From assembly GCA_017515285.1 (NCBI GenBank), contig JAFWGN010000009.1, positions 1-64,000 of the forward strand: DNA of 64,000 bases. The letters run 5' to 3'. Each line of letters starts with the position of its first letter. The first letter of the stretch is position 1. The notes under the pieces are model-generated. The model was given only the letters and a program-made list of their open reading frames with translations, searched no databases and was not told where the DNA came from. Positions 1 through 64,000 of this stretch are shown here, piece after piece. This DNA comes from Candidatus Saccharimonadota bacterium. Lineage in GTDB: Bacteria; Patescibacteriota; Saccharimonadia; Saccharimonadales; Saccharimonadaceae. The position numbers were made by a program, and so were the translations under genes.

Positions 1-18
1 ATAACCCCAAGGAGGCCT

Positions 19-2115
19 ATGCAACCAATCAAAGAAATCAACCTAATCACCCAAGCCTTGCGAGCTAGTCTCACCATGCTCGGTTTATTTGTTCTTGCCT
101 TCTGTCTCGTTCCAACCCTAATCTCTGAGGCCTCTGCTGCCGAAGATATCTCCGTCACCGCCACTAGAAAGAGCATCTATCTTATTCTTGACCCAGACTT
201 TGCCGCAACTGAAGCCGGTGAACCGATTTCTGATACTGGGCATGGTGATATTGACTTTGGCGAGATTGTTCCTACCAAGCTCGATACCCTTACCGGCAAC
301 ATTGGCACTATGATCGTAAAGAAAAGGACCATTAACGTAGATACAAACGGTAACTATTATGCGGTTTACCTTTCTTCCGGCTCTAGCAATAACAACCTTA
401 ACCTTACCTACAATTCTACTAGCAACTCAAACATCTATATTCCCGCTTCTTCCGGTACTTGGGCGTCTCCGGCTCCATTTACTGGTGCCGGTTGGGGTTA
501 TGCCGTTCCGGGAACGCCGGTCCCCATAGACCCTGCTGCTACTACGCCAACTTATCCTAACTTCTCTGCAAGTAGCGTCTTTTCTCCTACTCTTCTTGAC
601 ACGCCACTTATTTATAATAATGGCGGTAATGTCTATACGGCCAACTTTGCCGGTGTTCCAGAAGGTAGTTCTGCCCAACAAATCTGGAAGGCAGGAACCA
701 GTAATCTTTATGGCTTCTCTTCCGGGAATAACGGCATTGCAACCGGAGATACGGTAAACAGTAAGTTCGACATCTACTATGCCGTAGTCGTAAACGACCA
801 TACCGTGAGCGGGGCTTATACGAACCAAATAGTCTATACGGCAATCTCGAGTTCTTCATCGCTTGATGAAGTTTCTACTAACCTTTACCGTAACATTAGA
901 ATCGGTCAAGGCGGAGAGACGGTGGATTTGGAGTTCGAGATTGCAGGAGCCGTCACAACCGCTATCCAAGAAAACCAACTTACGGTTAGGCTTGTCCTCC
1001 ATTCCGATATGGTAACAGCAAACTACGACCCGACCGCCTTAACCTCTGCCCAACTTGCAAACATAAAGAACTGTCCAATCAAAGCTAACTCTTTCTCGAT
1101 TAGCGAAACTGGAACAACCGCAGGGCTCGGTAAAGTTTCTTGCACAATTCCAGCCGGAACTAACGGAACAGGTTTTGACTTTTGGCTAAACATCGGTACC
1201 TACAATTACGACTACGTTAGCAAGTACAATGCAAACGACGAACATAGCGCCAGTTCTTCCGATACTCTCGTTTCTAGCTTCATCTACGCCAACTCTCTCC
1301 AAACTCCCCACCCGGACCTTGCAAACGAGAACGCGGTGAAGTATATGCAGGAGATGACGGGGAGTATTTGCCAGAACACGAATATCTGGAGCAACCAGAT
1401 TGGTGATAGTGCGCGTATTCTTGACCCGAGTGGGACGACACCACTACTTGCGGCGGGAGAAGACACGTTAGGTGTCTCTAGCTTTACGCTAACTGACGTT
1501 CGCGACAACAAGACTTATAAAATCCGGAGACTGGCGGATGGGAATTGTTGGATGGTGCAAAACTTGGATCTTGACCTTGCGAGCGTTGGGACTTTAACAT
1601 CGAAAGATACGGACTTAACGGCTAAAACGTCCTGGACGGTGAATGCGAACATTGATGCGGCAAGTAGTAGCCTTTCTGATGGAACGATGCCATGGCAACT
1701 TAAAAGCACTGTGAGTGAGGGTGGGTATCATTATAGTATATTGGCGGCAACGGCGAATAGTGGCGTCCTTGGTAGCTTGAAGAATGCCCCGGATTCGATA
1801 TGTGCGGCTGGATGGAGACTACCCGCGAATGGGGCCGAGTTCGAGACGCTTGTTTCGGTTTATGGCTTACCTGATAGTCCTGAGGGCTCGAGCCTTTCTA
1901 GGAGTTTGCCTATATCGGTAATTATGACGGGGGACGGATTCTATCATAATGTTTATTATGGGGCGGGTTCTTATACATCTTATTGGTCGTCGCTCAACAC
2001 GACAAATATTGATTTTGGACGATATTGCTTTAATCTATCTGTGGAGCCAGAGTGGTTAACTGAAAATGGAGACGGCGAGACATATGGCTTCATGGTTAGG
2101 TGTGTGGCTAGATAG
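19..2115 (+). CDS. Secreted FISUMP-domain surface protein 1
   Basis: Secreted protein of 698 aa. ATG follows AAGGAGG closely. Residues about 12-40 are a hydrophobic signal segment ending in a SEASAA-like cleavage site. A long Ser/Thr/Asn-rich beta-type region follows. The C-terminal ~250 residues carry the Fibrobacter succinogenes major paralogous (FISUMP) pattern: a QEMTGSIC start, TDVRDNKTYKIRRL, GNCWMVQNL, ICAAGWRLP, YWSS and a final VRCVAR. The N-terminus is nearly identical to those of the genes at 34854 and 60627. Function is unknown; a surface adhesin or structural role is inference. The sense strand is C-rich up to about 1320 and G-rich after it, suggesting a mosaic. Its leader lies outside the window. 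Confidence 0.85.
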   Translation: MQPIKEINLITQALRASLTMLGLFVLAFCLVPTLISEASAAEDISVTATRKSIYLILDPDFAATEAGEPISDTGHGDIDFGEIVPTKLDTLTGNIGTMIVKKRTINVDTNGNYYAVYLSSGSSNNNLNLTYNSTSNSNIYIPASSGTWASPAPFTGAGWGYAVPGTPVPIDPAATTPTYPNFSASSVFSPTLLDTPLIYNNGGNVYTANFAGVPEGSSAQQIWKAGTSNLYGFSSGNNGIATGDTVNSKFDIYYAVVVNDHTVSGAYTNQIVYTAISSSSSLDEVSTNLYRNIRIGQGGETVDLEFEIAGAVTTAIQENQLTVRLVLHSDMVTANYDPTALTSAQLANIKNCPIKANSFSISETGTTAGLGKVSCTIPAGTNGTGFDFWLNIGTYNYDYVSKYNANDEHSASSSDTLVSSFIYANSLQTPHPDLANENAVKYMQEMTGSICQNTNIWSNQIGDSARILDPSGTTPLLAAGEDTLGVSSFTLTDVRDNKTYKIRRLADGNCWMVQNLDLDLASVGTLTSKDTDLTAKTSWTVNANIDAASSSLSDGTMPWQLKSTVSEGGYHYSILAATANSGVLGSLKNAPDSICAAGWRLPANGAEFETLVSVYGLPDSPEGSSLSRSLPISVIMTGDGFYHNVYYGAGSYTSYWSSLNTTNIDFGRYCFNLSVEPEWLTENGDGETYGFMVRCVAR

Positions 2116-2136
2116 TGTAGCCATCTTATACTCGTA

Positions 2137-2163
2137 GAGCGGGATTTTGGGGATTTTCCGCTC
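2137..2163. other. Hairpin between convergent genes
   Basis: GAGCGG (2137-2142) can pair with CCGCTC (2158-2163) between the stops of the FISUMP gene and the convergent tsaE-tsaB gene. No clear U tract follows on either strand, so it is only a possible terminator. Confidence 0.3.
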
Positions 2164-2181
2164 CACGGGTATGAACTGGGG

Positions 2182-3213
2182 TTATTTTTTGGGAGGAGTG
2201 ATATTGGCGGGGCGGCCGTAGTCGGGGAGGATGATTTTGCGTCTTACTCCCTTGTGGTCGTAGAGAGGAATGTCGAGCTCGTGGCTCAAGGTGTTGACTA
2301 TGCACGCGCCGATACGGAGGCCGGTGAAGGAGCCGGGGCCGGACATGAAGGTGATTTTTTTGAGGTCTTTAAAAGATTTTCCGTGTTCTTCGAGATGGGT
2401 TTTTAGGGTTTTGAGCAGTTTTTCTGCCATTTCTCGGCCGAGGTCGTCTTCGTATGTGAAAGTTCGGCCGGATTTGTCGGTGAGGGTGATTTTGGCCGTA
2501 AAGTCAGAAGTATCAAGATATAGGCTTAAAGTTTGGTGCTCGCTTGCGATTGACGATGCGTTGGGCGCTTCTAGTTCGGAATTCGTCCTGGTCCTCCGCT
2601 CGCAGTCGTCAAAACTACAACGTTCAGTCCTGTACCTCGCCGACGACGTCACCTCGGACTCGGTTCGGTGAATCGTTGTAGTTTTGACTGCTGGCGCGTG
2701 CGGATTCGGACTAATTTCCGAACAAGAAGCGCCCCAGATTGTGCTGTCATTGAATATTAACTCTCTGTTGCCGTTTTCGAGGACTTTGAAGGTGATTGTT
2801 TGGTGGTTTTTTGGCAAAATATTTTTGACGGTGTTCGCCCATTCGAGGATGGTGAGGGTGTGGGGGTCGGCGAGGGATTCGGCGAGGTCTTCGGCCATGA
2901 GGCCGGGGTCGTCGAGGCGGTAAAAATCGTAGTGGACGAGTGAATTTTGGAGATTTTTGCTAACAGAGGTGGCTTCTCTGGAGCTTGCGGAGATTTGCTC
3001 CGCGCTCCAATAGTATTTTTTTGAAATCGTGAATGAGGGGGAGGTGACGGGTTCGGTAATTCCGAGGCCTCTTGCTAGGGCGCGGGTAAAAGTGGTTTTT
3101 CCGGCGCCGACGTCGCCGACGAGTTCGAGGCAGAGGGGAAGTTGCTCGGATTTTAGAGACAGACCGAAGTTTTCGGCGAACGAGGTTAAATCTTCTTCGG
3201 ATTTGAAAATCAT
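2182..3213 (-). CDS. tsaE-tsaB: TsaE-TsaB fusion, t6A tRNA modification
   Basis: One 343-aa ORF joins two partners of the TsaBDE complex that, with TsaD, makes N6-threonylcarbamoyl-adenosine at tRNA position 37. Residues 1-~156 are the TsaE ATPase, with Walker A GDVGAGKTT at 33-41 and an LEWA strand. Residues ~225-343 resemble the N-terminal half of TsaB (LDTS, GPGSFTGLRIG); the usual C-terminal half is missing. The linker, residues ~160-217, is encoded by a 172-bp imperfect palindrome (2563-2734). TATAAT (3220-3225, minus) ends 6 nt before ATG, so the mRNA is probably leaderless. tsaD is at 10392-11444. TsaB and TsaE are usually separate; the palindrome sits exactly at the junction. Confidence 0.88.
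   Translation of the reverse strand: MIFKSEEDLTSFAENFGLSLKSEQLPLCLELVGDVGAGKTTFTRALARGLGITEPVTSPSFTISKKYYWSAEQISASSREATSVSKNLQNSLVHYDFYRLDDPGLMAEDLAESLADPHTLTILEWANTVKNILPKNHQTITFKVLENGNRELIFNDSTIWGASCSEISPNPHAPAVKTTTIHRTESEVTSSARYRTERCSFDDCERRTRTNSELEAPNASSIASEHQTLSLYLDTSDFTAKITLTDKSGRTFTYEDDLGREMAEKLLKTLKTHLEEHGKSFKDLKKITFMSGPGSFTGLRIGACIVNTLSHELDIPLYDHKGVRRKIILPDYGRPANITPPKK
2563..2734. repeat. 172-bp palindromic insertion in tsaE-tsaB
   Basis: Outer arms of 19 bp with one mismatch lie at 2563-2581 and 2716-2734. Inner arms of 15 bp, perfect, lie at 2608-2622 and 2674-2688. The whole insert is read through in frame as a polar linker of about 57 residues. Its size matches the palindromes in valS, pyrG and argS. 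An RNA of this sequence would fold into one long hairpin. Confidence 0.75.
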
Positions 3214-3361
3214 GGGATTATTATAACATTTTTTATAGAGTTACGAAAGTATAAGTATTTACAAAATTCGAAAAATATGATAAAATAAGGGTATGACTTG
3301 GCTTTTAATTTGAAGTCGGGAGCTCTTTTAAATTTTTGTTTTTGGTAAGGAGGGCGTATGA

Positions 3362-4549
3362 ATGATAGAATATTGTGTTTTGGCCGGGATTTCGGTCTTT
3401 TTTCTCCTGATGTGTCTGATGTATCTGAAAGATAACGACATTTTCGGAGAAGAGATGGCTGTAAAATTCCAAAAACTGATTATGGTGCTCATGGCCGAAA
3501 TTGTGGTAGATACGCTTTTTATGTTGCTTGAGGGGAAAGAGATCGCAAGATGGATTCTCTATACCTTCAAGGCGGGGGAGTTCGTAATGAACCCGATTGT
3601 GGCGTTTTTGGTGTTTGATGTATTTTATAATGAAAAGCTGAAGATAGAGAATGGTATCACGGAGAGGCTTTGGAAAGGACTGGGGCTTATTGCGATTTTT
3701 AACGTCCCGCTACAAATTTTCGGAATGGTGACTGGAAAAATCTTTTTTCTTGATGAGTGGAACTTTTATCATCGAGGAGAGTGGATTTGGGCGTATCTGG
3801 CGGTTCTCGTTGTGGCGATTGTTTTAGTCGTGATTGAGACTGCGATATTCTCGAACCAGACGCAAGGGCTAATGAAACGGATGTTGCTTGCTTTTCCGAG
3901 TATATTGGTTTTAGGGTTGATTCTTCGGGAGTTTTTTCCGAGGCGCAACTATGATTTTCTTTGTATGGCGACGTCGGTGATTTTTCTGCTCGTTTATTAT
4001 TCAAATGTAATTCTTCGGATTGACCCCTTGACGCAGCTCCTCAATCGGTTGGTTTACGCTTCGGCGATACGGAAGGTGGACTATGCGACGGTCGTGATTA
4101 TGATTGACGTGAATAAGTTTAAGGAGATTAATGACAGCTATGGACACAGATATGGAGATAAGGTATTAAGACAGGTCGCTCGGTTCATTCGAGAAGCATA
4201 TGGAAAAGAAGCGTATTGCTTCAGAATCGGCGGGGACGAATTCTTTGCGTTCTTGAAACGGGGAGAATTCGAGAAACTTGCGGAAGGGGCGCCGGGCGAT
4301 GACGATATTGAGATTGCTCGGGCGTTTGCGCGGAGGCTCGATACCGTGATTCAGGAACAGATAGCGGACGCAACCGAGAGAACGAAAAATTGCCTGAAAA
4401 ACGGGGTGGCGTGGGGGTGCGCGGTCTTTTATCCGCAGGATTTTTCGGATGGTTCCGAGGGGCCGCTAAAGAGCGTGATTCAGGTTGCAGACGAGGAAAT
4501 GTATCGGAGAAAGAGAGAGATGACTTCTTCTTCCGCGGAAGTTATATAA
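3362..4549 (+). CDS. Membrane-bound GGDEF diguanylate cyclase
   Basis: Predicted to make cyclic di-GMP from two GTP at the inner membrane. The first ~215 of 395 residues form several hydrophobic helices. A GGDEF domain follows: DPLTQLLNR opens it, DVNKFKEIND is the metal-binding region, and an intact GGDEF active site lies at residues 290-294 (RIGGDEFFAF). No EAL, HD-GYP or PilZ partner is visible in the window. ATG at 3362 is 9 nt after AAGGAGG; an ATG at 3358 opens another frame that stops after ~25 codons. The N-terminal membrane sensor matches no named module I recognise. Confidence 0.88.
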   Translation: MIEYCVLAGISVFFLLMCLMYLKDNDIFGEEMAVKFQKLIMVLMAEIVVDTLFMLLEGKEIARWILYTFKAGEFVMNPIVAFLVFDVFYNEKLKIENGITERLWKGLGLIAIFNVPLQIFGMVTGKIFFLDEWNFYHRGEWIWAYLAVLVVAIVLVVIETAIFSNQTQGLMKRMLLAFPSILVLGLILREFFPRRNYDFLCMATSVIFLLVYYSNVILRIDPLTQLLNRLVYASAIRKVDYATVVIMIDVNKFKEINDSYGHRYGDKVLRQVARFIREAYGKEAYCFRIGGDEFFAFLKRGEFEKLAEGAPGDDDIEIARAFARRLDTVIQEQIADATERTKNCLKNGVAWGCAVFYPQDFSDGSEGPLKSVIQVADEEMYRRKREMTSSSAEVI

Positions 4550-4586
4550 GTTACGCGCATTTAATCTTACCATGGCAAAAATAATG

Positions 4587-4608
4587 CCGGCCGTATAGGT
4601 CGGTTTTT
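4587..4608 (+). terminator. Intrinsic terminator after GGDEF gene
   Basis: CCGGCC pairs with GGTCGG (4587-4592 with 4598-4603, one G-U) around a 5-nt loop, followed by TTTTT. Confidence 0.75.
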
Positions 4609-4704
4609 CTTTGGTTAATTTTTGGATTTTCTTTGGCTTTTATGTGGATTTTCTTTGGTTGACTTTTCGGGGGGAAAAGAGTAGAATATAGGAGTCTATG
4701 ATGA

Positions 4705-4779
4705 TGGACCGTCGCCAAGCGGTAAGGCACTGGGTTTTGGTCCCAGCATTCGCAGGTTCGAATCCTGCCGGTCCAGCCA
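4705..4779 (+). tRNA. tRNA-Gln (anticodon TTG)
   Basis: Acceptor arms TGGACCG and CGGTCCA, anticodon stem CTGGG/CCCAG around loop TTTTGGT (anticodon TTG), T-loop GTTCGAATC, discriminator G and an encoded CCA (4777-4779). A TTGACT / TAGAAT promoter with 17-bp spacing lies just upstream, preceded by short direct repeats of a GGATTTTCTTTGG-like unit. Confidence 0.95.
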
Positions 4780-4835
4780 GGGTAGTTTGAATAGTTATTT
4801 TATAGGTAACTATTTTTTGTTGCTTTGATTTTATA

Positions 4836-4864
4836 TTGACAAAAATAAGCATTTGTGCTATAAT
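4836..4864 (+). promoter_or_regulatory. Near-consensus sigma-70 promoter
   Basis: TTGACA (4836-4841) and TATAAT (4859-4864) are separated by 17 bp. TTTGTGC directly precedes the -10 box, as in four minus-strand promoters of the accessory block. It drives the two small genes at 4938 and 5115. Confidence 0.8.
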
Positions 4865-4937
4865 TAGGGAATAGAGTAGTTTGCCTCTTTGGAGGTGAGC
4901 GAAATTGTTTCCTTTATTTTTTATAGGAGGGATGGCT

Positions 4938-5099
4938 ATGTGTGTGCGCAATATGTTGGATGATGATTTGGAAAGAGCAATTTTGATTGTTGTCATGGAG
5001 GAGATGTGGGCGGAAGCCCGCGAGGAAGAGCGGAAGAATCCGGCCCCGAAGAAACGGTCGGAGTGGATTCAGGATGCAGTTGACGAGATACGGTTTTGA
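4938..5099 (+). CDS. Small acidic protein, unknown function
   Basis: I do not recognise this 53-aa protein. The ATG at 4938 is 7 nt after AGGAGG (4925-4930); the ATG at 4932 is too close to that site. The product is mostly helical and acidic with a KKRSEWIQDA segment near the C-terminus, and has no signal peptide or membrane segment. It is the first gene of a two-gene unit between a near-consensus promoter (4836) and the terminator at 5559. Confidence 0.6.
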   Translation: MCVRNMLDDDLERAILIVVMEEMWAEAREEERKNPAPKKRSEWIQDAVDEIRF

Positions 5100-5114
5100 G
5101 TGAGGAGGAGAATA

Positions 5115-5537
5115 ATGGAAATTCCAACAAGGATTATTGAAGGTCTTACGATGGCGGAGCAATACGCCGCAGAGGCCGAGCGTGAAGCAGCGGAAATTCA
5201 TCGATTAGGCGATCCGACGGTGCTGGACGAGCTTTGGAAGAAGTCCGAATACGTTTACGGCGTATTCGAGGAACTTGAGAGGTTCCAGAGTTGGCTGTTA
5301 GTCGATCAGACCGACAAGTTTGACCGGTTGAACAGCCTAGCTGAGGAGCTTGAACGCATTGTCGAAGATGAGGACATGCGGTGGATCGAATGGTCCACCG
5401 TACGGAAGTACCAGCGTGTGGGTGTTTGCACTCAGTTTAAGGACCTTTCGAAGACCTTGAAGGAGGCCCGCGAGCTTTCGGAGAGGGTTCGAGAATACCA
5501 TAAGGCTATACTCGGGGTAATTCAGAGCCTCGAGTAA
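5115..5537 (+). CDS. Coiled-coil protein, unknown function
   Basis: Unrecognised 140-aa protein rich in Glu, Arg, Leu and Ala with heptad-like spacing over most of its length, suggesting a helical coiled-coil bundle. There is no signal peptide. ATG at 5115 follows GAGGAGAATA; a GTG at 5100 in the same frame overlaps the upstream stop and lacks its own ribosome-binding site. It is probably co-transcribed with the gene at 4938, and a strong terminator follows. Confidence 0.65.
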   Translation: MEIPTRIIEGLTMAEQYAAEAEREAAEIHRLGDPTVLDELWKKSEYVYGVFEELERFQSWLLVDQTDKFDRLNSLAEELERIVEDEDMRWIEWSTVRKYQRVGVCTQFKDLSKTLKEARELSERVREYHKAILGVIQSLE

Positions 5538-5558
5538 CAAAACCTACCTATAAGTTTA

Positions 5559-5589
5559 ATCCCCCTGCCGGTTGGCGGGGGATTTTTTT
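5559..5589 (+). terminator. Intrinsic terminator
   Basis: ATCCCCC pairs with GGGGGAT around an inner GCC/GGC stem, followed by seven T. It ends the 4938-5537 unit and separates it from the convergent valS. Confidence 0.85.
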
Positions 5590-5611
5590 GTTTGTTCGTT
5601 TTTTGCAGTGG

Positions 5612-8428
5612 TTAATTTATTACTTCGAGTTCGAGCTTGAGACGTTTGATTAGTTCTTCTTTTTCGGTGATTCCCTTTTTGGTTTCGGCGACGAGGTTGG
5701 CCGGGGCTTTTTGGACGTAGTTGGGGTTTAGCATGCGGGCGTTCAGGGCGTCCAGTTCTCTTCCGACTTTTAAGATGCGCTCGGTGAGTTGGTCTTTGTA
5801 GTGTTTGACGACTTTTTCGGAAACGTCGAGGTAAACTTCGCGGCCGGGGAGGGCGAGCCTTATTCCCTTTGGAGTGCCGTCGGTGGGTTTGACGAAGTCG
5901 GTGCGAGTTAATTGGCGGACGAGCTCGGAGTTGTCGGCGACTAACGCGTCGTCGCCATATAACAGCCCGACAGAAATGCCTTTTACAGTGTCTCCTAGGC
6001 CCGCTAGGACCTTTCTCGCCTCCGAGACGGTTAGCATAAGCCTTTCGAAGTTTTCGGCGCTTATAGGGTCATATACGAGGCTTGCGGGCCATTTTTGGGT
6101 GATTATCATGCCGTCGGTCCAACTTAAGGCTTGCCAAATGGTTTCAGTGACGAAAGGCATGAACGGGTGCGCCATGATGAGGAGGTTTTCTAGAGTTTTC
6201 TTGAGGAGCGGGAGGTTTTTGATTCCCTTTTGGCTCTCGAGGAACCAGTCGGCGTATTTGTCCCAGATTGTCGAATAAAGGTCTTCGACGGCTTCGGCGA
6301 AGCGGTAGCTCTTCATGTATTTTTCGAGGTGCTTGCGAAGGTTGTCGAGCTCGCGACAGATCCAGTCTTCGCCCATGTTGTCGGTTGAGATTGACTCGTT
6401 GCTTTCGGCATCTGCCCAAGAGTCGATGAGGCGGGCGATGTTCCAGAGTTTGTTGCAGAGGTTTCTTGATGCTACGACGGAGTCCTCGGAGAAGGCTTGA
6501 GCCAGGCCGGCGGAGCGGCCGCGGAGTATCCCGAGGCGGAAGGCGTCGGAGCCGTATTTGGCGACGAGATCCATGGGGTTTATAACGTTGCCTTTGCTCT
6601 TGCTCATCTTTTTGCCATGAGAGTCGAGGACGAGGCCGTGGAGATAGACTTCTTTGAACGGGACTTCGCCGGTGACGTAGAGGCCCATCATAATCATTCT
6701 TGCGACCCAGGCAAAGAGAATGTCGGCGCCGGTTTCCATGACGTTTAAGGGGTAAAACGGAGAGCCGTGCTGTTCGGTCCAATCGGTAGTGACGATAGGC
6801 CAGTGGGAAGAGGAGAACCAGGTGTCGAAGGTGTCTTCATCGCGTTGGTATTTTACGCCGCCAACCTCAATAGTTTCGAGGTTGGTGCGGGTATCAAAAA
6901 TCCAGTCGGGGGTGTCGTCGAAGTGCTCTTTGCCGGTTCCGGAGACGGCTTCGGTTTTTTTGAACATAGGGATTGGGATTCCCCAAGGGATTTGACGGCT
7001 GATGTTCCAATCTTTGAGACCTTTGAGGTAGTTGATTAGAACTTGTTTTTTGTTCTCGGGGTAGAACTTGATTTCACCTTTCTTTAGGTGGTCGATGGCG
7101 ATTTTGGCGAGTTTTTCGACGTCGATGAACCATTGTTCCTTCAGGGTCGGTTCGATAACGGTGCCGCATTTGTAGCAGTGGGCGACGGAGTGGGAGATTT
7201 CGTGGCTTCCGAGGAGTAGGCCTTGTTCTTCGAGGCGGTTGAGAACTTTTTGGCGACATTCTTCGGTTGTTAGGCCGGCATATTCTTTTCCGGCGGTTTC
7301 GAGCATTTTGCCATCGTCGCCGATGACGCGGAGGTTTTCCAGATTATGTCTTTTTCCGACTTCGAAATCGTCGAAATCGTGCGCAGGGGTAATTTTTACG
7401 GCGCCGGTGCCGTAGGTGGGGTCGGCGTGTTCGTCGGCGATGATGGGGATTGTTCGGTCGGTTAGGGGGAGTTTGACGAATTTGCCGATTAGGTCTTTAT
7501 AACGTTCATCGTTAGGATTTACTGCGACGGCTTGGTCGCCAAAGAGGGTTTCGGGACGAGTGGTGGAGACGACGATATAAGAAGGAGACGAGCCGATTAC
7601 GCTTTTCTCGACGGGAGCCTCATCGCCGTCGTCGAAAGATACCTTAACAGCCTGTTTCTTCCGCGCGGAGGCAAGCTCGTGCTCAGAAAACGGTGTCAAG
7701 GTATTTTCGACTGCGGGCTGAGGCTCTTTATTGTCTCGAAAAGCACAATTCGGCTCGGCTCCGGCTACTTCATATTTAATATCCCATAAGTGGCCGGGTT
7801 CGTCGAGGTGTTCGACTTCGATGTCGGCGAAGGCGGTTTGGTGCTTTGGGCAGTAGTTGACGAGTTTTTCGCCGCGGTAAATCATTCCGTCGTTCCACAT
7901 CTTCTCGAAGGTTTTATAGACGCGGGCAACGACGTTTTCATCCAACGTGAAGGTCAAATCATTCCAGGCACAGCTTGCGCCGAGGGCGCGGACTTGGAGT
8001 TCCATGTTTCCGCGCTGTTCCTGGACGAAGTCCCAAACCTTGGCGTAGAGTTCGTCGCGAGAGTATTCGAAGCGAGTGTGCCCCACGGCTTCCAAGGCAC
8101 GTTCATAGACGACCCAGGTTTCGAAGCCGGCGTGGTCGGCGCCAGGGATGTACCAAGTATTGTTTCCTTTTAGGCGATAGTAGCGCGTCAAGGAATCTTC
8201 GATTGCGATTGTTAGGCCGTGGCCAATGTGGAGGTTGCCGTTGGCGTTAGGGGGAGGCATGACGATGGAATATTCGTCTCTCGTGACGGATTCGTCCGAT
8301 TTTGATAACCCGCCCGCCCGTTCCCTTGTTCGGGACGAATCCGTCGGGCTGAACGCACCGGAGGATTCCCAGGCAGAATAGATGTCGGATTCGAATTTGT
8401 CGGGTTCGTAAGAAGAGGTGAGTTTCAT
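5612..8428 (-). CDS. valS: Valyl-tRNA synthetase
   Basis: Class I synthetase that charges tRNA-Val, 938 aa. HIGH lies at residues 67-70 and KKMSKSK at about 606-612; VSTTRPETLFGD marks the editing domain, and a C-terminal coiled coil is present. Two parts are not ordinary ValRS: a ~21-residue polar insert (28-48) before HIGH, encoded by a small palindrome, and a ~57-residue insert (224-280) at the start of the editing domain, encoded by a 169-bp imperfect palindrome. TATAAT (minus) ends 7 nt before ATG, so the mRNA is probably leaderless. All main motifs are intact, so the enzyme should work. Confidence 0.96.
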   Translation of the reverse strand: MKLTSSYEPDKFESDIYSAWESSGAFSPTDSSRTRERAGGLSKSDESVTRDEYSIVMPPPNANGNLHIGHGLTIAIEDSLTRYYRLKGNNTWYIPGADHAGFETWVVYERALEAVGHTRFEYSRDELYAKVWDFVQEQRGNMELQVRALGASCAWNDLTFTLDENVVARVYKTFEKMWNDGMIYRGEKLVNYCPKHQTAFADIEVEHLDEPGHLWDIKYEVAGAEPNCAFRDNKEPQPAVENTLTPFSEHELASARKKQAVKVSFDDGDEAPVEKSVIGSSPSYIVVSTTRPETLFGDQAVAVNPNDERYKDLIGKFVKLPLTDRTIPIIADEHADPTYGTGAVKITPAHDFDDFEVGKRHNLENLRVIGDDGKMLETAGKEYAGLTTEECRQKVLNRLEEQGLLLGSHEISHSVAHCYKCGTVIEPTLKEQWFIDVEKLAKIAIDHLKKGEIKFYPENKKQVLINYLKGLKDWNISRQIPWGIPIPMFKKTEAVSGTGKEHFDDTPDWIFDTRTNLETIEVGGVKYQRDEDTFDTWFSSSHWPIVTTDWTEQHGSPFYPLNVMETGADILFAWVARMIMMGLYVTGEVPFKEVYLHGLVLDSHGKKMSKSKGNVINPMDLVAKYGSDAFRLGILRGRSAGLAQAFSEDSVVASRNLCNKLWNIARLIDSWADAESNESISTDNMGEDWICRELDNLRKHLEKYMKSYRFAEAVEDLYSTIWDKYADWFLESQKGIKNLPLLKKTLENLLIMAHPFMPFVTETIWQALSWTDGMIITQKWPASLVYDPISAENFERLMLTVSEARKVLAGLGDTVKGISVGLLYGDDALVADNSELVRQLTRTDFVKPTDGTPKGIRLALPGREVYLDVSEKVVKHYKDQLTERILKVGRELDALNARMLNPNYVQKAPANLVAETKKGITEKEELIKRLKLELEVIN
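7589..7757. repeat. 169-bp palindromic insertion in valS
   Basis: Nested inverted repeats: 7589-7596 with 7750-7757, 7601-7607 with 7738-7744, 7615-7622 with 7719-7726, and 7631-7645 with 7698-7711 (one base missing). Together they form one long imperfect hairpin that stays open in the valS frame. The size is close to the 171-172 bp elements in tsaE-tsaB, pyrG and argS. Confidence 0.75.
8285..8345. repeat. Small palindromic insertion in valS
   Basis: Perfect 13-bp arms (8285-8297 and 8333-8345) flank 35 bp, encoding a Ser/Arg-rich stretch where ValRS proteins usually have a short linker. It may be a shortened relative of the ~170-bp palindromes. Confidence 0.6.
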
Positions 8429-8511
8429 ATCAAGTATTATATCACGACAACAAATATTTTTGTCATAATTCCCTGTTATTTATTCCCATTTTTGCAAGAA
8501 GTTTTTTGCAC

Positions 8512-8670
8512 AAAAAACCGTTTGAGGTTATTTCGGTTGACAAAATTAACGCTTCATTATATGAATAATTACTTTTTCGAATTGTTTTCTACACTCACCC
8601 AAAAGCTCTTTTGTTTCGCAGTTGCGCTTTTGGTTAGTTTTATTATAGACGGGGCGGGTTGCTAAGTCAA
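8512..8670 (-). ncRNA. Candidate small RNA upstream of valS
   Basis: On the minus strand TTGACT (8665-8670) and TATAAT (8642-8647) are 17 bp apart. The predicted transcript from about 8635 has a CCAAAAGC/GCTTTTGG hairpin, no convincing ORF, and ends at an AACCG/CGGTT hairpin (8516-8538) followed by six U, giving ~120 nt. A plus-strand TTGACA / TATGAA pair with 17-bp spacing lies inside the same stretch. This is most of what the 475-bp gap between valS and the transposase remnant holds. Confidence 0.4.
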
Positions 8671-8763
8671 GAGTTTGCTAAAAATAGGAGAGGAAGGGAA
8701 TTAAAAATAAGCGGATTTGGTGGAAAAAGGTTGTGGTTTTTTATTTTTTTCAAGTTCAAAACA

Positions 8764-8880
8764 GTGGATATACCCCAACCGTCCTCGCTTCGCTCGGACG
8801 GTCCGCTCCAGAAAAGTGAGGTGGAAAAAAGTGAATATACCCCTTGGCGCGCCTTCGGCGCGCCTGCGGCTCCAGAAGAG
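8764..8880. repeat. Two tandem hairpin-bearing repeat units
   Basis: Two units share GTG(A/G)ATATACCCC on the left and a C(G)GCTCCAGAA-like right end but carry different palindromes: 8779-8801 (CCGTCC...GGACGG) and 8846-8864 (GGCGCGCC...GGCGCGCC). They sit directly upstream of the transposase fragment and may be remains of an IS end or a REP-like repeat. Confidence 0.6.
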
Positions 8881-8903
8881 GTTTTATGTGGTATGATAGG
8901 AGT

Positions 8904-9101
8904 ATGGCATATATTAGAAAGTTTAAGACGGGGTCAGGGAAGACGGGGGTGCAGGTGCTTTATAAGTATAACGGCGAAATTAAGAAGACTGTGCATGTTG
9001 GAAGTGCCGAGTCAGAAGAGGGAATTAATTTGCTGTTGAAAAAAGCGCAAAAAATAATCGATAAAGATAAAAAGCCTTTGTTTGATTTAGGCCAGTTTTG
9101 A
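8904..9101 (+). pseudogene. Transposase N-terminal fragment (IS4/IS1634-like)
   Basis: The 65-aa product begins MAYIRKFKTGSGKTGVQV and continues with VHVGSAESEEG, which resembles the start of IS4/IS1634-type DDE transposases. The frame ends in TGA after the KPLFDLG segment, with no DDE catalytic domain downstream before femX. A TGTGGTATGAT -10 box ends 6 nt before ATG. It is best read as a remnant; a stand-alone small protein is less likely. Confidence 0.6.
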
Positions 9102-9110
9102 GACTCGCCA

Positions 9111-10076
9111 CTATAATCTTTTGATTTTTTTGTTGATTTCTCTTAAACCTTTATAGAGAGTGTATTTGGGTTTGTTCAAAACGTAGTCCCAGGTTCCGGA
9201 GCAGTCTTTAGCGAAGCCGCCGAAGGATTGCTTGAACCTCGTGAAGCCGGCCCAAGGGTGGGTTTTTTCGGCGTCGTCGGGGGCGATCCCCCAGAAGTCG
9301 AGGTATTTTAGGCCCTTTTCCTTGGCGTCGAACAGGGAAGAGGTGAGTAGGCCGACGGTGGCGGGGAGTTTTTTGTATTCGGAGGCGGCGGCGGATTGCA
9401 TGTAATAGCGGGTTGAGTTTTCTTGGTCGTCGAAGAAGAGGGAAGCGGCGATGATTTGGTCTTTGTTGGTTTCGGGGTCTTTGAAGTGGACGAGGTAGAG
9501 GGAAGCGAAAGGTTGGGCTAGTTCGGCTTTTAGATAGGACTCGTCGTAGGCGGTGATGCCTTTTTCTTTTGCGAGGGCGCGTTGGAGGCGGACGAGGTGT
9601 TTTATATTTTCGGGGTTATGAGAAACCTCTAGTTCCAAGTGTTTCTTGGTGAATTGGTTGTGGCGCGTGCGGGTGCCTTGGGAGAAATTGTGAAGCAAAG
9701 TTTCTTTGTCGGGGGTTAAATCGAGGAGCCAGGTGCGGGCGGGGTCGTGGTCGTGGGTTTTTATAAACCCTTTCTGACGCAAAAATTCGGGGTTTAGAGC
9801 GACGGTAGGTTCGAGACGGATAAAGAAGCATCTTTCGCGTTTCGCTAATGCTTTAAGCGATTCTAGGGCAGTTTCCAGCGATTTTTCGGCGAGGGTGGAG
9901 TCGGATTTCGACGTTTTCAGGGCGGGGCCGTAGGGAACGAAAAGGTATGAGCCGAGCTTTGTAGCCTTTTTTATGGCGAAAAATTCGAAATCTTCGGATT
10001 TTTCGCGGAAGGTTTCGGCGCCGAGGGATTTTTCGAAGGATTCCCACGCTTCAGACTGGAGAAAATGTCGATACAT
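9111..10076 (-). CDS. FemABX-family peptidyltransferase
   Basis: The 321-aa protein has the FemABX/GNAT-like fold pattern: an opening LQSEAWESF, a central RQKGF strand with DLTPDKETLL, SQGTRTRHNQ, and an ending with YLDFWGI, WAGFTRFKQSFGG and NKPKYTLYK. Family members use aminoacyl-tRNA to add residues to the peptidoglycan stem peptide of lipid II at the inner face of the membrane. The lone coiled-coil insert of Staphylococcus FemA is short here. TATAAT (minus) ends 6 nt before ATG, so the gene is probably leaderless. The amino acid transferred cannot be told from sequence. Confidence 0.85.
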   Translation of the reverse strand: MYRHFLQSEAWESFEKSLGAETFREKSEDFEFFAIKKATKLGSYLFVPYGPALKTSKSDSTLAEKSLETALESLKALAKRERCFFIRLEPTVALNPEFLRQKGFIKTHDHDPARTWLLDLTPDKETLLHNFSQGTRTRHNQFTKKHLELEVSHNPENIKHLVRLQRALAKEKGITAYDESYLKAELAQPFASLYLVHFKDPETNKDQIIAASLFFDDQENSTRYYMQSAAASEYKKLPATVGLLTSSLFDAKEKGLKYLDFWGIAPDDAEKTHPWAGFTRFKQSFGGFAKDCSGTWDYVLNKPKYTLYKGLREINKKIKRL

Positions 10077-10099
10077 AAACCAATTATATCACAACATAG

Positions 10100-10125
10100 A
10101 AAAACCTCCACGGAGCCCGTGGAGG
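10100..10125 (-). terminator. Intrinsic terminator, minus strand
   Basis: CCTCCACGG pairs with CCGTGGAGG; on the minus strand it is followed by a U tract (A run at 10100-10104). It ends whatever starts at the promoter near 10389-10417. Confidence 0.75.
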
Positions 10126-10388
10126 TGGTATAGGTTTCTTTAGTTGGGGTAAAATTCGTGGTTGGGGAACCATGATGTTTTTTGCTTTTTGCCTTGTAAT
10201 ATTGCGACGTGCCCTTTCTGGCAAACGGTGATTTTCGGTCAAACCGGATGCGTTAGATTGAGCAGGGTTTTCGTTCCGGCAAGGCCGGAGAGATTAAGGC
10301 AATGGGGTCACCTCCTCTAAAGAATTGAAATAAAAGGTACAACGAACGAGATACTAGGGATTTTCCTCCTTTCGTAAATCTTGTATGT
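10105..10388 (-). ncRNA. Candidate short transcript between tsaD and femX
   Basis: This 315-bp gap holds a minus-strand promoter (10389-10417), two Shine-Dalgarno-like tracts (AAAGGAGG near 10370, GAGGAGGTGA near 10312) and a terminator at 10100-10125. Only very short frames follow the tracts, none convincing. It could be a small RNA or a leader for an unrecognised peptide. Confidence 0.35.
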
Positions 10389-10417
10389 ATTTTAGCACAA
10401 ATCGCTTCGGGGTGCAA
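10389..10417 (-). promoter_or_regulatory. Promoter overlapping the 3' end of tsaD
   Basis: TTGCAC (10412-10417) and TAAAAT (10389-10394) on the minus strand are 17 bp apart, with TTTGTGC directly before the -10 box as in the accessory-gene promoters. Confidence 0.6.
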
Positions 10418-11444
10418 GGGTTAATTTATAGGGGTCGGTCGGTTTTATGCCGGATTTTATTTCATAGAAACAGGCCATGGCGACCATGGCGGCGTTGTCG
10501 CCGGAGAATTTTGGATTTGGGAAAAAGACGGGTAGCTCGCTTGCGGTTGCCATTTTTCTTAATTCTTGATTTGCTGAAACGCCGCCGGCGAAGACGATGG
10601 ACTTGGTGTCGGGGTTGAGTTTTTTTGCGAGGCGGAGTTTTTCGAGGAGGATGTCGATGGCGGTTTTTTGGAACGAGGCGGCGAAATCGTTGATTTGTTC
10701 AGGGGTGAGTAAGTTTTTTAATTCGTGAGAAGGGAAATCTAAACCGACGCCACATTCTTTTTGGACTTGGCGCAGGACGGCGGTTTTGAGGCCGGAGAAG
10801 GAGAAGTCGAGGGGGTTTTTGGTCTTGGGGTGGGGGAAATGGTATTTTTTTGGGTTGCCTTTTTCGGCTGCAGCGGCGATGGAGGGGCCGCCGGGGTAGG
10901 GAAGACCGAGGATTTTGGCGATTTTGTCGAAACATTCGCCGACGGCGTCGTCTAGGGTTGTGCCGATGATTTCGAAGTGGTTGTGGTGGGTCATTTTGAT
11001 GATTTGGGTGTGGCCGCCGGAGATAACCAGAGACAACAAAGGGAATTGCGGCCTTTGAGACGGACCTGTCTCCCCGCTTGCGCTCAGCCAGTTGCTGTAT
11101 ATGTGAGATTTTAGGTGGTGAATAGCGTAGAGGGGTTTGTTGTGTAAGATGGCTAAAGTTCTTGCTGTTAATGTTCCTATCAGCAGACTTCCTAGTAATC
11201 CTGGCGTGTTCGTTACTGCAATATAATCTATTATGTCCCAATTTACTTTGGCGTCGGAAATTGCTTTGTCGATGACGGGGAGGATGGCCTCGAGATGGGA
11301 GCGGGCGGCGACTTCTGGGATGACGCCGCCGTAGGATTTGAAAATGTCGATTTGAGAGACGACGACGTTTGATAAAAGTTCGCCGTCTTTTAAGATAGCA
11401 CACGCTGTCTCGTCACAAGAAGATTCAATCCCCAAGATAATCAT
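10392..11444 (-). CDS. tsaD: tRNA t6A threonylcarbamoyltransferase TsaD
   Basis: Transfers threonylcarbamoyl from TC-AMP to A37 of ANN-decoding tRNAs, working with TsaB and TsaE. The 350-aa protein has the ASKHA/Kae1 signature: an opening LGIESSCDETACAIL, the metal site HHLKSH near residues 108-113, LVISGGHTQ, GLPYPGGPSI and FAGGVSANQELR. A short SASGETGPSQR insert sits before the ISGGHT strand and may be a small remnant of a palindromic insertion. A TATAAT lies 8 nt before ATG on the minus strand. The partner TsaE-TsaB fusion is 8 kb away. Confidence 0.97.
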   Translation of the reverse strand: MIILGIESSCDETACAILKDGELLSNVVVSQIDIFKSYGGVIPEVAARSHLEAILPVIDKAISDAKVNWDIIDYIAVTNTPGLLGSLLIGTLTARTLAILHNKPLYAIHHLKSHIYSNWLSASGETGPSQRPQFPLLSLVISGGHTQIIKMTHHNHFEIIGTTLDDAVGECFDKIAKILGLPYPGGPSIAAAAEKGNPKKYHFPHPKTKNPLDFSFSGLKTAVLRQVQKECGVGLDFPSHELKNLLTPEQINDFAASFQKTAIDILLEKLRLAKKLNPDTKSIVFAGGVSANQELRKMATASELPVFFPNPKFSGDNAAMVAMACFYEIKSGIKPTDPYKLTLAPRSDLC

Positions 11445-11463
11445 ATCTTTATATTATAGCACA

Positions 11464-12696
11464 CTATCCCCAAAATTTCAAGGAGTAGATGGGGTTTTTG
11501 CGGGCGGCCTTGAGGGCGGGATAGAGGCCGAAGAGAAGGCCGGTTCCGAGAGAAACGCCGAAGGTGATAGCGAGGATTTGCCAGGAGATGAAGGGATTGA
11601 AAGGAGTGATTAAACAGAGGAGGAAGGAGAGGCCGTAGCCGAGAATAAAGCCGAGAAGACCGCCGGATAGGGAAAGGATGAGGGCTTCGATGAGAAATTG
11701 GAGGAGGATGTTGGAGGAGGAGGCGCCGATGGCCTTTCGGATTCCGATTTCGTGCGTGCGCTCGGCGACGGAGACAAGCATGATGTTCATGACGCCGATA
11801 CCGCCGACGATGAGGGAGATTCCGGCGACGACGGTTAAGATTCCGGAGACGATGAACATGAGGGAGCCGGCGGGGTGGGTAATATCGTCGCCAGAGAGGA
11901 CGGCGAAATTAGTGTCGCCGGATTTGGAGGCGACGAGGCGCTCCTTGATGGTTTCGGCGATTTGCTTGACGGAGTCGGTCGTTTCGGTGCGAATGTTGAT
12001 TTGTTGGATTTGGAGTGAATTGTCGATGTTGTTTAGGACGGAGGCGCTGACGAAGACGGCATTGTCGAGGTCGATGTTGTTGAAGTTGATGGGGTCGTCA
12101 ACTTCGGCGAGAACGCCGACAATGATGAAACGTTGCCCCAGGAGAGAGAGGGTTTTCCCGACGGGTTCGGAAGTGCCGAAGAGAGCGTTGGCGAGTTTGG
12201 TGCCGATGACGGCGGTCGGGGTTTCGGAATCTTCGCGGAGGAAAGTGCCGTTTTTGAGGCTTAAGTTTTGAATCTTGAGGAAGGCGGAGCTAGTCCCGAC
12301 GACGGTGGCAGAGGGGACAGTGGTTTCGGTTTCGCCGTGAAGGGAGTTGACGGAGACGGCGAGGGGAGAGGCGGTCGCGACGCCTTCGATTTTCTCAATC
12401 GTGGCGACGTCTTTTAGGGTTAAGTTGGATTTTAGGTATTGGGTTGAGGTGGTTAGTTCGGAGATGACGGAATCGACGGTTGAGCGGGTTGAAGTTGGGC
12501 GGACAACGATAAGGTCGGAGCCGATTGAGGCGACTTGGGTTGAAATTAGGTTGGTGACACTACCGATGAGGGAGAGAATTAAAATGATTGAGGCGACGCC
12601 GATAGAAATCCCGAGACAGGTAAGGAAAGAACGGGAACGATTCCTCTTGAGAGAGGATTTTGCGAGGTCGTAGTGAGTGCGAAGGAGGAGTGCCAT
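11464..12696 (-). CDS. MacB-type ABC transporter permease
   Basis: 410 aa with the MacB/FtsX plan: one N-terminal transmembrane helix (about residues 20-45), a ~210-residue extracytoplasmic MacB_PCD domain (RPTSTRSTVDSV, VVGTSSAFL), then three C-terminal helices with the EIGIRKAIGAS coupling motif. It likely forms a dimer with the ATPase encoded just upstream; start and stop overlap by one base. Family members export peptides, lipoproteins or toxins by mechanotransmission. No MacA-like adaptor is visible, which is common in cells with one membrane. The substrate is unknown. Confidence 0.92.
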   Translation of the reverse strand: MALLLRTHYDLAKSSLKRNRSRSFLTCLGISIGVASIILILSLIGSVTNLISTQVASIGSDLIVVRPTSTRSTVDSVISELTTSTQYLKSNLTLKDVATIEKIEGVATASPLAVSVNSLHGETETTVPSATVVGTSSAFLKIQNLSLKNGTFLREDSETPTAVIGTKLANALFGTSEPVGKTLSLLGQRFIIVGVLAEVDDPINFNNIDLDNAVFVSASVLNNIDNSLQIQQINIRTETTDSVKQIAETIKERLVASKSGDTNFAVLSGDDITHPAGSLMFIVSGILTVVAGISLIVGGIGVMNIMLVSVAERTHEIGIRKAIGASSSNILLQFLIEALILSLSGGLLGFILGYGLSFLLCLITPFNPFISWQILAITFGVSLGTGLLFGLYPALKAARKNPIYSLKFWG

Positions 12697-13496
12697 TATT
12701 TTTTACCCTTTTTCTTTTTAGAGTTGTTTTTGCGTTTTTTGAAAAACTTTTTCGGGGTCTTTTTTTCGACGGGGACGGGGAGGTCGGAATCTTTGACGGT
12801 TTTGATGTCGGTGTCGATGGCGCCGTCGAGCATGTTGATAACGCGAGTGGCGTAGGAGGTTAGGGCGGGGTTGTGCGTTACCATGATGATGGTGTTGCCT
12901 TCGTTATGGATTTGTTTAAGTTCTTCCATGACGAGGGAAGAGGAGCGAGAGTCGAGATTGCCGGTTGGCTCGTCGGCGAGGATAATCTCGGGCTTGTTGA
13001 CGAGAGCGCGGGCGATAGCGGCGCGTTGCTGTTGGCCGCCAGAGAGTTGGTAGGGGTAATAATATTCTTTTTCTTTGAGACTGAAGCGGTCGAGGGTTTC
13101 GGAGGCGCGAATGAGACGACGGGTTTTGTGGTAGCCGGAATAGACGAGGGGGAGGGCGACGTTTTCAATGATGGGGAGGTTGGGGATTAGGTTGAAGTTT
13201 TGAAAAATGAAGCCGATTTTTTTGGCACGGAGTCGGGCTTGTAGCCTCGGGGAGATTCGGGAGGCGGGTTCGTTGTTTAGGAGGTAGCTCCCGGAGGTAG
13301 GTGTGTCGAGGAGACCAATGATGTTTAGTAGGGTGGTTTTTCCGCAACCGGAAGGGCCCATGATCATGATAAATTCGCCGCGTTTAACTTCGAGATTGAA
13401 GTTTTTTAAGGCGTAGCTCGCGGCGTCGCCATAGCCGAAGCGCTTTGACAAGCCTTCGAGTTTGATGATAACTTCGTTTGTTGCTTCCTCGCTCAT
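12696..13496 (-). CDS. MacB/LolD-type ABC transporter ATPase
   Basis: 266-aa ATPase of the MacB/LolD class. Walker [10 protein letters not shown], signature LSGGQQQR, Walker [13 protein letters not shown] and switch His in MVTHN are intact. The last ~25 residues are a Lys-rich tail ([14 protein letters not shown]) not usual in LolD/MacB, perhaps touching the membrane or nucleic acid. It is the first gene of a two-gene operon with the permease. A TATAAT lies 8 nt before ATG, so the leader is very short or absent. Confidence 0.94.
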
Positions 13497-13616
13497 TTGT
13501 TTTTATTATAGACCGTTCGGTATGGATTTGAAAGGGGGAATTTTAAGAAAATGTTGTAAATTTTACCGGGGGAAATTTTGCCGATGGCAAAATAGTAACA
13601 TTTGGCTTAGGGGCTT

Positions 13617-14489
13617 TTAGAAGAGGCTAACAGGGGCGGAGTCGGGGTTGAAGAGGCGGACGGTCGTGGAAATCGTGGTCGGGGTACTCGCGCCGGGGCC
13701 GTACCAACAGGTGCGGATGTAGAAATCGTAGTATTCGGGGTTTGAGGAGGCGTCGGAGGCGACGGCGGTGACCCAGAGGCCTTGGGCGTTTAAGATGTTG
13801 TTGCGAATGGAGGTCGTTGCGGTAGCGTTCGTGTTGGTGACAGTGGTGTCGGAGAGGGAATCGGTTGTTTCGAAGTTTTGGGAGGAGGAATCGGTGTACA
13901 AAATTCGGGGATAGACGGGGGAGGTTTCGAAGTTTTGGGAGTTTAGGATGATGCAGTTTTCGGCGGAGCCGCGGGTGCAGACGGAGGTAGTGGTTGCGGC
14001 TTTTTTGACGATTGAGTTGTCGAGGCGGCGGGTGTTGAGGACAAATGAGCGGTCGGGGAGGGCGCCGCTTTTATAAATTGTTTCGCAAGAGTTTTCGGCG
14101 GTGTAGGCGGAGAAGAAATCATCGGGGAGGACGCGGGCGGAGGTGGAAGTGCGGCTGTTGTAGGTGAAGTTTGGGTCGGTGAGGGCGGTCCAGAGGGAAG
14201 TATAGGTTTTTGTTGTGAAGTTTTTTTCGGCGATGTAGGCGCTGTGGAGGAAGCGGAGGGACTCGGCTTGGGCGTCGATTTCGTTTCGGGCCATGGAAAT
14301 TTCGAGGGCCTTTTGAGCGTCATACATACCTTTGTTCATGATTCCGATGGCGCCAATGGCAACGAGGCCGAAAATGCCGACTGCGAACATGATTTCGACT
14401 AGGGTATCGCCTCTTTTGACTCGGATTTTTTTCTGGGAAAGGAAGTCCGGGCGGAGGGAAGCGAGTGATTTATTGCTGGATTTGTCCAT
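13617..14489 (-). CDS. Type IV pilin-like protein
   Basis: 290 aa starting at the ATG at 14489; TATAAT ends 7 nt upstream, so probably leaderless, and the in-frame ATG at 14594 overlaps tRNA-Ser and is rejected. A class III prepilin signature RGDTLVEIMFAVGIFG lies near residue 25: a basic leader, Gly before the cleavage site and Glu at mature position 5, then a hydrophobic helix. It would be cut and methylated by PilD (58599). The globular part has scattered Cys (SCETI, SVCTRG, NCIIL, RTCWYG). It could be a minor pilin or a pseudopilin; the main pilin gene is not obvious here. Confidence 0.78.
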   Translation of the reverse strand: MDKSSNKSLASLRPDFLSQKKIRVKRGDTLVEIMFAVGIFGLVAIGAIGIMNKGMYDAQKALEISMARNEIDAQAESLRFLHSAYIAEKNFTTKTYTSLWTALTDPNFTYNSRTSTSARVLPDDFFSAYTAENSCETIYKSGALPDRSFVLNTRRLDNSIVKKAATTTSVCTRGSAENCIILNSQNFETSPVYPRILYTDSSSQNFETTDSLSDTTVTNTNATATTSIRNNILNAQGLWVTAVASDASSNPEYYDFYIRTCWYGPGASTPTTISTTVRLFNPDSAPVSLF

Positions 14490-14564
14490 TTTCTTTATTA
14501 TAACATAAGCGGGAATATTCGGGCTTTTATTTATTTCTGGAATGTGATATACTTTAGGGGATGC

Positions 14565-14654
14565 GGAAGTGTGTCCGAGTGGTTTAAGGAGCACGCTTGG
14601 AAAGCGTGTGAGCGGGCAACCGTTCCGGAGGTTCGAATCCTCTCGCTTCCGCCA
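14565..14654 (+). tRNA. tRNA-Ser (anticodon GGA)
   Basis: Acceptor GGAAGTG/CGCTTCC, anticodon stem CACGC/GCGTG around TTGGAAA (anticodon GGA), a long variable arm typical of tRNA-Ser, T-loop TTCGAAT and an encoded CCA ending at 14654. Confidence 0.95.
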
Positions 14655-14755
14655 GAAATTTGATGCTAGAATCGTCTATCTCGGCGATTTTCTGTTGTTT
14701 AGAAAAGAAGGCATGCATCTGTACGGAACTGGACATTTGTAATATAATTATTAGT

Positions 14756-15019
14756 ATGATTAACGACCCTAACCCCCGCCTCAAACTCCACGGCGTCTAT
14801 CGCCACTTCAAAGGCAATCTCTACATACTCGAAGACGTCGCCTACTCCTCCGAAACCGAAGAAAAAATGATAATTTATCGCGCCCTTTACGGCGACGGCC
14901 GCCTCTGGTGTCGCCCATACAAAATGTTTTTCGAAGAAATTGATCATCAAAAATATCCTGACGTTAAGCAAAAATACCGCTTTGAACTCCAAGACCTCAA
15001 ATCCAGAGCCAAAAACTAA
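14756..15019 (+). CDS. DUF1653 protein
   Basis: 87-aa protein with the DUF1653 pattern: HGVYRHFKGNLY, a SETEE turn, YRALYGDGRLWCRP and MFFEEI. The family is small and of unknown biochemical role. TATAAT (14743-14748) ends 7 nt before the ATG at 14756, so the gene is probably leaderless; the longer in-frame start at 14660 lies upstream of that promoter and is rejected. The sense strand is strongly C-rich, unlike the surrounding plus-strand genes, and the gene begins a block of reversed GC skew. Confidence 0.82.
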   Translation: MINDPNPRLKLHGVYRHFKGNLYILEDVAYSSETEEKMIIYRALYGDGRLWCRPYKMFFEEIDHQKYPDVKQKYRFELQDLKSRAKN

Positions 15020-15030
15020 CTTTCGCCCAC

Positions 15031-15055
15031 AAAAAGGCGCCCCGTCCGGGACGCC
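15031..15055 (-). terminator. Intrinsic terminator for the 15066-16855 unit
   Basis: A GGCGTCCC/GGGGCGCC-type hairpin (15036-15055), followed on the minus strand by U5. Confidence 0.75.
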
Positions 15056-15065
15056 AAAGAAGCGA

Positions 15066-15329
15066 TTATCTATTTTGCCGTTCATGAGAACCAACATAAA
15101 ACTTTGAATGTCGTGGCTCCATTTCTCCATTTTCGATAGCGTACGTCTCATAATCACGGTAGGGCTCTGGGTAGATCCCATGCGCTTCCTTGTATTTTAT
15201 TCGCTCCTTCATTCTTGCCGCATCAATTTTCCAATCAAGCTCGCTCCTTTCATAATCTTTACCTTTTTCCCGTACGTCTAAACCCCATTTTCTCCACTTA
15301 GTTTCCGTCGCTTCCGACCATCTTGCCAT
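15066..15329 (-). CDS. Small protein, unknown function
   Basis: Unrecognised hydrophilic 87-aa protein, rich in charged and aromatic residues (WRKWGLD, PEPYRDYETYA), without signal or membrane segment. The ATG overlaps the stop of the upstream 511-aa-frame gene by one base, so the two are translationally coupled, and a terminator follows. Codon and strand composition match that upstream gene rather than the housekeeping genes, suggesting they were gained together. Confidence 0.6.
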   Translation of the reverse strand: MARWSEATETKWRKWGLDVREKGKDYERSELDWKIDAARMKERIKYKEAHGIYPEPYRDYETYAIENGEMEPRHSKFYVGSHERQNR

Positions 15330-16855
15330 TATTTTTCCACCTCCACCTCAAGTTTACTTAATACCGCTCGACCGAGAGCTCCTAGATACGCTCGATTGTC
15401 ATAAATAGTTTCATGAATATTAACAATCATAAGATTACGCTTAGCACAGGTACCATTTCTGTTCGTGCAGTCTTTTCGCCTATCGTCATCCGCTAGACAC
15501 GGAGTCTTACAAACACAAGCAAGGCAAAGCAAAGAAAGACGGCAGTCCGCGCCAGTAGCAACCGAATCATGAGGGTCGGGTTCTGGTCCCGACACCCTAT
15601 CAGCATCCGTGTCATACTCATTTTCTATACGTTTAATAAGCATATCATAAAGATCTCGAGCTTCCCAATAAAAACTATTCTTTGCAGATTCTCTAGGAGA
15701 GTAACAATCATCGAGAGGATTGTTGGTCCACAAATAATACATGGCGTTCAGCATCTTTTTCTTGCACTCAATCTCTCTCTTGATATCTAAGTCGATATAA
15801 CGCTTACAGCCAGTCTCAAAACGCCGCAACTCTCGATAAATCGCCCCAATCGATTCTGGCGCAACGCCATTGACAAAACGTTCTCCGTTAATCCAAGACC
15901 ACCTACCAAGTTCCAGTTTTATATTCCGACAATCATAGCGTAAGCTCTTCATCTCGTCTATGCGCTTAAACAAGTCTACATAATCACTCATATGCAAATA
16001 TCCATATAAATCGAGCTTATACTGCCATGTCGCGAGTTGTGCGATAATCTTTTTCTCCGCGTAAGGTCTCACTTCGGCGCCGCCGAATGCAATCATATGC
16101 AGAGAGTCTTTGAGGGCGATTTCGCAGCCTTCCTCCTCGAAAACGATTCCATAATCTTTAGAAACCGTCTCGACCTTTTCGTGCAGATAGCTGAACAGCC
16201 AATCATGTTCTTCTGAGTATGTGTCCACTAGAAGTGACAGATTGGCGGACTTAATCAAGTTTTCGTCCGACCGAATCGCGTTCGCGATCGCGCCCACCTG
16301 GACATCAATTAATCTTATAGTCGTCTTGAGCTCAATGTAAACATTCTCAAGCGCCCGCCTCATTCTTAATTTCTTTAGTGCGCCCGACGCCCCCAGCGCG
16401 CCTAAAAATTCATACCTTGCCTTCTTATAATCGCCGAATACCCTTTCTACTGCTAAAACCCGCAGTTCCGATTCAATCCGAATTGCCATTAACGCGCTCA
16501 TGAATGCATGAAGTCTTCCGAATAGAATTTTCGCGTCAACCACGGCCCGAATAAACTGTTTCGAATTTTTCTTGCCGTAAGTAAATGTCCCCGCTTCCGC
16601 GAACGCATCTATCATCACTGTGATTAGCATGTTCACTTTCGAAGAGACATCTTCACCATATTTTAGAACCGTTTCATATTCCGCCGTCTTGAGTTCCCGA
16701 ACCCGCGCAACGACCACATTTTGTTCTTCCAAACTTAACATATTAAAATTCCGAAGAACAACTTCCGCGCTCGGGTCAGAAACTCCAGTTGCCTGCCCGT
16801 CAACTTTAGGTTTCCTAAATCCTAAAATCGCCGCCTTAATCTTCTCTAACAACAA
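15329..16855 (-). CDS. Large protein with C-terminal Cys cluster, unknown
   Basis: I do not recognise this ~508-aa, mostly helical protein. AAAGGAG (16864-16870, minus) is 8 nt before TTG at 16855, which I take as start; a GTG at 16862-16864 overlaps that site. A weak amphipathic segment (EKIKAAILGF) opens it. Near the C-terminus about eight Cys cluster in ~40 residues (CRLSLLCLACVCKTPC, then DCTNRNGTC), possibly a metal-binding or disulfide module. The + strand is C-rich here, opposite to most of the window. It is followed by a coupled 87-aa gene and a terminator. Confidence 0.65.
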   Translation of the reverse strand: MLLEKIKAAILGFRKPKVDGQATGVSDPSAEVVLRNFNMLSLEEQNVVVARVRELKTAEYETVLKYGEDVSSKVNMLITVMIDAFAEAGTFTYGKKNSKQFIRAVVDAKILFGRLHAFMSALMAIRIESELRVLAVERVFGDYKKARYEFLGALGASGALKKLRMRRALENVYIELKTTIRLIDVQVGAIANAIRSDENLIKSANLSLLVDTYSEEHDWLFSYLHEKVETVSKDYGIVFEEEGCEIALKDSLHMIAFGGAEVRPYAEKKIIAQLATWQYKLDLYGYLHMSDYVDLFKRIDEMKSLRYDCRNIKLELGRWSWINGERFVNGVAPESIGAIYRELRRFETGCKRYIDLDIKREIECKKKMLNAMYYLWTNNPLDDCYSPRESAKNSFYWEARDLYDMLIKRIENEYDTDADRVSGPEPDPHDSVATGADCRLSLLCLACVCKTPCLADDDRRKDCTNRNGTCAKRNLMIVNIHETIYDNRAYLGALGRAVLSKLEVEVEK

Positions 16856-16956
16856 AAGAATCACTCCTTTTTAAGTTTCGATTTTCCCCTCAAAATAGAA
16901 TATAAAAATAATAACATCTTTATCTAAAATAGTCAAACAGACAACAATAACTGCGA

Positions 16957-16984
16957 TTGACTTTTATGAAATATATAGTATAAT
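16957..16984 (+). promoter_or_regulatory. Promoter of the 17052 membrane protein
   Basis: TTGACT (16957-16962) and TATAAT (16979-16984) with a 16-bp spacer. Confidence 0.65.
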
Positions 16985-17051
16985 AATACCTGCCATGGCT
17001 TAATACCGTAGTCAGCACATTCAAATCTCGGCTAGACAGGGGGGCTAGAGA

Positions 17052-17396
17052 ATGAAATTTTTTCTAAACGTTGTAATAAACGGCTTAATTCTGGGATGCG
17101 TCTCCGACCTATTCCCGGAGATCGTTCGAATAGACAGTATCGAAATTTTGATAACAGTCGCATTTCTTCTAACAATAATTACGACAATAATTCAGCTTCT
17201 CTGTGTCTTCATTATGATAATTGTAGCGCCCGGCAACAGAGCAATCTTATTAGCCATCGGAATCGTCATCGTGCTATTTTCTGGTATAATCGCAATGAGT
17301 ATTCTGAATGCCCTTGAAGGCTTCGAAGTTATAGGCTTCTGGCCAAAAATTCTATTGTCGTTTTTAGTGTCTCTCAATAGCACAAACAATGTTTAA
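17052..17396 (+). CDS. Small multi-pass membrane protein, unknown
   Basis: 114-aa, highly hydrophobic protein with three or four predicted helices separated by short loops (a PGNRA turn near the middle). I do not recognise a family. ATG follows a weak GGGGGCTAGAGA site. It lies in the reversed-skew block and is probably co-transcribed with the micro-lipoprotein ORF at 17409, whose Shine-Dalgarno overlaps the end of this gene; a terminator follows at 17500. A toxin, immunity protein or small channel are possible but unsupported. Confidence 0.55.
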   Translation: MKFFLNVVINGLILGCVSDLFPEIVRIDSIEILITVAFLLTIITTIIQLLCVFIMIIVAPGNRAILLAIGIVIVLFSGIIAMSILNALEGFEVIGFWPKILLSFLVSLNSTNNV

Positions 17397-17408
17397 GGAG
17401 GAATATGT

Positions 17409-17492
17409 GTGAAATTACTATTCGTTGTCCTTTTCGTAGTCTGTGGATGCGAAGGCGCTTCTAAATCGCTGGTCATTCTTTCAACCGAGTAA
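17409..17492 (+). CDS. Micro-lipoprotein candidate (27 aa)
   Basis: GTG at 17409 is 7 nt after AAGGAGG. The 27-aa product has a Lys-Leu-Leu start, a hydrophobic stretch (LLFVVLFVV) and a CGC that can serve as a lipobox, followed by a short polar tail. This resembles entericidin or lysis-type lipoproteins in shape only. A second frame from ATG 17405 gives 19 residues and looks less natural. A terminator follows at once. Confidence 0.45.
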   Translation: MKLLFVVLFVVCGCEGASKSLVILSTE

Positions 17493-17499
17493 ATATCTC

Positions 17500-17523
17500 A
17501 ACCCGCCTCAAAAGCGGGTTTTC
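17500..17523 (+). terminator. Intrinsic terminator
   Basis: AACCCGC / GCGGGTT with a CTCAAAA loop followed by TTTTCT. Confidence 0.7.
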
Positions 17524-17617
17524 TAATATTTGCTTCGTTAATTGGATTAGACGATGGCGGAGGCGGTTGAGGACCATAGAGCTTAACAAAAAGAGGTTTG
17601 GGGAGTAGGTTTGAATG

Positions 17618-17639
17618 AAAAACCGCCCCGGAGGGCGGT
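17618..17639 (-). terminator. Repeated minus-strand terminator, copy 1
   Basis: ACCGCCC/GGGCGGT with a U5 tract on the minus strand. The same GAAAAACCGCCCCGGAGG core recurs at 18247 and 19318. Confidence 0.7.
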
Positions 17640-17656
17640 GATGGGGGTAGTGGGGG

Positions 17657-17716
17657 TTATTCTGGCTTTTCTAAAAGTGGAGTGTAGGAAGTTTCGTTGC
17701 GTTCGGCGATCGTCAT
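17657..17716 (-). CDS. Possible 19-aa peptide
   Basis: ATG 17716 opens a 19-codon frame (MTIAERNETSYTP...) after an AAAGGATGGTG tract, and the stop is 18 bases before the repeated terminator. Only its position between a ribosome-binding-like tract and a terminator supports it. Otherwise the 17524-17779 gap shows only a GCGCCCC/GGGGCGC hairpin at 17741-17760. Confidence 0.25.
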   Translation of the reverse strand: MTIAERNETSYTPLLEKPE

Positions 17717-17779
17717 TTTATCACCATCCTTTGAAAAGGTTAAGCGCCCCTGAGGGGGCGCGAAGGGAGGGGTTACTTT

Positions 17780-18124
17780 TTAGTCGTAGAAACAGATGCA
17801 GCCCTTACGAGTTTTGGTATTATAATAGCTATAGAATCGACACAGGGTGTAGGTTTTGGGGGTGTCGAGGGTGACATAGCAATTCCCATGGAGGTTGAAT
17901 GAGTCGCCCGAGCCATCTTCGTGCTCGATGCCGAAGATATTGACGCTAAACATCTCCATAGGGACGTAAGCCCTGTTGTGGCAGCTCCTTGTTGCGGTGT
18001 AGCTAGCTGCGACACTGAAGTTGATAGGGATTCGGGCATCCTTGGTATGGGCGTATTTGCAAGCGTCGAATAGGGTGTCGCGACTGGGTCCGTTCATGAT
18101 GTCATAATAACGATTGGTATTCAT
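17780..18124 (-). CDS. Cys-containing small protein, unknown
   Basis: Unrecognised 114-aa protein with seven Cys spread over its length (CKYAH, RSCHNRAY, GNCYVTL, TLCRFY, GCICFYD) and many Tyr, a composition that could bind metal or form disulfides. No signal peptide is evident. ATG follows AAAGGGGG at 7 nt. It has its own promoter (18184-18212) with a ~60-nt leader, one of several small monocistronic minus-strand units in this block. Confidence 0.6.
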   Translation of the reverse strand: MNTNRYYDIMNGPSRDTLFDACKYAHTKDARIPINFSVAASYTATRSCHNRAYVPMEMFSVNIFGIEHEDGSGDSFNLHGNCYVTLDTPKTYTLCRFYSYYNTKTRKGCICFYD

Positions 18125-18183
18125 TCGAATACCCCCTTTCTGAAAATGTGCACTTTCGCATACGCAAAAGAAGCTCTGTGTTT

Positions 18184-18212
18184 ATTATGGCACAAAAACT
18201 AGGATTTTGCAA
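18184..18212 (-). promoter_or_regulatory. TTGCAA/TTTGTGC-type promoter
   Basis: Minus strand: TTGCAA (18207-18212) and CATAAT (18184-18189), 17-bp spacer ending in TTTGTGC. It drives the 114-aa gene. Confidence 0.65.
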
Positions 18213-18270
18213 GGGAAGATGATGGGCGAGGCGGACGGTAAGATTGAAAAACCGCCCCGGAGGGGGGCGG
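18207..18270 (-). repeat. Duplicated spacer (terminator plus promoter edge), copy 1
   Basis: About 62 bp nearly identical to 19278-19338, starting at the TTGCAA -35 box, running through GATGATGGGC and GGCGGACGGTAAGATTG to the GGCGG terminator. The terminator (18247-18270) ends the upstream 302-aa gene. Confidence 0.85.
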
Positions 18271-18297
18271 AAAAGTGTAAACTCGTAAAATTCTTGG

Positions 18298-19206
18298 CTA
18301 GGCGAGATAAGCTTTCGCCTGCTGGCAGATTGCGTTGTAATCGATTTTATCGGCGAAGGTATCCTGACGAATCTTTTTGAAAGCTTCATAGAGCACTCTA
18401 AGGTAGCTTGTGCTAACGTTTCCATCGTCAAATGCTTTTTCTACTTCTTTGTAAACTGAATAGCCGATTGAATTAGTATCATCTAAAGAACTTAGAACGA
18501 ATAACCCGTCGATGACTTTGTTCATTGCGTCGAGCGTCCGAATAAGCTCATTTTCATCGTCGCCGGGCTCTGTCTTAATAATGGTCGTTTTAGATTGAGC
18601 TTTGCTGATGGTTTTCTTTTCTGCTACATCTTTGTCCCGTTCTTCGGTTTTGGCGATATGTCCTGTTTTAGGGAGTTTTGTTAATACATTTTCAGGATCA
18701 GGAATTTCCGATCCGTCATACTCACGGAGGGCGTCGGCAATTTCGATTACTCCAATTTTTCCGAGTTTAGAAATCGAAAGGAGCTCGAGCGCAGTTTTTG
18801 CTTTGAGCTGTTCGATGGAGTAGATACCGTTTCGACGAAGTCGGATATAGACTCTATTGGAAAGACAAAGTGGTTCGAGGCTATGTTCGTTTTCGGAGTG
18901 GGTTCCAGTCGTAATTCTGTGCGCAAACAATGGATTCTTCAGGTGGTAAACGGCGTCGCTCACCATCTTCTGAGCGCGCGAGGTACTCATGTTATAGTTT
19001 TCGCCAATTTTTGAAGGATGCATCTGCTCCTTGAAAGCCTGCGGGATCACCTCGCGCCACTCAGGGCGAGCCAGCTCATTGATAGCGTTATTGATTTCCG
19101 CTTCCTGTGCATCGCTCAGAGGAAGATTTATTTCAGCTTTTGACCCTAAGACATAAATTAGTAGATTCCTAGGCCAACCAAGTTTCAAGATTTCACGAGT
19201 TGTCAT
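18298..19206 (-). CDS. Sigma-region-4-like / RpoA-CTD-like regulator
   Basis: 302-aa putative DNA-binding regulator. Residues ~55-95 resemble a sigma-70 region 4 helix-turn-helix (PSKIGENYNMSTSRAQKMV, then a helix ending VYHLK). Residues ~115-165 resemble the RNA polymerase alpha C-terminal helix-hairpin-helix domain (LSNRVYIRLRRNGIYSIEQL, SISKLGKIGVIEI). A charged linker and a helical C-terminal domain of unknown role follow. It has its own TTGCAA-type promoter and a repeated terminator. It could bind UP-element-like DNA or core polymerase. The domain calls rest on pattern resemblance. Confidence 0.65.
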   Translation of the reverse strand: MTTREILKLGWPRNLLIYVLGSKAEINLPLSDAQEAEINNAINELARPEWREVIPQAFKEQMHPSKIGENYNMSTSRAQKMVSDAVYHLKNPLFAHRITTGTHSENEHSLEPLCLSNRVYIRLRRNGIYSIEQLKAKTALELLSISKLGKIGVIEIADALREYDGSEIPDPENVLTKLPKTGHIAKTEERDKDVAEKKTISKAQSKTTIIKTEPGDDENELIRTLDAMNKVIDGLFVLSSLDDTNSIGYSVYKEVEKAFDDGNVSTSYLRVLYEAFKKIRQDTFADKIDYNAICQQAKAYLA

Positions 19207-19255
19207 TTTAATGTGCTCCTCTCATTTTTTCTAAAGCGAATGCTTTATGTCGTAT

Positions 19256-19283
19256 ATTATAGCATAAAATAGGTATTTTGCAA
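19256..19283 (-). promoter_or_regulatory. TTGCAA-type promoter of the 302-aa regulator
   Basis: Minus strand: TTGCAA (19278-19283) and TATAAT (19256-19261), 16-bp spacer ending in TTATGC. Confidence 0.65.
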
Positions 19284-19338
19284 GAGAAGATGATGGGCAA
19301 GGCGGACGGTAAGATTGAAAAACCGCCCCGGAGGGCGG
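19278..19338 (-). repeat. Duplicated spacer (terminator plus promoter edge), copy 2
   Basis: Near-identical to 18207-18270. Its terminator (19318-19338) ends the 88-aa membrane protein gene. Confidence 0.85.
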
Positions 19339-19345
19339 AAAGTTT

Positions 19346-19612
19346 TTACTTGTGCTCCGTTTTCTTTTGATTTTGTGATAATAAGAGGTTCAAGTATAAG
19401 CCTATAAGGATAATCGATGCAAACACGATGAATACGCCGATGACTACGTTATGTTGTTCAAAGATAAGTGCGATTCCGAGGAGTAAGTTCGCGACATTAT
19501 GTATTAGTTGGAATAATGCGATGTAGCGCCCTTTGCTTTTTGTTGTAACAACGTAAGTAAGCATGACGATTGAAGAAATCATTACGCATCTCGACATAAA
19601 GTGACAAAACAT
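19346..19612 (-). CDS. Small membrane protein, unknown
   Basis: 88-aa protein with three predicted transmembrane helices and a Lys/Gln-rich C-terminal tail, not recognised. ATG follows an AAGGGGGC site at 7 nt. It is a single-gene unit: promoter at 19645-19673, repeated terminator at 19318-19338. Its gene plan matches its neighbours at 17780 and 18298. Confidence 0.55.
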   Translation of the reverse strand: MFCHFMSRCVMISSIVMLTYVVTTKSKGRYIALFQLIHNVANLLLGIALIFEQHNVVIGVFIVFASIILIGLYLNLLLSQNQKKTEHK

Positions 19613-19644
19613 TTATTTGCCCCCTTAATAAATATTTGTGCTGT

Positions 19645-19673
19645 ATTATAGCACAAAATGCTTGTTTTTGCAA
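19645..19673 (-). promoter_or_regulatory. TTGCAA/TTTGTGC-type promoter
   Basis: Minus strand: TTGCAA (19668-19673) and TATAAT (19645-19650), 17-bp spacer ending in TTTGTGC. Confidence 0.7.
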
Positions 19674-19787
19674 GGGGATGAGGCGGGGGTTAGGAGAGGA
19701 GCTTGGCGGAGGGGTGCTGCTTTGAGAGTTTGCGGTCGGGACGTTAGAATTGCTTCAGAAAAATTAGGCCTAGGGCCTATTTTATCT

Positions 19788-19864
19788 TGGTACCGCCTGA
19801 GGGATTCGAACCCACGACCCCTTGTTCCGAAGACAAGTGCTCTAATCCACTGAGCTAAGGCGGC
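19788..19864 (-). tRNA. tRNA-Arg (anticodon TCG)
   Basis: Acceptor GCCGCCT/AGGCGGT, anticodon stem CTTGT/ACAAG around CTTCGGA (anticodon TCG), T-loop TTCGAAT and encoded CCA. The T stem has one apparent U-U mismatch. It lies 12 bp downstream of tRNA-Pro and is probably co-transcribed. Confidence 0.92.
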
Positions 19865-19876
19865 TAGAGGTAAAAA

Positions 19877-19952
19877 TGGTCGGGGTTAGCAGACTCGAAC
19901 TGCTGACCTCGCGCTCCCAAAGCGCGCGCGCTACCAACTGCGCCAAACCCCG
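19877..19952 (-). tRNA. tRNA-Pro (anticodon TGG)
   Basis: Acceptor CGGGGTT/AACCCCG, anticodon stem CGCGC/GCGCG around TTTGGGA (anticodon TGG), T arm AGCAG/CTGCT and encoded CCA. Confidence 0.94.
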
Positions 19953-20086
19953 ATAAAAGATATTTTAACATAAATGGGGACGAAAAACAACGGCGAGTCG
20001 ATAAAGGTGGGATGTTTCTTGATTTTATGAATGTGCTCGTGGTATAATGAGAAAAATGGAGTGGGATAAGTAAGGAGGTGCCCACA

Positions 20087-21880
20087 ATGACAAAAAATAA
20101 AAAAGAAAAACAAACTAAATATATCTTCGTTACTGGGGGAGTTTTGTCGGGGGTCGGGAAGGGGATTACTGCGGCGAGCATGGGGGCGATTCTGAAGGCG
20201 AAGGGATACAAAGTAACGATGCAGAAGTGCGACCCGTATCTTAATGTCGACGCGGGGTTACTTAATCCGGTCGAGCACGGTGAGTGCTTCGTGACGGCGG
20301 ACGGGGTGGAGACGGATTTGGATTTGGGGCATTATGAGCGGTTTTTGGATTTTGAGACTTCGAAATATTCGATTACACTTTCGGGGTCGATTTACAAGGA
20401 GTTGATTGAGAAAGAACGGAGTGGCGGGTTCCACGGAAAGACGGTGCAGCTAGTGCCGCATTTTACGGATATGGTGCAAGAGAAAATTGAGAAGGCGAGC
20501 GAGGGGAGCGACGTGCATTTTGTGGAGATTGGGGGGACGATTGGGGATTATGAGGGGCTTTCGTTCGTAGAGGCGATTCGGCTGTTTGCGAATAAAGTCG
20601 GGAGGAGGAATTGTCTTTATGTTTCCGTGGTGTATGTGCCGTGGATTGATACGAGCAAGGAGTTCAAGACGAAACCGGCGCAGAATGCGCTTAAAGACCT
20701 GCGCGGGTTTGGGATTATTCCGGACATTGTTTGTACGCGGACGGAGAAGCCGGCGCCACGCGAGATTCAGGAGAAGATTGCGGCGTTTGCGGGGATTGAT
20801 AAGGATGCGGTGGTGAATCTTCCGGATATTAAGTCGGTTTATGACGTCCCGTTTAATGTTTTGAAGTCGGGGGTACTTTCCATATTAAATGAGTTTATGA
20901 ATGATGAGACGGAACCGGACATGAGTCGGTGGGAGGAGTTTTCGAGACTCAAGAATAGAGAGTTTAAGAAGACGGTGCGGGTGGGGTTGGTTGCAAAATA
21001 CGTCGGGAATAACGATACGTATATGTGCGTGACGGAAGCGCTCAAGGCAGCGGCGGCATGGAACCGTGTCAATTTAGAATTGATATGGATTAATGCTGAG
21101 GAGCTCGCTTGCGATTTTGCTTTAGGGCTTGCGGTCGAGCGCTCTTGTCGGGGTCTCCAGACTCCGTCTGGGACGTCATACGCTGGACGTCCGGCAGAAT
21201 CGCCCTTGCGGGCGAACCTGTCGGCGTCGTCAGGAATATACGTCGCAGCCGGAGCAGGCGGAAAAGACCCCGACGAAGAGCATCTCTCCCCGCGCCTAAA
21301 GCAAAATCCACTTGCCAATCTCGATGGCATCGTTGTTCCTGGGGGATTTGGTTCCCGTGGGGTTGAAGGCAAAATACTTGCGGCTCGGTATGCTTTGGAT
21401 AATAATGTTCCATATCTAGGACTTTGTTTGGGGATGCAGGTGGCGTGCATAGCAGCAGCGAGGATTGGCGGGATTGAAAAGGCGAATTCTGAGGAGTTTG
21501 GGGCGAGCGAGAAGGACGGGAATAATGTTATATATTTAATGGAGGGGCAGAAGGGGAAGGAATCGACCGGGGGGACGATGAGGCTGGGGAATTATCCGGC
21601 GAAACTTGACCCAGAGTCGAAGGTAGCGAAGATTTATGGAGCGACGGAGGTGGTCGAGAGACATCGGCATCGCTACGAGGTCAATCTGAAGTTTTTGCCG
21701 GAGATCGAGAAGGGCGGGCTCAAGGTTTCTGGGACGTCGCCGGACGGGAAATTGGTGGAGTTTGTCGAGGCGCCGGGGTGTAAGTTCTTTGTCGCAACGC
21801 AGGCGCATCCGGAATTTAAGTCGCGACCGCTACATCCGCATCCGCTGTTTATGAAGTTTATTGAGGCGTGTAAGAAGTAG
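20087..21880 (+). CDS. pyrG: CTP synthase
   Basis: Makes CTP from UTP, ATP and glutamine. From the ATG at 20087 (8 nt after AAGGAGG; GTG 20078 is too close to it) the protein has 597 aa. The synthase domain has GGVLSGVGKGITAAS, DPYLNVDAG and GGTIGDYE; the class I glutamine amidotransferase domain has VPGGFGSRG, GLCLGMQ with the catalytic Cys, and HPEF. Residues ~347-404, between WINAEE and the DGIVVPGGFG strand, are an extra ~57-residue insert encoded by a 172-bp palindromic repeat shared with argS. An extended TGGTATAAT promoter lies at 20040-20048. Confidence 0.97.
   Translation: MTKNKKEKQTKYIFVTGGVLSGVGKGITAASMGAILKAKGYKVTMQKCDPYLNVDAGLLNPVEHGECFVTADGVETDLDLGHYERFLDFETSKYSITLSGSIYKELIEKERSGGFHGKTVQLVPHFTDMVQEKIEKASEGSDVHFVEIGGTIGDYEGLSFVEAIRLFANKVGRRNCLYVSVVYVPWIDTSKEFKTKPAQNALKDLRGFGIIPDIVCTRTEKPAPREIQEKIAAFAGIDKDAVVNLPDIKSVYDVPFNVLKSGVLSILNEFMNDETEPDMSRWEEFSRLKNREFKKTVRVGLVAKYVGNNDTYMCVTEALKAAAAWNRVNLELIWINAEELACDFALGLAVERSCRGLQTPSGTSYAGRPAESPLRANLSASSGIYVAAGAGGKDPDEEHLSPRLKQNPLANLDGIVVPGGFGSRGVEGKILAARYALDNNVPYLGLCLGMQVACIAAARIGGIEKANSEEFGASEKDGNNVIYLMEGQKGKESTGGTMRLGNYPAKLDPESKVAKIYGATEVVERHRHRYEVNLKFLPEIEKGGLKVSGTSPDGKLVEFVEAPGCKFFVATQAHPEFKSRPLHPHPLFMKFIEACKK
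21125..21296 (+). repeat. 172-bp palindromic element, copy in pyrG
   Basis: Nearly identical to 22989-23159 in argS, with about eight substitutions and one indel. GCTCTTGTCGGGGTCT (21141-21156) pairs with 21265-21281 with one bulge; smaller hairpins lie inside (CCAGAC/GTCTGG, CGCCC/GGGCG). At least four of the six frames are stop-free, which explains how it survives in coding sequence. Confidence 0.92.
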
Positions 21881-22199
21881 TATTTTTAGTGGTGAGGTTG
21901 TAGGAGAGGCGGATGAGGTCTTCGAGTTCGGTGGGTTTGAGTTGGTCGGTTTGGCTGACGATTTCGATGCCGCCACGGCCGAAATAACGGCTTTCCATGA
22001 CGGATTCGTATTTGTCGATTAAGAGTTTGCCGAGTTTTTGGTCGGTGCGGAGTTCGAGGGTGGATTTGTTGAGGATTAGAAAAGGCTTTTCGACGTTTTC
22101 CGGGTAAAATATATCACGGGAGGAATAATTGTCGAGTTTTTCAGTGGTTTTGGAGAAGTTTCCGAGGCCGGATATTCTTTTTATGATATTTTCGTTCAT
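21858..22199 (-). CDS. YjbR/MmcQ-like protein
   Basis: 113-aa protein whose middle and end resemble YjbR/MmcQ (CyaY-like fold) proteins: PFLILNKSTLELRTDQ, then ESRYFGRGGIEIV and LEDLIRLSYNLT. The family may bind DNA or act as an adaptor, with no settled role. ATG overlaps the orn stop as ATGA, so it is translated from the argS-orn-yjbR operon. The C-terminus overlaps the end of the convergent pyrG by ~20 bp. Confidence 0.55.
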   Translation of the reverse strand: MNENIIKRISGLGNFSKTTEKLDNYSSRDIFYPENVEKPFLILNKSTLELRTDQKLGKLLIDKYESVMESRYFGRGGIEIVSQTDQLKPTELEDLIRLSYNLTTKNTTSYTPQ

Positions 22200-22726
22200 T
22201 TTTTGAGCATTCCTATGTAGTAGGTTAATTCTTCGATTGAGCCTTGGATGTCGGATAGGGCGCGGTGGGCTTCGGGTTTTTCGAATTTTTGGTGGCGGGC
22301 GTTTTCAAAATAAACTTTCCAGGCGGAGACGTCGAGCATACGATAGTGAAGGCGCTTAGCTAGGTTTGGGAGTTCGCGGTCGATGAATTTGCGGTCTTGG
22401 TGAATGCTGTTTCCGGCGAGATAGATGACGCGCTTGGTGAAAAATTCGTCGAGGAAGTTTAAGAGGTCTTTTTCTACCTCTTCTACTGGCTTTCCTGATT
22501 TGCTCCCGGCGATAAGAGCGTCGCGAGAGGCGGAGTTTTGCTCCCAGAATTCGCCGACCATGCGGGAGTTGATGAGGGTTTCGTCGACCTTGACGGAGGC
22601 TTCGAAAGTTTTGAGAGGTTTTAAGTCCCAGCCAGTGCCGATGGCGGCAACCTCGAGAATCCGGTCTTTTTCCGGGTCGAGGCCGGTCATTTCTAAGTCA
22701 ATCCAAAGTATTTTTGCTTTTTTCAT
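22196..22726 (-). CDS. orn: Oligoribonuclease
   Basis: DEDDh 3'-5' exonuclease that degrades 2-5 nt RNAs, including pGpG. 176 aa from the ATG at 22726, which follows GAGGAGATG and overlaps the argS stop by one base; the longer upstream frame is a shadow of argS. Motifs: WIDLEMTGLD (Exo I), GNSIHQDRKFID (Exo II) and HRALSDIQGSIEEL (Exo III). In a cell with a diguanylate cyclase (3362) it could finish c-di-GMP breakdown; that link is inference. Confidence 0.95.
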   Translation of the reverse strand: MKKAKILWIDLEMTGLDPEKDRILEVAAIGTGWDLKPLKTFEASVKVDETLINSRMVGEFWEQNSASRDALIAGSKSGKPVEEVEKDLLNFLDEFFTKRVIYLAGNSIHQDRKFIDRELPNLAKRLHYRMLDVSAWKVYFENARHQKFEKPEAHRALSDIQGSIEELTYYIGMLKK

Positions 22727-24555
22727 TACATCTCCTCTGGGACGGAAATCCCTAGTAAATTTAGGCCGTGGGTCATGGTGACTTGGAAGAGTTCGACGAG
22801 GCGGGCGCGCTCGGCCTCTTTTTCGTCGCCTTTGACGCGGCAGGTTTCGTAGAAGCGGCTGAAGGTTTGGGCGAGGTCGAAGAGGTAGTTGCAAATTAGA
22901 TGCGGGGCTTTTTCGCGGACGGCGTCGGCGAGGACCGAATGATAGTTTAAAAGAGATTTGATTAGGGGCAATTCAGGGTTTTCTTTCTGGGCTTGCGGTC
23001 GAGCGCTCTTGTCGGGGTCTCCAGACTCCGTCTGGGACGTCATACGCTGGGCGTCCGGCAGAACCGCCCTGCGGGCGAACCTGTCGGCGCCGTCAGGAAT
23101 ATACGTCGCAGCCGTCGCAGGTGGAAAAGACCCCGACGAAGAGCATCTCTCCCCGCGCCAGGAAAGAAAACTTACTTCTTTAAGAATCTTCTTGGCGCGG
23201 ACGGCGGAGTAGAGGAGGTAGGGGCCGGAGTTGCCGGTGAGAGAGATTGATTCGTCGATGTTGAATTCGATGTTACCGCCGATTTTGTATTTTAGGAGGC
23301 TGTATTTAATTGCGGCGTCGGCGATGATTTTGGAGCCGGCTTTTTTCTCGACTTCGTTTAAGATGTCCACGGCTTTGATGAAGTTACCTTTTCTTGAGGA
23401 CATTTTTTGGTTGCCAGGAAGGCGGACGTTACCGTGGGTGAGGTGGGTGGTTTTTTCAACTAAATCGGGGGCGTACTGTTCGACGGACTTGAGGACGACT
23501 TTCATGTAGTCGATGATATCGTTTCCGGTGATGACGACGGATTCGTCGAAGGAATAATCGGAGTTTTTGGTGAAAAGGAGACCGACGTCTTTGGCTTCGT
23601 AAGTTGGGAGGCCTTCCTTGTTTACGAAAACGCGGGTGTGAAGGCCGTAGGGTTCACCCTTGAAAACTAAAGCGCCGTTTGATTCTTCGTAAACCTCGGG
23701 GTGGGACTTGATGGTTTTTAGACCCTTGCCGGCGACGGAAGATTCGGGGTAGTATTTTTCAAAGTGGACGCCGAGACGGTCGTAGAATTGGTCGAAGTAG
23801 GCGTAACTTAATTCGCGGCCGCGCCAGTAATCTTTGGCGAGTTTGGAATCGTGTAAGTTCTTCTCGGAGATTTGGTAGATTTCTTTGTTGAGGCTAGTAA
23901 TTGCTTGTCTTGCTTCTTCGCTTTCGTCGTAGTCTTTTGTTCCTTCGACGTAGCAGTTTGCGATGTCTTCAATCGTGAAGTTTTCGAGGTGTTTTTTCTC
24001 GAGAGCGTAGAGGGTTTTGGCGACATGGAGACCGACGTCGCCGCCGAAGTTGACGCGGTGGACTTCGCCGCCGGCAAATTCGATGAGTTTTGAGATGGAC
24101 TCGCCCATGATGGACGTATAGAGATGGCCGATGTGGAGGACTTTGAAGGGGTTGGGGTCGGAAAATTCGGTGACGACGACTTTGCCGGAATATTCGTTGC
24201 ATGATATATTTTTAGCGAAATCTTCACTTAATTCGGCGATTTTTTGGGAAAAATATTCGTCTGGGAGCATAAAATTGATGAAACCGGGGCCGGCGATGGA
24301 GGTCTTGACGCCTTTTAGCTCGGGGAACTTATTTGGGACGGTTTTCGAGAGTTCGGTCGCTAAGGTTTCCGCGACTTCGCGAGGGGGTTTATGCAGTATT
24401 CCGGCGAGCTTCATGGCGACGTTGGTGGAGTAATCGGCGCGAAAATCACCGGACGGGTCGAGTGCGGGGGCGGGGGTAACTTCGACAGAGAAAGATTCTG
24501 GGGCGGAAAAAAGGGAAGAGATGATTAATTGGAGACAGTTTTTTAGTTCGTTCAT
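22726..24555 (-). CDS. argS: Arginyl-tRNA synthetase
   Basis: Class I synthetase, 609 aa. DPNPFKVLHIGHLYT holds HIGH and KMSSRKGNFI is the KMSKS equivalent. The C-terminal DALR anticodon-binding domain ends in a QVTMTHGLNLLGI motif. Residues ~466-523, at the entrance to the DALR domain, are encoded by the 171-bp palindromic element read in antisense (RGERCSSSGSFPP...). TATAAT (minus) ends 7 nt before ATG, so the gene is probably leaderless. It is the first gene of argS-orn-yjbR. Confidence 0.96.
   Translation of the reverse strand: MNELKNCLQLIISSLFSAPESFSVEVTPAPALDPSGDFRADYSTNVAMKLAGILHKPPREVAETLATELSKTVPNKFPELKGVKTSIAGPGFINFMLPDEYFSQKIAELSEDFAKNISCNEYSGKVVVTEFSDPNPFKVLHIGHLYTSIMGESISKLIEFAGGEVHRVNFGGDVGLHVAKTLYALEKKHLENFTIEDIANCYVEGTKDYDESEEARQAITSLNKEIYQISEKNLHDSKLAKDYWRGRELSYAYFDQFYDRLGVHFEKYYPESSVAGKGLKTIKSHPEVYEESNGALVFKGEPYGLHTRVFVNKEGLPTYEAKDVGLLFTKNSDYSFDESVVITGNDIIDYMKVVLKSVEQYAPDLVEKTTHLTHGNVRLPGNQKMSSRKGNFIKAVDILNEVEKKAGSKIIADAAIKYSLLKYKIGGNIEFNIDESISLTGNSGPYLLYSAVRAKKILKEVSFLSWRGERCSSSGSFPPATAATYIPDGADRFARRAVLPDAQRMTSQTESGDPDKSARPQAQKENPELPLIKSLLNYHSVLADAVREKAPHLICNYLFDLAQTFSRFYETCRVKGDEKEAERARLVELFQVTMTHGLNLLGISVPEEM
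22989..23159 (-). repeat. 171-bp palindromic element, copy in argS
   Basis: Second copy of the pyrG element, in the same + strand orientation, so argS reads it in antisense. Arms 23005-23020 and 23128-23144. One base shorter than the pyrG copy near its centre. Confidence 0.92.
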
Positions 24556-24604
24556 TGGCTTTATTATACCATATGATATAATTATTAGGTAATAAAGGAG
24601 GGTT

Positions 24605-26425
24605 ATGGCAAAGGGAAAGCCGAAAGCGAAAAAGAGTATAAGGCTAAAAGACCTAGTGGCAGGGATGAATAATGGCGATTTCGTGTTGCCGGAAATTCAG
24701 AGAGAGTTTGTCTGGGACCTGGATAGGATTGCGGATTTATGGGATTCGATTTATCGAGGGTATCCGATTGGGCAACTGCTGTTTTGGCGGGCGAATACGA
24801 ATTTGCCGATGTATAGTTTTTTGGACGCCGAAAATGAAGACAACTATCTTTTTGTGAATAAAAAGCCGGAGTGGACACACGGGACGTTGGTGGATGGGGC
24901 GGGCAAGACGATAGTTCTAGACGGTCAACAGAGGTTGACTTCGCTCTTTTTGGGGCTTTATGAAGATGGAGTGGCTTGTAAATCGCGCCGAAACGTAAAA
25001 GACGCCACGAGAAAGTATCTTTGCGTTTATGTTGGAAAAGAGAAGAGAGAGAATATGTTCCAGTGGCGCGAGGAGGAGGGTGAAGATTATATTAAAGTAA
25101 TAAAAGCGGCTTATGGCGGGAAGCGGGGAAATGCTGCCAAGTTGAGGGAGCGATTGGAGAAAGCGGAGTTTGCGGTGCCGGTGGATTATGTGAGTAGCAA
25201 TAGCGTTGAAGAAGTGGTAAAAATCTTCCAGAGGTTGAACACGAATGGTCGGAATATGTCGAATTCGGAAATCTTTCTTGCGATGTGGTTTGGGATGGAC
25301 AAAATGGGGACGCTTAGAAAGAAATTGGTGGATTTGAAGCAGGCGTTTGGTGATGATTTTGGCGTGAAGGATTCGACGATTACGCAACTGTTGCTGTTCG
25401 TGTTTGGCGATACGGAGAAAAAGGAAAGTGCGAATAAAGTGAGTGGGATTTCTCGAGAGACGTTTGAGAGAATTTCTGAAGGGATGCCGAGGTTGATTGA
25501 GGCGGCGAAAGCGACGGTGGAGTTTTTGAAAGGGGATTGCGGAATATATTCAAACGGCGAGATGACGTCGCATAACTTGTTTATTCCGATTGTGGCGCTG
25601 TTTTATAAGTTTAATGGGGGTTTGCCGGATAAGTTAAAAGCGGAGTTGAGATGTTTTGTATACCGGGCGTTGGTGTTTGAGCTGTTTTCTAAAAGTACGG
25701 ATGAGTTGCTTGGGCTACTAAAGACAGCGATAAATGATTTGGCGGGAAAGACGAATCCCAGTTTGATTGAACAATTTTTGAATAGTAAGAATGAAAGAAT
25801 AGCGGAGACTTGTTTTGGGGATTTGAAAGATAGGGACCCGGAGTGGTTGGACGGGAAGATTAATGATTTGTTGAAAATTCAAAAGGGCTCAAAAACTAAT
25901 TTGATTTTGTTGCTTTTAAGGCGGAAGCCAGCGAACGTTGACGGAGAGTTTTTTGACCAAGACCATTTGTTTGCGGCGAAGTTGTTTGGGAAAAATATTG
26001 AGAAGACGTTGTTTGAAGACGATAAGGGGAAGTATGGGGTGAAGATAGAAAAAGACGGGAACGTGATTCGGAGATTAAGCGAGGAAGAAGCGAAGGAATG
26101 GGGGATGATTGCGACGCGACATCGTAATACAACGGATTATCGAGATGGCGGTGAATATAATACGTTGCCGAATTTATGGTTGCTGGATAGTTTGAAAAAT
26201 CGCGAGAAAGGGAAGAAGTTGCTTGACTTGTGGTTTACGGACAAGATGGATGAAATTGAAGACCCGGCGGAGCGAAAGAGATTTATGAACGAGTTTAGGG
26301 AAGACGCGTTTTTGGAGAAAATGAACAATGCGGAATATTTGAAGTTGACGAATTTCGAGACGGTGTTTGAAGATAGGAAAGAGACTTTGAAGAAAGAATT
26401 ACGGAAGTTGTTGAAAAAAGTATAG
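24605..26425 (+). CDS. GmrSD-like DUF262/DUF1524 restriction protein
   Basis: 606-aa protein with an N-terminal DUF262 domain (LPEIQREFVWDLDRI, YPIGQLLFW, VLDGQQRLTSLFLGLY; DGQQR is the family nucleotide-site motif) and a C-terminal HNH-like DUF1524 part (FDQDHLFAAKLFG, then NTLPNLWLLDSLKNREKGKK). GmrSD proteins are type IV enzymes that cut modified phage DNA. It stands alone with its own AAAGGAGG site, and a bidirectional terminator follows. Defence against modified DNA is inferred from family membership. No cognate methylase is nearby, as expected for type IV. Confidence 0.85.
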   Translation: MAKGKPKAKKSIRLKDLVAGMNNGDFVLPEIQREFVWDLDRIADLWDSIYRGYPIGQLLFWRANTNLPMYSFLDAENEDNYLFVNKKPEWTHGTLVDGAGKTIVLDGQQRLTSLFLGLYEDGVACKSRRNVKDATRKYLCVYVGKEKRENMFQWREEEGEDYIKVIKAAYGGKRGNAAKLRERLEKAEFAVPVDYVSSNSVEEVVKIFQRLNTNGRNMSNSEIFLAMWFGMDKMGTLRKKLVDLKQAFGDDFGVKDSTITQLLLFVFGDTEKKESANKVSGISRETFERISEGMPRLIEAAKATVEFLKGDCGIYSNGEMTSHNLFIPIVALFYKFNGGLPDKLKAELRCFVYRALVFELFSKSTDELLGLLKTAINDLAGKTNPSLIEQFLNSKNERIAETCFGDLKDRDPEWLDGKINDLLKIQKGSKTNLILLLLRRKPANVDGEFFDQDHLFAAKLFGKNIEKTLFEDDKGKYGVKIEKDGNVIRRLSEEEAKEWGMIATRHRNTTDYRDGGEYNTLPNLWLLDSLKNREKGKKLLDLWFTDKMDEIEDPAERKRFMNEFREDAFLEKMNNAEYLKLTNFETVFEDRKETLKKELRKLLKKV

Positions 26426-26430
26426 GTATC

Positions 26431-26458
26431 AAAAAATCTCCCCTTTCGGGGAGATTTT
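26431..26458. terminator. Bidirectional terminator between DUF262 gene and mscL
   Basis: TCTCCCC / GGGGAGA hairpin with an A6 run on one side and a T4 run on the other, between convergent genes. Confidence 0.75.
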
Positions 26459-26460
26459 GG

Positions 26461-26973
26461 TTATTTTTTGTTCTTTTTAAGGAGGTCGCGGATTTCTTTT
26501 AAGAGAGCGATTTGGTCGTCTTCTTTCTTTTCGACGGCTTCTTCTTTTTTGTCCTCGGCTTTTTTAGTGAGGCGTTCGGCGCGTTCACGCATTTTGTTCA
26601 AGGTGCGGACCATGAGGAAGATGACAAAGGCGATGATGAGGAAGTTGACGGCGGCTTGGAGGAAGTTGCCGTAGTTGATGGTGGCGGGTTCGACGCCTTC
26701 AATGTAGGCGGGGATAGTGATTTTGAGGCCGGTAAAATCGAAGCCACCGATAATCATGGAGATAATTGGCATGACGATGTCGTTAACGAGGGAAGTGACA
26801 ATGGCGGTGAAGGCGGCGCCGATAATCATACCGACGGCGAGGTCCATGACAGAACCACGGTTGATAAACTCTTTGAACTCTTTAAGCATTTTGGGCTCCT
26901 TTGCTTTTAGGTTTTTGTTAAACTCGGCCTGCTTTTCTCCGAGCTCTTTGATTTTGGACGATGCTTTGCTCAT
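26461..26973 (-). CDS. mscL: Large-conductance mechanosensitive channel
   Basis: 170-aa homopentameric tension-gated channel that vents solutes on hypo-osmotic shock. The MscL pattern is clear: FKEFINRGSVMDLAVGMIIGAAF for helix 1, NDIVMPIISMIIGG, a periplasmic loop, a second helix and a charged C-terminal bundle ending LLKEIRDLL. An extra ~30-residue charged segment before helix 1 makes it longer than the E. coli protein (136 aa). TATAAT lies 9 nt before ATG. Confidence 0.96.
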   Translation of the reverse strand: MSKASSKIKELGEKQAEFNKNLKAKEPKMLKEFKEFINRGSVMDLAVGMIIGAAFTAIVTSLVNDIVMPIISMIIGGFDFTGLKITIPAYIEGVEPATINYGNFLQAAVNFLIIAFVIFLMVRTLNKMRERAERLTKKAEDKKEEAVEKKEDDQIALLKEIRDLLKKNKK

Positions 26974-27000
26974 TATGAGTACATTATATCATAGAAAAGA

Positions 27001-27618
27001 TTATTTGGCTTCGGAGAAAGAGGAGAGAGAGTCGGCGACGTTGCTAAGGGATTTATAGGAAGAGGAGAGGAAGGATTTTAGGGATTCGCTTGAGGTTTCG
27101 CCGTAAGCGGAGTTTTCGAAAATCATAAGGCGGGAGGCTTGGTAGTAAAGCTCGGAGGCGTATTTGCGGTCGAGGATGCCATTTAGACGGGCGGATTCAA
27201 GGGCGGAGTTTGTCTCGTTAATGTATTCGAGGTCGGCGGGGAGCATATTGGTGGAGGCTTCGCCGACTTTGAGGCCAAGGGACTCTTCGAGGTAGGTGCC
27301 GGTTGTTTGGCGGAGTTCGGTGAGGAGGGTTAAGAGGGTCGTTCCGTACGAGCGGAGGTCGGAAGACTTGACTTTGCCGTTGTAAGTGGTTATGGTTTCC
27401 TCGAGGGAGAGAGATTGGTAATAGACGCGGGAAAGTTCGGAGCTTTCGTCGGGTCTTGAGGTGGAGCTTCCGCCGGAGGTGGCAACGAGGAAGGCGATGG
27501 CGAGGAAGATGATGGCGCCGAGGATGATCGCGAGGAGCTTTGTTTTTTTGTCGAAAAATTTAGCGGGAGCGGGGGCGGGCTTGACGGAGATTTGATTTAA
27601 GTACTCTAAATCGTTCAT
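27001..27618 (-). CDS. Membrane-anchored protein, unknown
   Basis: 205 aa: a Pro/Ala-rich cytoplasmic start, one transmembrane helix (about residues 28-48), a Gly/Ser linker and a helical outer domain with a repeated YYQSLSLEE / YYQASRL theme. Not recognised. TATACT (minus) ends 6 nt before ATG, so it is probably leaderless, and its promoter is nearly back to back with that of dnaG. Confidence 0.6.
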   Translation of the reverse strand: MNDLEYLNQISVKPAPAPAKFFDKKTKLLAIILGAIIFLAIAFLVATSGGSSTSRPDESSELSRVYYQSLSLEETITTYNGKVKSSDLRSYGTTLLTLLTELRQTTGTYLEESLGLKVGEASTNMLPADLEYINETNSALESARLNGILDRKYASELYYQASRLMIFENSAYGETSSESLKSFLSSSYKSLSNVADSLSSFSEAK

Positions 27619-27656
27619 GTTTTTAGTATAACATAAAAAAGTGATATACTAAAGAT

Positions 27657-29282
27657 ATGCAAGACGTGAAGGAGGAAATTAAGGCAAGGCTTCCGGTTGA
27701 AGATGTTGTTTCGCAATATGTCGAGCTTAAACGGGCGGGGCGGAACTTTAAGGGGCGGTCGCCTTGGGGGGTAGATAAAACGCCGTCGTTTATGGTTTCG
27801 CCAGACAAGGGGATTTGGCATGATTTTTCTGCGAATAAAGGCGGAGATATTTTTACATTTGTTATGGAAGTGGAGGGGATTTCTTTTAAGGAAGCGTTGG
27901 AAAAATTGGCGGCTCAGGCCGGAGTAGATATTTCGAGGTATTCGGGCGGGGATGTGGAGGTAACGAGGAGGAAGGCGCGAGCGAGAGAGGCGCTTGAACT
28001 TGCGACGAAGTTTTACCAGTATTGTTTATCGAAGTCGAAGAGCGTGCAAGAGTATGTGTTTTATAAACGGAATTTGAACCGAGGGACGGTTGAGGAGTTT
28101 AGGATTGGCTATGCGCCGAGAGAGGGAAGGGTGCTTCGAAAGTTTTTAACGAGCCGAGGGTTTTCGGAACGGGAGATGAACGACGCGGGACTGCTTAACC
28201 AATATGGCGGCGATATGTTTCGGGGGAGGATGATGGTGCCGTTTATTGACGGCTCTAGTGTTATCGGTTTTACGGCTAGGGTTTTGGACAAGGGCGAGCC
28301 TAAATATCTTAATACTTCCGATACGTTACTTTTTAATAAAAGTAGGTTTGCGTTTGGTTTGGCGCAGGCGAAAGAGGCGATTAGGAGAGACGGGTTTGTC
28401 GTGATTGTTGAGGGGAATATGGACGTGATTTCTTCGCATCAGGCGGGGGTGAAACAGGCGGTGGCGACGAGCGGGACGGCGATGACGGAGCAACATTTGA
28501 AAATGCTTTCGAAACTCACGAATGACATTCGGTTGGCGTATGATGGGGATGATGCGGGCGTGCGGGCGGCGGAACGGGCGATTATGATGGCGGGGGACCT
28601 CGGGATTAATTTGACGATTATTTCCGATTACCAAGGGGCGAAGGATCCGGACGAGTTAATCCAGAGGGGGTCGGAGCTTTGGAAAAAGGCGGTTGAGACG
28701 AGGATTCCGGCGGTGGAGTGGCTTTTAGATAAGTACGAAGAAAAAGTTGACATGACGAGTGCGTTTGGGAAAAAGCAATACTCGGACGTGGCGCTGAAAT
28801 TACTCGATTATGTTAAAGACAAAATCGAGCGAGCGCATTATGAAGAGTTGGTGGCGCGAAGATTGGGAGTGTCGCGGGAGGACTTGCGCGGGAAGGAGGG
28901 GGATTTGGAGAGAAAAATGCGCGAGAAACCGAAGCGGAGGCTTAAAAAAGCGAAGACGGAAGCAAAAAATGACACGCTCGCGAAACTCGAGGACGCGATT
29001 CTTGCTATTATGGTTTATGGGGGGATTAGCGGGCCGGAGGAAATCGAAGTTCCGGAAGACGAAACGAAACTCGCGGAACTTGAAATGATTTTTGATGAGA
29101 TGTATAAGAATTTTAAAAAAAATGACCTCGAGAGGGAACTGCGCGAGCTTTATGGGAGACTCAAGAAAGAACTTAATAAAAATGAAATTGAGAAGCTCGG
29201 CGCGGAACTTGAGAGCGAGAATTTGGACCCGGAAAGGGAAAAAGAGATATTGCGTAAAATTACGGAGCTTTCTAAAACTTGA
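27657..29282 (+). CDS. dnaG: DNA primase with degenerate zinc domain
   Basis: 541-aa primase. The N-terminal fold is recognisable (VEDVVSQYVELKRAGRNFKG, DKTPSF, NKGGDIFTFVMEVEG), but the four zinc ligands of typical DnaG (CPFH and CxxC) read SPWG and DFSA. The catalytic TOPRIM core is intact: VVIVEGNMDVISSHQAG and LAYDGDDAGVRAAERA. The C-terminal part is Lys/Glu-rich. TATACT (27645-27650) ends 6 nt before ATG, so it is probably leaderless. rpoD follows, as in the classical macromolecular synthesis order. Confidence 0.93.
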   Translation: MQDVKEEIKARLPVEDVVSQYVELKRAGRNFKGRSPWGVDKTPSFMVSPDKGIWHDFSANKGGDIFTFVMEVEGISFKEALEKLAAQAGVDISRYSGGDVEVTRRKARAREALELATKFYQYCLSKSKSVQEYVFYKRNLNRGTVEEFRIGYAPREGRVLRKFLTSRGFSEREMNDAGLLNQYGGDMFRGRMMVPFIDGSSVIGFTARVLDKGEPKYLNTSDTLLFNKSRFAFGLAQAKEAIRRDGFVVIVEGNMDVISSHQAGVKQAVATSGTAMTEQHLKMLSKLTNDIRLAYDGDDAGVRAAERAIMMAGDLGINLTIISDYQGAKDPDELIQRGSELWKKAVETRIPAVEWLLDKYEEKVDMTSAFGKKQYSDVALKLLDYVKDKIERAHYEELVARRLGVSREDLRGKEGDLERKMREKPKRRLKKAKTEAKNDTLAKLEDAILAIMVYGGISGPEEIEVPEDETKLAELEMIFDEMYKNFKKNDLERELRELYGRLKKELNKNEIEKLGAELESENLDPEREKEILRKITELSKT

Positions 29283-29314
29283 TTTTTTGTTAAGAAACGA
29301 CTATAATGCTTCTA

Positions 29315-30271
29315 ATGGATCAGGATAAAGATGATTTAGTCCTCGAGCCGATGGAACCCGATGCACTCGATCTAGCGGACGAGGAGGAACTTTCTGACGA
29401 AGACCTTGAGATAACGGTCGATAATGTTGATGCGTTCGCGGACGACTCGGTACGGCTTTATCTTCGCGAAATTGGGAAAATCCCGCTTCTGTCTCCGGAA
29501 GAAGAGGCGAAGTTAGCGCAGGAAATCGTTGAGGGGAAGAAAAAAGCGAAAGATAAAATGGTCGAGGCGAATATGCGGCTTGTGGTTTCGATTGCGAAGA
29601 GATATTCGGGGAGGGGACTTGATTTTCTCGATTTAATTCAAGAGGGGAATACGGGACTTCTTCGCGCGGTGGAGAAATTTGACCCGGAAAAAGGCTTTAA
29701 GTTTTCGACTTATGCGACTTGGTGGATTAGACAGGCAATCACTCGCGCGATTGCGGACCAAGCGCGGACGATTCGGATTCCGGTGCATATGGTGGAGACG
29801 ATTAATAAGGTGCTTCGAACGACGAGGAAACTTACGACGGAACTTAACCATGAGCCGAGTGTTGCGGAAATCGCGAAAGAACTCGACATGGACGTTGATA
29901 AAGTTGAATATGTCATGAGAATTAAGCAAGACATCGCTTCACTCGACGCGAGCGTGGGGCGGGACGGAGATGATGAAGATTCGGTGCTTGGGGATTTCGT
30001 TGAAGATGAGGAGAGAGTTTCTCCGGAGGAATCGGCGGCGACGCAGATTCTAAAGGAACAACTGGCTTCGATTATTTCGACGCTTTCGGACAGGGAACAG
30101 AAGATTATTAAGATGCGCTTCGGGATTGGTGGCGAGAGGCCACACACTTTGGAAGAGGTTGGGGCGGAGTTTTCGGTTACGCGTGAGCGGATTCGTCAGA
30201 TTGAGGCGAAGGCCCTTTCGAAACTTCGTAAACACAAAGATACGAAAAAGTTACACGAATATTTAAGGTAA
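29315..30271 (+). CDS. rpoD: Primary sigma factor
   Basis: RpoD/SigA-type sigma-70, 318 aa from ATG 29315; the in-frame ATG at 29306 lies inside TATAAT (29302-29307), so translation from 29315 on a leaderless mRNA fits. Region 1.2 ([21 protein letters not shown]), 2.1-2.4 ([35 protein letters not shown]), 3, and region 4 ([24 protein letters not shown]) are complete. Acidic region 1.1 is short. It should direct the TTGACA/TATAAT promoters seen across the window. Confidence 0.96.
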
Positions 30272-30280
30272 GGAGTTTTT

Positions 30281-30595
30281 ATGAAAGAGGTGTTTGCTAG
30301 TTTTGCGGCTAAATGCGGAGGAGTCGAGACGGCGCTGATTGATTGCGGGGACGATGTAAACGGGATTTGGGGGATACTTGCGATGGTTCTGAATGTGATG
30401 ATTGCCCTTGTTGGGGTGCTTGGGATTGCCGGAATTATTATTGCGGGGATTCAGTATATAACAGCGGCGGGGGATCCGGCGGCAATGACTAAGGCGAAAA
30501 GGCGGATTATTGAGGTTATTATTGGGCTCGTGTCCTTCGGACTTATGTGGACTTTCCTACAATGGTTGATACCGGGTGGTATTCTCCATTCGTAA
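30281..30595 (+). CDS. TrbC/VirB2-like small membrane protein
   Basis: 104 aa with two transmembrane helices separated by a short basic loop (GIQYITAAGDPAAMTKAKRR), a pattern seen in TrbC/VirB2-like pilin proteins and in many small CPR membrane proteins. ATG follows AAGGAG 9 bases after the rpoD stop. No other conjugation or type IV secretion gene is visible, so a pilin role is only a possibility. Confidence 0.55.
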   Translation: MKEVFASFAAKCGGVETALIDCGDDVNGIWGILAMVLNVMIALVGVLGIAGIIIAGIQYITAAGDPAAMTKAKRRIIEVIIGLVSFGLMWTFLQWLIPGGILHS

Positions 30596-30633
30596 AGATA
30601 TGATATAATGGTTCTAAACTAAAGGAGGAGTTT

Positions 30634-31215
30634 ATGAGCCAAGAGAGAGACAGGGACGTGAAGATACTCGCTATTGTCGGGATGAGTGGGAGCGGGAAGA
30701 GCGTGGCGGTGGACCATTTGACGGCGCTCGGGTATCCGAAGGTGTATTTTGGGGGGATGATTTACAAGGAAATGGAGAGGAGGGGGATTGAGCGGACGCC
30801 GGACGGAGAGAGTGAAAAGAAGTTCCGTGAGGAAATTCGGCGGACGGAGGGGAAGGATTGGGTAGTTCGACAGGTTATCGAAGAAGTCAGACGGCTGATT
30901 GAGGCGGGGCAAAGGCGGATTGTGCTTGATGGGGTGTATTCTTGGACGGAATATTTGGCATTGAAACGGGAGTTTCCGGGGGAGATGATTTTTCTTGCAT
31001 TGGTTGTTCCGAAAAAATTGCGATATAAGCGGGTTTCCGAGCGACCAGAGAGGCCATTTAATCGGCAGGAGATTATGGAGAGAGATCGGTCGGAAATTGA
31101 AAACTTAGAAAAAGGGGGGCCGATAGCAGCAGCCGATTATTATATTTTGAATAATGGAACGATTGAGGAAGCAAATGAGAAGATTGACGAAATCTTAAAA
31201 GAGATTGAGTTTTAA
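30634..31215 (+). CDS. P-loop nucleotide kinase (CoaE/UPF0200-like)
   Basis: 193-aa P-loop kinase: Walker A GMSGSGKSVAVDHL, a KVYFGGMIYKEMERRG segment as in UPF0200 and dephospho-CoA kinase-like proteins, and a late NNGTIEEANEKIDEIL helix. The substrate could be dephospho-CoA or a nucleoside monophosphate. ATG follows AAAGGAGGAG. The stop overlaps the polA ATG as TAATG, so they form an operon. Confidence 0.7.
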   Translation: MSQERDRDVKILAIVGMSGSGKSVAVDHLTALGYPKVYFGGMIYKEMERRGIERTPDGESEKKFREEIRRTEGKDWVVRQVIEEVRRLIEAGQRRIVLDGVYSWTEYLALKREFPGEMIFLALVVPKKLRYKRVSERPERPFNRQEIMERDRSEIENLEKGGPIAAADYYILNNGTIEEANEKIDEILKEIEF

Positions 31216-33614
31216 TGAAGAGGTTAGTTGTTATAGATGGAAAGAGCGTGTTCTATCGCGGGTATTATGCGATGGGGGCGCTTGCGACGAGCGATGGGAC
31301 ACCGACGGGGGGAGTGTATGGGTTCGCGGCGATTGCGATGGAACTGGTTTCTAAACTTTTGCCGGACAAAGTCGTCGTGGCTTGGGACAAGGCGAAGACG
31401 AGTGTGGCGAAGCGGGTGGCGATTTTTCCGGAGTATAAGGCGGGGAGAAAGAAGCCGCCGGAGGATTTCTTTGCGCAGATACCACTACTTCGGGAATTAG
31501 TGGATTCTTTGGGGTGGAGTTTTATAGAATTAGATAACTATGAGGCGGACGATATTATCGGAACTTTGGGGAAGAAAGTTGATGAGGCAGAGGATTGGGA
31601 GATGTATATTATTTCTTCCGATCTTGATATGCTGCAGGTGGTGGATGAAAACGTGAAGATGTATCGGCTGCTCAAGGGATTCTCGGAGTTGGAGGAGATT
31701 GACATTGCGGCGGTGGAGAAGAAATATGGGATTGAGAAACGGCAATTTTTGGACCTGAAGGCGCTGAAAGGGGACGCGTCGGACAACATTCCCGGGGTGC
31801 CGGGGATTGGGGAGAAGGGGGCGGTGAAGCTTTTGAATGAGTATGGAAGTTTGGACGGTATATATAATAATATAGATAAAATTACGGGGGCGACGCAGAA
31901 GAAGCTGATTTCCGGAAAGGAGTCGGCGTATATGTCGTATAAACTCGCGAAAATTATGACGGATGCACCGGTGACTCTTTCTGAAATACCTGATTTAGTG
32001 GTGGACGGAGGGATAATTAAGGAGGCTCTGAAGAAATTAGAGTTTAATAGCCTAATTAGGAAGTTTAGTAAAAAATTGGATGAATTTGGGGAAAAACGGG
32101 GGTCGGAGGCTCAATCGAGCGCGGATGAAAAATGCGACAAAAATGATGAAAAAATGCCCGAAAATTTGCCGGAGGACACGATTTTTAGTTTCGACGTGAA
32201 GGAATTGATGCATAAAGACAGGAAGGTGGCGGAGAGGATTCTCGGCGGGGCGAAGTTTTATGATCTTGGGCAAGGGAAGTTTCTTTTGAATCCGCTGGAG
32301 AGAAAGATGGAAGAGCAGGCGAGTCTGTTTTCTGATGACTTGGAGGAGATGAAACTTGAATATAATCGACAAAAACGGGAATTTGAAGATAAACCGAGGC
32401 TTTATAAGGTTTTGACCGAGCTTGATTTTCCGCTCGTGCCGGTTTTATACAAGATTGAGGAACGGGGGATGAAGATTGACCGGGGGTATTTTGAGAGAAT
32501 GCGAGTGGAATATGAGGGGTATGTGGGGCGGCTCGCGACGGAAGTGTATATTTGCGCCGGGAAAGAGTTTAATCTTAACTCGCCGTTGCAACTTTCGGAA
32601 GTATTGTTTGGGGATTTGGGGCTTCCGACAAAGGGGATTAAGAAAACGCAGAGGGGGTATTCGACGGGGGCGAAGGAACTTGAGAAATTGAAGCCGCTAC
32701 ATCCGGTGATTGCGAAGTTGATGGAATATCGCGAGGCGGCGAAGTTACTTTCGACCTATATTTTGCCGTTGCCGCAACTGGCGGATTCTTCCGGTCGGGT
32801 GCATACGACGTTTACGCAGAATGTGACGGCGACGGGGCGGCTTTCTTCTTTAAGCCCAAATTTGCAGAATATTCCGACACGAACAGAGGAAGGGAAGAAG
32901 ATTCGCGAAGGGTTTGTTGCGTCGGAGGGGAAGGTTTTGGTGTCGGCGGATTATGCGCAGTTTGAGCTGAGGCTTGCGGCGGCGCTTGCGGGAGATGAGG
33001 ATTTGATAGTTGATTTTAATAGTGGGGTGGATATTCATACGAAGACGGCCGCGGAGGTGTTTGGGGTTCCGATGGCGGAGGTTTCTAAAGACCAGAGAAG
33101 GCTCGCGAAGGTGGTGAATTTTGGGATTATTTATGGGATGAGCGCGAAGGGATTGGCGGATGCGACGGGAATGAGTTTTAATGAGGCGCAAGAGTTTGAG
33201 CGGAAGTATTTTGAGCTTCGACGGCCGATTGCGGACAAGTTGAAGTCGTATCTTGAACAGGCGAGAACTTTGGGGTATGTGGAGACGTATTTTGGACGAA
33301 GGCGGCCGACGCCGGACGTGAAGAGTTCGAACTTTTTGGTGCGGGCGGCGGCGGAGCGGGCGGCGCAGAATATGCCAATCCAGGGGACGGAGGCGGACCT
33401 GATGAAGCTCGCGATGATTCGGCTCGACGCGAAGTTGCCGGAGGGGGCGGGGATGATTATGCAGGTGCACGATTCGATTATGGTGGAGTGCGCGCCAGAG
33501 CTTGTGGATGTTGTAAAAAAGACAATGAGGGAAGTGATGGAGAATGTGTGTCCGGAATTGCCGGTGCGATTGCTGGTAGATGTTAAGGAGGGGAAGAACT
33601 GGGGAGAGGTATGA
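31215..33614 (+). CDS. polA: DNA polymerase I
   Basis: 799 aa. Residues 1-~290 are the 5'-3' nuclease (VVIDGKSVFYRGYYAM, DNYEADDIIGT, GDASDNIPGVPGIG). The middle segment (~290-380) is too short for a working 3'-5' exonuclease. The polymerase has motif A SADYAQFELR, motif B RRLAKVVNFGIIYGMS and motif C MQVHDSIMVE. It would fill gaps and remove RNA primers without proofreading. It overlaps the kinase gene at its start and the RhuM-Fic gene at its end (ATGA). Confidence 0.96.
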   Translation: MKRLVVIDGKSVFYRGYYAMGALATSDGTPTGGVYGFAAIAMELVSKLLPDKVVVAWDKAKTSVAKRVAIFPEYKAGRKKPPEDFFAQIPLLRELVDSLGWSFIELDNYEADDIIGTLGKKVDEAEDWEMYIISSDLDMLQVVDENVKMYRLLKGFSELEEIDIAAVEKKYGIEKRQFLDLKALKGDASDNIPGVPGIGEKGAVKLLNEYGSLDGIYNNIDKITGATQKKLISGKESAYMSYKLAKIMTDAPVTLSEIPDLVVDGGIIKEALKKLEFNSLIRKFSKKLDEFGEKRGSEAQSSADEKCDKNDEKMPENLPEDTIFSFDVKELMHKDRKVAERILGGAKFYDLGQGKFLLNPLERKMEEQASLFSDDLEEMKLEYNRQKREFEDKPRLYKVLTELDFPLVPVLYKIEERGMKIDRGYFERMRVEYEGYVGRLATEVYICAGKEFNLNSPLQLSEVLFGDLGLPTKGIKKTQRGYSTGAKELEKLKPLHPVIAKLMEYREAAKLLSTYILPLPQLADSSGRVHTTFTQNVTATGRLSSLSPNLQNIPTRTEEGKKIREGFVASEGKVLVSADYAQFELRLAAALAGDEDLIVDFNSGVDIHTKTAAEVFGVPMAEVSKDQRRLAKVVNFGIIYGMSAKGLADATGMSFNEAQEFERKYFELRRPIADKLKSYLEQARTLGYVETYFGRRRPTPDVKSSNFLVRAAAERAAQNMPIQGTEADLMKLAMIRLDAKLPEGAGMIMQVHDSIMVECAPELVDVVKKTMREVMENVCPELPVRLLVDVKEGKNWGEV

Positions 33615-34597
33615 CGACGCCTCGTAAGTCATTAGCGGTTTATGATGCGGAAGAGGGGGAAGTGGTGTTTGATATCGACCAAGAGAAGGAGACGATTTGG
33701 GCCTCGATAGACGAAATTGCTAGATTGTTTGGTGTGTCGAGGCGCGGGATAGAAATTCATCTGAATAATATTTATAAAGATGGTGAGCTAGAGATGACGG
33801 CAACTGCGAAAGAAAGTTTCGCGGTTCGAGTTGAGGGAAACAGAACGGTGAGAAGGAAGGTTAGGTTTTATAATCTTGATGCGATTATTTCGGTGGGGTA
33901 TAGGGTGAATTCGAAGAAGGCGACGAGGTTTAGGGTTTGGGCGACGTCGGTTCTCAAACGGTATGTAGTGGATGGGGTGGCGGTGAACGAACGGCGATTG
34001 AAGGAGCTGCCGGAGAAGAAGTTGGTGGAGCTTGAGGGGGCGCTGTCGATGATACGGCGACTGATTGAGAAACAGGAGCTTGAGGCGGGGGAAGCGAAGG
34101 GGATTCTCGAGGTGATTTCTCGGTACGGGCGGACGGTGGAGACGATTTCCGAGTATTCCGAGGGGGAAGTGCCGATTCGATTCGTGAAGGCGGGAAAGAT
34201 GAGGAGGGGGATTTCTCTGGTTGAGGTGGAAAATCTGGCGGAAAACCTGCGCGAAAAGCTTGACGCTGGGGAGGAGTTTGGGAGTTTGAAGGAGCCGGCG
34301 GAGTTTGAGGGGTTTCTTGATACGTTGCCGTCGGACGAGACTGGGAAGAGCGTGGCAGAAAAGGCGGCGAGACTACTTTATTATATCGTGAAACGGGAGC
34401 CGTTTGTTGAGGGGAGTCGGCAGATTGGGGCGCTCGTGTTTATTTATTTTTTGACGGTGAATGACTGTCATTTATCGGACGATGGGGAGACGAAGATTTC
34501 CGACCGGGCGTTGGCGGCGTTGGTGCTTTTAATTTCCGAGAGTGAGGCGTCGGAAGAGGGGTTGATGGTGGGGCTGACGGCGAGGTTGTTGGAGTAA
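33611..34597 (+). CDS. RhuM-family protein with degenerate Fic domain
   Basis: 328 aa. Residues ~1-120 match the RhuM DNA-binding-like domain (DEIARLFGVSRRGIEIHLNNIY, YNLDAIISVGYRVNSKKATRFRVWA). Residues ~225-328 look like a Doc/Fic fold, but where Fic enzymes have HPFxxGN(K/R)R this reads EPFVEGSRQIGA, so the catalytic His is Glu and the Asn is Ser. AMPylation or phosphorylation is unlikely. RhuM-Fic proteins occur in toxin and mobile contexts. ATG overlaps the polA stop as ATGA. Confidence 0.75.
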   Translation: MTTPRKSLAVYDAEEGEVVFDIDQEKETIWASIDEIARLFGVSRRGIEIHLNNIYKDGELEMTATAKESFAVRVEGNRTVRRKVRFYNLDAIISVGYRVNSKKATRFRVWATSVLKRYVVDGVAVNERRLKELPEKKLVELEGALSMIRRLIEKQELEAGEAKGILEVISRYGRTVETISEYSEGEVPIRFVKAGKMRRGISLVEVENLAENLREKLDAGEEFGSLKEPAEFEGFLDTLPSDETGKSVAEKAARLLYYIVKREPFVEGSRQIGALVFIYFLTVNDCHLSDDGETKISDRALAALVLLISESEASEEGLMVGLTARLLE

Positions 34598-34605
34598 AAT
34601 TGGTA

Positions 34606-34635
34606 TAGACAAAGTTATTTTGGTTGTGGTATTAT
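34606..34635 (+). promoter_or_regulatory. Promoter of FISUMP leader RNA 2
   Basis: TAGACA (34606-34611), 18-bp spacer, extended -10 TGGTATTAT (34627-34635). The P1 helix of the leader starts at the expected transcript start, about 34640. Confidence 0.7.
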
Positions 34636-34639
34636 AGAA

Positions 34640-34833
34640 GTGCAACGGTTAATGATATTGTGTTGAAGTTTATTGCTTCGCCAATCGGACTTTATTGAGT
34701 AATTATTTAGTAATCATAGTGAATAATGATGGCACCATGAGGAGGCCAGTGTTCGCTCTGATTACTTTTGTGATTGGACAGTATCATTGACCGTTGCACC
34801 TCGTGGTGCCGTTTTTTGTATGGCTCTCGAGGT
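34640..34833 (+). ncRNA. Structured 5' leader RNA of FISUMP gene 2
   Basis: Predicted folds: P1, 22 bp (34640-34661 with 34778-34799); a small hairpin (34665-34668 with 34676-34679); P2 (34681-34686 with 34772-34777); P3 (34709-34716 with 34759-34766) continued by 34718-34723 with 34752-34757. The 28-nt apical loop holds ATGGCACCATGAGGAG. Its GGCACCATGAGG (34731-34742) can pair with CCTCGTGGTGCC (34799-34810), giving a pseudoknot just before TTTTTT (34812-34817). ACCTCG (34798-34803) can instead pair with CGAGGT (34828-34833). The plan is shared with 60418-60603. Likely regulatory, possibly controlling termination. Confidence 0.75.
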
Positions 34834-34853
34834 TTAATAACTAAAGGAGGCTT

Positions 34854-36785
34854 ATGCAACCAATCAGAGAAATCAGCCTAATCACCCGAGCCTTGCGGGT
34901 TAGTTTCGCCATGCTCGGTTTATTTGTTCTTGCCTTCTGTTTCGTTCCAACTTTAATCAGCGAAGCCTCCGCTGCCCAAGACGTTTCTGCCGGCGTCAAC
35001 TGGTCTGCCGTCTCCTTAACTCTTGACCCTGATTATGGTAACGGAAGCGTCGGTAGTAGCGGGCATGGTGATGTTATCTTTGATGGCATCATTCCATCTC
35101 AAGCCACCGATGGTAATCTTGGTACGATGCGCGTCGTCAAGAAAACTATCGGTATAGAAACAACGGGGCGTTATTATACAGTTTACCTTTCCACGGATTC
35201 TTCTTCCAATAGTCTTGACCTTGTTGGCGACACGGCGACTTCTATTTCGCCTATTTCCGCTACATGGAACGGTACGGACGCTTCTGCTCCTAAAACCTTC
35301 AGTAACGCTGGTTGGGGCTTTGCCGTGCCGGGGAGTCCAATCGCCAACACTTTTTCTTCCGCTTCGGTTTATGCGGCATATGACGCTTTGTCTGACATCA
35401 ATATGACTTACGCAAACAACCCCACCATCTATAATACCGGCAAATGGGCGGCTGTACCCGCCCTTACTAGCCCGCAACAAATCTGGAAGGCTACCACCAC
35501 GAACGTCAATGGTTTCGGTGGCGAACATGGCGATCTAACGAACAATCACTTTGATGTTTATTATGCTACGATTGTTGACACTGACTTTGTAGCGGGCTCT
35601 TACGAGAACCAACTCGTCTATACTGCTCTTGCTAACTCCTCCGCCATCGACACGATTACGAACAACATCTCTCGCTCACTGCAATATGGCACCAGTGGCG
35701 ATACAGAAACCCTTTCTTTTGACCTTACCCAAAGTATGCCAACCATTACAAAAGACAAAGTTGAAGTCTATCTCATTCCGCATAGCGTGACGAACAGTAA
35801 CGGCTATGTCGCTACTAACCTAGATGCGTATAAAACCAGTACTTATAAATGCATTATCGGCAGTGCCGCCAATGACTTTACTATTACGAACAACAAGGCT
35901 TCGCTAAACTGTAGCATCCCAACAAACCCTGATGGTAAGACTGCTGGTGGAGCAAACATGGAAGGAGAATATGACTTCCTCGTCACCATTCCGACTTACG
36001 GCTATAACTACATTAGTAAATACCATACCACCGATTCTTCTACCGGTACCGATTCTGAAGTTGCGAGCTTCATTTATGCCGGCCTCCAGACCAAAGCCAG
36101 AAACAACACCGATTATCTTATTACTGAGATGCAGGAGATGACGGGGAGTGTCTGTAAGAATACTAACGTCTACGACTCCACCGCCTCAAACGCCACGACC
36201 TTTTCTCTCCGCGATGTCCGGGATAACATTTCTTATAATGTTAGAAAACTTGGTGAGAATTGTTGGATGGTCCAAAACCTCCGCTTCGTCGGAACGACTC
36301 TGACTCCGGAGACGAGCGATGTGGCGACGGCGACGACGATAAATTATTCCGATATTGAATCTGGGGGCGTTCTATGGGAGCGCGCCGGTGTTCATTCGGG
36401 CGTGGATGAATACGGAGACCCGACAACATGGTATGCTTACGATACTGCAACTGCGTTAACAATTTCAGGTTCGGACCTAAACGTCGAAGAAGCGTCCCAT
36501 TCTATCTGCCCTAGCGGTTGGAAATTACCGTCATACACCGAGTTCTCGACTATTGTTGAGAAGGGAGCGATGTTTAATCCTGTAATTACAGGATTTTACG
36601 AACAATTAGAAGGACAAGAGCAACTTGTAGCCCACGGTACAGGCTATTGGTGGTCTTCGACAATCCTTAGGGGAGAGTTTAGGTATGGATTGCTCTACCA
36701 AAATCCATCGCTCCGATTGGATGGACTGACATTTGGCAGCCGAAAAACCAACGCCTTTGCCGTTCGTTGTATTGCGCGCGATTAG
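34854..36785 (+). CDS. Secreted FISUMP-domain surface protein 2
   Basis: 643-aa paralogue of the proteins at 19 and 60627. The signal segment (residues ~12-40, ending SEASAA) is nearly identical to that of protein 1, also at DNA level. A long Asn/Thr/Ser-rich region follows. The FISUMP domain runs from QEMTGSVC (~residue 425) through RDNISYNVRKL, NCWMVQNL, ICPSGWKLP and WWSS to VRCIARD. AAAGGAGG is 3 nt before ATG. It follows a structured leader of ~210 nt. The sense strand is C-rich for the first three quarters, unlike its neighbours. Likely exported and exposed at the surface. Confidence 0.86.
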   Translation: MQPIREISLITRALRVSFAMLGLFVLAFCFVPTLISEASAAQDVSAGVNWSAVSLTLDPDYGNGSVGSSGHGDVIFDGIIPSQATDGNLGTMRVVKKTIGIETTGRYYTVYLSTDSSSNSLDLVGDTATSISPISATWNGTDASAPKTFSNAGWGFAVPGSPIANTFSSASVYAAYDALSDINMTYANNPTIYNTGKWAAVPALTSPQQIWKATTTNVNGFGGEHGDLTNNHFDVYYATIVDTDFVAGSYENQLVYTALANSSAIDTITNNISRSLQYGTSGDTETLSFDLTQSMPTITKDKVEVYLIPHSVTNSNGYVATNLDAYKTSTYKCIIGSAANDFTITNNKASLNCSIPTNPDGKTAGGANMEGEYDFLVTIPTYGYNYISKYHTTDSSTGTDSEVASFIYAGLQTKARNNTDYLITEMQEMTGSVCKNTNVYDSTASNATTFSLRDVRDNISYNVRKLGENCWMVQNLRFVGTTLTPETSDVATATTINYSDIESGGVLWERAGVHSGVDEYGDPTTWYAYDTATALTISGSDLNVEEASHSICPSGWKLPSYTEFSTIVEKGAMFNPVITGFYEQLEGQEQLVAHGTGYWWSSTILRGEFRYGLLYQNPSLRLDGLTFGSRKTNAFAVRCIARD

Positions 36786-36858
36786 TATTTTAACGACCCG
36801 AGTTGGGTGTCTGGAGGGGCTTGAATATAATTTTTGGAGGATTTGAAGACGGGCGGTA

Positions 36859-36887
36859 TTTACAAAAGACGAAAAGTGTGGTATAAT
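36859..36887 (+). promoter_or_regulatory. Promoter of the 60-aa gene
   Basis: TTTACA (36859-36864), 17 bp, extended -10 TGTGGTATAAT (TATAAT at 36882-36887). Confidence 0.7.
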
Positions 36888-36944
36888 AGGGGTTGATGGT
36901 AGATTTGTTGCCGTCAACATTTATTTTAGGGGGAGGACCTTTTT

Positions 36945-37127
36945 ATGTTGTTTGTTTTGTTTATTGTCGCGGTTCTGCTTGAAATCTATTTGAGTGACAG
37001 GAAGGCAGAAGACATGTCAGAGGAAGTTTTGGCAAGTTTTATGCCGGAAGAGTACCCGGGATACCGGCGGTTCTTTGAGAGCCAAGCAAAGCAGAGAGGT
37101 TTTCTTGTAGAAACGCCTCACCTATAA
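36945..37127 (+). CDS. Small membrane-anchored protein
   Basis: 60-aa protein with one N-terminal hydrophobic helix (LFVLFIVAVLLEIYL) and an acidic, aromatic tail (PEEYPGYRRFFESQ), not recognised. It is a complete unit: consensus promoter, ~50-nt leader, GGGGGAGG site 8 nt before ATG, and a terminator at 37149, so it is probably expressed. Confidence 0.6.
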   Translation: MLFVLFIVAVLLEIYLSDRKAEDMSEEVLASFMPEEYPGYRRFFESQAKQRGFLVETPHL

Positions 37128-37148
37128 TCAACAACAATATTTACTTCT

Positions 37149-37170
37149 GCCGGCTTTTAGCCGGCTTTTT
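37149..37170 (+). terminator. Intrinsic terminator
   Basis: GCCGGC / GCCGGC with a TTTTA loop and T5. Confidence 0.8.
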
Positions 37171-37203
37171 CTTTGGGGGAAAATATGATAGAATAGGATT
37201 ATT

Positions 37204-38289
37204 ATGAGTGAGGCAAAAAAGAATAAAAAAAATAAAGTAAAAATTAAAGAGGTTGAAGAAGGAAGAGAGATAAAGGAGAAGGTCGAAGAAACGAAGCTAG
37301 AGGAAAAAAAGTTAGAGTCGAAGGGGAGGAAACCCGAAAAATCCGAAAAGAAAAAGAAATCCATAATAGGGCCTTTAATCGCTCTTGGGATTTTGGTGTT
37401 TATTATTGGGGGACTTGCTACGGCGAAGATAATTTTGACGCAGACGACGGTTGCGACGGAATCGGTGGAACTATCTAGTGACGCGAGAGGGTTCTCGAAT
37501 TATTTTAAGGAATATCTTTTTGACAGAGCAAAAGCAGAGAAATTGTTTAGTTTTTCGTTTAGGAATATCTCGAATGAAGAGATTTTGACTGAGCTTGCGG
37601 AGCTTAAAGACGGGTTCTCGAGGGTTTCTCAAGGGATTGGAACTTATAAGACGGGGGATTACAAGGAGATGGCGGAAATTATGGGGGCGGACGCGACGAC
37701 ATATCTTTCCGCGATTCGGGAGCTTAGGGGCGTGATGACTGCGAGCTTTGGGGAAGAGGGGGACAGGCAGCTTGCGTTTATTCGGAAAGTTGAGGAGACG
37801 ACGAGCGGGCTTCGGAGTGCGCTATATATCGCGCCGGCGGCGTTCTCGGGGGATGTTTCTGGACTTTCCTCGAAGGGGGTGTTGATTTTTCAGGGGGATG
37901 CTTTTGCGGAAGTTGGGGGAGGAGTGATGAATATCTTTGTTGGGGACGTGACGAAAAAAGTGACGGCGGTTTCGACGGAAGATATGGGAGAGGTGATTAA
38001 GAGGATTGAGGCGAGCGGACTTTTTGGATACACGGGGACGAGGATGGTAAAAATTGGCGAGGGGCTCGAGAAGGAGCTTGAGGGGGGATGGGTAAAAAAT
38101 GTGAAGGCGGAAGTCGGGGATGAGGACGTCAAGGTTACACGAACGAGAATCAGTCTTGTCATGGAGAATCTTTGGAGCTTGGATGAAAAACTCAAGGCGC
38201 AGGGGATTAACGGGCTTGTTGAAAAGGAGAAAAAATCAACCGAGGAGAGGTTGACGGAATTTTTGAGTGGGCTGAAGGGCGGAAAATAA
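37204..38289 (+). CDS. Membrane-anchored extracytoplasmic protein, unknown
   Basis: 361 aa: a Lys/Glu-rich cytoplasmic N-terminus (~55 residues), one transmembrane helix (~57-80), then a ~280-residue outer domain that is mainly helical with some strands (VLIFQGDAFAEVGGGVMNIFVGD). Not recognised. A TAGAAT box lies 9 nt before ATG, so the leader is very short. mutM starts 3 bp after its stop and is probably co-transcribed. Confidence 0.6.
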   Translation: MSEAKKNKKNKVKIKEVEEGREIKEKVEETKLEEKKLESKGRKPEKSEKKKKSIIGPLIALGILVFIIGGLATAKIILTQTTVATESVELSSDARGFSNYFKEYLFDRAKAEKLFSFSFRNISNEEILTELAELKDGFSRVSQGIGTYKTGDYKEMAEIMGADATTYLSAIRELRGVMTASFGEEGDRQLAFIRKVEETTSGLRSALYIAPAAFSGDVSGLSSKGVLIFQGDAFAEVGGGVMNIFVGDVTKKVTAVSTEDMGEVIKRIEASGLFGYTGTRMVKIGEGLEKELEGGWVKNVKAEVGDEDVKVTRTRISLVMENLWSLDEKLKAQGINGLVEKEKKSTEERLTEFLSGLKGGK

Positions 38290-38292
38290 TTT

Positions 38293-39150
38293 ATGCCGGA
38301 GTTGCCCGAAGTCGAGACGATTCGGAGAGGACTTCTTAAGTGTATCGTTCGAGAGAAGGGCGGGAAGATTCTTGAGGTCCGAGTAGAGGAAGCGAAGAGT
38401 TTTATTGGAGAGGGGGCGGAGATTGTTGGTGCGACGGTGGTTCGATTGAGAAGGAAAGGGAAGGCGCTGATACTGGACTTCGATAATCGAAAAAGTGCGA
38501 TTATTCATTTACGGATGACGGGGCAGCTAGTGTGGGTGGGGAAGGAGCGGTTCGCGGGAGGGCACCCGAATGACAATTTTATTGCCGAGCTTCCGAACAA
38601 GCAGACACGAGTCGAGATTGTTTTCGAAAACGGGACGCTGTTTTTTAACGACCAGAGGAAGTTTGGGTTTATCAAGGTGGTGCCGACGAGTGAGGTCGAG
38701 AAAGATAGTTTTATCGCTAAACTTGCGAAGGAACCTTGGGAGATGACGGGGAAGGAATTGTTCAAAAAGTTGCAAAGGCATAAAGGCGCGCCGATTAAGA
38801 GTGTCATACTCGACCAGACGATTATTTGCGGGCTCGGGAATATTTATGCGGACGAAGCGTTGTTTTATGCGTCGATTCATCCGCGGAGGAAGGCGGGGAG
38901 CCTTTCGGCTCAAGAAACGGAAAAGTTGGTTGAGGGGGCGAGAGTGGTGATGGAGCGGAGTTTGGACGCAGGAGGGTCAACGATTCGGAATTATGTTAAG
39001 AGCGACGGGACGAAGGGAGATTATCTTGAACTTTTTGCGGAGGTGTTTAATCGGCAGGGTAAACCGTGCCGGAGGTGCGGAGAGAGAATTGAGAAAATAA
39101 AAGTTGGCGGAAGGGGGACGCATTTTTGCCCGAAATGTCAAAAAGAATGA
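38293..39150 (+). CDS. mutM: Formamidopyrimidine-DNA glycosylase
   Basis: 285-aa bifunctional glycosylase/AP lyase that removes 8-oxoguanine and formamidopyrimidines. The catalytic N-terminus PELPEVETIRRGL (Pro2), the H2TH region (ICGLGNIYADEALF) and the C-terminal zinc finger (CRRCGERI and CPKC, four Cys) are complete, with RGTHFCPKCQ at the end. Initiation depends on the preceding gene, since there is no strong ribosome-binding site. Confidence 0.97.
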   Translation: MPELPEVETIRRGLLKCIVREKGGKILEVRVEEAKSFIGEGAEIVGATVVRLRRKGKALILDFDNRKSAIIHLRMTGQLVWVGKERFAGGHPNDNFIAELPNKQTRVEIVFENGTLFFNDQRKFGFIKVVPTSEVEKDSFIAKLAKEPWEMTGKELFKKLQRHKGAPIKSVILDQTIICGLGNIYADEALFYASIHPRRKAGSLSAQETEKLVEGARVVMERSLDAGGSTIRNYVKSDGTKGDYLELFAEVFNRQGKPCRRCGERIEKIKVGGRGTHFCPKCQKE

Positions 39151-39173
39151 TACAATAAGGTAAAGGAGGAGTT

Positions 39174-39263
39174 ATGGAAGACAATAAAGAGTTAGAGATT
39201 TTAGAGAGCGAGGAAAAGGAAAATTGCGAGGGGGACCAGGAAAAGGGCGACTGTGGGGATTAG
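39174..39263 (+). CDS. 29-aa acidic peptide overlapping holA
   Basis: ATG 39174 is well placed after AAAGGAGGAGTT and opens 29 codons, over half Glu/Asp plus two Cys, ending at TAG 39261-39263, inside the first codons of holA (GTG 39253). It may be a leader peptide coupling translation to holA, or a small protein in its own right. A TACAAT box lies just upstream. Confidence 0.45.
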   Translation: MEDNKELEILESEEKENCEGDQEKGDCGD

Positions 39264-39882
39264 GATTTTTACGGGGGACGATCGCGTAAAAACGCAGGCG
39301 GAGATTTTACACGCGCTCGGGGAAGGGTATGAGGTTTTTGAGGGGGAAAACCTTTTGGTGACAGACCTTCCAAGTTTGTTTTTGGGGGAGTCGCTTTTTT
39401 CTAGCGGCGGGCGAAAAATACTTGTCAAGGACCTTTCGGAAAATAAGGAAGTGTTTTTCGATTTTGCCGAGAAAATTGAGCAATATTTGAAAACGGATTC
39501 GGAGATTATTCTTTGGGAAACGAAAATTGATAAGCGGCTTTCGGCGACGAAAAATTTGGTGAAGGCGGGGGTGGAGATTCGCGAATTTGCGGCGCCGGTT
39601 AAAATTGACACGAGGGCGGTGTTTAATATCTATGACATCGCGCTTCGCGACGGGAAACGAGCAGTGTCGGAGCTTTCTAAAATTGAGAGGGAACAGGACC
39701 CGTATATGTTTTTTGGACTTTTGGTTTCTCAAGCCTTGAAAAAGTTGGAGTGGCGACCGAACGGCGTGCGCGAAAAGAAGATTTTGAAGGAATTGTCTAA
39801 AGTTGATATGCAAATGAAATCCACGGGGATTGAACCGTGGATTTTGATAAAAAGCTTTCTTTTGAAAGCGGCGACTATTTAG
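39253..39882 (+). CDS. holA: DNA polymerase III delta subunit (short)
   Basis: 209 aa, shorter than usual (~340), resembling the C-terminal two domains of HolA: FFDFAEKIEQYLKTDSEIILWE, KIDKRLSATKNLVKAG, FFGLLVSQALKKLEW. It would open the sliding clamp during loading. The start is GTG 39253 within the upstream acidic ORF, so translation is probably coupled. It converges with rpsT and overlaps its end by 8 bp. The call rests on pattern; a diverged member is possible. Confidence 0.72.
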   Translation: MGIRIFTGDDRVKTQAEILHALGEGYEVFEGENLLVTDLPSLFLGESLFSSGGRKILVKDLSENKEVFFDFAEKIEQYLKTDSEIILWETKIDKRLSATKNLVKAGVEIREFAAPVKIDTRAVFNIYDIALRDGKRAVSELSKIEREQDPYMFFGLLVSQALKKLEWRPNGVREKKILKELSKVDMQMKSTGIEPWILIKSFLLKAATI

Positions 39883-40183
39883 CGGCCTTGGCGACCTTCT
39901 TGGCGGTCTTTTTAACGACTTTTTTAACCTTCTTTTCGCCGGCTTGGAGCTCTTTCGCGATTTTAGTGAGGCGAGACTTGCGGCGAGAAGCGGTGTTTTT
40001 CTTTAAGAGACCCTTTTTGACGGCTTTGTCGTATTCGCTTTGGATTTTTTTCATGTTTTCGGCGGTCGGGTCGGCCTTGAAGGTTTTAAGGGCGGCCTTG
40101 ATTGCCTTTTTGATTTCTTGGTTTTTGGCGGTGCGCTTCGTGGTCTGGCGAGCGGCTTTTTTCGCGGATTTGATAATCGGCAT
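39875..40183 (-). CDS. rpsT: Ribosomal protein S20
   Basis: 102-aa helical, Lys/Ala-rich 16S rRNA-binding protein: MPIIKSAKKAARQ start, KKGLLKKNTASRRKSRL. The C-terminus has an extra KKVVKKTAKKVAKAA-type basic tail. ATG follows AGGAAA, and a TATAAT near 40223 gives a ~40-nt leader. Confidence 0.95.
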   Translation of the reverse strand: MPIIKSAKKAARQTTKRTAKNQEIKKAIKAALKTFKADPTAENMKKIQSEYDKAVKKGLLKKNTASRRKSRLTKIAKELQAGEKKVKKVVKKTAKKVAKAAK

Positions 40184-40334
40184 GTAAAATGATTTTCCTG
40201 TTATTAAATGGTTGAATGATATTATATCTTATTTCCCTAGAAATATCAAGTTATTTTTAGATGGCGGATAGAATTAAAAAAATGTGCGAAAGCACGAGTT
40301 TTATGTTATACTAGAGTTGGAAGAATTTATTTTT

Positions 40335-42011
40335 ATGAATAACGAAGAGCCGAAACCAAATATCAAAATGGATAGAAAAACTAGCGACGGGGGAAAGGTG
40401 ACAAAGCCGAACTCTAATTCCAATTCGATGCTTTCGCAAGTGGTTGCGAAGGTGAATGAGGCGGAGAGCGTACTGGTTGCGCTTTCTAACGACCCGAGCG
40501 TGGACGAGATTGCGGCGGCGCTTGGGCTTTCTATGGCGCTCGACTCGTCGGGGAAGCGCGTCACGGCGATTTATTCGGGGAAGACGCCGAACGTTTTGGA
40601 GTTTTTGAAGCCGAGTGAGAGATTCGAAACCAACACGGATAGTTTGCAAGATTTTATTATTGCGCTAGATAAAGACAAAGCGGACCACCTTCGGTATAAG
40701 ATTGACGGAGACTTTGTTAAAGTTTATGTTACGCCGTATAAAACGACGATTTCTGGGGATGATCTTGAATTTTCCAGGGGAGATTTTAATGTTGACCTCG
40801 TTATTTCTTTGAATGTGCCGGCGGTGACAGAATTGGACGCGGCGCTAAAGGAATACGGGCGAATTATGCACGATGCGACGTCAATTAACATTACGAACGG
40901 GGTGGCGGGGAAGTTTGGTGATGTTGAGTGGGTGGAGCCTAGTGCGAGTTCGATTTCTGAGATGGTCGCGGGGCTTGCGTTTGAGATTAATGAGAAGATG
41001 GACCCGGCGACGGCGACGGCGCTGTTGACTGGGCTTGTGGCGGCGACGGACAGGTTTTCTAATCCGGCGACGACGCCGGACGCGATGGTGCTCGCGGCGA
41101 AGTTGATGGGAGCGGGGGCGAACCAACAACTTGTAGTGCAAAATATGCGCGGGGAAGTGTTGGTTGATGGGGGCGGTTCGGCTCCGTCGGCCTCCGCTTC
41201 GGCTCCGTCGGCTTCCGCTTCGGTTTCGGCTGCGCCCGCGCCCGCGGAAGATGCTTCAAAATTAGAAATAAGCCATGAAGAGGAGAGTGTGGTTCCTGCT
41301 CCTGCTCCTGCTCCTGCGCCGATGAACTCGGTGGTAGCGGGGGTGGATGTTGCGACGACGGTACCAAACGGGGATGGCTATGCAGGGGAGATGGTCGCAA
41401 ATCGGATTTTAGACAGTATCGAGAAAGAAGAATCAAAAATCGGGGCGGCGGATTATGGAAAAATGATTGATGAGGCCTTGAATGAACCGGTACCGGGGGA
41501 GGGCGGGATTCAAGTCGGGACGCAGGGGGCGGAAGGACCGCAAGTCGATACGCAAAACGTGGAAGATGTTGGCGGTTCGATTGGGACGCCGATGAATCCG
41601 GCGAGCGAGCAGGCTCCAGTGATGGGGGCGATGGACGCGGCGGGGGTTCCGGAAATGAACTTTCAGATGGGGAATATGATGACAGGGCCGAGCCCGGTGC
41701 TTGGTCCGAGTCCGATGCTGAATCCGATGCCGAGCCAAAGTCCGAGTCCGGTTTTGAGTCCGAACCCGATGCCGATGCCAGAGCAAGAAATGACACCACC
41801 GCCGGTTTTGCCGCAACCGGATTTTGGGGCGATGCCACCGGTGACGCCAGAAGTGAGTGTGGCCCCGGCGGCTCCTGAGGCGAACGTAACTCCCGTAGTC
41901 CCGGTGACTCCGGTAGTTCAAGCGGCACCGGATGCGAATGTAGCGCCGACGCCGGTTGTCGAGAAACCGATGGACCCGTCAGCGTTTATAATACCTGGTA
42001 TTCATTCGTGA
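40335..42011 (+). CDS. DHH-like protein with Pro/Ala-rich tail
   Basis: 558 aa from the ATG at 40335. Residues ~25-280 resemble a DHH/nanoRNase fold (SNDPSVDEIAAALGLSMAL, TAIYSGKTPNVLEFL, ALLTGLVAATDRFSN), but the acidic metal motif is degraded, so it may lack phosphoesterase activity. The last ~260 residues are low-complexity Pro, Ala, Met and Val repeats (PAPAPAPAP, PSPVLSPNPMP) and probably disordered. TATACT (40307-40312) with an extended TG lies ~20 nt upstream. A structural or scaffold role is inference. Confidence 0.6.
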   Translation: MNNEEPKPNIKMDRKTSDGGKVTKPNSNSNSMLSQVVAKVNEAESVLVALSNDPSVDEIAAALGLSMALDSSGKRVTAIYSGKTPNVLEFLKPSERFETNTDSLQDFIIALDKDKADHLRYKIDGDFVKVYVTPYKTTISGDDLEFSRGDFNVDLVISLNVPAVTELDAALKEYGRIMHDATSINITNGVAGKFGDVEWVEPSASSISEMVAGLAFEINEKMDPATATALLTGLVAATDRFSNPATTPDAMVLAAKLMGAGANQQLVVQNMRGEVLVDGGGSAPSASASAPSASASVSAAPAPAEDASKLEISHEEESVVPAPAPAPAPMNSVVAGVDVATTVPNGDGYAGEMVANRILDSIEKEESKIGAADYGKMIDEALNEPVPGEGGIQVGTQGAEGPQVDTQNVEDVGGSIGTPMNPASEQAPVMGAMDAAGVPEMNFQMGNMMTGPSPVLGPSPMLNPMPSQSPSPVLSPNPMPMPEQEMTPPPVLPQPDFGAMPPVTPEVSVAPAAPEANVTPVVPVTPVVQAAPDANVAPTPVVEKPMDPSAFIIPGIHS

Positions 42012-42015
42012 GTTG

Positions 42016-42058
42016 GATTAGTTTTAGGGCTTGCGGCCGAGCGCCTAAAACTAATCCG
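42016..42058. repeat. 14-bp inverted repeat with element-like loop
   Basis: GGATTAGTTTTAGG and its perfect complement flank GCTTGCGGCCGAGCG, almost the left end of the pyrG/argS element (GCTTGCGGTCGAGCG). There is no T run after it. It sits just upstream of the truB promoter. Confidence 0.65.
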
Positions 42059-42075
42059 TATGGTATAATCATCTT

Positions 42076-42732
42076 ATGAATGAGATTATTTTTATTGATA
42101 AGCCGAAGGGTATTACAAGTTTTGGAGCAGTGTCAAGGGTGCGGAGAGTGTTGTCAGAAAAAGCAGGGAAGAAAGTTAAAGTTGGGCATACGGGGACGCT
42201 AGATCCGTTTGCGACGGGGCTTTTGATCTTGATGGCGGGGCAGGCGACGAAGAGGTGTTCGGAATTTATGAAGTTAGATAAGGAATATATTGCGGAAATT
42301 CGACTCGGTGAGACGTCAACAACAGGGGACCCTGAGGGGATTGTACAAAAAAGTTATACAGGCGAGCCGGTTGCGGAGGGGGTGATTAAAAAAGTTGTTC
42401 AGGAATTTATCGGCGAAATTGAACAAACCGTCCCGGCGTTCTCTGCGGTAAGGATTAAGGGGCAGAGAGCGTATGATTTGGCAAGGAAGGGAATTAAAGT
42501 CGAGATGCCGACGCGGAAAGTGCATATATATAATATAGAGATTTTGGATTATGATTGGCCGATTTTAAAAATTCGGACGAGCGTTTCTTCCGGGACGTAT
42601 ATTCGGGCGCTGGGGGAAGATATTGGGAAGAAGTTGGGGACGGGAGCGTATTTGACGAGCTTGAGGCGGACGAAAATAGACAAATATTCCGTCGATGAGG
42701 CGACACCCCTTGAAGAATTTGAGAAAATGTGA
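42076..42732 (+). CDS. truB: tRNA pseudouridine-55 synthase
   Basis: 218-aa enzyme that isomerises U55 in the T loop of tRNAs. The catalytic Asp lies in [14 protein letters not shown]; the KPKGITSF start, [13 protein letters not shown] and [14 protein letters not shown] are typical. The C-terminal PUA domain of longer TruB proteins is absent. TATAAT (42064-42069) ends 6 nt before ATG, so it is probably leaderless. Confidence 0.95.
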
Positions 42733-42745
42733 TAAGATTTTACGC

Positions 42746-43012
42746 ATGATTAGCAAAGAAAAAAAGGCAGAGGCTATCAAGAAGCTCGCGCGTTCTGAAA
42801 AAGATGTTGGTTCGCCAGAGGTGCAAGTTGCTATCCTTACTGAAAGAATTAAGGAAGTTACCGAGCACGTCAAGGCGAATAAACATGATTTTATGGCGCG
42901 ACGCGGACTTATGCAGATGGTCGGGAAGCGCAAGAAACTTTTGAAGTATCTTGAGAAGACTGATTTTAATCTGTATAAGGAAACTGTGTCAAAATTAGGT
43001 TTAAGAAAATAA
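42746..43012 (+). CDS. rpsO: Ribosomal protein S15
   Basis: 88-aa 16S rRNA-binding protein: [50 protein letters not shown] (42733-42738) ends 7 nt before the ATG at 42746, so a leaderless start is likely; the upstream in-frame ATG at 42695 lies inside truB. A terminator follows at 43074. Confidence 0.96.
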
Positions 43013-43073
43013 GTTATATTTTCTTTCTCCTGGTTCTGCACTGTATAACTAGTCTCTGCTCAGAGAAAAGCGA

Positions 43074-43100
43074 AATCCCCCGATTCTTCGGGGGATTTTT
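43074..43100 (+). terminator. Intrinsic terminator after rpsO
   Basis: AATCCCCCG / CGGGGGATT with an ATTCTT loop and T5. Confidence 0.8.
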
Positions 43101-43110
43101 GTAGGAGGAA

Positions 43111-43674
43111 TTACTTTTTTCTGGGCCTTGCGGTCTTGGCGTGCTCGGGGTGAGCGGCGATATACGCCTGGCGGCGCTTTGCCTTGAGTTCTTCTTTGCT
43201 GCAACCGGCGTCGGGGCTCCGCAACCCAATTCTAACCAAGAAAGCATGGATGCTTTCCTTGTTGCCACGCTCGAGGAACAGGGTAAGGCCATCTTCGGCT
43301 TCGACCCAGGTATCGAGGATGTTCTGGAGGTCGATAAGGAGTCGGGGCTGGATTGCCTTGAACTCCTTAGCGACCGTCGCGCGGTCGACTTCGTCTTGCC
43401 GGCGCTCGCCGGGGCAGAATGAAAGGACGTAGGTCCGCGAGACCCTTCCTTGCGGGAGTCTCTTATCTGTCCAAGGTCCCGAGCCGACGACAATGTGGAC
43501 GTCGTGCTCGTTACGAATCTTGTCGCGCAGTGGCCGGAAGAGTTCGACAATCGGGTCGATTGTCGAAAGGTCTCCGTGATGTTCGGCCCATTCGACCCTA
43601 AAATGTAGCGGGTCGGCCGCGTCGATAATGACGTGGGGTCGATCGAGGTTTTTTACCAAATTAGAAATAGGCAT
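43111..43674 (-). CDS. Conserved-looking soluble protein, unknown
   Basis: 187 aa, not recognised. There is a VIIDAADPLHFRVEWAEHHGD segment and a strand-turn rich centre, and the C-terminus is very basic (KAKRRQAYIAAHPEHAKTARPRKK), suggesting nucleic-acid contact. No signal or membrane segment. ATG follows AAAGGAGGG. The promoter has TTGACT (43758-43763) and an extended TATAAT (43735-43740), 17 bp apart. Confidence 0.6.
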   Translation of the reverse strand: MPISNLVKNLDRPHVIIDAADPLHFRVEWAEHHGDLSTIDPIVELFRPLRDKIRNEHDVHIVVGSGPWTDKRLPQGRVSRTYVLSFCPGERRQDEVDRATVAKEFKAIQPRLLIDLQNILDTWVEAEDGLTLFLERGNKESIHAFLVRIGLRSPDAGCSKEELKAKRRQAYIAAHPEHAKTARPRKK

Positions 43675-43734
43675 AAGTAAAATGCCCTCCTTTGAAAATT
43701 ACTCTGTTCCTTCGAAAGAAACAGGCTAATTTAT

Positions 43735-43763
43735 ATTATATCATACATAAGCGAAAAAGTCAA
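43735..43763 (-). promoter_or_regulatory. Promoter of the 187-aa gene
   Basis: Minus strand: TTGACT, 17 bp, TGATATAAT. Confidence 0.7.
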
Positions 43764-43861
43764 TGTCGGTGGGGGAATTACTGTCGGCAAAAGTGCTTTA
43801 TTGTTCCAAAAAGAGACTGGGGGCTTTCTTTTGTGGTATAATAGAGATAGAAAATTAAAGT

Positions 43862-43918
43862 AGGAAAACGGCAGAGAAGAGTCGTGAGGATTTTACGGTT
43901 GCTCTCTGATGTTTTCCT
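43862..43918 (+). promoter_or_regulatory. Stem-loop in the pnp leader
   Basis: AGGAAAAC (43862-43869) pairs with GTTTTCCT (43911-43918) and CAGAGA (43872-43877) with TCTCTG (43903-43908). The stem ends just before the pnp ribosome-binding site. Long leader stems control pnp in E. coli through RNase III and PNPase; the same here is inference. Confidence 0.55.
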
Positions 43919-43934
43919 AGTAAGAAAGGAAAAT

Positions 43935-46109
43935 ATGGATATTATAAATCCAAGTGGTAAGAAAACCACAGTGGTAAAAACGAATTGGTTAGGGAGGGAA
44001 CTTTCGCTTGAAGTGAACCGGGTCGGTTTTCGGTCGACATCGTCGGTGTTGGTTAAATATGGCGATACGGTCGTCTTGGGGTCGGTAGTGGTTGGAACGA
44101 AGCCGGTAGTGCAGGACTTTTTCCCGCTTTCGATTGACTATGAAGAGAAGTTTTACGCTTCGGGGAAGATTTCTTCGTCGAAGTTTATCAAGCGAGAAGG
44201 GAAGCCTTCTGATAACGCAGTGTTAGTTGGGCGGTTGATTGACCGACCGATTCGGCCGTTGTTCCCGAAAGGCTATCGCCAAGAGGTGCAGGTGGTGGCG
44301 ACCGTGCTTTCAATGGATCCGAATTTCCGTCCGGATGTGATTGGGATGCTTGCGGCGTCGTCGGCTTTGATGAATGCGGGGGTGCCGTTTGATGGGCCGG
44401 TGGCGGGGCTACGAATCGGTAGAATTAATGGGGAGTTTAAGGCGTTTTTGACGCCGGCCGAACGAGAAAAATCGTCGCTTGACCTTGTCGTGGCTTGTAA
44501 AGACGGAAAAGTCGTCATGGTTGAGGCCGGGGCGAAAGAAGTGCCAGAAGAGATGATTATTGAGGCGATGCATTGGGCAGTGGAAAATGTTCAACCGGCG
44601 CTTGATTTGCAAAGAGAGTTGCAAAAACTCGTGGATGCGCCGGAGCAGGAATATGAATTAGTTTTGCCGGATCCGGAAATTCAGGAACGAGTTGATAAGT
44701 GGACCGAAGGAAAGTTTGGCGAGAAAGTGCGCGGGAATGTGCTTGAGCGTGCGAGAGTTTTGGACGAGATGAAATATGCGATGCATGATGAGTTTGCGTT
44801 GGAACTTGGGGAAGGCGAAACGGACACCGAGAAAGTCGAGTGGTATGATGAGAATCTTCGAGATCAATATAACCAGGCGTTTGAACTTGCCGTGCATAAG
44901 GAAGTGCGACGCTCGATTGTTGAGGAGGGAGTGCGACCAGATGGACGAAAGACGACCGAAGTTAGACCGCTTTCGAGCCAAGTTGGGATTTTGCCGAGGA
45001 CGCATGGTTCGTCGCTCTTTACTCGCGGAGTGACGCAGGCAATGAACATCGTGACGCTTGCGCCGCTTTCTTTGGCACAGTTGGTTGATACGATGGAAGT
45101 GACGGACGGGAAGCGTCGCTATATGCACCACTATAACGCGCCGGCTTATACGGTGGGGGAAGTTGGGCGAATGGGGTCGCCGGGGCGTCGCGAAATTGGG
45201 CACGGGTATCTTGCCGAACGCGCGCTACTCCCGGTCCTTCCGGACGAAGAAGATTTTCCGTATGCGATTCGAAGCGTGACGGAGATTATGTCGCAGAACG
45301 GTTCGACTTCGATGGCGGCGACTTGTTCTTCGTGCTTGGCGCTCATGGACGCGGGCGTGCCGTTGAAACGGCCGGTTTCTGGCGTCGCCATGGGGCTTAT
45401 GGTGGATGTCGAAAAGGGTCATGAGATTACGGCGGACGATATTGATAAGGCGTATGTCTTGACAGATTTGATGGATGCGGAAGATTTTGCGGGGGACATG
45501 GACTTTAAGGTGACGGGGACGACGGAAGGGGTGACGGCGCTCCAGATGGACATGAAGGTTCACGGGCTTCCGGTGGAAATTCTTGAGAAGGCCATTAAGC
45601 AGTCGCACGAGGGAAGAATGTTTATTTTGGAGCATATGCTCTCCGTGCTTCCAGAGCCGAGAAAAGCGATTTCTGAATATGCGCCGAGAATTGAGAAGTT
45701 GATGGTAAATAAAGATAAGATTGGTGCGATTATTGGGAAAGGCGGGGAGACGATAAACAAGATTACGAGTGAAACTGGTGCGACGGTGGATGTTGAAGAA
45801 TCTGGGCTCGTGACGGTTTCTGGAAACAATCCGAAGTCGATTGAACGCGCGGTGGAGTGGATTAAGAGCTTGGTTGAGGAACCGGAAGTGGGGAAGATCT
45901 ATGAGGGGACGGTCGTTACGATTAAGGATTTTGGGGCGTTCGTAAATATTATGCCAGGAATCGACGGGATGCTCCATGTTTCGCAGATTTCTGATAAGAG
46001 AGTTGCGAAAGTGACGGATGTGCTTAAGGTGGGTCAGAAGGTGCGCGTTAGACTAACGGCTATTGACGATAGAGGGAAGTTGTCGCTCTCTATGCGACAC
46101 CTAGATTAA
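43935..46109 (+). CDS. pnp: Polyribonucleotide nucleotidyltransferase
   Basis: Phosphorolytic 3'-5' exoribonuclease, 724 aa from ATG 43935 (after AAAGGAAAAT); the 43884 start lies in the leader stem. Two RNase PH-like domains (the second with RPDGRKTTEVRPLSSQVG and DIDKAYVLTDLMDAEDFAGDMDFK), a KH domain (IGAIIGKGGETINKI) and an S1 domain (GTVVTIKDFGAFVNIMPGIDG) are complete. A TATAAT near 43836 gives a ~90-nt leader with a stem-loop. Confidence 0.97.
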   Translation: MDIINPSGKKTTVVKTNWLGRELSLEVNRVGFRSTSSVLVKYGDTVVLGSVVVGTKPVVQDFFPLSIDYEEKFYASGKISSSKFIKREGKPSDNAVLVGRLIDRPIRPLFPKGYRQEVQVVATVLSMDPNFRPDVIGMLAASSALMNAGVPFDGPVAGLRIGRINGEFKAFLTPAEREKSSLDLVVACKDGKVVMVEAGAKEVPEEMIIEAMHWAVENVQPALDLQRELQKLVDAPEQEYELVLPDPEIQERVDKWTEGKFGEKVRGNVLERARVLDEMKYAMHDEFALELGEGETDTEKVEWYDENLRDQYNQAFELAVHKEVRRSIVEEGVRPDGRKTTEVRPLSSQVGILPRTHGSSLFTRGVTQAMNIVTLAPLSLAQLVDTMEVTDGKRRYMHHYNAPAYTVGEVGRMGSPGRREIGHGYLAERALLPVLPDEEDFPYAIRSVTEIMSQNGSTSMAATCSSCLALMDAGVPLKRPVSGVAMGLMVDVEKGHEITADDIDKAYVLTDLMDAEDFAGDMDFKVTGTTEGVTALQMDMKVHGLPVEILEKAIKQSHEGRMFILEHMLSVLPEPRKAISEYAPRIEKLMVNKDKIGAIIGKGGETINKITSETGATVDVEESGLVTVSGNNPKSIERAVEWIKSLVEEPEVGKIYEGTVVTIKDFGAFVNIMPGIDGMLHVSQISDKRVAKVTDVLKVGQKVRVRLTAIDDRGKLSLSMRHLD

Positions 46110-46116
46110 CAGAAAG

Positions 46117-46137
46117 TAGCCCTGCGGGGCTATTTTT
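46117..46137 (+). terminator. Intrinsic terminator after pnp
   Basis: TAGCCC / GGGGCTA hairpin followed by T5. Confidence 0.8.
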
Positions 46138-46173
46138 GTGTTTTTAGATTATTTATGATATTATATAGTAGTT

Positions 46174-48480
46174 ATGGCTACGAAGAAGAAATCTACAAGT
46201 AGAGGTGGGCGGGGAAGAAGCGCGTCGAAGAGAAGTACGCGCGAGGTAAGAAAAAAACAGGAGCTTCCGGGAGGGTGGGGGCAACAGGTTTTGGCGCTCA
46301 TTTTAATTGCGTTTTCCGTGGTTCTAATTGCGACGTGGTTTTCGGGGGAGAAAAATGAGGTTTATCGAATTATTTTTTCGGTGATTGGGAACGGGATGTA
46401 TGTTTTGCCGTTTTTGTTTACCTATCTTGCGGTGAAGATTTTTCGAAGCGAAGACAATCGGATTCCGCTGATTGTTTGGGTGGTGTCCGTATTCTTAATT
46501 GCGTTTGCGGCGGGGGCTAGCGGGGTGGCGACATATGGCCAGAAGGGGGCGCATGGGGGTGCGGTCGGGGAGTGGCTGAACGAGATGGTGTTGCCGATGG
46601 TGGGGAACGGGGCGGCGGTGTTCGTCTATATTGTGCTTATTGCGATTTGTTTGTTGTTTATTTTACAGAAAACTCCGAGTGCGGTGGTCCGCGGACTTAA
46701 AGGTTCGCTGAAGTCTAACGAAAAGCGAGAACTGCCAATGGACGTTAAGGGCAAAGACGAGGAAGTCGAAGAGGTTGAGGATAGGAAACGTGGGCTTAAA
46801 TTTAGGGTAAATAAGGGGGTTGCGGTTGAAGAGGAGAAGAAAGAGGAGACGGCGCCGAAGAAACGCGGGTTGTTCGGGAAGAAGATGGATGTGCCGGCGG
46901 CGAAGGCGGAGGTGCCGAAACTTGAGATTCGGCAGGAAGAAAAGGCGCTGACGGTATTTTCGGATAAGGATTGGAAATTCCCGACGGCGGATTTGCTCGA
47001 GAAAAAGCAAAGTCCGGCGGACGCGGGGAATATTCAGCAGAACGCGGTTGTCATTAAATCGACGCTTGCGGAGTTTGGGATTGATGTCGAGATGGAGGGG
47101 GCGAATATTGGTCCGAGAGTGACGCAATATACGATGCGGCCGCCCGCGGGGGTGAATCTTTCGAAAATCTTGGCGCGCGATAAAGAGTTGGCGCTTAATT
47201 TGGCGGTTGATAAGATTAGAATTGAGGCGCCGATTCCAGGGACGCGGTCGGTGGGGGTGGAGATTCCGAATGTGAAGTCGGCTTCCGTGATGTTTAGGGG
47301 GATTATTGACAGTCGAGAGTGGAAGAACGCGAAAGACCCACTTACATTTGCGGTGGGGAAGGACATTTCAGGGAAGTCGGTAGTGGCGAATCTTGCGAAG
47401 ATGCCGCACTTGCTTATCGCCGGGACGACGGGTTCAGGTAAATCGGTGATGACGAATACGTTGATTTCTTCGCTATTATGGAGGAACTCGCCGAGTGATC
47501 TTAAACTGATTATCGTGGACCCGAAGCAAGTCGAGATGGCGATGTATGACGCGGTTCCGCATCTTTTGACGCCGATTATTACTTCGACCGAGAAGGCGCT
47601 TTCTGCGCTTAAATGGGCGGTGAACGAAATGGAAAAACGCTATTCGCTTATGGCAGAAAAACGAGTGAAGAATATTGCGGATTATAATTCGAAGATTGCC
47701 GCGGAGGACGAGGGGAAGAACGAGAAAGCGGACGAAGGCGAAACGCCGAAGGAAGGGAAGATGCCTTATATCGTCGTCGTGATTGATGAGATGGCGGATT
47801 TGATGATGATGGCGGGGAAAGACCTTGAAATGTTGATTGTTAGAATCGCACAGAAGGGGCGCGCGGCAGGGATTCACCTCGTGCTTGCGACGCAGCGTCC
47901 GGAAGTCAAGGTGATTACGGGTTTGATTAAGGCGAACGTTCCGGGAAGGATTGCCTTCGCGGTCGGAAGCCAGATTGACTCGAGGATTATGCTCGACCAG
48001 GGTGGGGCGGAGAAGTTGCTCGGGAAGGGTGATATGTTGATGTTGACGACGGAGATGATGGGGAAGCCGAGGCGGATTCAGGGGGCGTGGATGTATGAAG
48101 ACGAGAAGGGGAACGGAGATGTGAAGAATTTAACGGATTTCTTACGAGCGCAGAGGCCGCCGGAATATAATCCGGAAGTGATCGCGCAACCGGTGCAGGT
48201 TAAAGGGATGGGGCCGGCTGATGGTGGGGCGATTGGTGACCTTGGGAGAAAATATGACCCGAATGACCCGGTGGTCAGGAAAGCAGTGGAGATTTCTATC
48301 TCGAAGGGGAAGTTCTCGACGGCGATGTTGCAGACGTATCTCGGGAAAGGACACGGATTTGTTTCGGGGCTTGCGATTTGGTTTGAGGAGATTGGCGTGA
48401 TTGGGCCGCAAAATGGGAATAAGCCGCGGGATATGCTGATCAAAAGCCTTGACGAATTTGATAATTTAGCCAATCTGTGA
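46174..48480 (+). CDS. ftsK: DNA translocase FtsK/SpoIIIE
   Basis: 768-aa septal DNA pump that clears chromosome ends at division. About four N-terminal membrane helices follow a basic, Ser/Arg-rich start; then a charged linker, the alpha and beta motor domains (GTTGSGKSVMTN, VDPKQVEM, VIDEMADLM, LATQRPEV) and a winged-helix gamma domain (QTYLGKGHGFVSGLAIWFEEIGVI split across two helices). A TA-rich -10-like box lies 6 nt before ATG. XerC (59390) is its usual partner at dif. Confidence 0.96.
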   Translation: MATKKKSTSRGGRGRSASKRSTREVRKKQELPGGWGQQVLALILIAFSVVLIATWFSGEKNEVYRIIFSVIGNGMYVLPFLFTYLAVKIFRSEDNRIPLIVWVVSVFLIAFAAGASGVATYGQKGAHGGAVGEWLNEMVLPMVGNGAAVFVYIVLIAICLLFILQKTPSAVVRGLKGSLKSNEKRELPMDVKGKDEEVEEVEDRKRGLKFRVNKGVAVEEEKKEETAPKKRGLFGKKMDVPAAKAEVPKLEIRQEEKALTVFSDKDWKFPTADLLEKKQSPADAGNIQQNAVVIKSTLAEFGIDVEMEGANIGPRVTQYTMRPPAGVNLSKILARDKELALNLAVDKIRIEAPIPGTRSVGVEIPNVKSASVMFRGIIDSREWKNAKDPLTFAVGKDISGKSVVANLAKMPHLLIAGTTGSGKSVMTNTLISSLLWRNSPSDLKLIIVDPKQVEMAMYDAVPHLLTPIITSTEKALSALKWAVNEMEKRYSLMAEKRVKNIADYNSKIAAEDEGKNEKADEGETPKEGKMPYIVVVIDEMADLMMMAGKDLEMLIVRIAQKGRAAGIHLVLATQRPEVKVITGLIKANVPGRIAFAVGSQIDSRIMLDQGGAEKLLGKGDMLMLTTEMMGKPRRIQGAWMYEDEKGNGDVKNLTDFLRAQRPPEYNPEVIAQPVQVKGMGPADGGAIGDLGRKYDPNDPVVRKAVEISISKGKFSTAMLQTYLGKGHGFVSGLAIWFEEIGVIGPQNGNKPRDMLIKSLDEFDNLANL

Positions 48481-48504
48481 TAAAATATAGGTAATATTAA
48501 CTCG

Positions 48505-48528
48505 GCTAACAGCGTTTGGCGTGTTAGC
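48505..48528 (+). promoter_or_regulatory. Hairpin in the rpsF leader
   Basis: GCTAAC (48505-48510) pairs with GTTAGC (48523-48528), extended by A-U and two G-C pairs around a bulge, 20 bases before GTG. S6:S18-binding leaders are known upstream of rpsF; I cannot confirm their conserved CCG bulge here. Confidence 0.4.
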
Positions 48529-48548
48529 TTTAACCAAAGGAGCAAATC

Positions 48549-48923
48549 GTGAAACAATACGAACTTACGTTCTTGATTCACCCTGACCTTGAGATGAATA
48601 CCGAAAAGGTGGTTGGGAAAGTCAAAGAATTGATTGATGCCAATGGTGGTAAGGTGACTAAAGAAGTCAACGAAGGCAAGAAACGTCTTGCTTATGCCAT
48701 CAAGGGGCAAGAGTTCGCGGTTTATTACTATCTCGAGGCGGCACTTCCAGCGGAAGCACCAGCGAAAATTTCGAGTGCGTTGAACATCGTGGACGAAGTA
48801 TTGCGCTATCTGCTAGTGGCGGTTGACGAACGGAAACTCAAGGCGGAAGCCAAGAGAGCCGAACGTCGCGCGGCCCGTGCAGAAGAAGTAGCAGCAGACG
48901 AAGAAAAAACTGAGGAGGAATAA
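48549..48923 (+). CDS. rpsF: Ribosomal protein S6
   Basis: 124 aa; MKQYELTFLIHPDL start, KVKELIDANGGKVTKEVNEGKKRLAYAI core (two strands and a helix), then YYLEA and LRYLLVAVDE, with an acidic/Ala-rich C-terminal tail (KAEAKRAERRAARAEE). GTG start 6 nt after AAAGGAGC. First gene of rpsF-ssb-rpsR. It binds S18 on the 30S platform. Confidence 0.96.
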   Translation: MKQYELTFLIHPDLEMNTEKVVGKVKELIDANGGKVTKEVNEGKKRLAYAIKGQEFAVYYYLEAALPAEAPAKISSALNIVDEVLRYLLVAVDERKLKAEAKRAERRAARAEEVAADEEKTEEE

Positions 48924-48925
48924 TT

Positions 48926-49414
48926 ATGCGTGGCTTTAGTAAAGCTATTATCACAGGAAACTTAACAAGAGATCCGGAACTTCGAACAATTCCGAACGGA
49001 ACGAACGTTTGTTCGTTTACCGTGGCGGTAAATCGATTGTATAAGGACTCAAGTGGGAATCAACAAGAAGCGGTTTCTTTTATCGATTGTTCGGCTTGGG
49101 GGAGACTTGGCGAGATGATTTCTCAATATGCTAAGAAAGGAACGGGTGTGCTCGTTTCGGGACGGCTCGACCAGCGAAGCTGGGAAGACAAGAACGGACA
49201 AAAGCGCAGTCGAGTGGAAATTGTCGTGGAAGATTTTAACTTTACTGGGCCGGCGAGTAATGGCGGCCGTAGCGGGGGAGACGGCGGCAGTAGTTATGGT
49301 GGGGATGATGTAAGGGGGATGGGGAATGACGCGGCAGCAGAAGAAGCGCCGGCGAGTGACGAACAATCCGGAAAAGCCGACGAAGAAATTGATCTGTCTA
49401 ACGTCCCCTTTTAA
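48926..49414 (+). CDS. ssb: Single-stranded DNA-binding protein
   Basis: 162 aa. OB fold: GNLTRDPELRTIPNGTNVCSF, DSSGNQQEAVSFIDCSAWGRLGE, GVLVSGRLDQRSWED. A Gly/Ser-rich linker leads to the acidic tip EIDLSNVPF, the protein-interaction peptide. Starts 2 bp after rpsF. Confidence 0.96.
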   Translation: MRGFSKAIITGNLTRDPELRTIPNGTNVCSFTVAVNRLYKDSSGNQQEAVSFIDCSAWGRLGEMISQYAKKGTGVLVSGRLDQRSWEDKNGQKRSRVEIVVEDFNFTGPASNGGRSGGDGGSSYGGDDVRGMGNDAAAEEAPASDEQSGKADEEIDLSNVPF

Positions 49415-49433
49415 TTAAAAGATAAGGAGAAAA

Positions 49434-49631
49434 ATGAGAAGAGTTAAAGTTGACTCTAATGTATATTTCGATTATAGAGATGTGAAAACTTTGCAGAAGT
49501 TTCTTGATCCTTATGGTCGAATTGAGGCGGGGGCTCGAACTGGTCTTACCGCGAAGCAACAGCGCCAACTCGCCGTTGCAGTGAAGCGGGCGCGACATTT
49601 GGCATTACTGCCGTTTGTTAGCGCGAACTAA
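49434..49631 (+). CDS. rpsR: Ribosomal protein S18
   Basis: 65 aa: [40 protein letters not shown] and LLPF. ATG follows AAGGAGAAA. The usual zinc-binding Cys motif at the N-terminus of some S18 proteins is absent. It forms the S6-S18 pair. Confidence 0.95.
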
Positions 49632-49657
49632 TATGAAGGAAGGGGTATATATTATAT

Positions 49658-50218
49658 ATGTATGGTCCAACGGATTTGAAAAAGAATGTCTTGATTACAC
49701 TTGACGGGCAACCGTATAAGGTGGTCGAGTATTCGCAGAAAGTGATGGGGCGGGGTGGCTCGATTGTCAATGTTAAAGTGAAAAACTTGATGACGGGAGC
49801 GCTTTTGCCGAAGACTTTTAAGGGTCAAGAAAAGATTGAACCGGCGGAAGTCACGACGCGAAAAGTGCAGTACCTCTATCGGGATGATGAAAAGTTTTAT
49901 TTCATGGACCCGGAAAACTTTGAGCAATATGAGTTACTTGCCGACATGGTGGGTGATTCGAAAGACTTTATGAAGGACGGGGATGAGATGGAAATCCAAT
50001 TCTATAATGGAACGCCAATTAACCTTGTTTTGCCGAAAAATCTTTGGCTTGAAGTGACTTATACCGAGACCGCCGTAAAAGGTGACACGTCAACGTCTGT
50101 GATGAAAGACGCGACGCTTGAAACCGGAGTAGTGGTTAAGGTGCCAGCATTTATTAAAGTCGGAGACGTCGTAAATATTGACACTGAGACTTATGCTTAC
50201 CGAGAACGTCGCAAGTAG
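49658..50218 (+). CDS. efp: Elongation factor P, Arg at modified position
   Basis: 186 aa; helps ribosomes through proline stretches. KOW-like domain I with GQPYKVVEYSQKVMGRGGS, domain II (KVQYLYRDDEKFYFMDPENFEQYEL) and domain III (ETGVVVKVPAFIKVGDVVNIDTETYAY) are complete. At the loop tip, where E. coli has PGKG with the modified Lys34, this has MGRG, so the residue is Arg, as in EarP-rhamnosylated EF-Ps. No EarP is visible in the window. Confidence 0.95.
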   Translation: MYGPTDLKKNVLITLDGQPYKVVEYSQKVMGRGGSIVNVKVKNLMTGALLPKTFKGQEKIEPAEVTTRKVQYLYRDDEKFYFMDPENFEQYELLADMVGDSKDFMKDGDEMEIQFYNGTPINLVLPKNLWLEVTYTETAVKGDTSTSVMKDATLETGVVVKVPAFIKVGDVVNIDTETYAYRERRK

Positions 50219-50762
50219 AGCCGAATTCAAAATTGCAAACGCCGCACAGGCGTTTGCTTTTGATTTTCGCGGGAAAATAGTGCTTGATATTGGTAGTTCG
50301 ACGGGGGGATTTACGGAGTATGCGCTAAAACATGGGGCGAAGAAGGTGATTGCGGTTGAGAAGGGGACGCGGCAGATGAAGGCGCCGCTTAGGTTCGACC
50401 CTAGAATTGAGTTACATGAGAAAACTGATGTGTTCGATTTTGAGGTTGAAGAGAAGATTGATACGATTCTTGCGGACGTGTCATTTGTTAGCCTTAGAAA
50501 AGTATTATTGCGCGCAAAAACCAATTTGGCGAATGAGAAAACTGAATTTTTGGTGATGTTGAAGCCACAGTTTGAAGCGGAACCGAGGCAACTTTTTCGG
50601 GGGGTTGTTAAGAATGAGAAGATGAGACGGGGGATTATTCGGGATTTTGAGGAGTGGCTCCCTAAAAACGGATTTTTAATAAAAGGTAAGCGAGATAATA
50701 CGCTTTCGGGGAAAAACGGGAATTTGGAGAGATTTTATTATTTGGCGCTTGCTAAAAAATAG
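50193..50762 (+). CDS. tlyA: TlyA-like rRNA methyltransferase without S4 domain
   Basis: 189 aa, FtsJ/Rossmann methyltransferase: SRAEFKIANAAQAF, VLDIGSSTGGFTEYALKHGAKK (SAM site), ILADVSFVSLRKVL, MLKPQFEAE and GNLERFYYLALAKK. TlyA usually starts with an ~60-residue S4 RNA-binding domain, which is missing. ATG 50193 lies within efp (26-bp overlap in another frame). The likely target is 2'-O-ribose of 16S/23S rRNA. Confidence 0.85.
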   Translation: MLTENVASRAEFKIANAAQAFAFDFRGKIVLDIGSSTGGFTEYALKHGAKKVIAVEKGTRQMKAPLRFDPRIELHEKTDVFDFEVEEKIDTILADVSFVSLRKVLLRAKTNLANEKTEFLVMLKPQFEAEPRQLFRGVVKNEKMRRGIIRDFEEWLPKNGFLIKGKRDNTLSGKNGNLERFYYLALAKK

Positions 50763-50784
50763 GCATAAGCATATAATATAATAT

Positions 50785-51831
50785 ATGAAACTGTTACAAG
50801 GAGTGGGCGATTTCTTCGCGATGGATGTTGGGACGACCTCGGTGCGTATTGTGCAGCTTGCGGGTGACCAGCAGCACGGTTGGAGTTTACAGAAGTATGC
50901 TTATATTCCGGTGGATGAAAAAACTTTGCAGGATTCTTCGGAGCTTGGGAAAAAGAGATTTCAAGATATTATTATGACCGCGGTGACGCAGGCGGGGATT
51001 CGGACGAAAAATATTGCGGTGGGGATGCCGGCGGGGAAGACCTTTACGACGATTGTTGAAGCCGAGAGCCAAGACCCGAAAGATTTGGCGAAGACGATTA
51101 AGTATCAGCTCGACCAATATATTCCGATGGCGATAGACGAAGCGAAAGCGGATTTCGTCGTTCTTGGGCCTTCGCCGAATGACCCGGGGAAAGTTGAGGT
51201 GTTGATTTCTTCGACGGCGAATGACTATGCGGAGACAATGCTTGAGAAAATCGAAGGAATGGGATTTAACGTGATTGCTATGGAGCCGGAGCCGCTCGCG
51301 ATGGCGAGGGCGCTAATCCCACCTGGGGTTGTTGATGCGCGGATGATTGTTGACCTCGGGGAGAGGTCCACGGACCTCGTCGTCGTTTTCCGAGGAGCGC
51401 CGAGATTGGTGCGTTCGATTCCGGGCGGATTTGATTTACTTGTCAAGACAGTGGCGGGCGCGCTGTCCGTGCGCGAAGACCAGGCGAGACAGTTTATTCT
51501 TAAATTCGGTTTGGCGCAAGATAAGATTGAGGGGCAAGTCTTTCGGGCGCTAGATTCGACGCTCGAAACATTTTCGTCCGAACTTACGAAATCGGTTTTG
51601 TTTTTCCAGGGGAAGTATATTAACGTCAGAGTTGGTGGGATTATACTTTCGGGATTCGCGGAGATTATTCCGTTTATTGCGGAGTATATCGAGGCGAAGA
51701 CGGACGTGCCGACGATGCAGGGAAATCCTTGGCAGTTGGTTAGGGTTTCGCCGGAGCAGAGAAATGCGCTGATTAACGTTTCAAGTGAATTTGCGGTGGC
51801 GATTGGGCTGGCAGAGAGGAGTAATGGATAA
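50785..51831 (+). CDS. pilM: Type IV pilus inner-membrane platform protein PilM
   Basis: 348-aa cytoplasmic actin-like ATPase: FAMDVGTTSVRIVQLAG start, MPIDEAKADF-like region, IVDLGERSTDLVVVFRG, GGIILSGFAE. It binds the N-terminal tail of PilN. TATAAT (50772-50777) ends 7 nt before ATG, so the operon transcript is probably leaderless. First gene of pilM-N-O-x-B-T-C. Confidence 0.93.
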   Translation: MKLLQGVGDFFAMDVGTTSVRIVQLAGDQQHGWSLQKYAYIPVDEKTLQDSSELGKKRFQDIIMTAVTQAGIRTKNIAVGMPAGKTFTTIVEAESQDPKDLAKTIKYQLDQYIPMAIDEAKADFVVLGPSPNDPGKVEVLISSTANDYAETMLEKIEGMGFNVIAMEPEPLAMARALIPPGVVDARMIVDLGERSTDLVVVFRGAPRLVRSIPGGFDLLVKTVAGALSVREDQARQFILKFGLAQDKIEGQVFRALDSTLETFSSELTKSVLFFQGKYINVRVGGIILSGFAEIIPFIAEYIEAKTDVPTMQGNPWQLVRVSPEQRNALINVSSEFAVAIGLAERSNG

Positions 51832-52985
51832 TGTTTGAGATTAACCTCGTTCCGGATGTTAAAGCGGAGATGATTCGGGCGCAGAAGAAGCGCAATGTGG
51901 TGTTTTTTGCGGCGGCGACGGTTTCCGTGATTGCGGCGGGATTGGTTTTGCTTTTGCTTTCGGTAAAAATTGGGCAAGACGTGATTATCGGCAATAAAGA
52001 TAATCAACTTGAGTTAATGTCGTCAACGCTCCAGAAATATGATGGGTTGGACGAGCTTTTGACGGTGCAAAAACAAATGGCGGACCTTCGGACGATTGGC
52101 GAGAATAAAACAATGCTTTCGCGCGTGTTCCCGGTTCTGCACTCGATTGTTGAGGCGGAAAATGGAGATGAGATTAACATTTCTTCGCTTGATGTGAATT
52201 TGAACGATTCGGAAGTGACGGAGTTGTCGTTTGACGGGCAGGCGAATGCGGGCGCGAACACGGACGGGATTGATTATCGCGTGCTTGAGTCGTTTACGAA
52301 GTCGATTAGTCTCATGAAATATGATTTTGGGCGATATGTTGATATTAACGGCGAGGAAATACCGACGATGTGTATTTTCGAGTCGGGAACAGACGGAGTG
52401 CCGTTCCAGGATGAAAAGGGAATCTATGCGCTTTGGAAAAAGGGAGCGGAAGATTGCGACCCGTCGAAAGTTAACGAAGGGCAAGACGATGAGGAATATA
52501 AATCCGAGGCGGCTATTTCGAACGGTAAACAACTTCAAGATGTTCAACTTCCGTCGAATTGTGCGGGGGCGGACGGAACGGACGTGGTTTGTATCCGTCG
52601 GACGCCGCAATTTAACGAGTGGTATAGTAAAAATTACTTGCAACTTGACGGGACGATTAGCGGGATTCCGCATTTCGAGAGCCAGTGTATTCAATATTCC
52701 GGGACGGAAACTAGCAGTTCTCCGCAATGGTCGAGCACCAATAACGACTGTGTGATGTCGCCGGATGGAATTGAGATTACGAGTTCGACGAACGGTAAAG
52801 AAGCAGGTGGGGAATTGGTCTTGATGTTTAGTGCGATATTAAGAATTGACCGGAATGTGTTTAATTTTAATAATAAACACATGATTACCATTACGCCGTC
52901 GGGGAGGCAGAACGTGACCGATTCGTTTGTCCAGGTTGGTGATATGTTTACCGAGAGAGCAAAGGCAATAGGGACGGAGGAATAA
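51831..52985 (+). CDS. pilN: PilN-like pilus assembly protein
   Basis: 384 aa. FEINLVPDVKAEMIRAQKK is the PilM-binding motif, followed by one transmembrane helix (~24-45) and a coiled-coil/ferredoxin-like outer domain. It is much longer than usual PilN (~180-200 aa), with a large Ser/Asn/Gly-rich insert of unknown role. ATG overlaps the pilM stop as TAATG. Confidence 0.82.
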   Translation: MFEINLVPDVKAEMIRAQKKRNVVFFAAATVSVIAAGLVLLLLSVKIGQDVIIGNKDNQLELMSSTLQKYDGLDELLTVQKQMADLRTIGENKTMLSRVFPVLHSIVEAENGDEINISSLDVNLNDSEVTELSFDGQANAGANTDGIDYRVLESFTKSISLMKYDFGRYVDINGEEIPTMCIFESGTDGVPFQDEKGIYALWKKGAEDCDPSKVNEGQDDEEYKSEAAISNGKQLQDVQLPSNCAGADGTDVVCIRRTPQFNEWYSKNYLQLDGTISGIPHFESQCIQYSGTETSSSPQWSSTNNDCVMSPDGIEITSSTNGKEAGGELVLMFSAILRIDRNVFNFNNKHMITITPSGRQNVTDSFVQVGDMFTERAKAIGTEE

Positions 52986-52986
52986 A

Positions 52987-53880
52987 ATGGCAAAATCTCG
53001 TGATGTAACAAAAAGGTTAAAAATTAGCAAGGCACAGAAGAATATGTTTGCCGCGGTTGCGGGGGCGGCGCTTATACTTGGGGTTTCCTTGGTGTTTTCT
53101 GTGTATTTCTTGAGGCATATTCGGTTTAACGGGACAGTGATCTCTGAAAAAGATAAGGCCATACAGGGTTATTCGGACGCAATCCGTGACATTGGAGTTT
53201 GTCGAGCGCCGAGCGGTAAAATCTATAATAATACGGAGCTTGAGAGATGCGTGCCGGATGAGGTGGATCTTAATTCGATCCCGAATACGTTGCGATATAA
53301 CGTGATTGTGAATGCGTCGCAGAATAAGGCGCTAGAAAGCGTTGGACGTTCGGGGCTTGCGATTTGTTATGACACGGCGACGAATACGCAAAGGACGTTC
53401 GATTGGATGTATGAACGATATAATTTGGCGACGACGGACGCAGATAGGGAATATTATTTGGAGATGATTTCGATGTGTTCGGCACTAAGGGTAATTCCGG
53501 ACGCGTTGCCGTCGAGCGCGAATCCGTTGGCGCTCGGGGCGAGCCTTAATAAGATTTTCCAGATTTCTAGTTACGAGCCAGATGGAATTACACCGGGAGG
53601 AGAAATCGAAAGCGACCTTCCGGGGATTGGCGCGATTGGAGTTTCGCTTCAGGTTGAGAGTAATAATGCGGCGACGACGATGAACGTGCTTAATAATATT
53701 GAAAAATCAATTCGTGAAATTAAAATCCGGACGGCGAGAATCGAGTATAGAGGTGGCGGGCTTAGGCTCAATGCTTCGGCGATGGCTTATTATACCGCTC
53801 CGGCGGAACTTACGGAGTCGATTGAGGTTGTTCGCGGGGACGGTAAAATATTAAGAGATACGACGGAGGGAGAACAGTGA
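52987..53880 (+). CDS. pilO: PilO-like pilus assembly protein
   Basis: 297 aa: basic cytoplasmic start, one transmembrane helix (~22-45), then a helical stalk and a beta-rich domain (GIGAIGVSLQVESN, LNNIEKSIREIKIRTARIEY). This fits PilO by position and topology; sequence similarity is weak. It overlaps the next gene by 4 bp (GTGA). Confidence 0.75.
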   Translation: MAKSRDVTKRLKISKAQKNMFAAVAGAALILGVSLVFSVYFLRHIRFNGTVISEKDKAIQGYSDAIRDIGVCRAPSGKIYNNTELERCVPDEVDLNSIPNTLRYNVIVNASQNKALESVGRSGLAICYDTATNTQRTFDWMYERYNLATTDADREYYLEMISMCSALRVIPDALPSSANPLALGASLNKIFQISSYEPDGITPGGEIESDLPGIGAIGVSLQVESNNAATTMNVLNNIEKSIREIKIRTARIEYRGGGLRLNASAMAYYTAPAELTESIEVVRGDGKILRDTTEGEQ

Positions 53881-54383
53881 AAACTTCGGATTATATTAGT
53901 TTGAGTTTCATCGCGATTCTCGTGACGGTTGTGGCTTATTTTCTGGTTAATTCAATTCTCGGAGACCCGAGTAAAGCGACGGTCCGGTTTGAATATGTTG
54001 ACGGGATTTCTAGAGAACTCGATTTGCCGAGTGAAGAGATTTTTAACGCGGCGGCGGTAAATCCGACGGTTGAAGTCTATGTTGGTAGTTGCGTCGATCA
54101 AGACCAAGATGGGATTTTGTCCGATAAAGAAAAACGAGATTGTGGACTCATTACGAACGAGGAGGCGACAACGGAAAACAATTATTCCGAGGAGAATAAT
54201 GGACTTAGTGATGATGAGAATAACGCAATAAATAACGAGAATGGGTACGCGAACGGAACTTCGGCGCAGCAGAGGGAAGCCGTCGAGAACGATATTCAAG
54301 AATATCAACAGCAGCAACAACAAACCAATGCCGCGAATAATGCTGACGCGGCGGCAAGGCAAGAGACGGTTTCGGGGAGTTAG
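53877..54383 (+). CDS. Pilus-operon protein with EF-hand-like loop
   Basis: 168 aa from GTG 53877, in the place of PilP. One N-terminal helix (~8-28), a small domain, then DQDQDGILSDKE (~residues 79-90), which fits the DxDxDGxxxxxE calcium-binding loop. The C-terminal third is low-complexity Asn, Glu, Gln. No lipobox, so it is not a normal PilP lipoprotein. A calcium-sensing or docking role is inference. Confidence 0.6.
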   Translation: MKTSDYISLSFIAILVTVVAYFLVNSILGDPSKATVRFEYVDGISRELDLPSEEIFNAAAVNPTVEVYVGSCVDQDQDGILSDKEKRDCGLITNEEATTENNYSEENNGLSDDENNAINNENGYANGTSAQQREAVENDIQEYQQQQQQTNAANNADAAARQETVSGS

Positions 54384-54386
54384 ATT

Positions 54387-56159
54387 ATGGCGCTCCTCAC
54401 AAAAGATGTCCAGGAAAGAGTAGTTTCGCTTCTTCAAGAAGAGGGGTTGGTTGATTCGCAGAGGGTGAATGAAGTGCGGGCGGGAGTTGCAATTTCTAAA
54501 CAGCCGATTTTGGCGGCGCTTATCTCTCAAAAACTTACGAATAGTGAGACGATTGCGCACGCGACAGCGGTGGCGATGAGAGTGCCGTTTGTCAATCTTA
54601 AAAACGTAAAGATTGAACAAGAAATATTGCTTAATCTTCCACAAGACGTTGCGGAGAGAAGTATGGCGGTGCCGCTTGAGGAAAAAGATGGGCGACTTAC
54701 GGTCGCGATGATTGACGTGACAAATGTTCAGGCGACGGATTATCTTGCGACGCTAGTGCGGAAACCGATTCGAACGGTGATGGCGAGCGAGGAGGGGATT
54801 CGCGCAGTTTTGATGCAATATCGAAACGATTTTTCGAGCGTCAAGAAGGCGGCGAAGAGTTCCCAGGAAGAACAGGCGCAGAGAACGGCAAGAAGAAATA
54901 TGAATGCGAAGACGATTACACAAGATTCGCCGATTTCTAAAGCGTTGACGACTATTTTGGATTATGCGGCGAAGTCGAAAGCGTCAGATATTCACATTGA
55001 ACCGCTGGAAAATTCGCTCGTGATTAGGTGTCGGATTGACGGGGTGCTTCGACAAGTGATGGAGCTTCCGAAAGCAATTGAGCCGGCACTAGTGTCGCGC
55101 ATAAAAATTCTATCGAATCTTAAAATTGATGAGCACCGCGTTCCGCAGGACGGTCAGTTTACGGTGGTGGTAGATGATAAAGAAATAGATCTTCGTATTG
55201 CGATTTCTCCGGTGGTTTGGGGCGAGCAGGTCGTGATTCGTCTTCTTGATAAGAACGGAACGGCGATGGAAGTTGAGAAGATGGGGATGACGGGGCGAGC
55301 GCTTAGAGCGGTGACGAGGGGGATTGAAAAACCGAACGGGATGATTCTCACGTCGGGTCCGACGGGTTCGGGTAAATCGACGACGCTATATGCGTTGATT
55401 AAAAAGATTAAGAGTGAGGCGATTAACATTGTTACGCTTGAGGACCCGGTTGAGTATAAGATGGACGGCGTGAACCAGATTCAAGTGAACGTGGACGCGG
55501 GGTTGACTTTTGCTTCGGGGTTGCGCTCGATTTTGCGTCAAGATCCGGACGTAGTGATGGTGGGGGAGATTCGCGACTCGGAGACGGCGAATTTGGCGGT
55601 GCAAGCGGCGCTTACGGGGCACCTCGTTTTCTCGACGCTGCACACGAACTCGGCAGCGGGGATTTTGCCGCGTCTTCTTGATATGGGGATTGAGCCGTTC
55701 CTGATTGCATCGACGCTTAATACCGTGATTGGGCAGAGGCTTGTTAGGCGAGTTTCCGAGAAAAAGGAGGCGTATCAGTCTAGCGAGATGGAGACGAGAG
55801 AAATAAATGACGTGCTTGGAAGAGTTTTGCCACAGAAGCAGGGGGACGTGGCGAAGATTTCGGAGGATTTGGGTTATCCGGGGTTGCCGGTGGTGAACCC
55901 GAGGGGATATGTACTCGTTAAAGGAGTGGAAACTAAAGAGTCGCCTGGGGGATTTGTTGGGCGGACGGGGCTTTATGAAGCGATTGAAGTTGATGAAGAC
56001 ATTCAGAAGTTAATTGTGGCGCGAGCGACGGCGGGTGATATTATGAAGGTGGCGAAGGCGAAGGGGTGTATTACGATGAGGCAAGACGGAATATTGAAGG
56101 CGCTTTCGGGAATAACAACAATTAAGGAGGTGGACCGCGTGGCATCTGACCTTGCTTAA
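54387..56159 (+). CDS. pilB: Type IV pilus extension ATPase PilB
   Basis: 590-aa hexameric secretion ATPase that drives pilus assembly. N-terminal MshEN-like domain (LLQEEGLVDSQRVNEVRAG; LNLPQDVAERSMAVPLEE), then SKASDIHIEP, GPTGSGKSTTLYAL (Walker A), LEDPVEYKMDGVNQ (Asp box), GEIRDSETANLAVQAALTGHLVFSTLHTNSAA (Walker B and His box). The zinc-binding tetracysteine of many PilB proteins is absent; an extra ~50-residue segment follows the VIGQRLVRRV region. Confidence 0.96.
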   Translation: MALLTKDVQERVVSLLQEEGLVDSQRVNEVRAGVAISKQPILAALISQKLTNSETIAHATAVAMRVPFVNLKNVKIEQEILLNLPQDVAERSMAVPLEEKDGRLTVAMIDVTNVQATDYLATLVRKPIRTVMASEEGIRAVLMQYRNDFSSVKKAAKSSQEEQAQRTARRNMNAKTITQDSPISKALTTILDYAAKSKASDIHIEPLENSLVIRCRIDGVLRQVMELPKAIEPALVSRIKILSNLKIDEHRVPQDGQFTVVVDDKEIDLRIAISPVVWGEQVVIRLLDKNGTAMEVEKMGMTGRALRAVTRGIEKPNGMILTSGPTGSGKSTTLYALIKKIKSEAINIVTLEDPVEYKMDGVNQIQVNVDAGLTFASGLRSILRQDPDVVMVGEIRDSETANLAVQAALTGHLVFSTLHTNSAAGILPRLLDMGIEPFLIASTLNTVIGQRLVRRVSEKKEAYQSSEMETREINDVLGRVLPQKQGDVAKISEDLGYPGLPVVNPRGYVLVKGVETKESPGGFVGRTGLYEAIEVDEDIQKLIVARATAGDIMKVAKAKGCITMRQDGILKALSGITTIKEVDRVASDLA

Positions 56160-56187
56160 TTGATGATGCTTGTGGTAAAATATGGTT

Positions 56188-57258
56188 ATGGAAAATAGTG
56201 GGCCGAGGATTGAAACGTTGCTTGAGGAATGTATTCGGCGGAATGCGTCGGACTTGCATATTCAAGTTGGGTTGCAACCGATTTTGAGGATTGACGGGAA
56301 ATTGACGGCGATTGCGAATCAGCCGGTTTTGACGCCGCCGATGATTGAACAGTTGATTTTTGCAACGCTCGATGAAGTGCAACAAAAGATTTTGCTTAAA
56401 GATAAGGAATTTGATTATTCATTTGCGTTTGGAGAACTCGGACGGTTTCGTGCGAACGCGTTTCATGAAAGAGGGAACCTTGCTTGTGCGTTTCGGTTGA
56501 TTCCGAACAAGATTTTGAGCGTGGCGGAGCTTGGACTTCCGGGGGTGGTTGAAAGTTTTGCGGATTATCCGAGGGGATTAGTGCTCGTTACGGGTCCGAC
56601 GGGTTCGGGTAAATCGACGACGCTTGCGGCGATTGTCGATAAGATTAATCGTGAGAAGGCGTTACATATTTTGACGATTGAGGACCCGATTGAGTTTACG
56701 CATAAATCGCAACGGTCGGTCGTGGTGCAGAGGGAAGTGCATTATGATACTTTTTCGTTTTCGGCGGCGCTGAGGTCGGCGCTTCGCGAAGACCCGGACG
56801 TGGTACTTCTTGGGGAGATGCGCGACCTTGAGACGATAAGTTCGGCGATTACGATTGCAGAAACGGGGCATTTGGTGCTTGCAACGTTACATACGAATTC
56901 GGCGGCACAGTCGGTTGACCGTATGATTGACGTGTTTCCGGCGCACCAACAACCGCAGATTCGGTCGCAACTTTCTAATATTCTTATGGCAATTTGCGCG
57001 CAGAGGTTGGTGCCGACGATTGGCGGAGGACGGATTGCGGCGGCGGAAATTATGGTTGCGAACGCGGCGATTCGGTCGCTTATTCGTGAAGGTAAAACAC
57101 ACCAAATTGATTCGATGATTCAGACGGGGGCAAGCGCGGGAATGCAGACGATGGACACGACGCTCGCGGGGTTGGTTAAGAGCGGGACCGTGACGTATCA
57201 AGACGCGAGGGAATATGCGGTGGATCTTGAAAACTTCGAGAGGCTAGTGAGAGGGTAA
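56188..57258 (+). CDS. pilT: Pilus retraction ATPase PilT
   Basis: 356 aa from ATG 56188. TAAAAT (56176-56181) ends 6 nt before it; the in-frame ATG at 56182 touches that box. RNASDLHIQVG, GPTGSGKSTTLAAI, LTIEDPIEF, GEMRDLETISSAITIAETGHLVLATLHTNSAA and the C-terminal retraction signature region (AAEIMVANAAIRSLIREGK) are intact. It powers pilus retraction, so pili should be able to pull. pilC follows 1 bp after. Confidence 0.95.
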   Translation: MENSGPRIETLLEECIRRNASDLHIQVGLQPILRIDGKLTAIANQPVLTPPMIEQLIFATLDEVQQKILLKDKEFDYSFAFGELGRFRANAFHERGNLACAFRLIPNKILSVAELGLPGVVESFADYPRGLVLVTGPTGSGKSTTLAAIVDKINREKALHILTIEDPIEFTHKSQRSVVVQREVHYDTFSFSAALRSALREDPDVVLLGEMRDLETISSAITIAETGHLVLATLHTNSAAQSVDRMIDVFPAHQQPQIRSQLSNILMAICAQRLVPTIGGGRIAAAEIMVANAAIRSLIREGKTHQIDSMIQTGASAGMQTMDTTLAGLVKSGTVTYQDAREYAVDLENFERLVRG

Positions 57259-57259
57259 G

Positions 57260-58465
57260 ATGAGAAGATTTAGCTATAAGGCGACAGAAAAAGCAACTAG
57301 GAAAACCGTTTCGGGGGTTATTCAGGCGGAAAGTGAGCGCGAGGCGGGGCGGCTTTTAGTTGAGCAAGGTTATATTCCGGACAGAGTTGAGGAGGAGGAC
57401 ACTCGAAGTTTTCTCGCGAAGATAAAGAATAAAGTTTCGGCGAAAGATCGAATTATCTTCACGAGGCAATTTGCGACGTTGATTGGGGCGGGGCTTCCGA
57501 TGTCGCGTTCGCTTAAAACTGCGTCGGAGCAAGCAACATCGCAGGCGATGAAAGCGGTGATTGATGACGTGACGACGAGCGTGGAGGCAGGTAAGTCGCT
57601 GTCCGATTCGTTGGCGCAACATCCGGACGTGTTTAATGATGTTTATTTGTCGCTCGTGGCGGCGGGTGAAATGTCGGGTACGCTCGATACGGCACTTGCG
57701 AGATTGGCGGCGCAGGACGAAAAAGATTCGAATATGATTTCTAAAATTCGCGGGGCGATGGTCTATCCGGGAATTATCTTTTTCGTGATTATCGTTGTGC
57801 TTGCGTTTATGATGATTATGGTGGTTCCGGAAGTGAGAAAACTTTATGCGGACATGAACGAGGAATTGCCGGCGATTACGCAAGTGTTGGTGGAGATTTC
57901 TGATTTTTTTGCTAAACAATGGTGGGTGGTGTTGATTGTTACGGCGCTGATTGTTTATGGAATTTTGTGGTATCGGAAGACGTCGGCGGGGAAGAAGACG
58001 TTTGCGCTATTCAAACTTAATGTGCCGGTGTTTAAGGGGTTGTTCCAGAGGCTTTATATGAACCGGTTTTGTCGGACGATGGAGATGTTGCTTGGGACGG
58101 GCGTGTCGATGCTTGACGCGATGCATATTTCTGCTCGAGCGACGTCGAATTATTATATGCAAGAGCAGTTTGAGTCGGCGGCGGAGAAAGTGAAGGCGGG
58201 GCGGCCGCTTTCGGAAGCGGTACAGGATCTTGATTATGTTTTGCCGCTCGTTCCGCAGATGGTTAATATTGGCGAACAGTCGGGTAAAATTGACGAGATG
58301 ATTGGGAAGGCGGCGGAAGTGTATGAGAATGAACTTGATGAGAAAATTGCGAATATTTCGACGATGATTGAGCCGTTTTTGATGGTGGTGATGGCGGGGC
58401 TGATCGGCATCGTAATTGCCGGGACGCTGTTGCCAATCTACTCATTAGTCTCTTCAGTTTCTTAA
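57260..58465 (+). CDS. pilC: Type IV pilus platform protein PilC
   Basis: 401-aa inner-membrane GspF-family protein. Two cytoplasmic GspF repeats (FTRQFATLIGAGLPMSRSLK and FCRTMEMLLGTGVSMLDAM) with a hydrophobic pair between and one C-terminal helix. LSLVAAGEMSGTLD and MVNIGEQSGKIDEM are family signatures. It couples PilB/PilT motion to pilin. Confidence 0.95.
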   Translation: MRRFSYKATEKATRKTVSGVIQAESEREAGRLLVEQGYIPDRVEEEDTRSFLAKIKNKVSAKDRIIFTRQFATLIGAGLPMSRSLKTASEQATSQAMKAVIDDVTTSVEAGKSLSDSLAQHPDVFNDVYLSLVAAGEMSGTLDTALARLAAQDEKDSNMISKIRGAMVYPGIIFFVIIVVLAFMMIMVVPEVRKLYADMNEELPAITQVLVEISDFFAKQWWVVLIVTALIVYGILWYRKTSAGKKTFALFKLNVPVFKGLFQRLYMNRFCRTMEMLLGTGVSMLDAMHISARATSNYYMQEQFESAAEKVKAGRPLSEAVQDLDYVLPLVPQMVNIGEQSGKIDEMIGKAAEVYENELDEKIANISTMIEPFLMVVMAGLIGIVIAGTLLPIYSLVSSVS

Positions 58466-58503
58466 TATTTGGCGCATTTCTGCGTCAAAGCTTCCAGTAC
58501 TCA

Positions 58504-58532
58504 AGAGACGTACCTTTAAGTACGTCTCTTTC
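58504..58532 (+). terminator. Terminator between pilC and pilD
   Basis: AGAGACGTAC / GTACGTCTCT, perfect 10-bp stem with a CTTTAA loop and T3. Confidence 0.75.
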
Positions 58533-58598
58533 CGTGCTTCGGCTTTTCCTTGAACTGCATCCAAATCTTAAAAAACTTGAATGTGGTATAATGGGTTT

Positions 58599-59393
58599 AT
58601 GTTTGAAATTTGTGTTCTTATTTTTGTGATTATTCTCGGGGCGGTGATGGGGAGTTTTGCGTGCTGTCAAGCGTGGCGGATACGGCTCAAGGAAGAGGGG
58701 AAGAAGGACCCGGGGAAAAGGAGCGTGTGCATCGCTTGTGGGAAGAAGCTGAAGTGGTTTGAGAATATTCCGATTTTGTCGTGGCTAATACAAAAAGGGA
58801 AATGCCGGAAGTGCGGAACCGCAATAGGGCGGGCGGAGATTTTGGCGGAGATACTTGGGGCGGTGAGTTTTGGGGTGATTGGTTGGAACTATTTGTGCGT
58901 TATTCCGGAGGAGGTGGGGCCCTTGGAGATGCTCGCGACGATTAATTTGCCGGCTATGGTTGCAGCGATGGCGGCGATGGTGGGGCTGATTTTGCTTGCG
59001 GTGTATGATGGGAAGTGGGGGGAGATGCCGGTTTCGATTTTGATTTATACGGTTGTGATGAGCGGAGTTTATGCGGCGTTTGATTTTACGGAAATATGGA
59101 GTTTAGTGGGGGGTGTGGCGATTCTCTCCGGGACGTATTATTTGTTATACTTTTTGTCGAAAGAGAAGTTAGTTGGGGGAGGGGATTGGATTTTGTGTCT
59201 TGCGATTGGGTTTTTGCTTGCGGATTGGAGATTGGCGCTAGTTGAACTTTGTTTGTCGAATTTGCTTGGATCTATCGTAATGCTTCCGAAGCGCAAGAAA
59301 AAGATGGCGTTTGGGCCGTTTTTGGTCGTTGCGTTTGTAATCATTTTTGCGACGAAAGGCTGGCTGCTTTCTACGCTTGCGATGGAGCTTTAG
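58599..59393 (+). CDS. pilD: Prepilin peptidase PilD
   Basis: 264-aa membrane aspartic protease that cuts and methylates prepilins. GAVMGSFACCQAW start, zinc ribbon CIACGKKL and CRKCGTAIGRAE, first catalytic Asp in AVYDGKWGEMP, second in GGGDWILCLAIGF. TATAAT (58587-58592) ends 6 nt before ATG 58599; a start at 58581 is upstream of that box. The likely substrate is the pilin-like protein at 13617. Confidence 0.93.
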   Translation: MFEICVLIFVIILGAVMGSFACCQAWRIRLKEEGKKDPGKRSVCIACGKKLKWFENIPILSWLIQKGKCRKCGTAIGRAEILAEILGAVSFGVIGWNYLCVIPEEVGPLEMLATINLPAMVAAMAAMVGLILLAVYDGKWGEMPVSILIYTVVMSGVYAAFDFTEIWSLVGGVAILSGTYYLLYFLSKEKLVGGGDWILCLAIGFLLADWRLALVELCLSNLLGSIVMLPKRKKKMAFGPFLVVAFVIIFATKGWLLSTLAMEL

Positions 59394-60355
59394 GTTAGTT
59401 CGCTGTGAAACTTTTCGTGGATTTCTTTTAGGTGGGGGTCGGTGACGTGGGTGTAAATTTGGGTCGTGGAAATGTTGGCGTGGCCGAGCATGGCTTGGAC
59501 GCTTCTGAGGTCGGCGCCGTTCATGAGGAGGTCGGTTGCAAAAGAATGTCTTAAAGTGTGCGGGGTGACGTGCTTCGTAATGCCCGCGGCGCGGGCGTAT
59601 TTTTCGATGATGCGTTGGACAGAGCGGGGAGTGAGGCGGCGGAAATTACCGCTTGTGTCGACGGTGTTTAAGTTGTGGGAATTGTTTAGGAAAAGGGCTG
59701 GGAGGGAATCGTCGCGGACGGCGAGATAATCTTTTGTTGCTTCGGCGGCGGCTTCGCTGATGAAAATCGGGCGGTCCTTTTTGCCTTTACCGCGGACGAT
59801 AAATTCGCGACGGTCGAGATTGATTGAATCGCGGTTGAGGCCTATGAGTTCGGAGACGCGGAGGCCGCCGGAGAAGAGGAGCTCGATGATGGCGCGGTCG
59901 CGGAGTCCGGATTCGGTGTCCGAGGGAATAGCGTTTAGTAAATCTTCGACTTCGTCAAAGTGGAGGAAGGTGACTTGTTTTTTGACGGCGCGGGGAAGGT
60001 CGACTAAACTTGGGTCGAGAGTTTTGATTCCGCGGCGAGTGAGATATTTGAGGAAGCCACGGAGAGCGATGAGATGGTAGGCTTGAGTTAGGGCGGAAAG
60101 GCCTTCGTCGCGGACATCATTTGTGTAACGATTGAGTTTTAGGCGGTATTTGCGGAGGAGTTCGGGGTCGATTTCTTCCGGTCTAATCTCGTCTTTTTCG
60201 AGGATTTCCGTGCAGAGTTCATAAAAACGATAGAGGTAGAGACGGTAGTTTTCGATAGTCTTTTTGGAGCGGCCTTTTTCGACTTCGAGGTGTTCGAGGA
60301 AATCGTCGATGAGCTCGTTGATGTCGGTATTATTGAGATTCGTGGGAGTTGCCAT
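59390..60355 (-). CDS. xerC: Tyrosine recombinase XerC/XerD
   Basis: 321 aa from ATG 60355; TATAAT (minus) ends 6 nt before it, and the longer frame to 60526 runs into the leader region. SAM-like N-terminal core-binding domain, then catalytic GLRVSELIGLNRDSI (Arg), HTLRHSFATDLL (His-x-x-Arg), MLGHANISTTQIYTHV (His and Tyr). It would resolve chromosome dimers at dif with FtsK. Only one Xer is seen. It overlaps the convergent pilD by 4 bp. Confidence 0.92.
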   Translation of the reverse strand: MATPTNLNNTDINELIDDFLEHLEVEKGRSKKTIENYRLYLYRFYELCTEILEKDEIRPEEIDPELLRKYRLKLNRYTNDVRDEGLSALTQAYHLIALRGFLKYLTRRGIKTLDPSLVDLPRAVKKQVTFLHFDEVEDLLNAIPSDTESGLRDRAIIELLFSGGLRVSELIGLNRDSINLDRREFIVRGKGKKDRPIFISEAAAEATKDYLAVRDDSLPALFLNNSHNLNTVDTSGNFRRLTPRSVQRIIEKYARAAGITKHVTPHTLRHSFATDLLMNGADLRSVQAMLGHANISTTQIYTHVTDPHLKEIHEKFHSELT

Positions 60356-60384
60356 AAGGGTATTATAGTATAAAAAAAATATTA

Positions 60385-60413
60385 TTGCAAAAGCGGAATG
60401 GGCGTGGTATGAT
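60385..60413 (+). promoter_or_regulatory. Promoter of FISUMP leader RNA 3
   Basis: TTGCAA (60385-60390), 17-bp spacer, extended -10 TGGTATGAT (60405-60413); P1 begins at 60418, next to the expected start. Confidence 0.75.
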
Positions 60414-60417
60414 AGAA

Positions 60418-60603
60418 GTGCGAAAGTCGATAGATGTTTCTGATTAGAACAGAGACCGTTCATAATATATTTTGGAATAATATTTTTGCCTACGCTAGCA
60501 AATGAAATGGCACCATGAGGAGCCATAGTTTGCTATGGTAGGTCTGACGGTCTCTGTCGGCTTTCGCACCTCGTGGTGCCATTTTTGTTCCAGTCCTCGA
60601 GGT
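60418..60603 (+). ncRNA. Structured 5' leader RNA of FISUMP gene 3
   Basis: Same plan as 34640-34833 with different stem sequences. P1 is 60418-60434 with 60553-60569 (17 bp, two G-U); a small hairpin lies at 60436-60450; P2 is 60451-60459 with 60547-60555 (competing with the inner 3 bp of P1); P3 is 60489-60493 with 60538-60542 and 60496-60502 with 60529-60535. The 26-nt loop holds ATGGCACCATGAGGAG; GGCACCATGAGG (60509-60520) can pair with CCTCGTGGTGCC (60569-60580), just before TTTTT. ACCTCG (60568-60573) can pair with CGAGGT (60598-60603). Confidence 0.75.
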
Positions 60604-60626
60604 ATAAAAAGTTAAAAAGGAGGACT

Positions 60627-62684
60627 ATGCAACCCATAAAACAAATTAACGCAATCAACCGCTGTCTCGGGATTTCTTTCGCCGGACTTGCGGTTCTAGT
60701 TTTAGGGTTCATATTCGCTCCAACTTTAATCAGTGAGGCCTCCGCCACCGAGAATGTCGCCACTGCTGTTTCTTGGGATGTGGTTTCCTTGACACTTGAT
60801 CCGGGTGGTGATGTTAACTTCGGGGAAGTTGTCCCCTCATCGCGCGATATTTCGATTGGTAACTTTGGTACTCAAAAGGTAGTAAAAAAGAACGTTACCG
60901 TGACGACTAATGGTGATTATTATGCTGTTTATTTGTCAACTTTCGGAGAGAATAACGCTCTAAAAACTAGTTCCGATACGGTCCAGGCCATTCCTCCTAT
61001 CGGTAACAGAGCCGCTGGTGCTGATTCTTCTAGTTTTGCTACTACGTCTTGGGGGTTTGCGATTCCGACTAGTGAAACCGCTTCTATCTTTTCTGCCTAT
61101 GATGATTTTTTAGTTAATCCTGCGGATACACAAGCCAACAATCTCACTAAACTCGGGACCGGTTCGGTTGTTTATAATACTGGTCTTTGGTCTGCGGTCC
61201 CGACTCTTTCCAATGTTTCTTTGATTCATCAACAGTCGACCAATGTCGCTACTGGTTTTTCTTCTGGTGATAACTTTCCGATTTATTATTCTATCATGAT
61301 TGATACAGACACTATGGCCGGAACGTATGAGAACCAAGTAGTTTATACCGCGATTGCGAGAGCTGGGCGTGGTGATATTAGCTATAACGTTTCGAGAGAT
61401 AAAGACATTGCCACGAGTTATCCGGGAGAGATGGAAGTTTTGCGAATTGACTTGGCCGTTACGAACTCCGGTCTAACGCCGGCGCTTGCGACTAGCGATT
61501 TGGAAATCCGCCTCGTTCCGCATAATGTCATTGCTAATAATAATTATTCTGTTGTTGGGCTGGTTGCTACCGATTATCCGATTTGCGTTCCAGCAAGCGT
61601 TACTTCCGAGGGGCAAAGCGCAGAAATTGGTTGTAGCTTACCTTTAATGGGAGCTAAAGGCTCAACTGATATCGCCGGAGATCACGTTGTCACCGAGGGT
61701 AGCACTTATGATTTTTGGGTTAAGGTTACTCTTCCCGACACATCGACCGTCGATTATGTTAGTCATTATAAGGAAGACACCACCGACGTGGCGAGCCTTA
61801 CTTATAAAACTGGTCTCCAAAGTATAAATACGAGTGGTGATTTTCTAATTACCAAAATGCAACAAATGACGGGAAGTGTTTGTCTAGCTACTAATATGTG
61901 GAACAGTCAAACCGGAAGTAGCGCCAGAATCTATGACTATCGCGGGCAAGACGGCGACAACCCGCTTCTTGCAGTTGGGGCGGATGCGAATGGGGTTTCG
62001 AGTTTTATCCTTACCGACACGCGTGATTCTAAACCTTATCTTATCCGGAGACTTGCGGATGGGGACTGTTGGATGGTACAAAATCTCAACCTTGACCTCG
62101 CGACGGTTGGAACCATAACGACTGCAAATACCGATATAAGTTCAAATTGGACGCCGAGTTTACGGTATGGGCAGACGGGAACTGCGTACGGAGACGATTC
62201 CGAGATATTTGTGTCTATGTATGATAGTAAGTATAAATACTATGACGCTTCCGAGGGAGCTATAAAAACAGACGATTCGTATAATCAGGCGCACGCCACA
62301 AGTTATTTTGGTAATTATTATACTTCTTCTGCGGTTACCGCAGAAAAAAGAGGCAGCATTTGTCCGACTGGTTGGCAAATTCCAAATCTAAGTCGTAGCG
62401 GTAATTTAAACCGTAGTTTGGCGAATCTTGTTGCTAGGTATGGGATAGAACAAAATAGTCTTATTGCGGAACATCCCGAGATTAGGCAGCTTCCGCTTTC
62501 ATTCGGTACCACCGGTTATAGTTATAACTATAACCTATTGGATGCTCCGGAATCTCGCACTATGATATTTATAGGCGAAGAAGATGGATATAACTTCTAT
62601 TTTGACGTTTCGCATCTCCTTCAGTTCGCGAATAGTGTTAATGCAAAATCTAGCGCATTGGTAGTTCGTTGCGTTGCTCGTTAG
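60627..62684 (+). CDS. Secreted FISUMP-domain surface protein 3
   Basis: 685 aa from ATG 60627, which follows AAAAAGGAGG at 3 nt; the longer frame from 60573 runs into the leader. Signal segment with a conserved APTLISEASA end. A long beta-type region contains VKKNVTVTTNGDYYAVYLST, a theme also in proteins 1 and 2. The FISUMP domain includes QQMTGSVC, TDTRDSKPYLIRRL, DCWMVQNL, ICPTGWQIP and a final VRCVAR. Transcribed divergently from xerC behind a structured leader. Confidence 0.86.
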   Translation: MQPIKQINAINRCLGISFAGLAVLVLGFIFAPTLISEASATENVATAVSWDVVSLTLDPGGDVNFGEVVPSSRDISIGNFGTQKVVKKNVTVTTNGDYYAVYLSTFGENNALKTSSDTVQAIPPIGNRAAGADSSSFATTSWGFAIPTSETASIFSAYDDFLVNPADTQANNLTKLGTGSVVYNTGLWSAVPTLSNVSLIHQQSTNVATGFSSGDNFPIYYSIMIDTDTMAGTYENQVVYTAIARAGRGDISYNVSRDKDIATSYPGEMEVLRIDLAVTNSGLTPALATSDLEIRLVPHNVIANNNYSVVGLVATDYPICVPASVTSEGQSAEIGCSLPLMGAKGSTDIAGDHVVTEGSTYDFWVKVTLPDTSTVDYVSHYKEDTTDVASLTYKTGLQSINTSGDFLITKMQQMTGSVCLATNMWNSQTGSSARIYDYRGQDGDNPLLAVGADANGVSSFILTDTRDSKPYLIRRLADGDCWMVQNLNLDLATVGTITTANTDISSNWTPSLRYGQTGTAYGDDSEIFVSMYDSKYKYYDASEGAIKTDDSYNQAHATSYFGNYYTSSAVTAEKRGSICPTGWQIPNLSRSGNLNRSLANLVARYGIEQNSLIAEHPEIRQLPLSFGTTGYSYNYNLLDAPESRTMIFIGEEDGYNFYFDVSHLLQFANSVNAKSSALVVRCVAR

Positions 62685-62740
62685 ATTGTCTTTTCCTCCT
62701 TAACGATTAAAACGGCAAGGAGGAAACTGGCTTGAAACGA

Positions 62741-63256
62741 CTAGCGGGTGTATTTTTCGTTTAGGTCGGAGTAATCGTAGAGTTCGGAATCGTCGAACCA
62801 GAGTTTGATTTCTTTTTTGGCTTCTTCGGGGGAGCCGGAAGCGTGAATTAAGTTCGGGACACCGATACCTTTAGCGTCGGAGTAGCCGAAGGACATATGG
62901 GAATAGTCGCCGCGGATGGTGCCCATTTCGGCGGACTTGGGTTCGGTCGGGCCGACGATTTTGCGGACCAAGGGGACGCATTCGACGCCTTCGAGAACCA
63001 TGGCGATGACGGGGCCGGTCATCATGTAGGCGACGTTGTAATGGAAGGCCTGTTCGCCGCGGCGAGTGATCATTTGGCCGATGTCTTCGTAGTGGGCACG
63101 GTAATGGTCTTCGCTCGGCATGACCATTTTCATGCCGACGATTTTGAGGCCGACGCGTTCAAAGCGTTGGAGGATTTCGCCGACAAGACCGCGTTGGACG
63201 GCGTCCGGCTTGCAGACTACTAAACTTCTTTGGATGAGATCTTTTTCTTTTCCCAT
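62741..63256 (-). CDS. ndk: Nucleoside diphosphate kinase
   Basis: 171 aa from ATG 63256 (after AAAGGAGTTT); the longer frame runs into tRNA-Arg. QRSLVVCKPDAVQRGLVGEI, GTIRGDYSHMSF and active-site NLIHASGSPEEA. The insert MSFGYSDAKGIGVPN before the active-site His and the C-terminal extension make it longer than the bacterial ~140-aa form. Balances NTP pools via phospho-His. Confidence 0.94.
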   Translation of the reverse strand: MGKEKDLIQRSLVVCKPDAVQRGLVGEILQRFERVGLKIVGMKMVMPSEDHYRAHYEDIGQMITRRGEQAFHYNVAYMMTGPVIAMVLEGVECVPLVRKIVGPTEPKSAEMGTIRGDYSHMSFGYSDAKGIGVPNLIHASGSPEEAKKEIKLWFDDSELYDYSDLNEKYTR

Positions 63257-63339
63257 GTTAAACTCCTTTTTAGAGATTATAACACTTCGAGGCGCAGAGG
63301 GGAAGAGTCCGTTATTGTGCGAGAAGATGGATAGAAAAA

Positions 63340-63416
63340 TGGTGACCCGGGCGGGAGTTGAACCCACAACCTTCTCCTTAGGACGGAGCTGCTCTATCCA
63401 ATTGAGCTACCAGGCC
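63340..63416 (-). tRNA. tRNA-Arg (anticodon CCT)
   Basis: Acceptor GGCCTGG/CCGGGTC (two G-U), anticodon loop GTCCTAA (CCT), T-arm GTGGG/CCCGC and encoded CCA. The first anticodon-stem pair is mismatched. Confidence 0.88.
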
Positions 63417-63458
63417 AGACGCATATATTATAACACGGGATTGTGATATAATGGTATC

Positions 63459-64000
63459 ATGAAATTGAAATTACCGTTTAAATCTGGTGATGCGAAGGAG
63501 CATAAGACCGAGAGGGAAAAGGTCGAGGAGCGCAGGGAAGAGGTTTTGTCACGAGGAAGGAAGTTCAAATATCCGCTTCAGTATGCGAAGCATAAGCTCG
63601 TCATCAACACGATTATTATTGCGACGGTTGGGGTGGTTCTCTTAGTCATCGCGGGGTGGGCGGCGCTTTACAAGTTTCAAGATATGGGGGATATTATGTA
63701 TCGGATTTCTAGGGTGGTTCCGGTTGCGGTCGCGAAAGTGGACGGCAAAAACGTTTTGTTTTCGGATTATTTAATGACGGTGAGGAGTAGCCTTGCGGCG
63801 CTTGACCAGCAGTCTTCCGTGCTTGATACGAAGGAGGAAGATTTTGGGGCGGTTGAAAATGGCTATAAAAGACAGGCGCTAACACAGGCGGAGGAACTTA
63901 CCTTTGCGCTGAAACTCGGAGAGGAACTTTCGATTTCCGTGTCGGATGAGGAGGTTGCGAAGGCCTTTGATGAACATAGGCGAGTTGGCGGGGCGGAGAG
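63459..64000 (+). CDS. SurA-like peptidyl-prolyl isomerase, partial
   Basis: Frame open to the window edge. TATAAT (63447-63452) ends 6 nt before ATG, so it is probably leaderless. A highly charged N-terminus is followed by one transmembrane helix (~52-70) and VAKVDGKNVLFSDYLMTV, then EELSISVSDEEVAKAFDEH, the SurA/PrsA N-terminal pattern. The isomerase domain would lie outside the window. Likely a membrane-anchored folding factor for exported proteins such as the FISUMP set. Confidence 0.75.
   Translation, partial: MKLKLPFKSGDAKEHKTEREKVEERREEVLSRGRKFKYPLQYAKHKLVINTIIIATVGVVLLVIAGWAALYKFQDMGDIMYRISRVVPVAVAKVDGKNVLFSDYLMTVRSSLAALDQQSSVLDTKEEDFGAVENGYKRQALTQAEELTFALKLGEELSISVSDEEVAKAFDEHRRVGGAE

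Follow-up and report, generated by a model that had tools for sequence, protein, structure and literature searches.

Transcriptional riboswitches of the purine type are built so that the 3' strand of P1 overlaps the 5' arm of the terminator, and type III toxin-antitoxin leaders (ToxIN type) are laid out as a promoter, a pseudoknotted RNA, a terminator and a gene. In the fluoride riboswitch, one tract belongs to both the pseudoknot and the base of the terminator, and strand exchange during transcription decides the outcome (PMC11077080); in the ZTP riboswitch, the terminator is reached by internal strand displacement (PMC10085676). In a review of the Patescibacteria (PMC11665869), riboswitches come up only as something that might be used for inducible expression in these organisms. 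We analyzed a leader at positions 34640-34853 of the window (the whole 64,000-nt stretch of DNA under study) that resembles each of these systems in part. The fluoride (crcB) riboswitch, RF01734, is mechanistically the nearest, with a strand common to the pseudoknot and the intrinsic terminator; the leader differs from it by a much longer P1 that begins at the predicted +1, by a 12-17 bp loop-to-tail helix, and by its genes, whose products are FISUMP proteins and others that are often membrane-bound or secreted. The ZTP (pfl) riboswitch, RF01750, is likewise a leader with a terminator, but its conserved bases and genes are different. The overlap of P1 and terminator is shared with the purine-type riboswitches, although our leader has no known aptamer and the second arm of its terminator is held by a pseudoknot. 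The layout is also that of the ToxIN-type leaders, but no tandem RNA repeats were seen and the downstream genes are not toxin-like.

A first-pass annotation of this DNA knew of no named riboswitch that follows such a plan, and our search agreed. The leader (E up to 10) and 12 relatives were compared with 4227 Rfam 15 families, yielding only tRNAs and one chance match outside the element. With no match above the gathering score, we rejected a known Rfam class, and the Rfam models of the fluoride and ZTP riboswitches gave no match to their conserved aptamer cores. Our literature searches recovered no report of the leader element and did not find the word FISUMP; two large surveys of noncoding RNA (PMC11109978, PMC8632094) make no mention of Saccharibacteria or TM7. 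Since these searches can only fail to find a precedent, the novelty of the element is unproven.

The leader had a minimum free energy (MFE) of -82.4 kcal/mol compared to a mean of -51.1 for shuffled sequences (z -7.15), and none of 200 dinucleotide shuffles reached it. All features of the leader lie on the + strand. A predicted promoter (TAGACA-18-TATTAT with a TG before the -10; 34606-34635) ends 4 nt before the outer stem, which begins at the predicted transcript start, as annotated, 4 nt past the -10 box TATTAT (34630-34635). A -10 box (TANNNT) was located 3-6 nt upstream of P1a in 37 of 40 elements from the genus, compared to 0.18 at random positions. The outer stem P1 (P1a, 34640-34661; P1b, 34778-34799) has exactly the 22 consecutive pairs, two of them G-U, that had been described; it is supported by the MFE fold and by the swapped-partner and G-U tests given below, and the GCAC that ends P1b belongs to the 5' arm of a terminator hairpin as well. 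Within P1, the MFE fold contains P3 (34681-34686/34772-34777) and P5 (34709-34725/34750-34766), completing the claimed arm of three stems, and two small side hairpins that had not been listed, P2 (GAAGUUUAUUGCUUC, 34665-34679) and P4 (34689-34700). P5, whose homologous helix (helix 4) covaries, bears the loop motif M1, found where it had been placed in the apical loop (GGCACCATGAGG, 34731-34742) and extending to (GAU)GGCACCAUGAGG at 34728-34742, which by covariation pairs with the tail T and towards the U tract.

The claimed pairing of loop and tail over 12 positions was reproduced: M1 is complementary to CCTCGTGGTGCC (34799-34810) with one G-U, and covariation identifies this tail, T (CCUCGUGGUGCC), as the M1 partner. 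The tail does adjoin the outer stem as stated, and CCTCGTGGTGCC overlaps the last base of P1 by 1 nt. The reported T6 run is present as a U6 tract (34812-34817), and a terminator scan identified an alternative hairpin, GCACC-UCGU-GGUGC (34796-34809), followed by this tract. Farther downstream are an M2-like stretch (GGCUCUCGAGG, 34822-34832), which in the MFE fold is a weak alternative partner of T and is stronger in other genomes, and the annotated ribosome-binding site, a Shine-Dalgarno (SD) sequence AAAGGAGG at 34843-34850. The gene (34854-36785) encodes a secreted FISUMP-domain protein of 643 aa (TIGR02145, E 1.2e-12). The window contains a second full leader (60418-60586) with P1a from 60418, M1 at 60509-60520, T at 60569-60580 and a U5 tract, followed by another FISUMP gene (60627-62684); the leader of the first FISUMP gene of the window (start codon near position 19) is lost at the contig end. 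An open reading frame with the sequence motif of an XerC/D-like tyrosine recombinase (59390-60350, - strand) lies divergently just before the second leader.

A BLASTN search with the leader placed the tail and loop motif at about a dozen positions of its own genome, and R1, a covariance model spanning M1 to T, detected 18 loci there, of which nearly all lie upstream of genes for secreted proteins of the FISUMP type. Comparing positions, we found the leader RNA ahead of 12 of the ~13 FISUMP (TIGR02145) genes of this genome that have upstream DNA present; the sole exception, the gene at C14:37432, has no leader RNA. Upstream of this leaderless gene stand two copies, similar to each other, of a different long imperfect palindrome (L139, C14:34500-35260). 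One copy of the leader (L048, C16:497) is degenerate, and another (L005, C17:69385-69476) is a half-copy without promoter and P1a that adjoins a FISUMP gene fragment, likely a trace of recombination.

Across the genus, R1 matched 78 of 174 genomes, several of them with at least about 24 matches, which is as many candidates as were scored. The E-values are rough, having been obtained from short-calibrated models, and the many-genome searches scored the best candidates only, so that the copy numbers are lower bounds. In G005, G149 and G111, many copies were located ~120-350 bp from contig ends, suggesting that assembly stops at repeats immediately past the leaders and that the real copy numbers are probably larger. 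FISUMP genes occur in nearly every genome of the genus (143 of 147), and the leader RNA is thus an add-on to the FISUMP family and not a fixed part of it; a large FISUMP family without any detected copy is seen in many genomes of the genus, indicating that FISUMP expression does not in general require the RNA. For the genus type, a search of 84,980 species genomes with a strict gapped pattern yielded 22 matches, all titled Candidatus Saccharibacteria and many of them from ruminant gut. A strict gapped pattern for the genus type had no match in viral contigs, and we rejected a phage origin on this ground.

Four weak R1 matches fell outside the genus, three of which showed the same plan when read by eye, and for this reason we ran a pattern and a second model, R3, over the order Saccharimonadales. 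The broader form comprises the promoter, the stem at the 5' end, M1, the tail and the U tract. The pattern was recovered in 27 of 393 genomes from 11 genera, with none in a reversed control, and R3 matched 91 of the 393 genomes and 40 of 156 genera, counting matches near E 1e-3 without inspection. The pattern scan found no copy in ~350 Patescibacteria outside the order, its three matches all falling inside the order. In 14 R3 loci that were not used for model building (two of them in pairs with the same leader core), a TATAAT-like box lies just upstream of P1a and a gene shortly downstream; their P1 stems range from -13.5 to -32.1 kcal/mol, with a mean of -26.4 in cis compared to -15.0 with swapped partners. 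In the elements we read, T is followed by the U tract, and the gene start with its SD is usually 20-80 nt farther. The downstream products of the order-wide copies, often the only copy detected in the genome, include FISUMP, DUF4352, NHL and OmpA-like proteins and short proteins with hydrophobic segments, and most look membrane-bound or secreted by eye (not L155, L175, L210 and L211). The tie to FISUMP genes suggested by the annotation does not hold for the class, which extends beyond these genes and beyond the genus, and a strict FISUMP-only leader was rejected. Residues 129-184 of the L080 FISUMP protein gave a weak match, below the cut-off, to the C-terminal domain of the CPR Pam pilin (E 8e-7).

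The helices were evaluated by covariation. In 37 aligned leaders, P1, P5 and M1:T together had a covariation of 0.432, compared to 0.193 in shuffled alignments (0 of 500) and ~0.10 in slid ones. M1:T was 95.9% paired in these leaders, with U-A/C-G, A-U/G-C and G-C/A-U compensations, and three of its pairs covary in the genus, each with at least 8 compensated sequences. In 15 order-wide elements, covariation of M1:T was 0.240 compared to 0.114 (0 of 500), with C-G/G-C/U-A, C-G/U-A and A-U/G-C compensations. RNAalifold picked M1:T unprompted; on the MAFFT alignment it returned this helix alone, since a nested prediction cannot hold P1 alongside. The sequences share ancestry, and the shuffle results are therefore not exact probabilities; the G-U and swapped-partner tests are independent of the shuffles. 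In 41 elements of the genus, P1 had -26.4 kcal/mol with its own partner and -11.6 with swapped partners. The P1 cells comprised 505 Watson-Crick pairs, 49 G-U, 2 A-C and 4 other, with the register set by Watson-Crick pairs only, and the presence of G-U without A-C indicates that selection acts on the RNA of the leader strand. Covariation backs both P1 and the loop-tail pseudoknot as structures of the RNA strand. On the tests that sequence analysis allows, the annotation was right to propose a candidate new RNA class, which is supported by the absence from Rfam, by the many copies in related genomes of the genus and the order, and by stems that covary while the loop motif is kept.

The partners of the tail are mutually exclusive: M1, the sequence on its own 5' side, with which it forms an intrinsic-terminator hairpin, or an M2 that many genomes have downstream. 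The 3' half of T pairs either with M1 or with the GCACC/GACACC immediately upstream, giving a hairpin and then the U tract, and the GCACC arm of this hairpin doubles as the foot of P1. The leader meets two criteria for an attenuator, namely a terminator-like hairpin or helix with a U tract between promoter and gene, and a mutually exclusive alternative pairing of that terminator (M1 or the hairpin for T, and P1 for the hairpin arm). Because the loop-tail pairing shares bases with the transcription stop signal, it probably decides the readout of the gene, a role that we infer in the absence of transcript data. We assign a probability of roughly 0.6 to the proposal that the leader is a cis-acting transcription attenuator RNA of a lineage-specific class. 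The pairings, conservation and covariation of the leader and its promoter and gene context are demonstrated above, and control of the FISUMP gene is an inference from the putative promoter-proximal terminator in the leader.

As an attenuator, the leader would be transcribed from P1a, and the ~22-bp stem would join its first nucleotides to the bases just before T, so that the RNA closes on itself and M1 is exposed where the inner arm ends. T, directly upstream of the U tract, would be contested by M1, in a helix of 12-17 bp reaching into the U tract, and by its GCACC/GACACC neighbour, whose small terminator hairpin itself would compete with the foot of P1. Pairing of T together with the U tract might stop a share of the transcripts within the leader, and a ligand, a protein, an RNA, temperature or polymerase speed could shift the balance. 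Apart from M1/T and the U-rich P2 loop, we did not find a ligand-like block of invariant unpaired bases. The P2 region of other members of the genus (L051, L053, L055, L073 and others) has a run of at least 4 U in 25 of 31 loci, compared to 10.6 expected from shuffles; this run and the A tract preceding M1 are complementary, and the run could be a competitor of the U tract or take part in a U.A-U triple helix. A mini-ORF (AUG-GCA-CCA-UGA) within M1 was rejected, as it is lost in copies with ACGG for AUGG.

For the FISUMP type, our guess is that the pseudoknot helix is the terminator (OFF) and that the polymerase would pass (ON) when the RNA is in the nested fold, with M1 hidden in its own hairpin and GCAC held in P1. 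The guess comes from three copies in the same genome as the window (L046, L142 and L143) that lost the small hairpin and kept M1:T, L142 and L143 by compensating changes, and from L140, L141 and L196, in which pairing is preserved inside the U tract. The small hairpin as the sole terminator was rejected because of its absence from the first three. The pseudoknot state is favoured by 12.8 kcal/mol in the genus type and 8.0 in the order-wide type before any pseudoknot penalty, and these energies leave out pseudoknot entropy and geometry.

The opposite polarity is still live, and we consider it possible but unlikely. The closed pseudoknot (P1 foot and M1:T) would then sequester both halves of the hairpin and act as an antiterminator (ON), and loss of the pseudoknot would free GACACC-UUGC-GGUGUC-U5 (OFF), as in the fluoride and ZTP riboswitches. 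The two arms of the terminator hairpin are indeed the P1 foot and the M1 partner, and the fluoride riboswitch likewise uses one strand for pseudoknot and terminator (PMC11077080). The order-wide copies retain a good small hairpin (5-7 bp, about -5 to -10 kcal/mol), and the pseudoknot there could equally be an antiterminator; L144 holds both pairings through a three-way C-to-U/G-to-A change. However, an antiterminator would have no need of M1:T in the copies without a hairpin, and M1:T itself extends into the U tract.

If the attenuator reading is true, an order-wide, strongly covarying and Rfam-absent RNA next to the promoter would regulate cell-envelope genes across a whole lineage of presumed episymbionts, in which contact with the host presumably depends on surface proteins. 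The class is also a natural system for testing whether intrinsic termination can be brought about by a long-range loop-to-tail pseudoknot. It is a much bolder, doubtful extension that self-closing switches with a pseudoknot terminator run an envelope-protein regulon throughout the Saccharibacteria, with a network in the gut species that cross-talks in trans. The gut-species part, in which loop and tail motifs have multiplied and become interchangeable and terminated leaders choose which FISUMP surface protein is made, is no less speculative.

A related suggestion, on which we place little weight, is that termination in the leader yields the functional molecule, a stable small RNA paired at both ends. 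This RNA would act in trans on M1 or T in other leaders, for instance to make surface proteins exclude one another. Its 5' end would lie within P1, its 3' U tract has a potential partner in the A tract of M1, and M1:T is interchangeable among the copies of one genome (-25.6 kcal/mol swapped compared to -26.3 in cis). P1 is not interchangeable (-11.9 kcal/mol swapped), however, and nearly all copies lie shortly before an SD and a gene, as expected of a cis leader; the single detected copy common in order-wide genomes also counts against action in trans.

Control of translation, with T pairing to M2 or the SD region in read-through mRNA, appears improbable. A second copy of the loop motif (M2) after the U tract also pairs with T in L050, L083, L066, L088 and L077, in more than a third of the genus loci examined no shuffle out of 100 exceeded the T:M2 pairing, and M2 of L050 and L083 also pairs with the start-codon region as read from the sequences. 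Against this, M2 is weak or absent in the genome of the window, and translational control would not need the U tract after T. Sequestration of the SD by T was dropped, since the types of T and SD show no matching change (by eye only). The last alternative, in which the inverted repeats merely look RNA-like and belong to a DNA element (a recombination site or a mobile repeat), fits the multiple palindromic copies, often at contig ends, and the orphan half-copy beside a gene fragment, but it is scarcely credible given the excess of G-U over A-C in P1, which is not expected of inverted-repeat DNA, the fixed promoter spacing, the orientation sense to the gene, and P1 sequences that vary between copies. 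Two leaders of the class, L006 and L008, have a common GC-rich insert between leader and gene that places the start codon ~180-240 nt past T.
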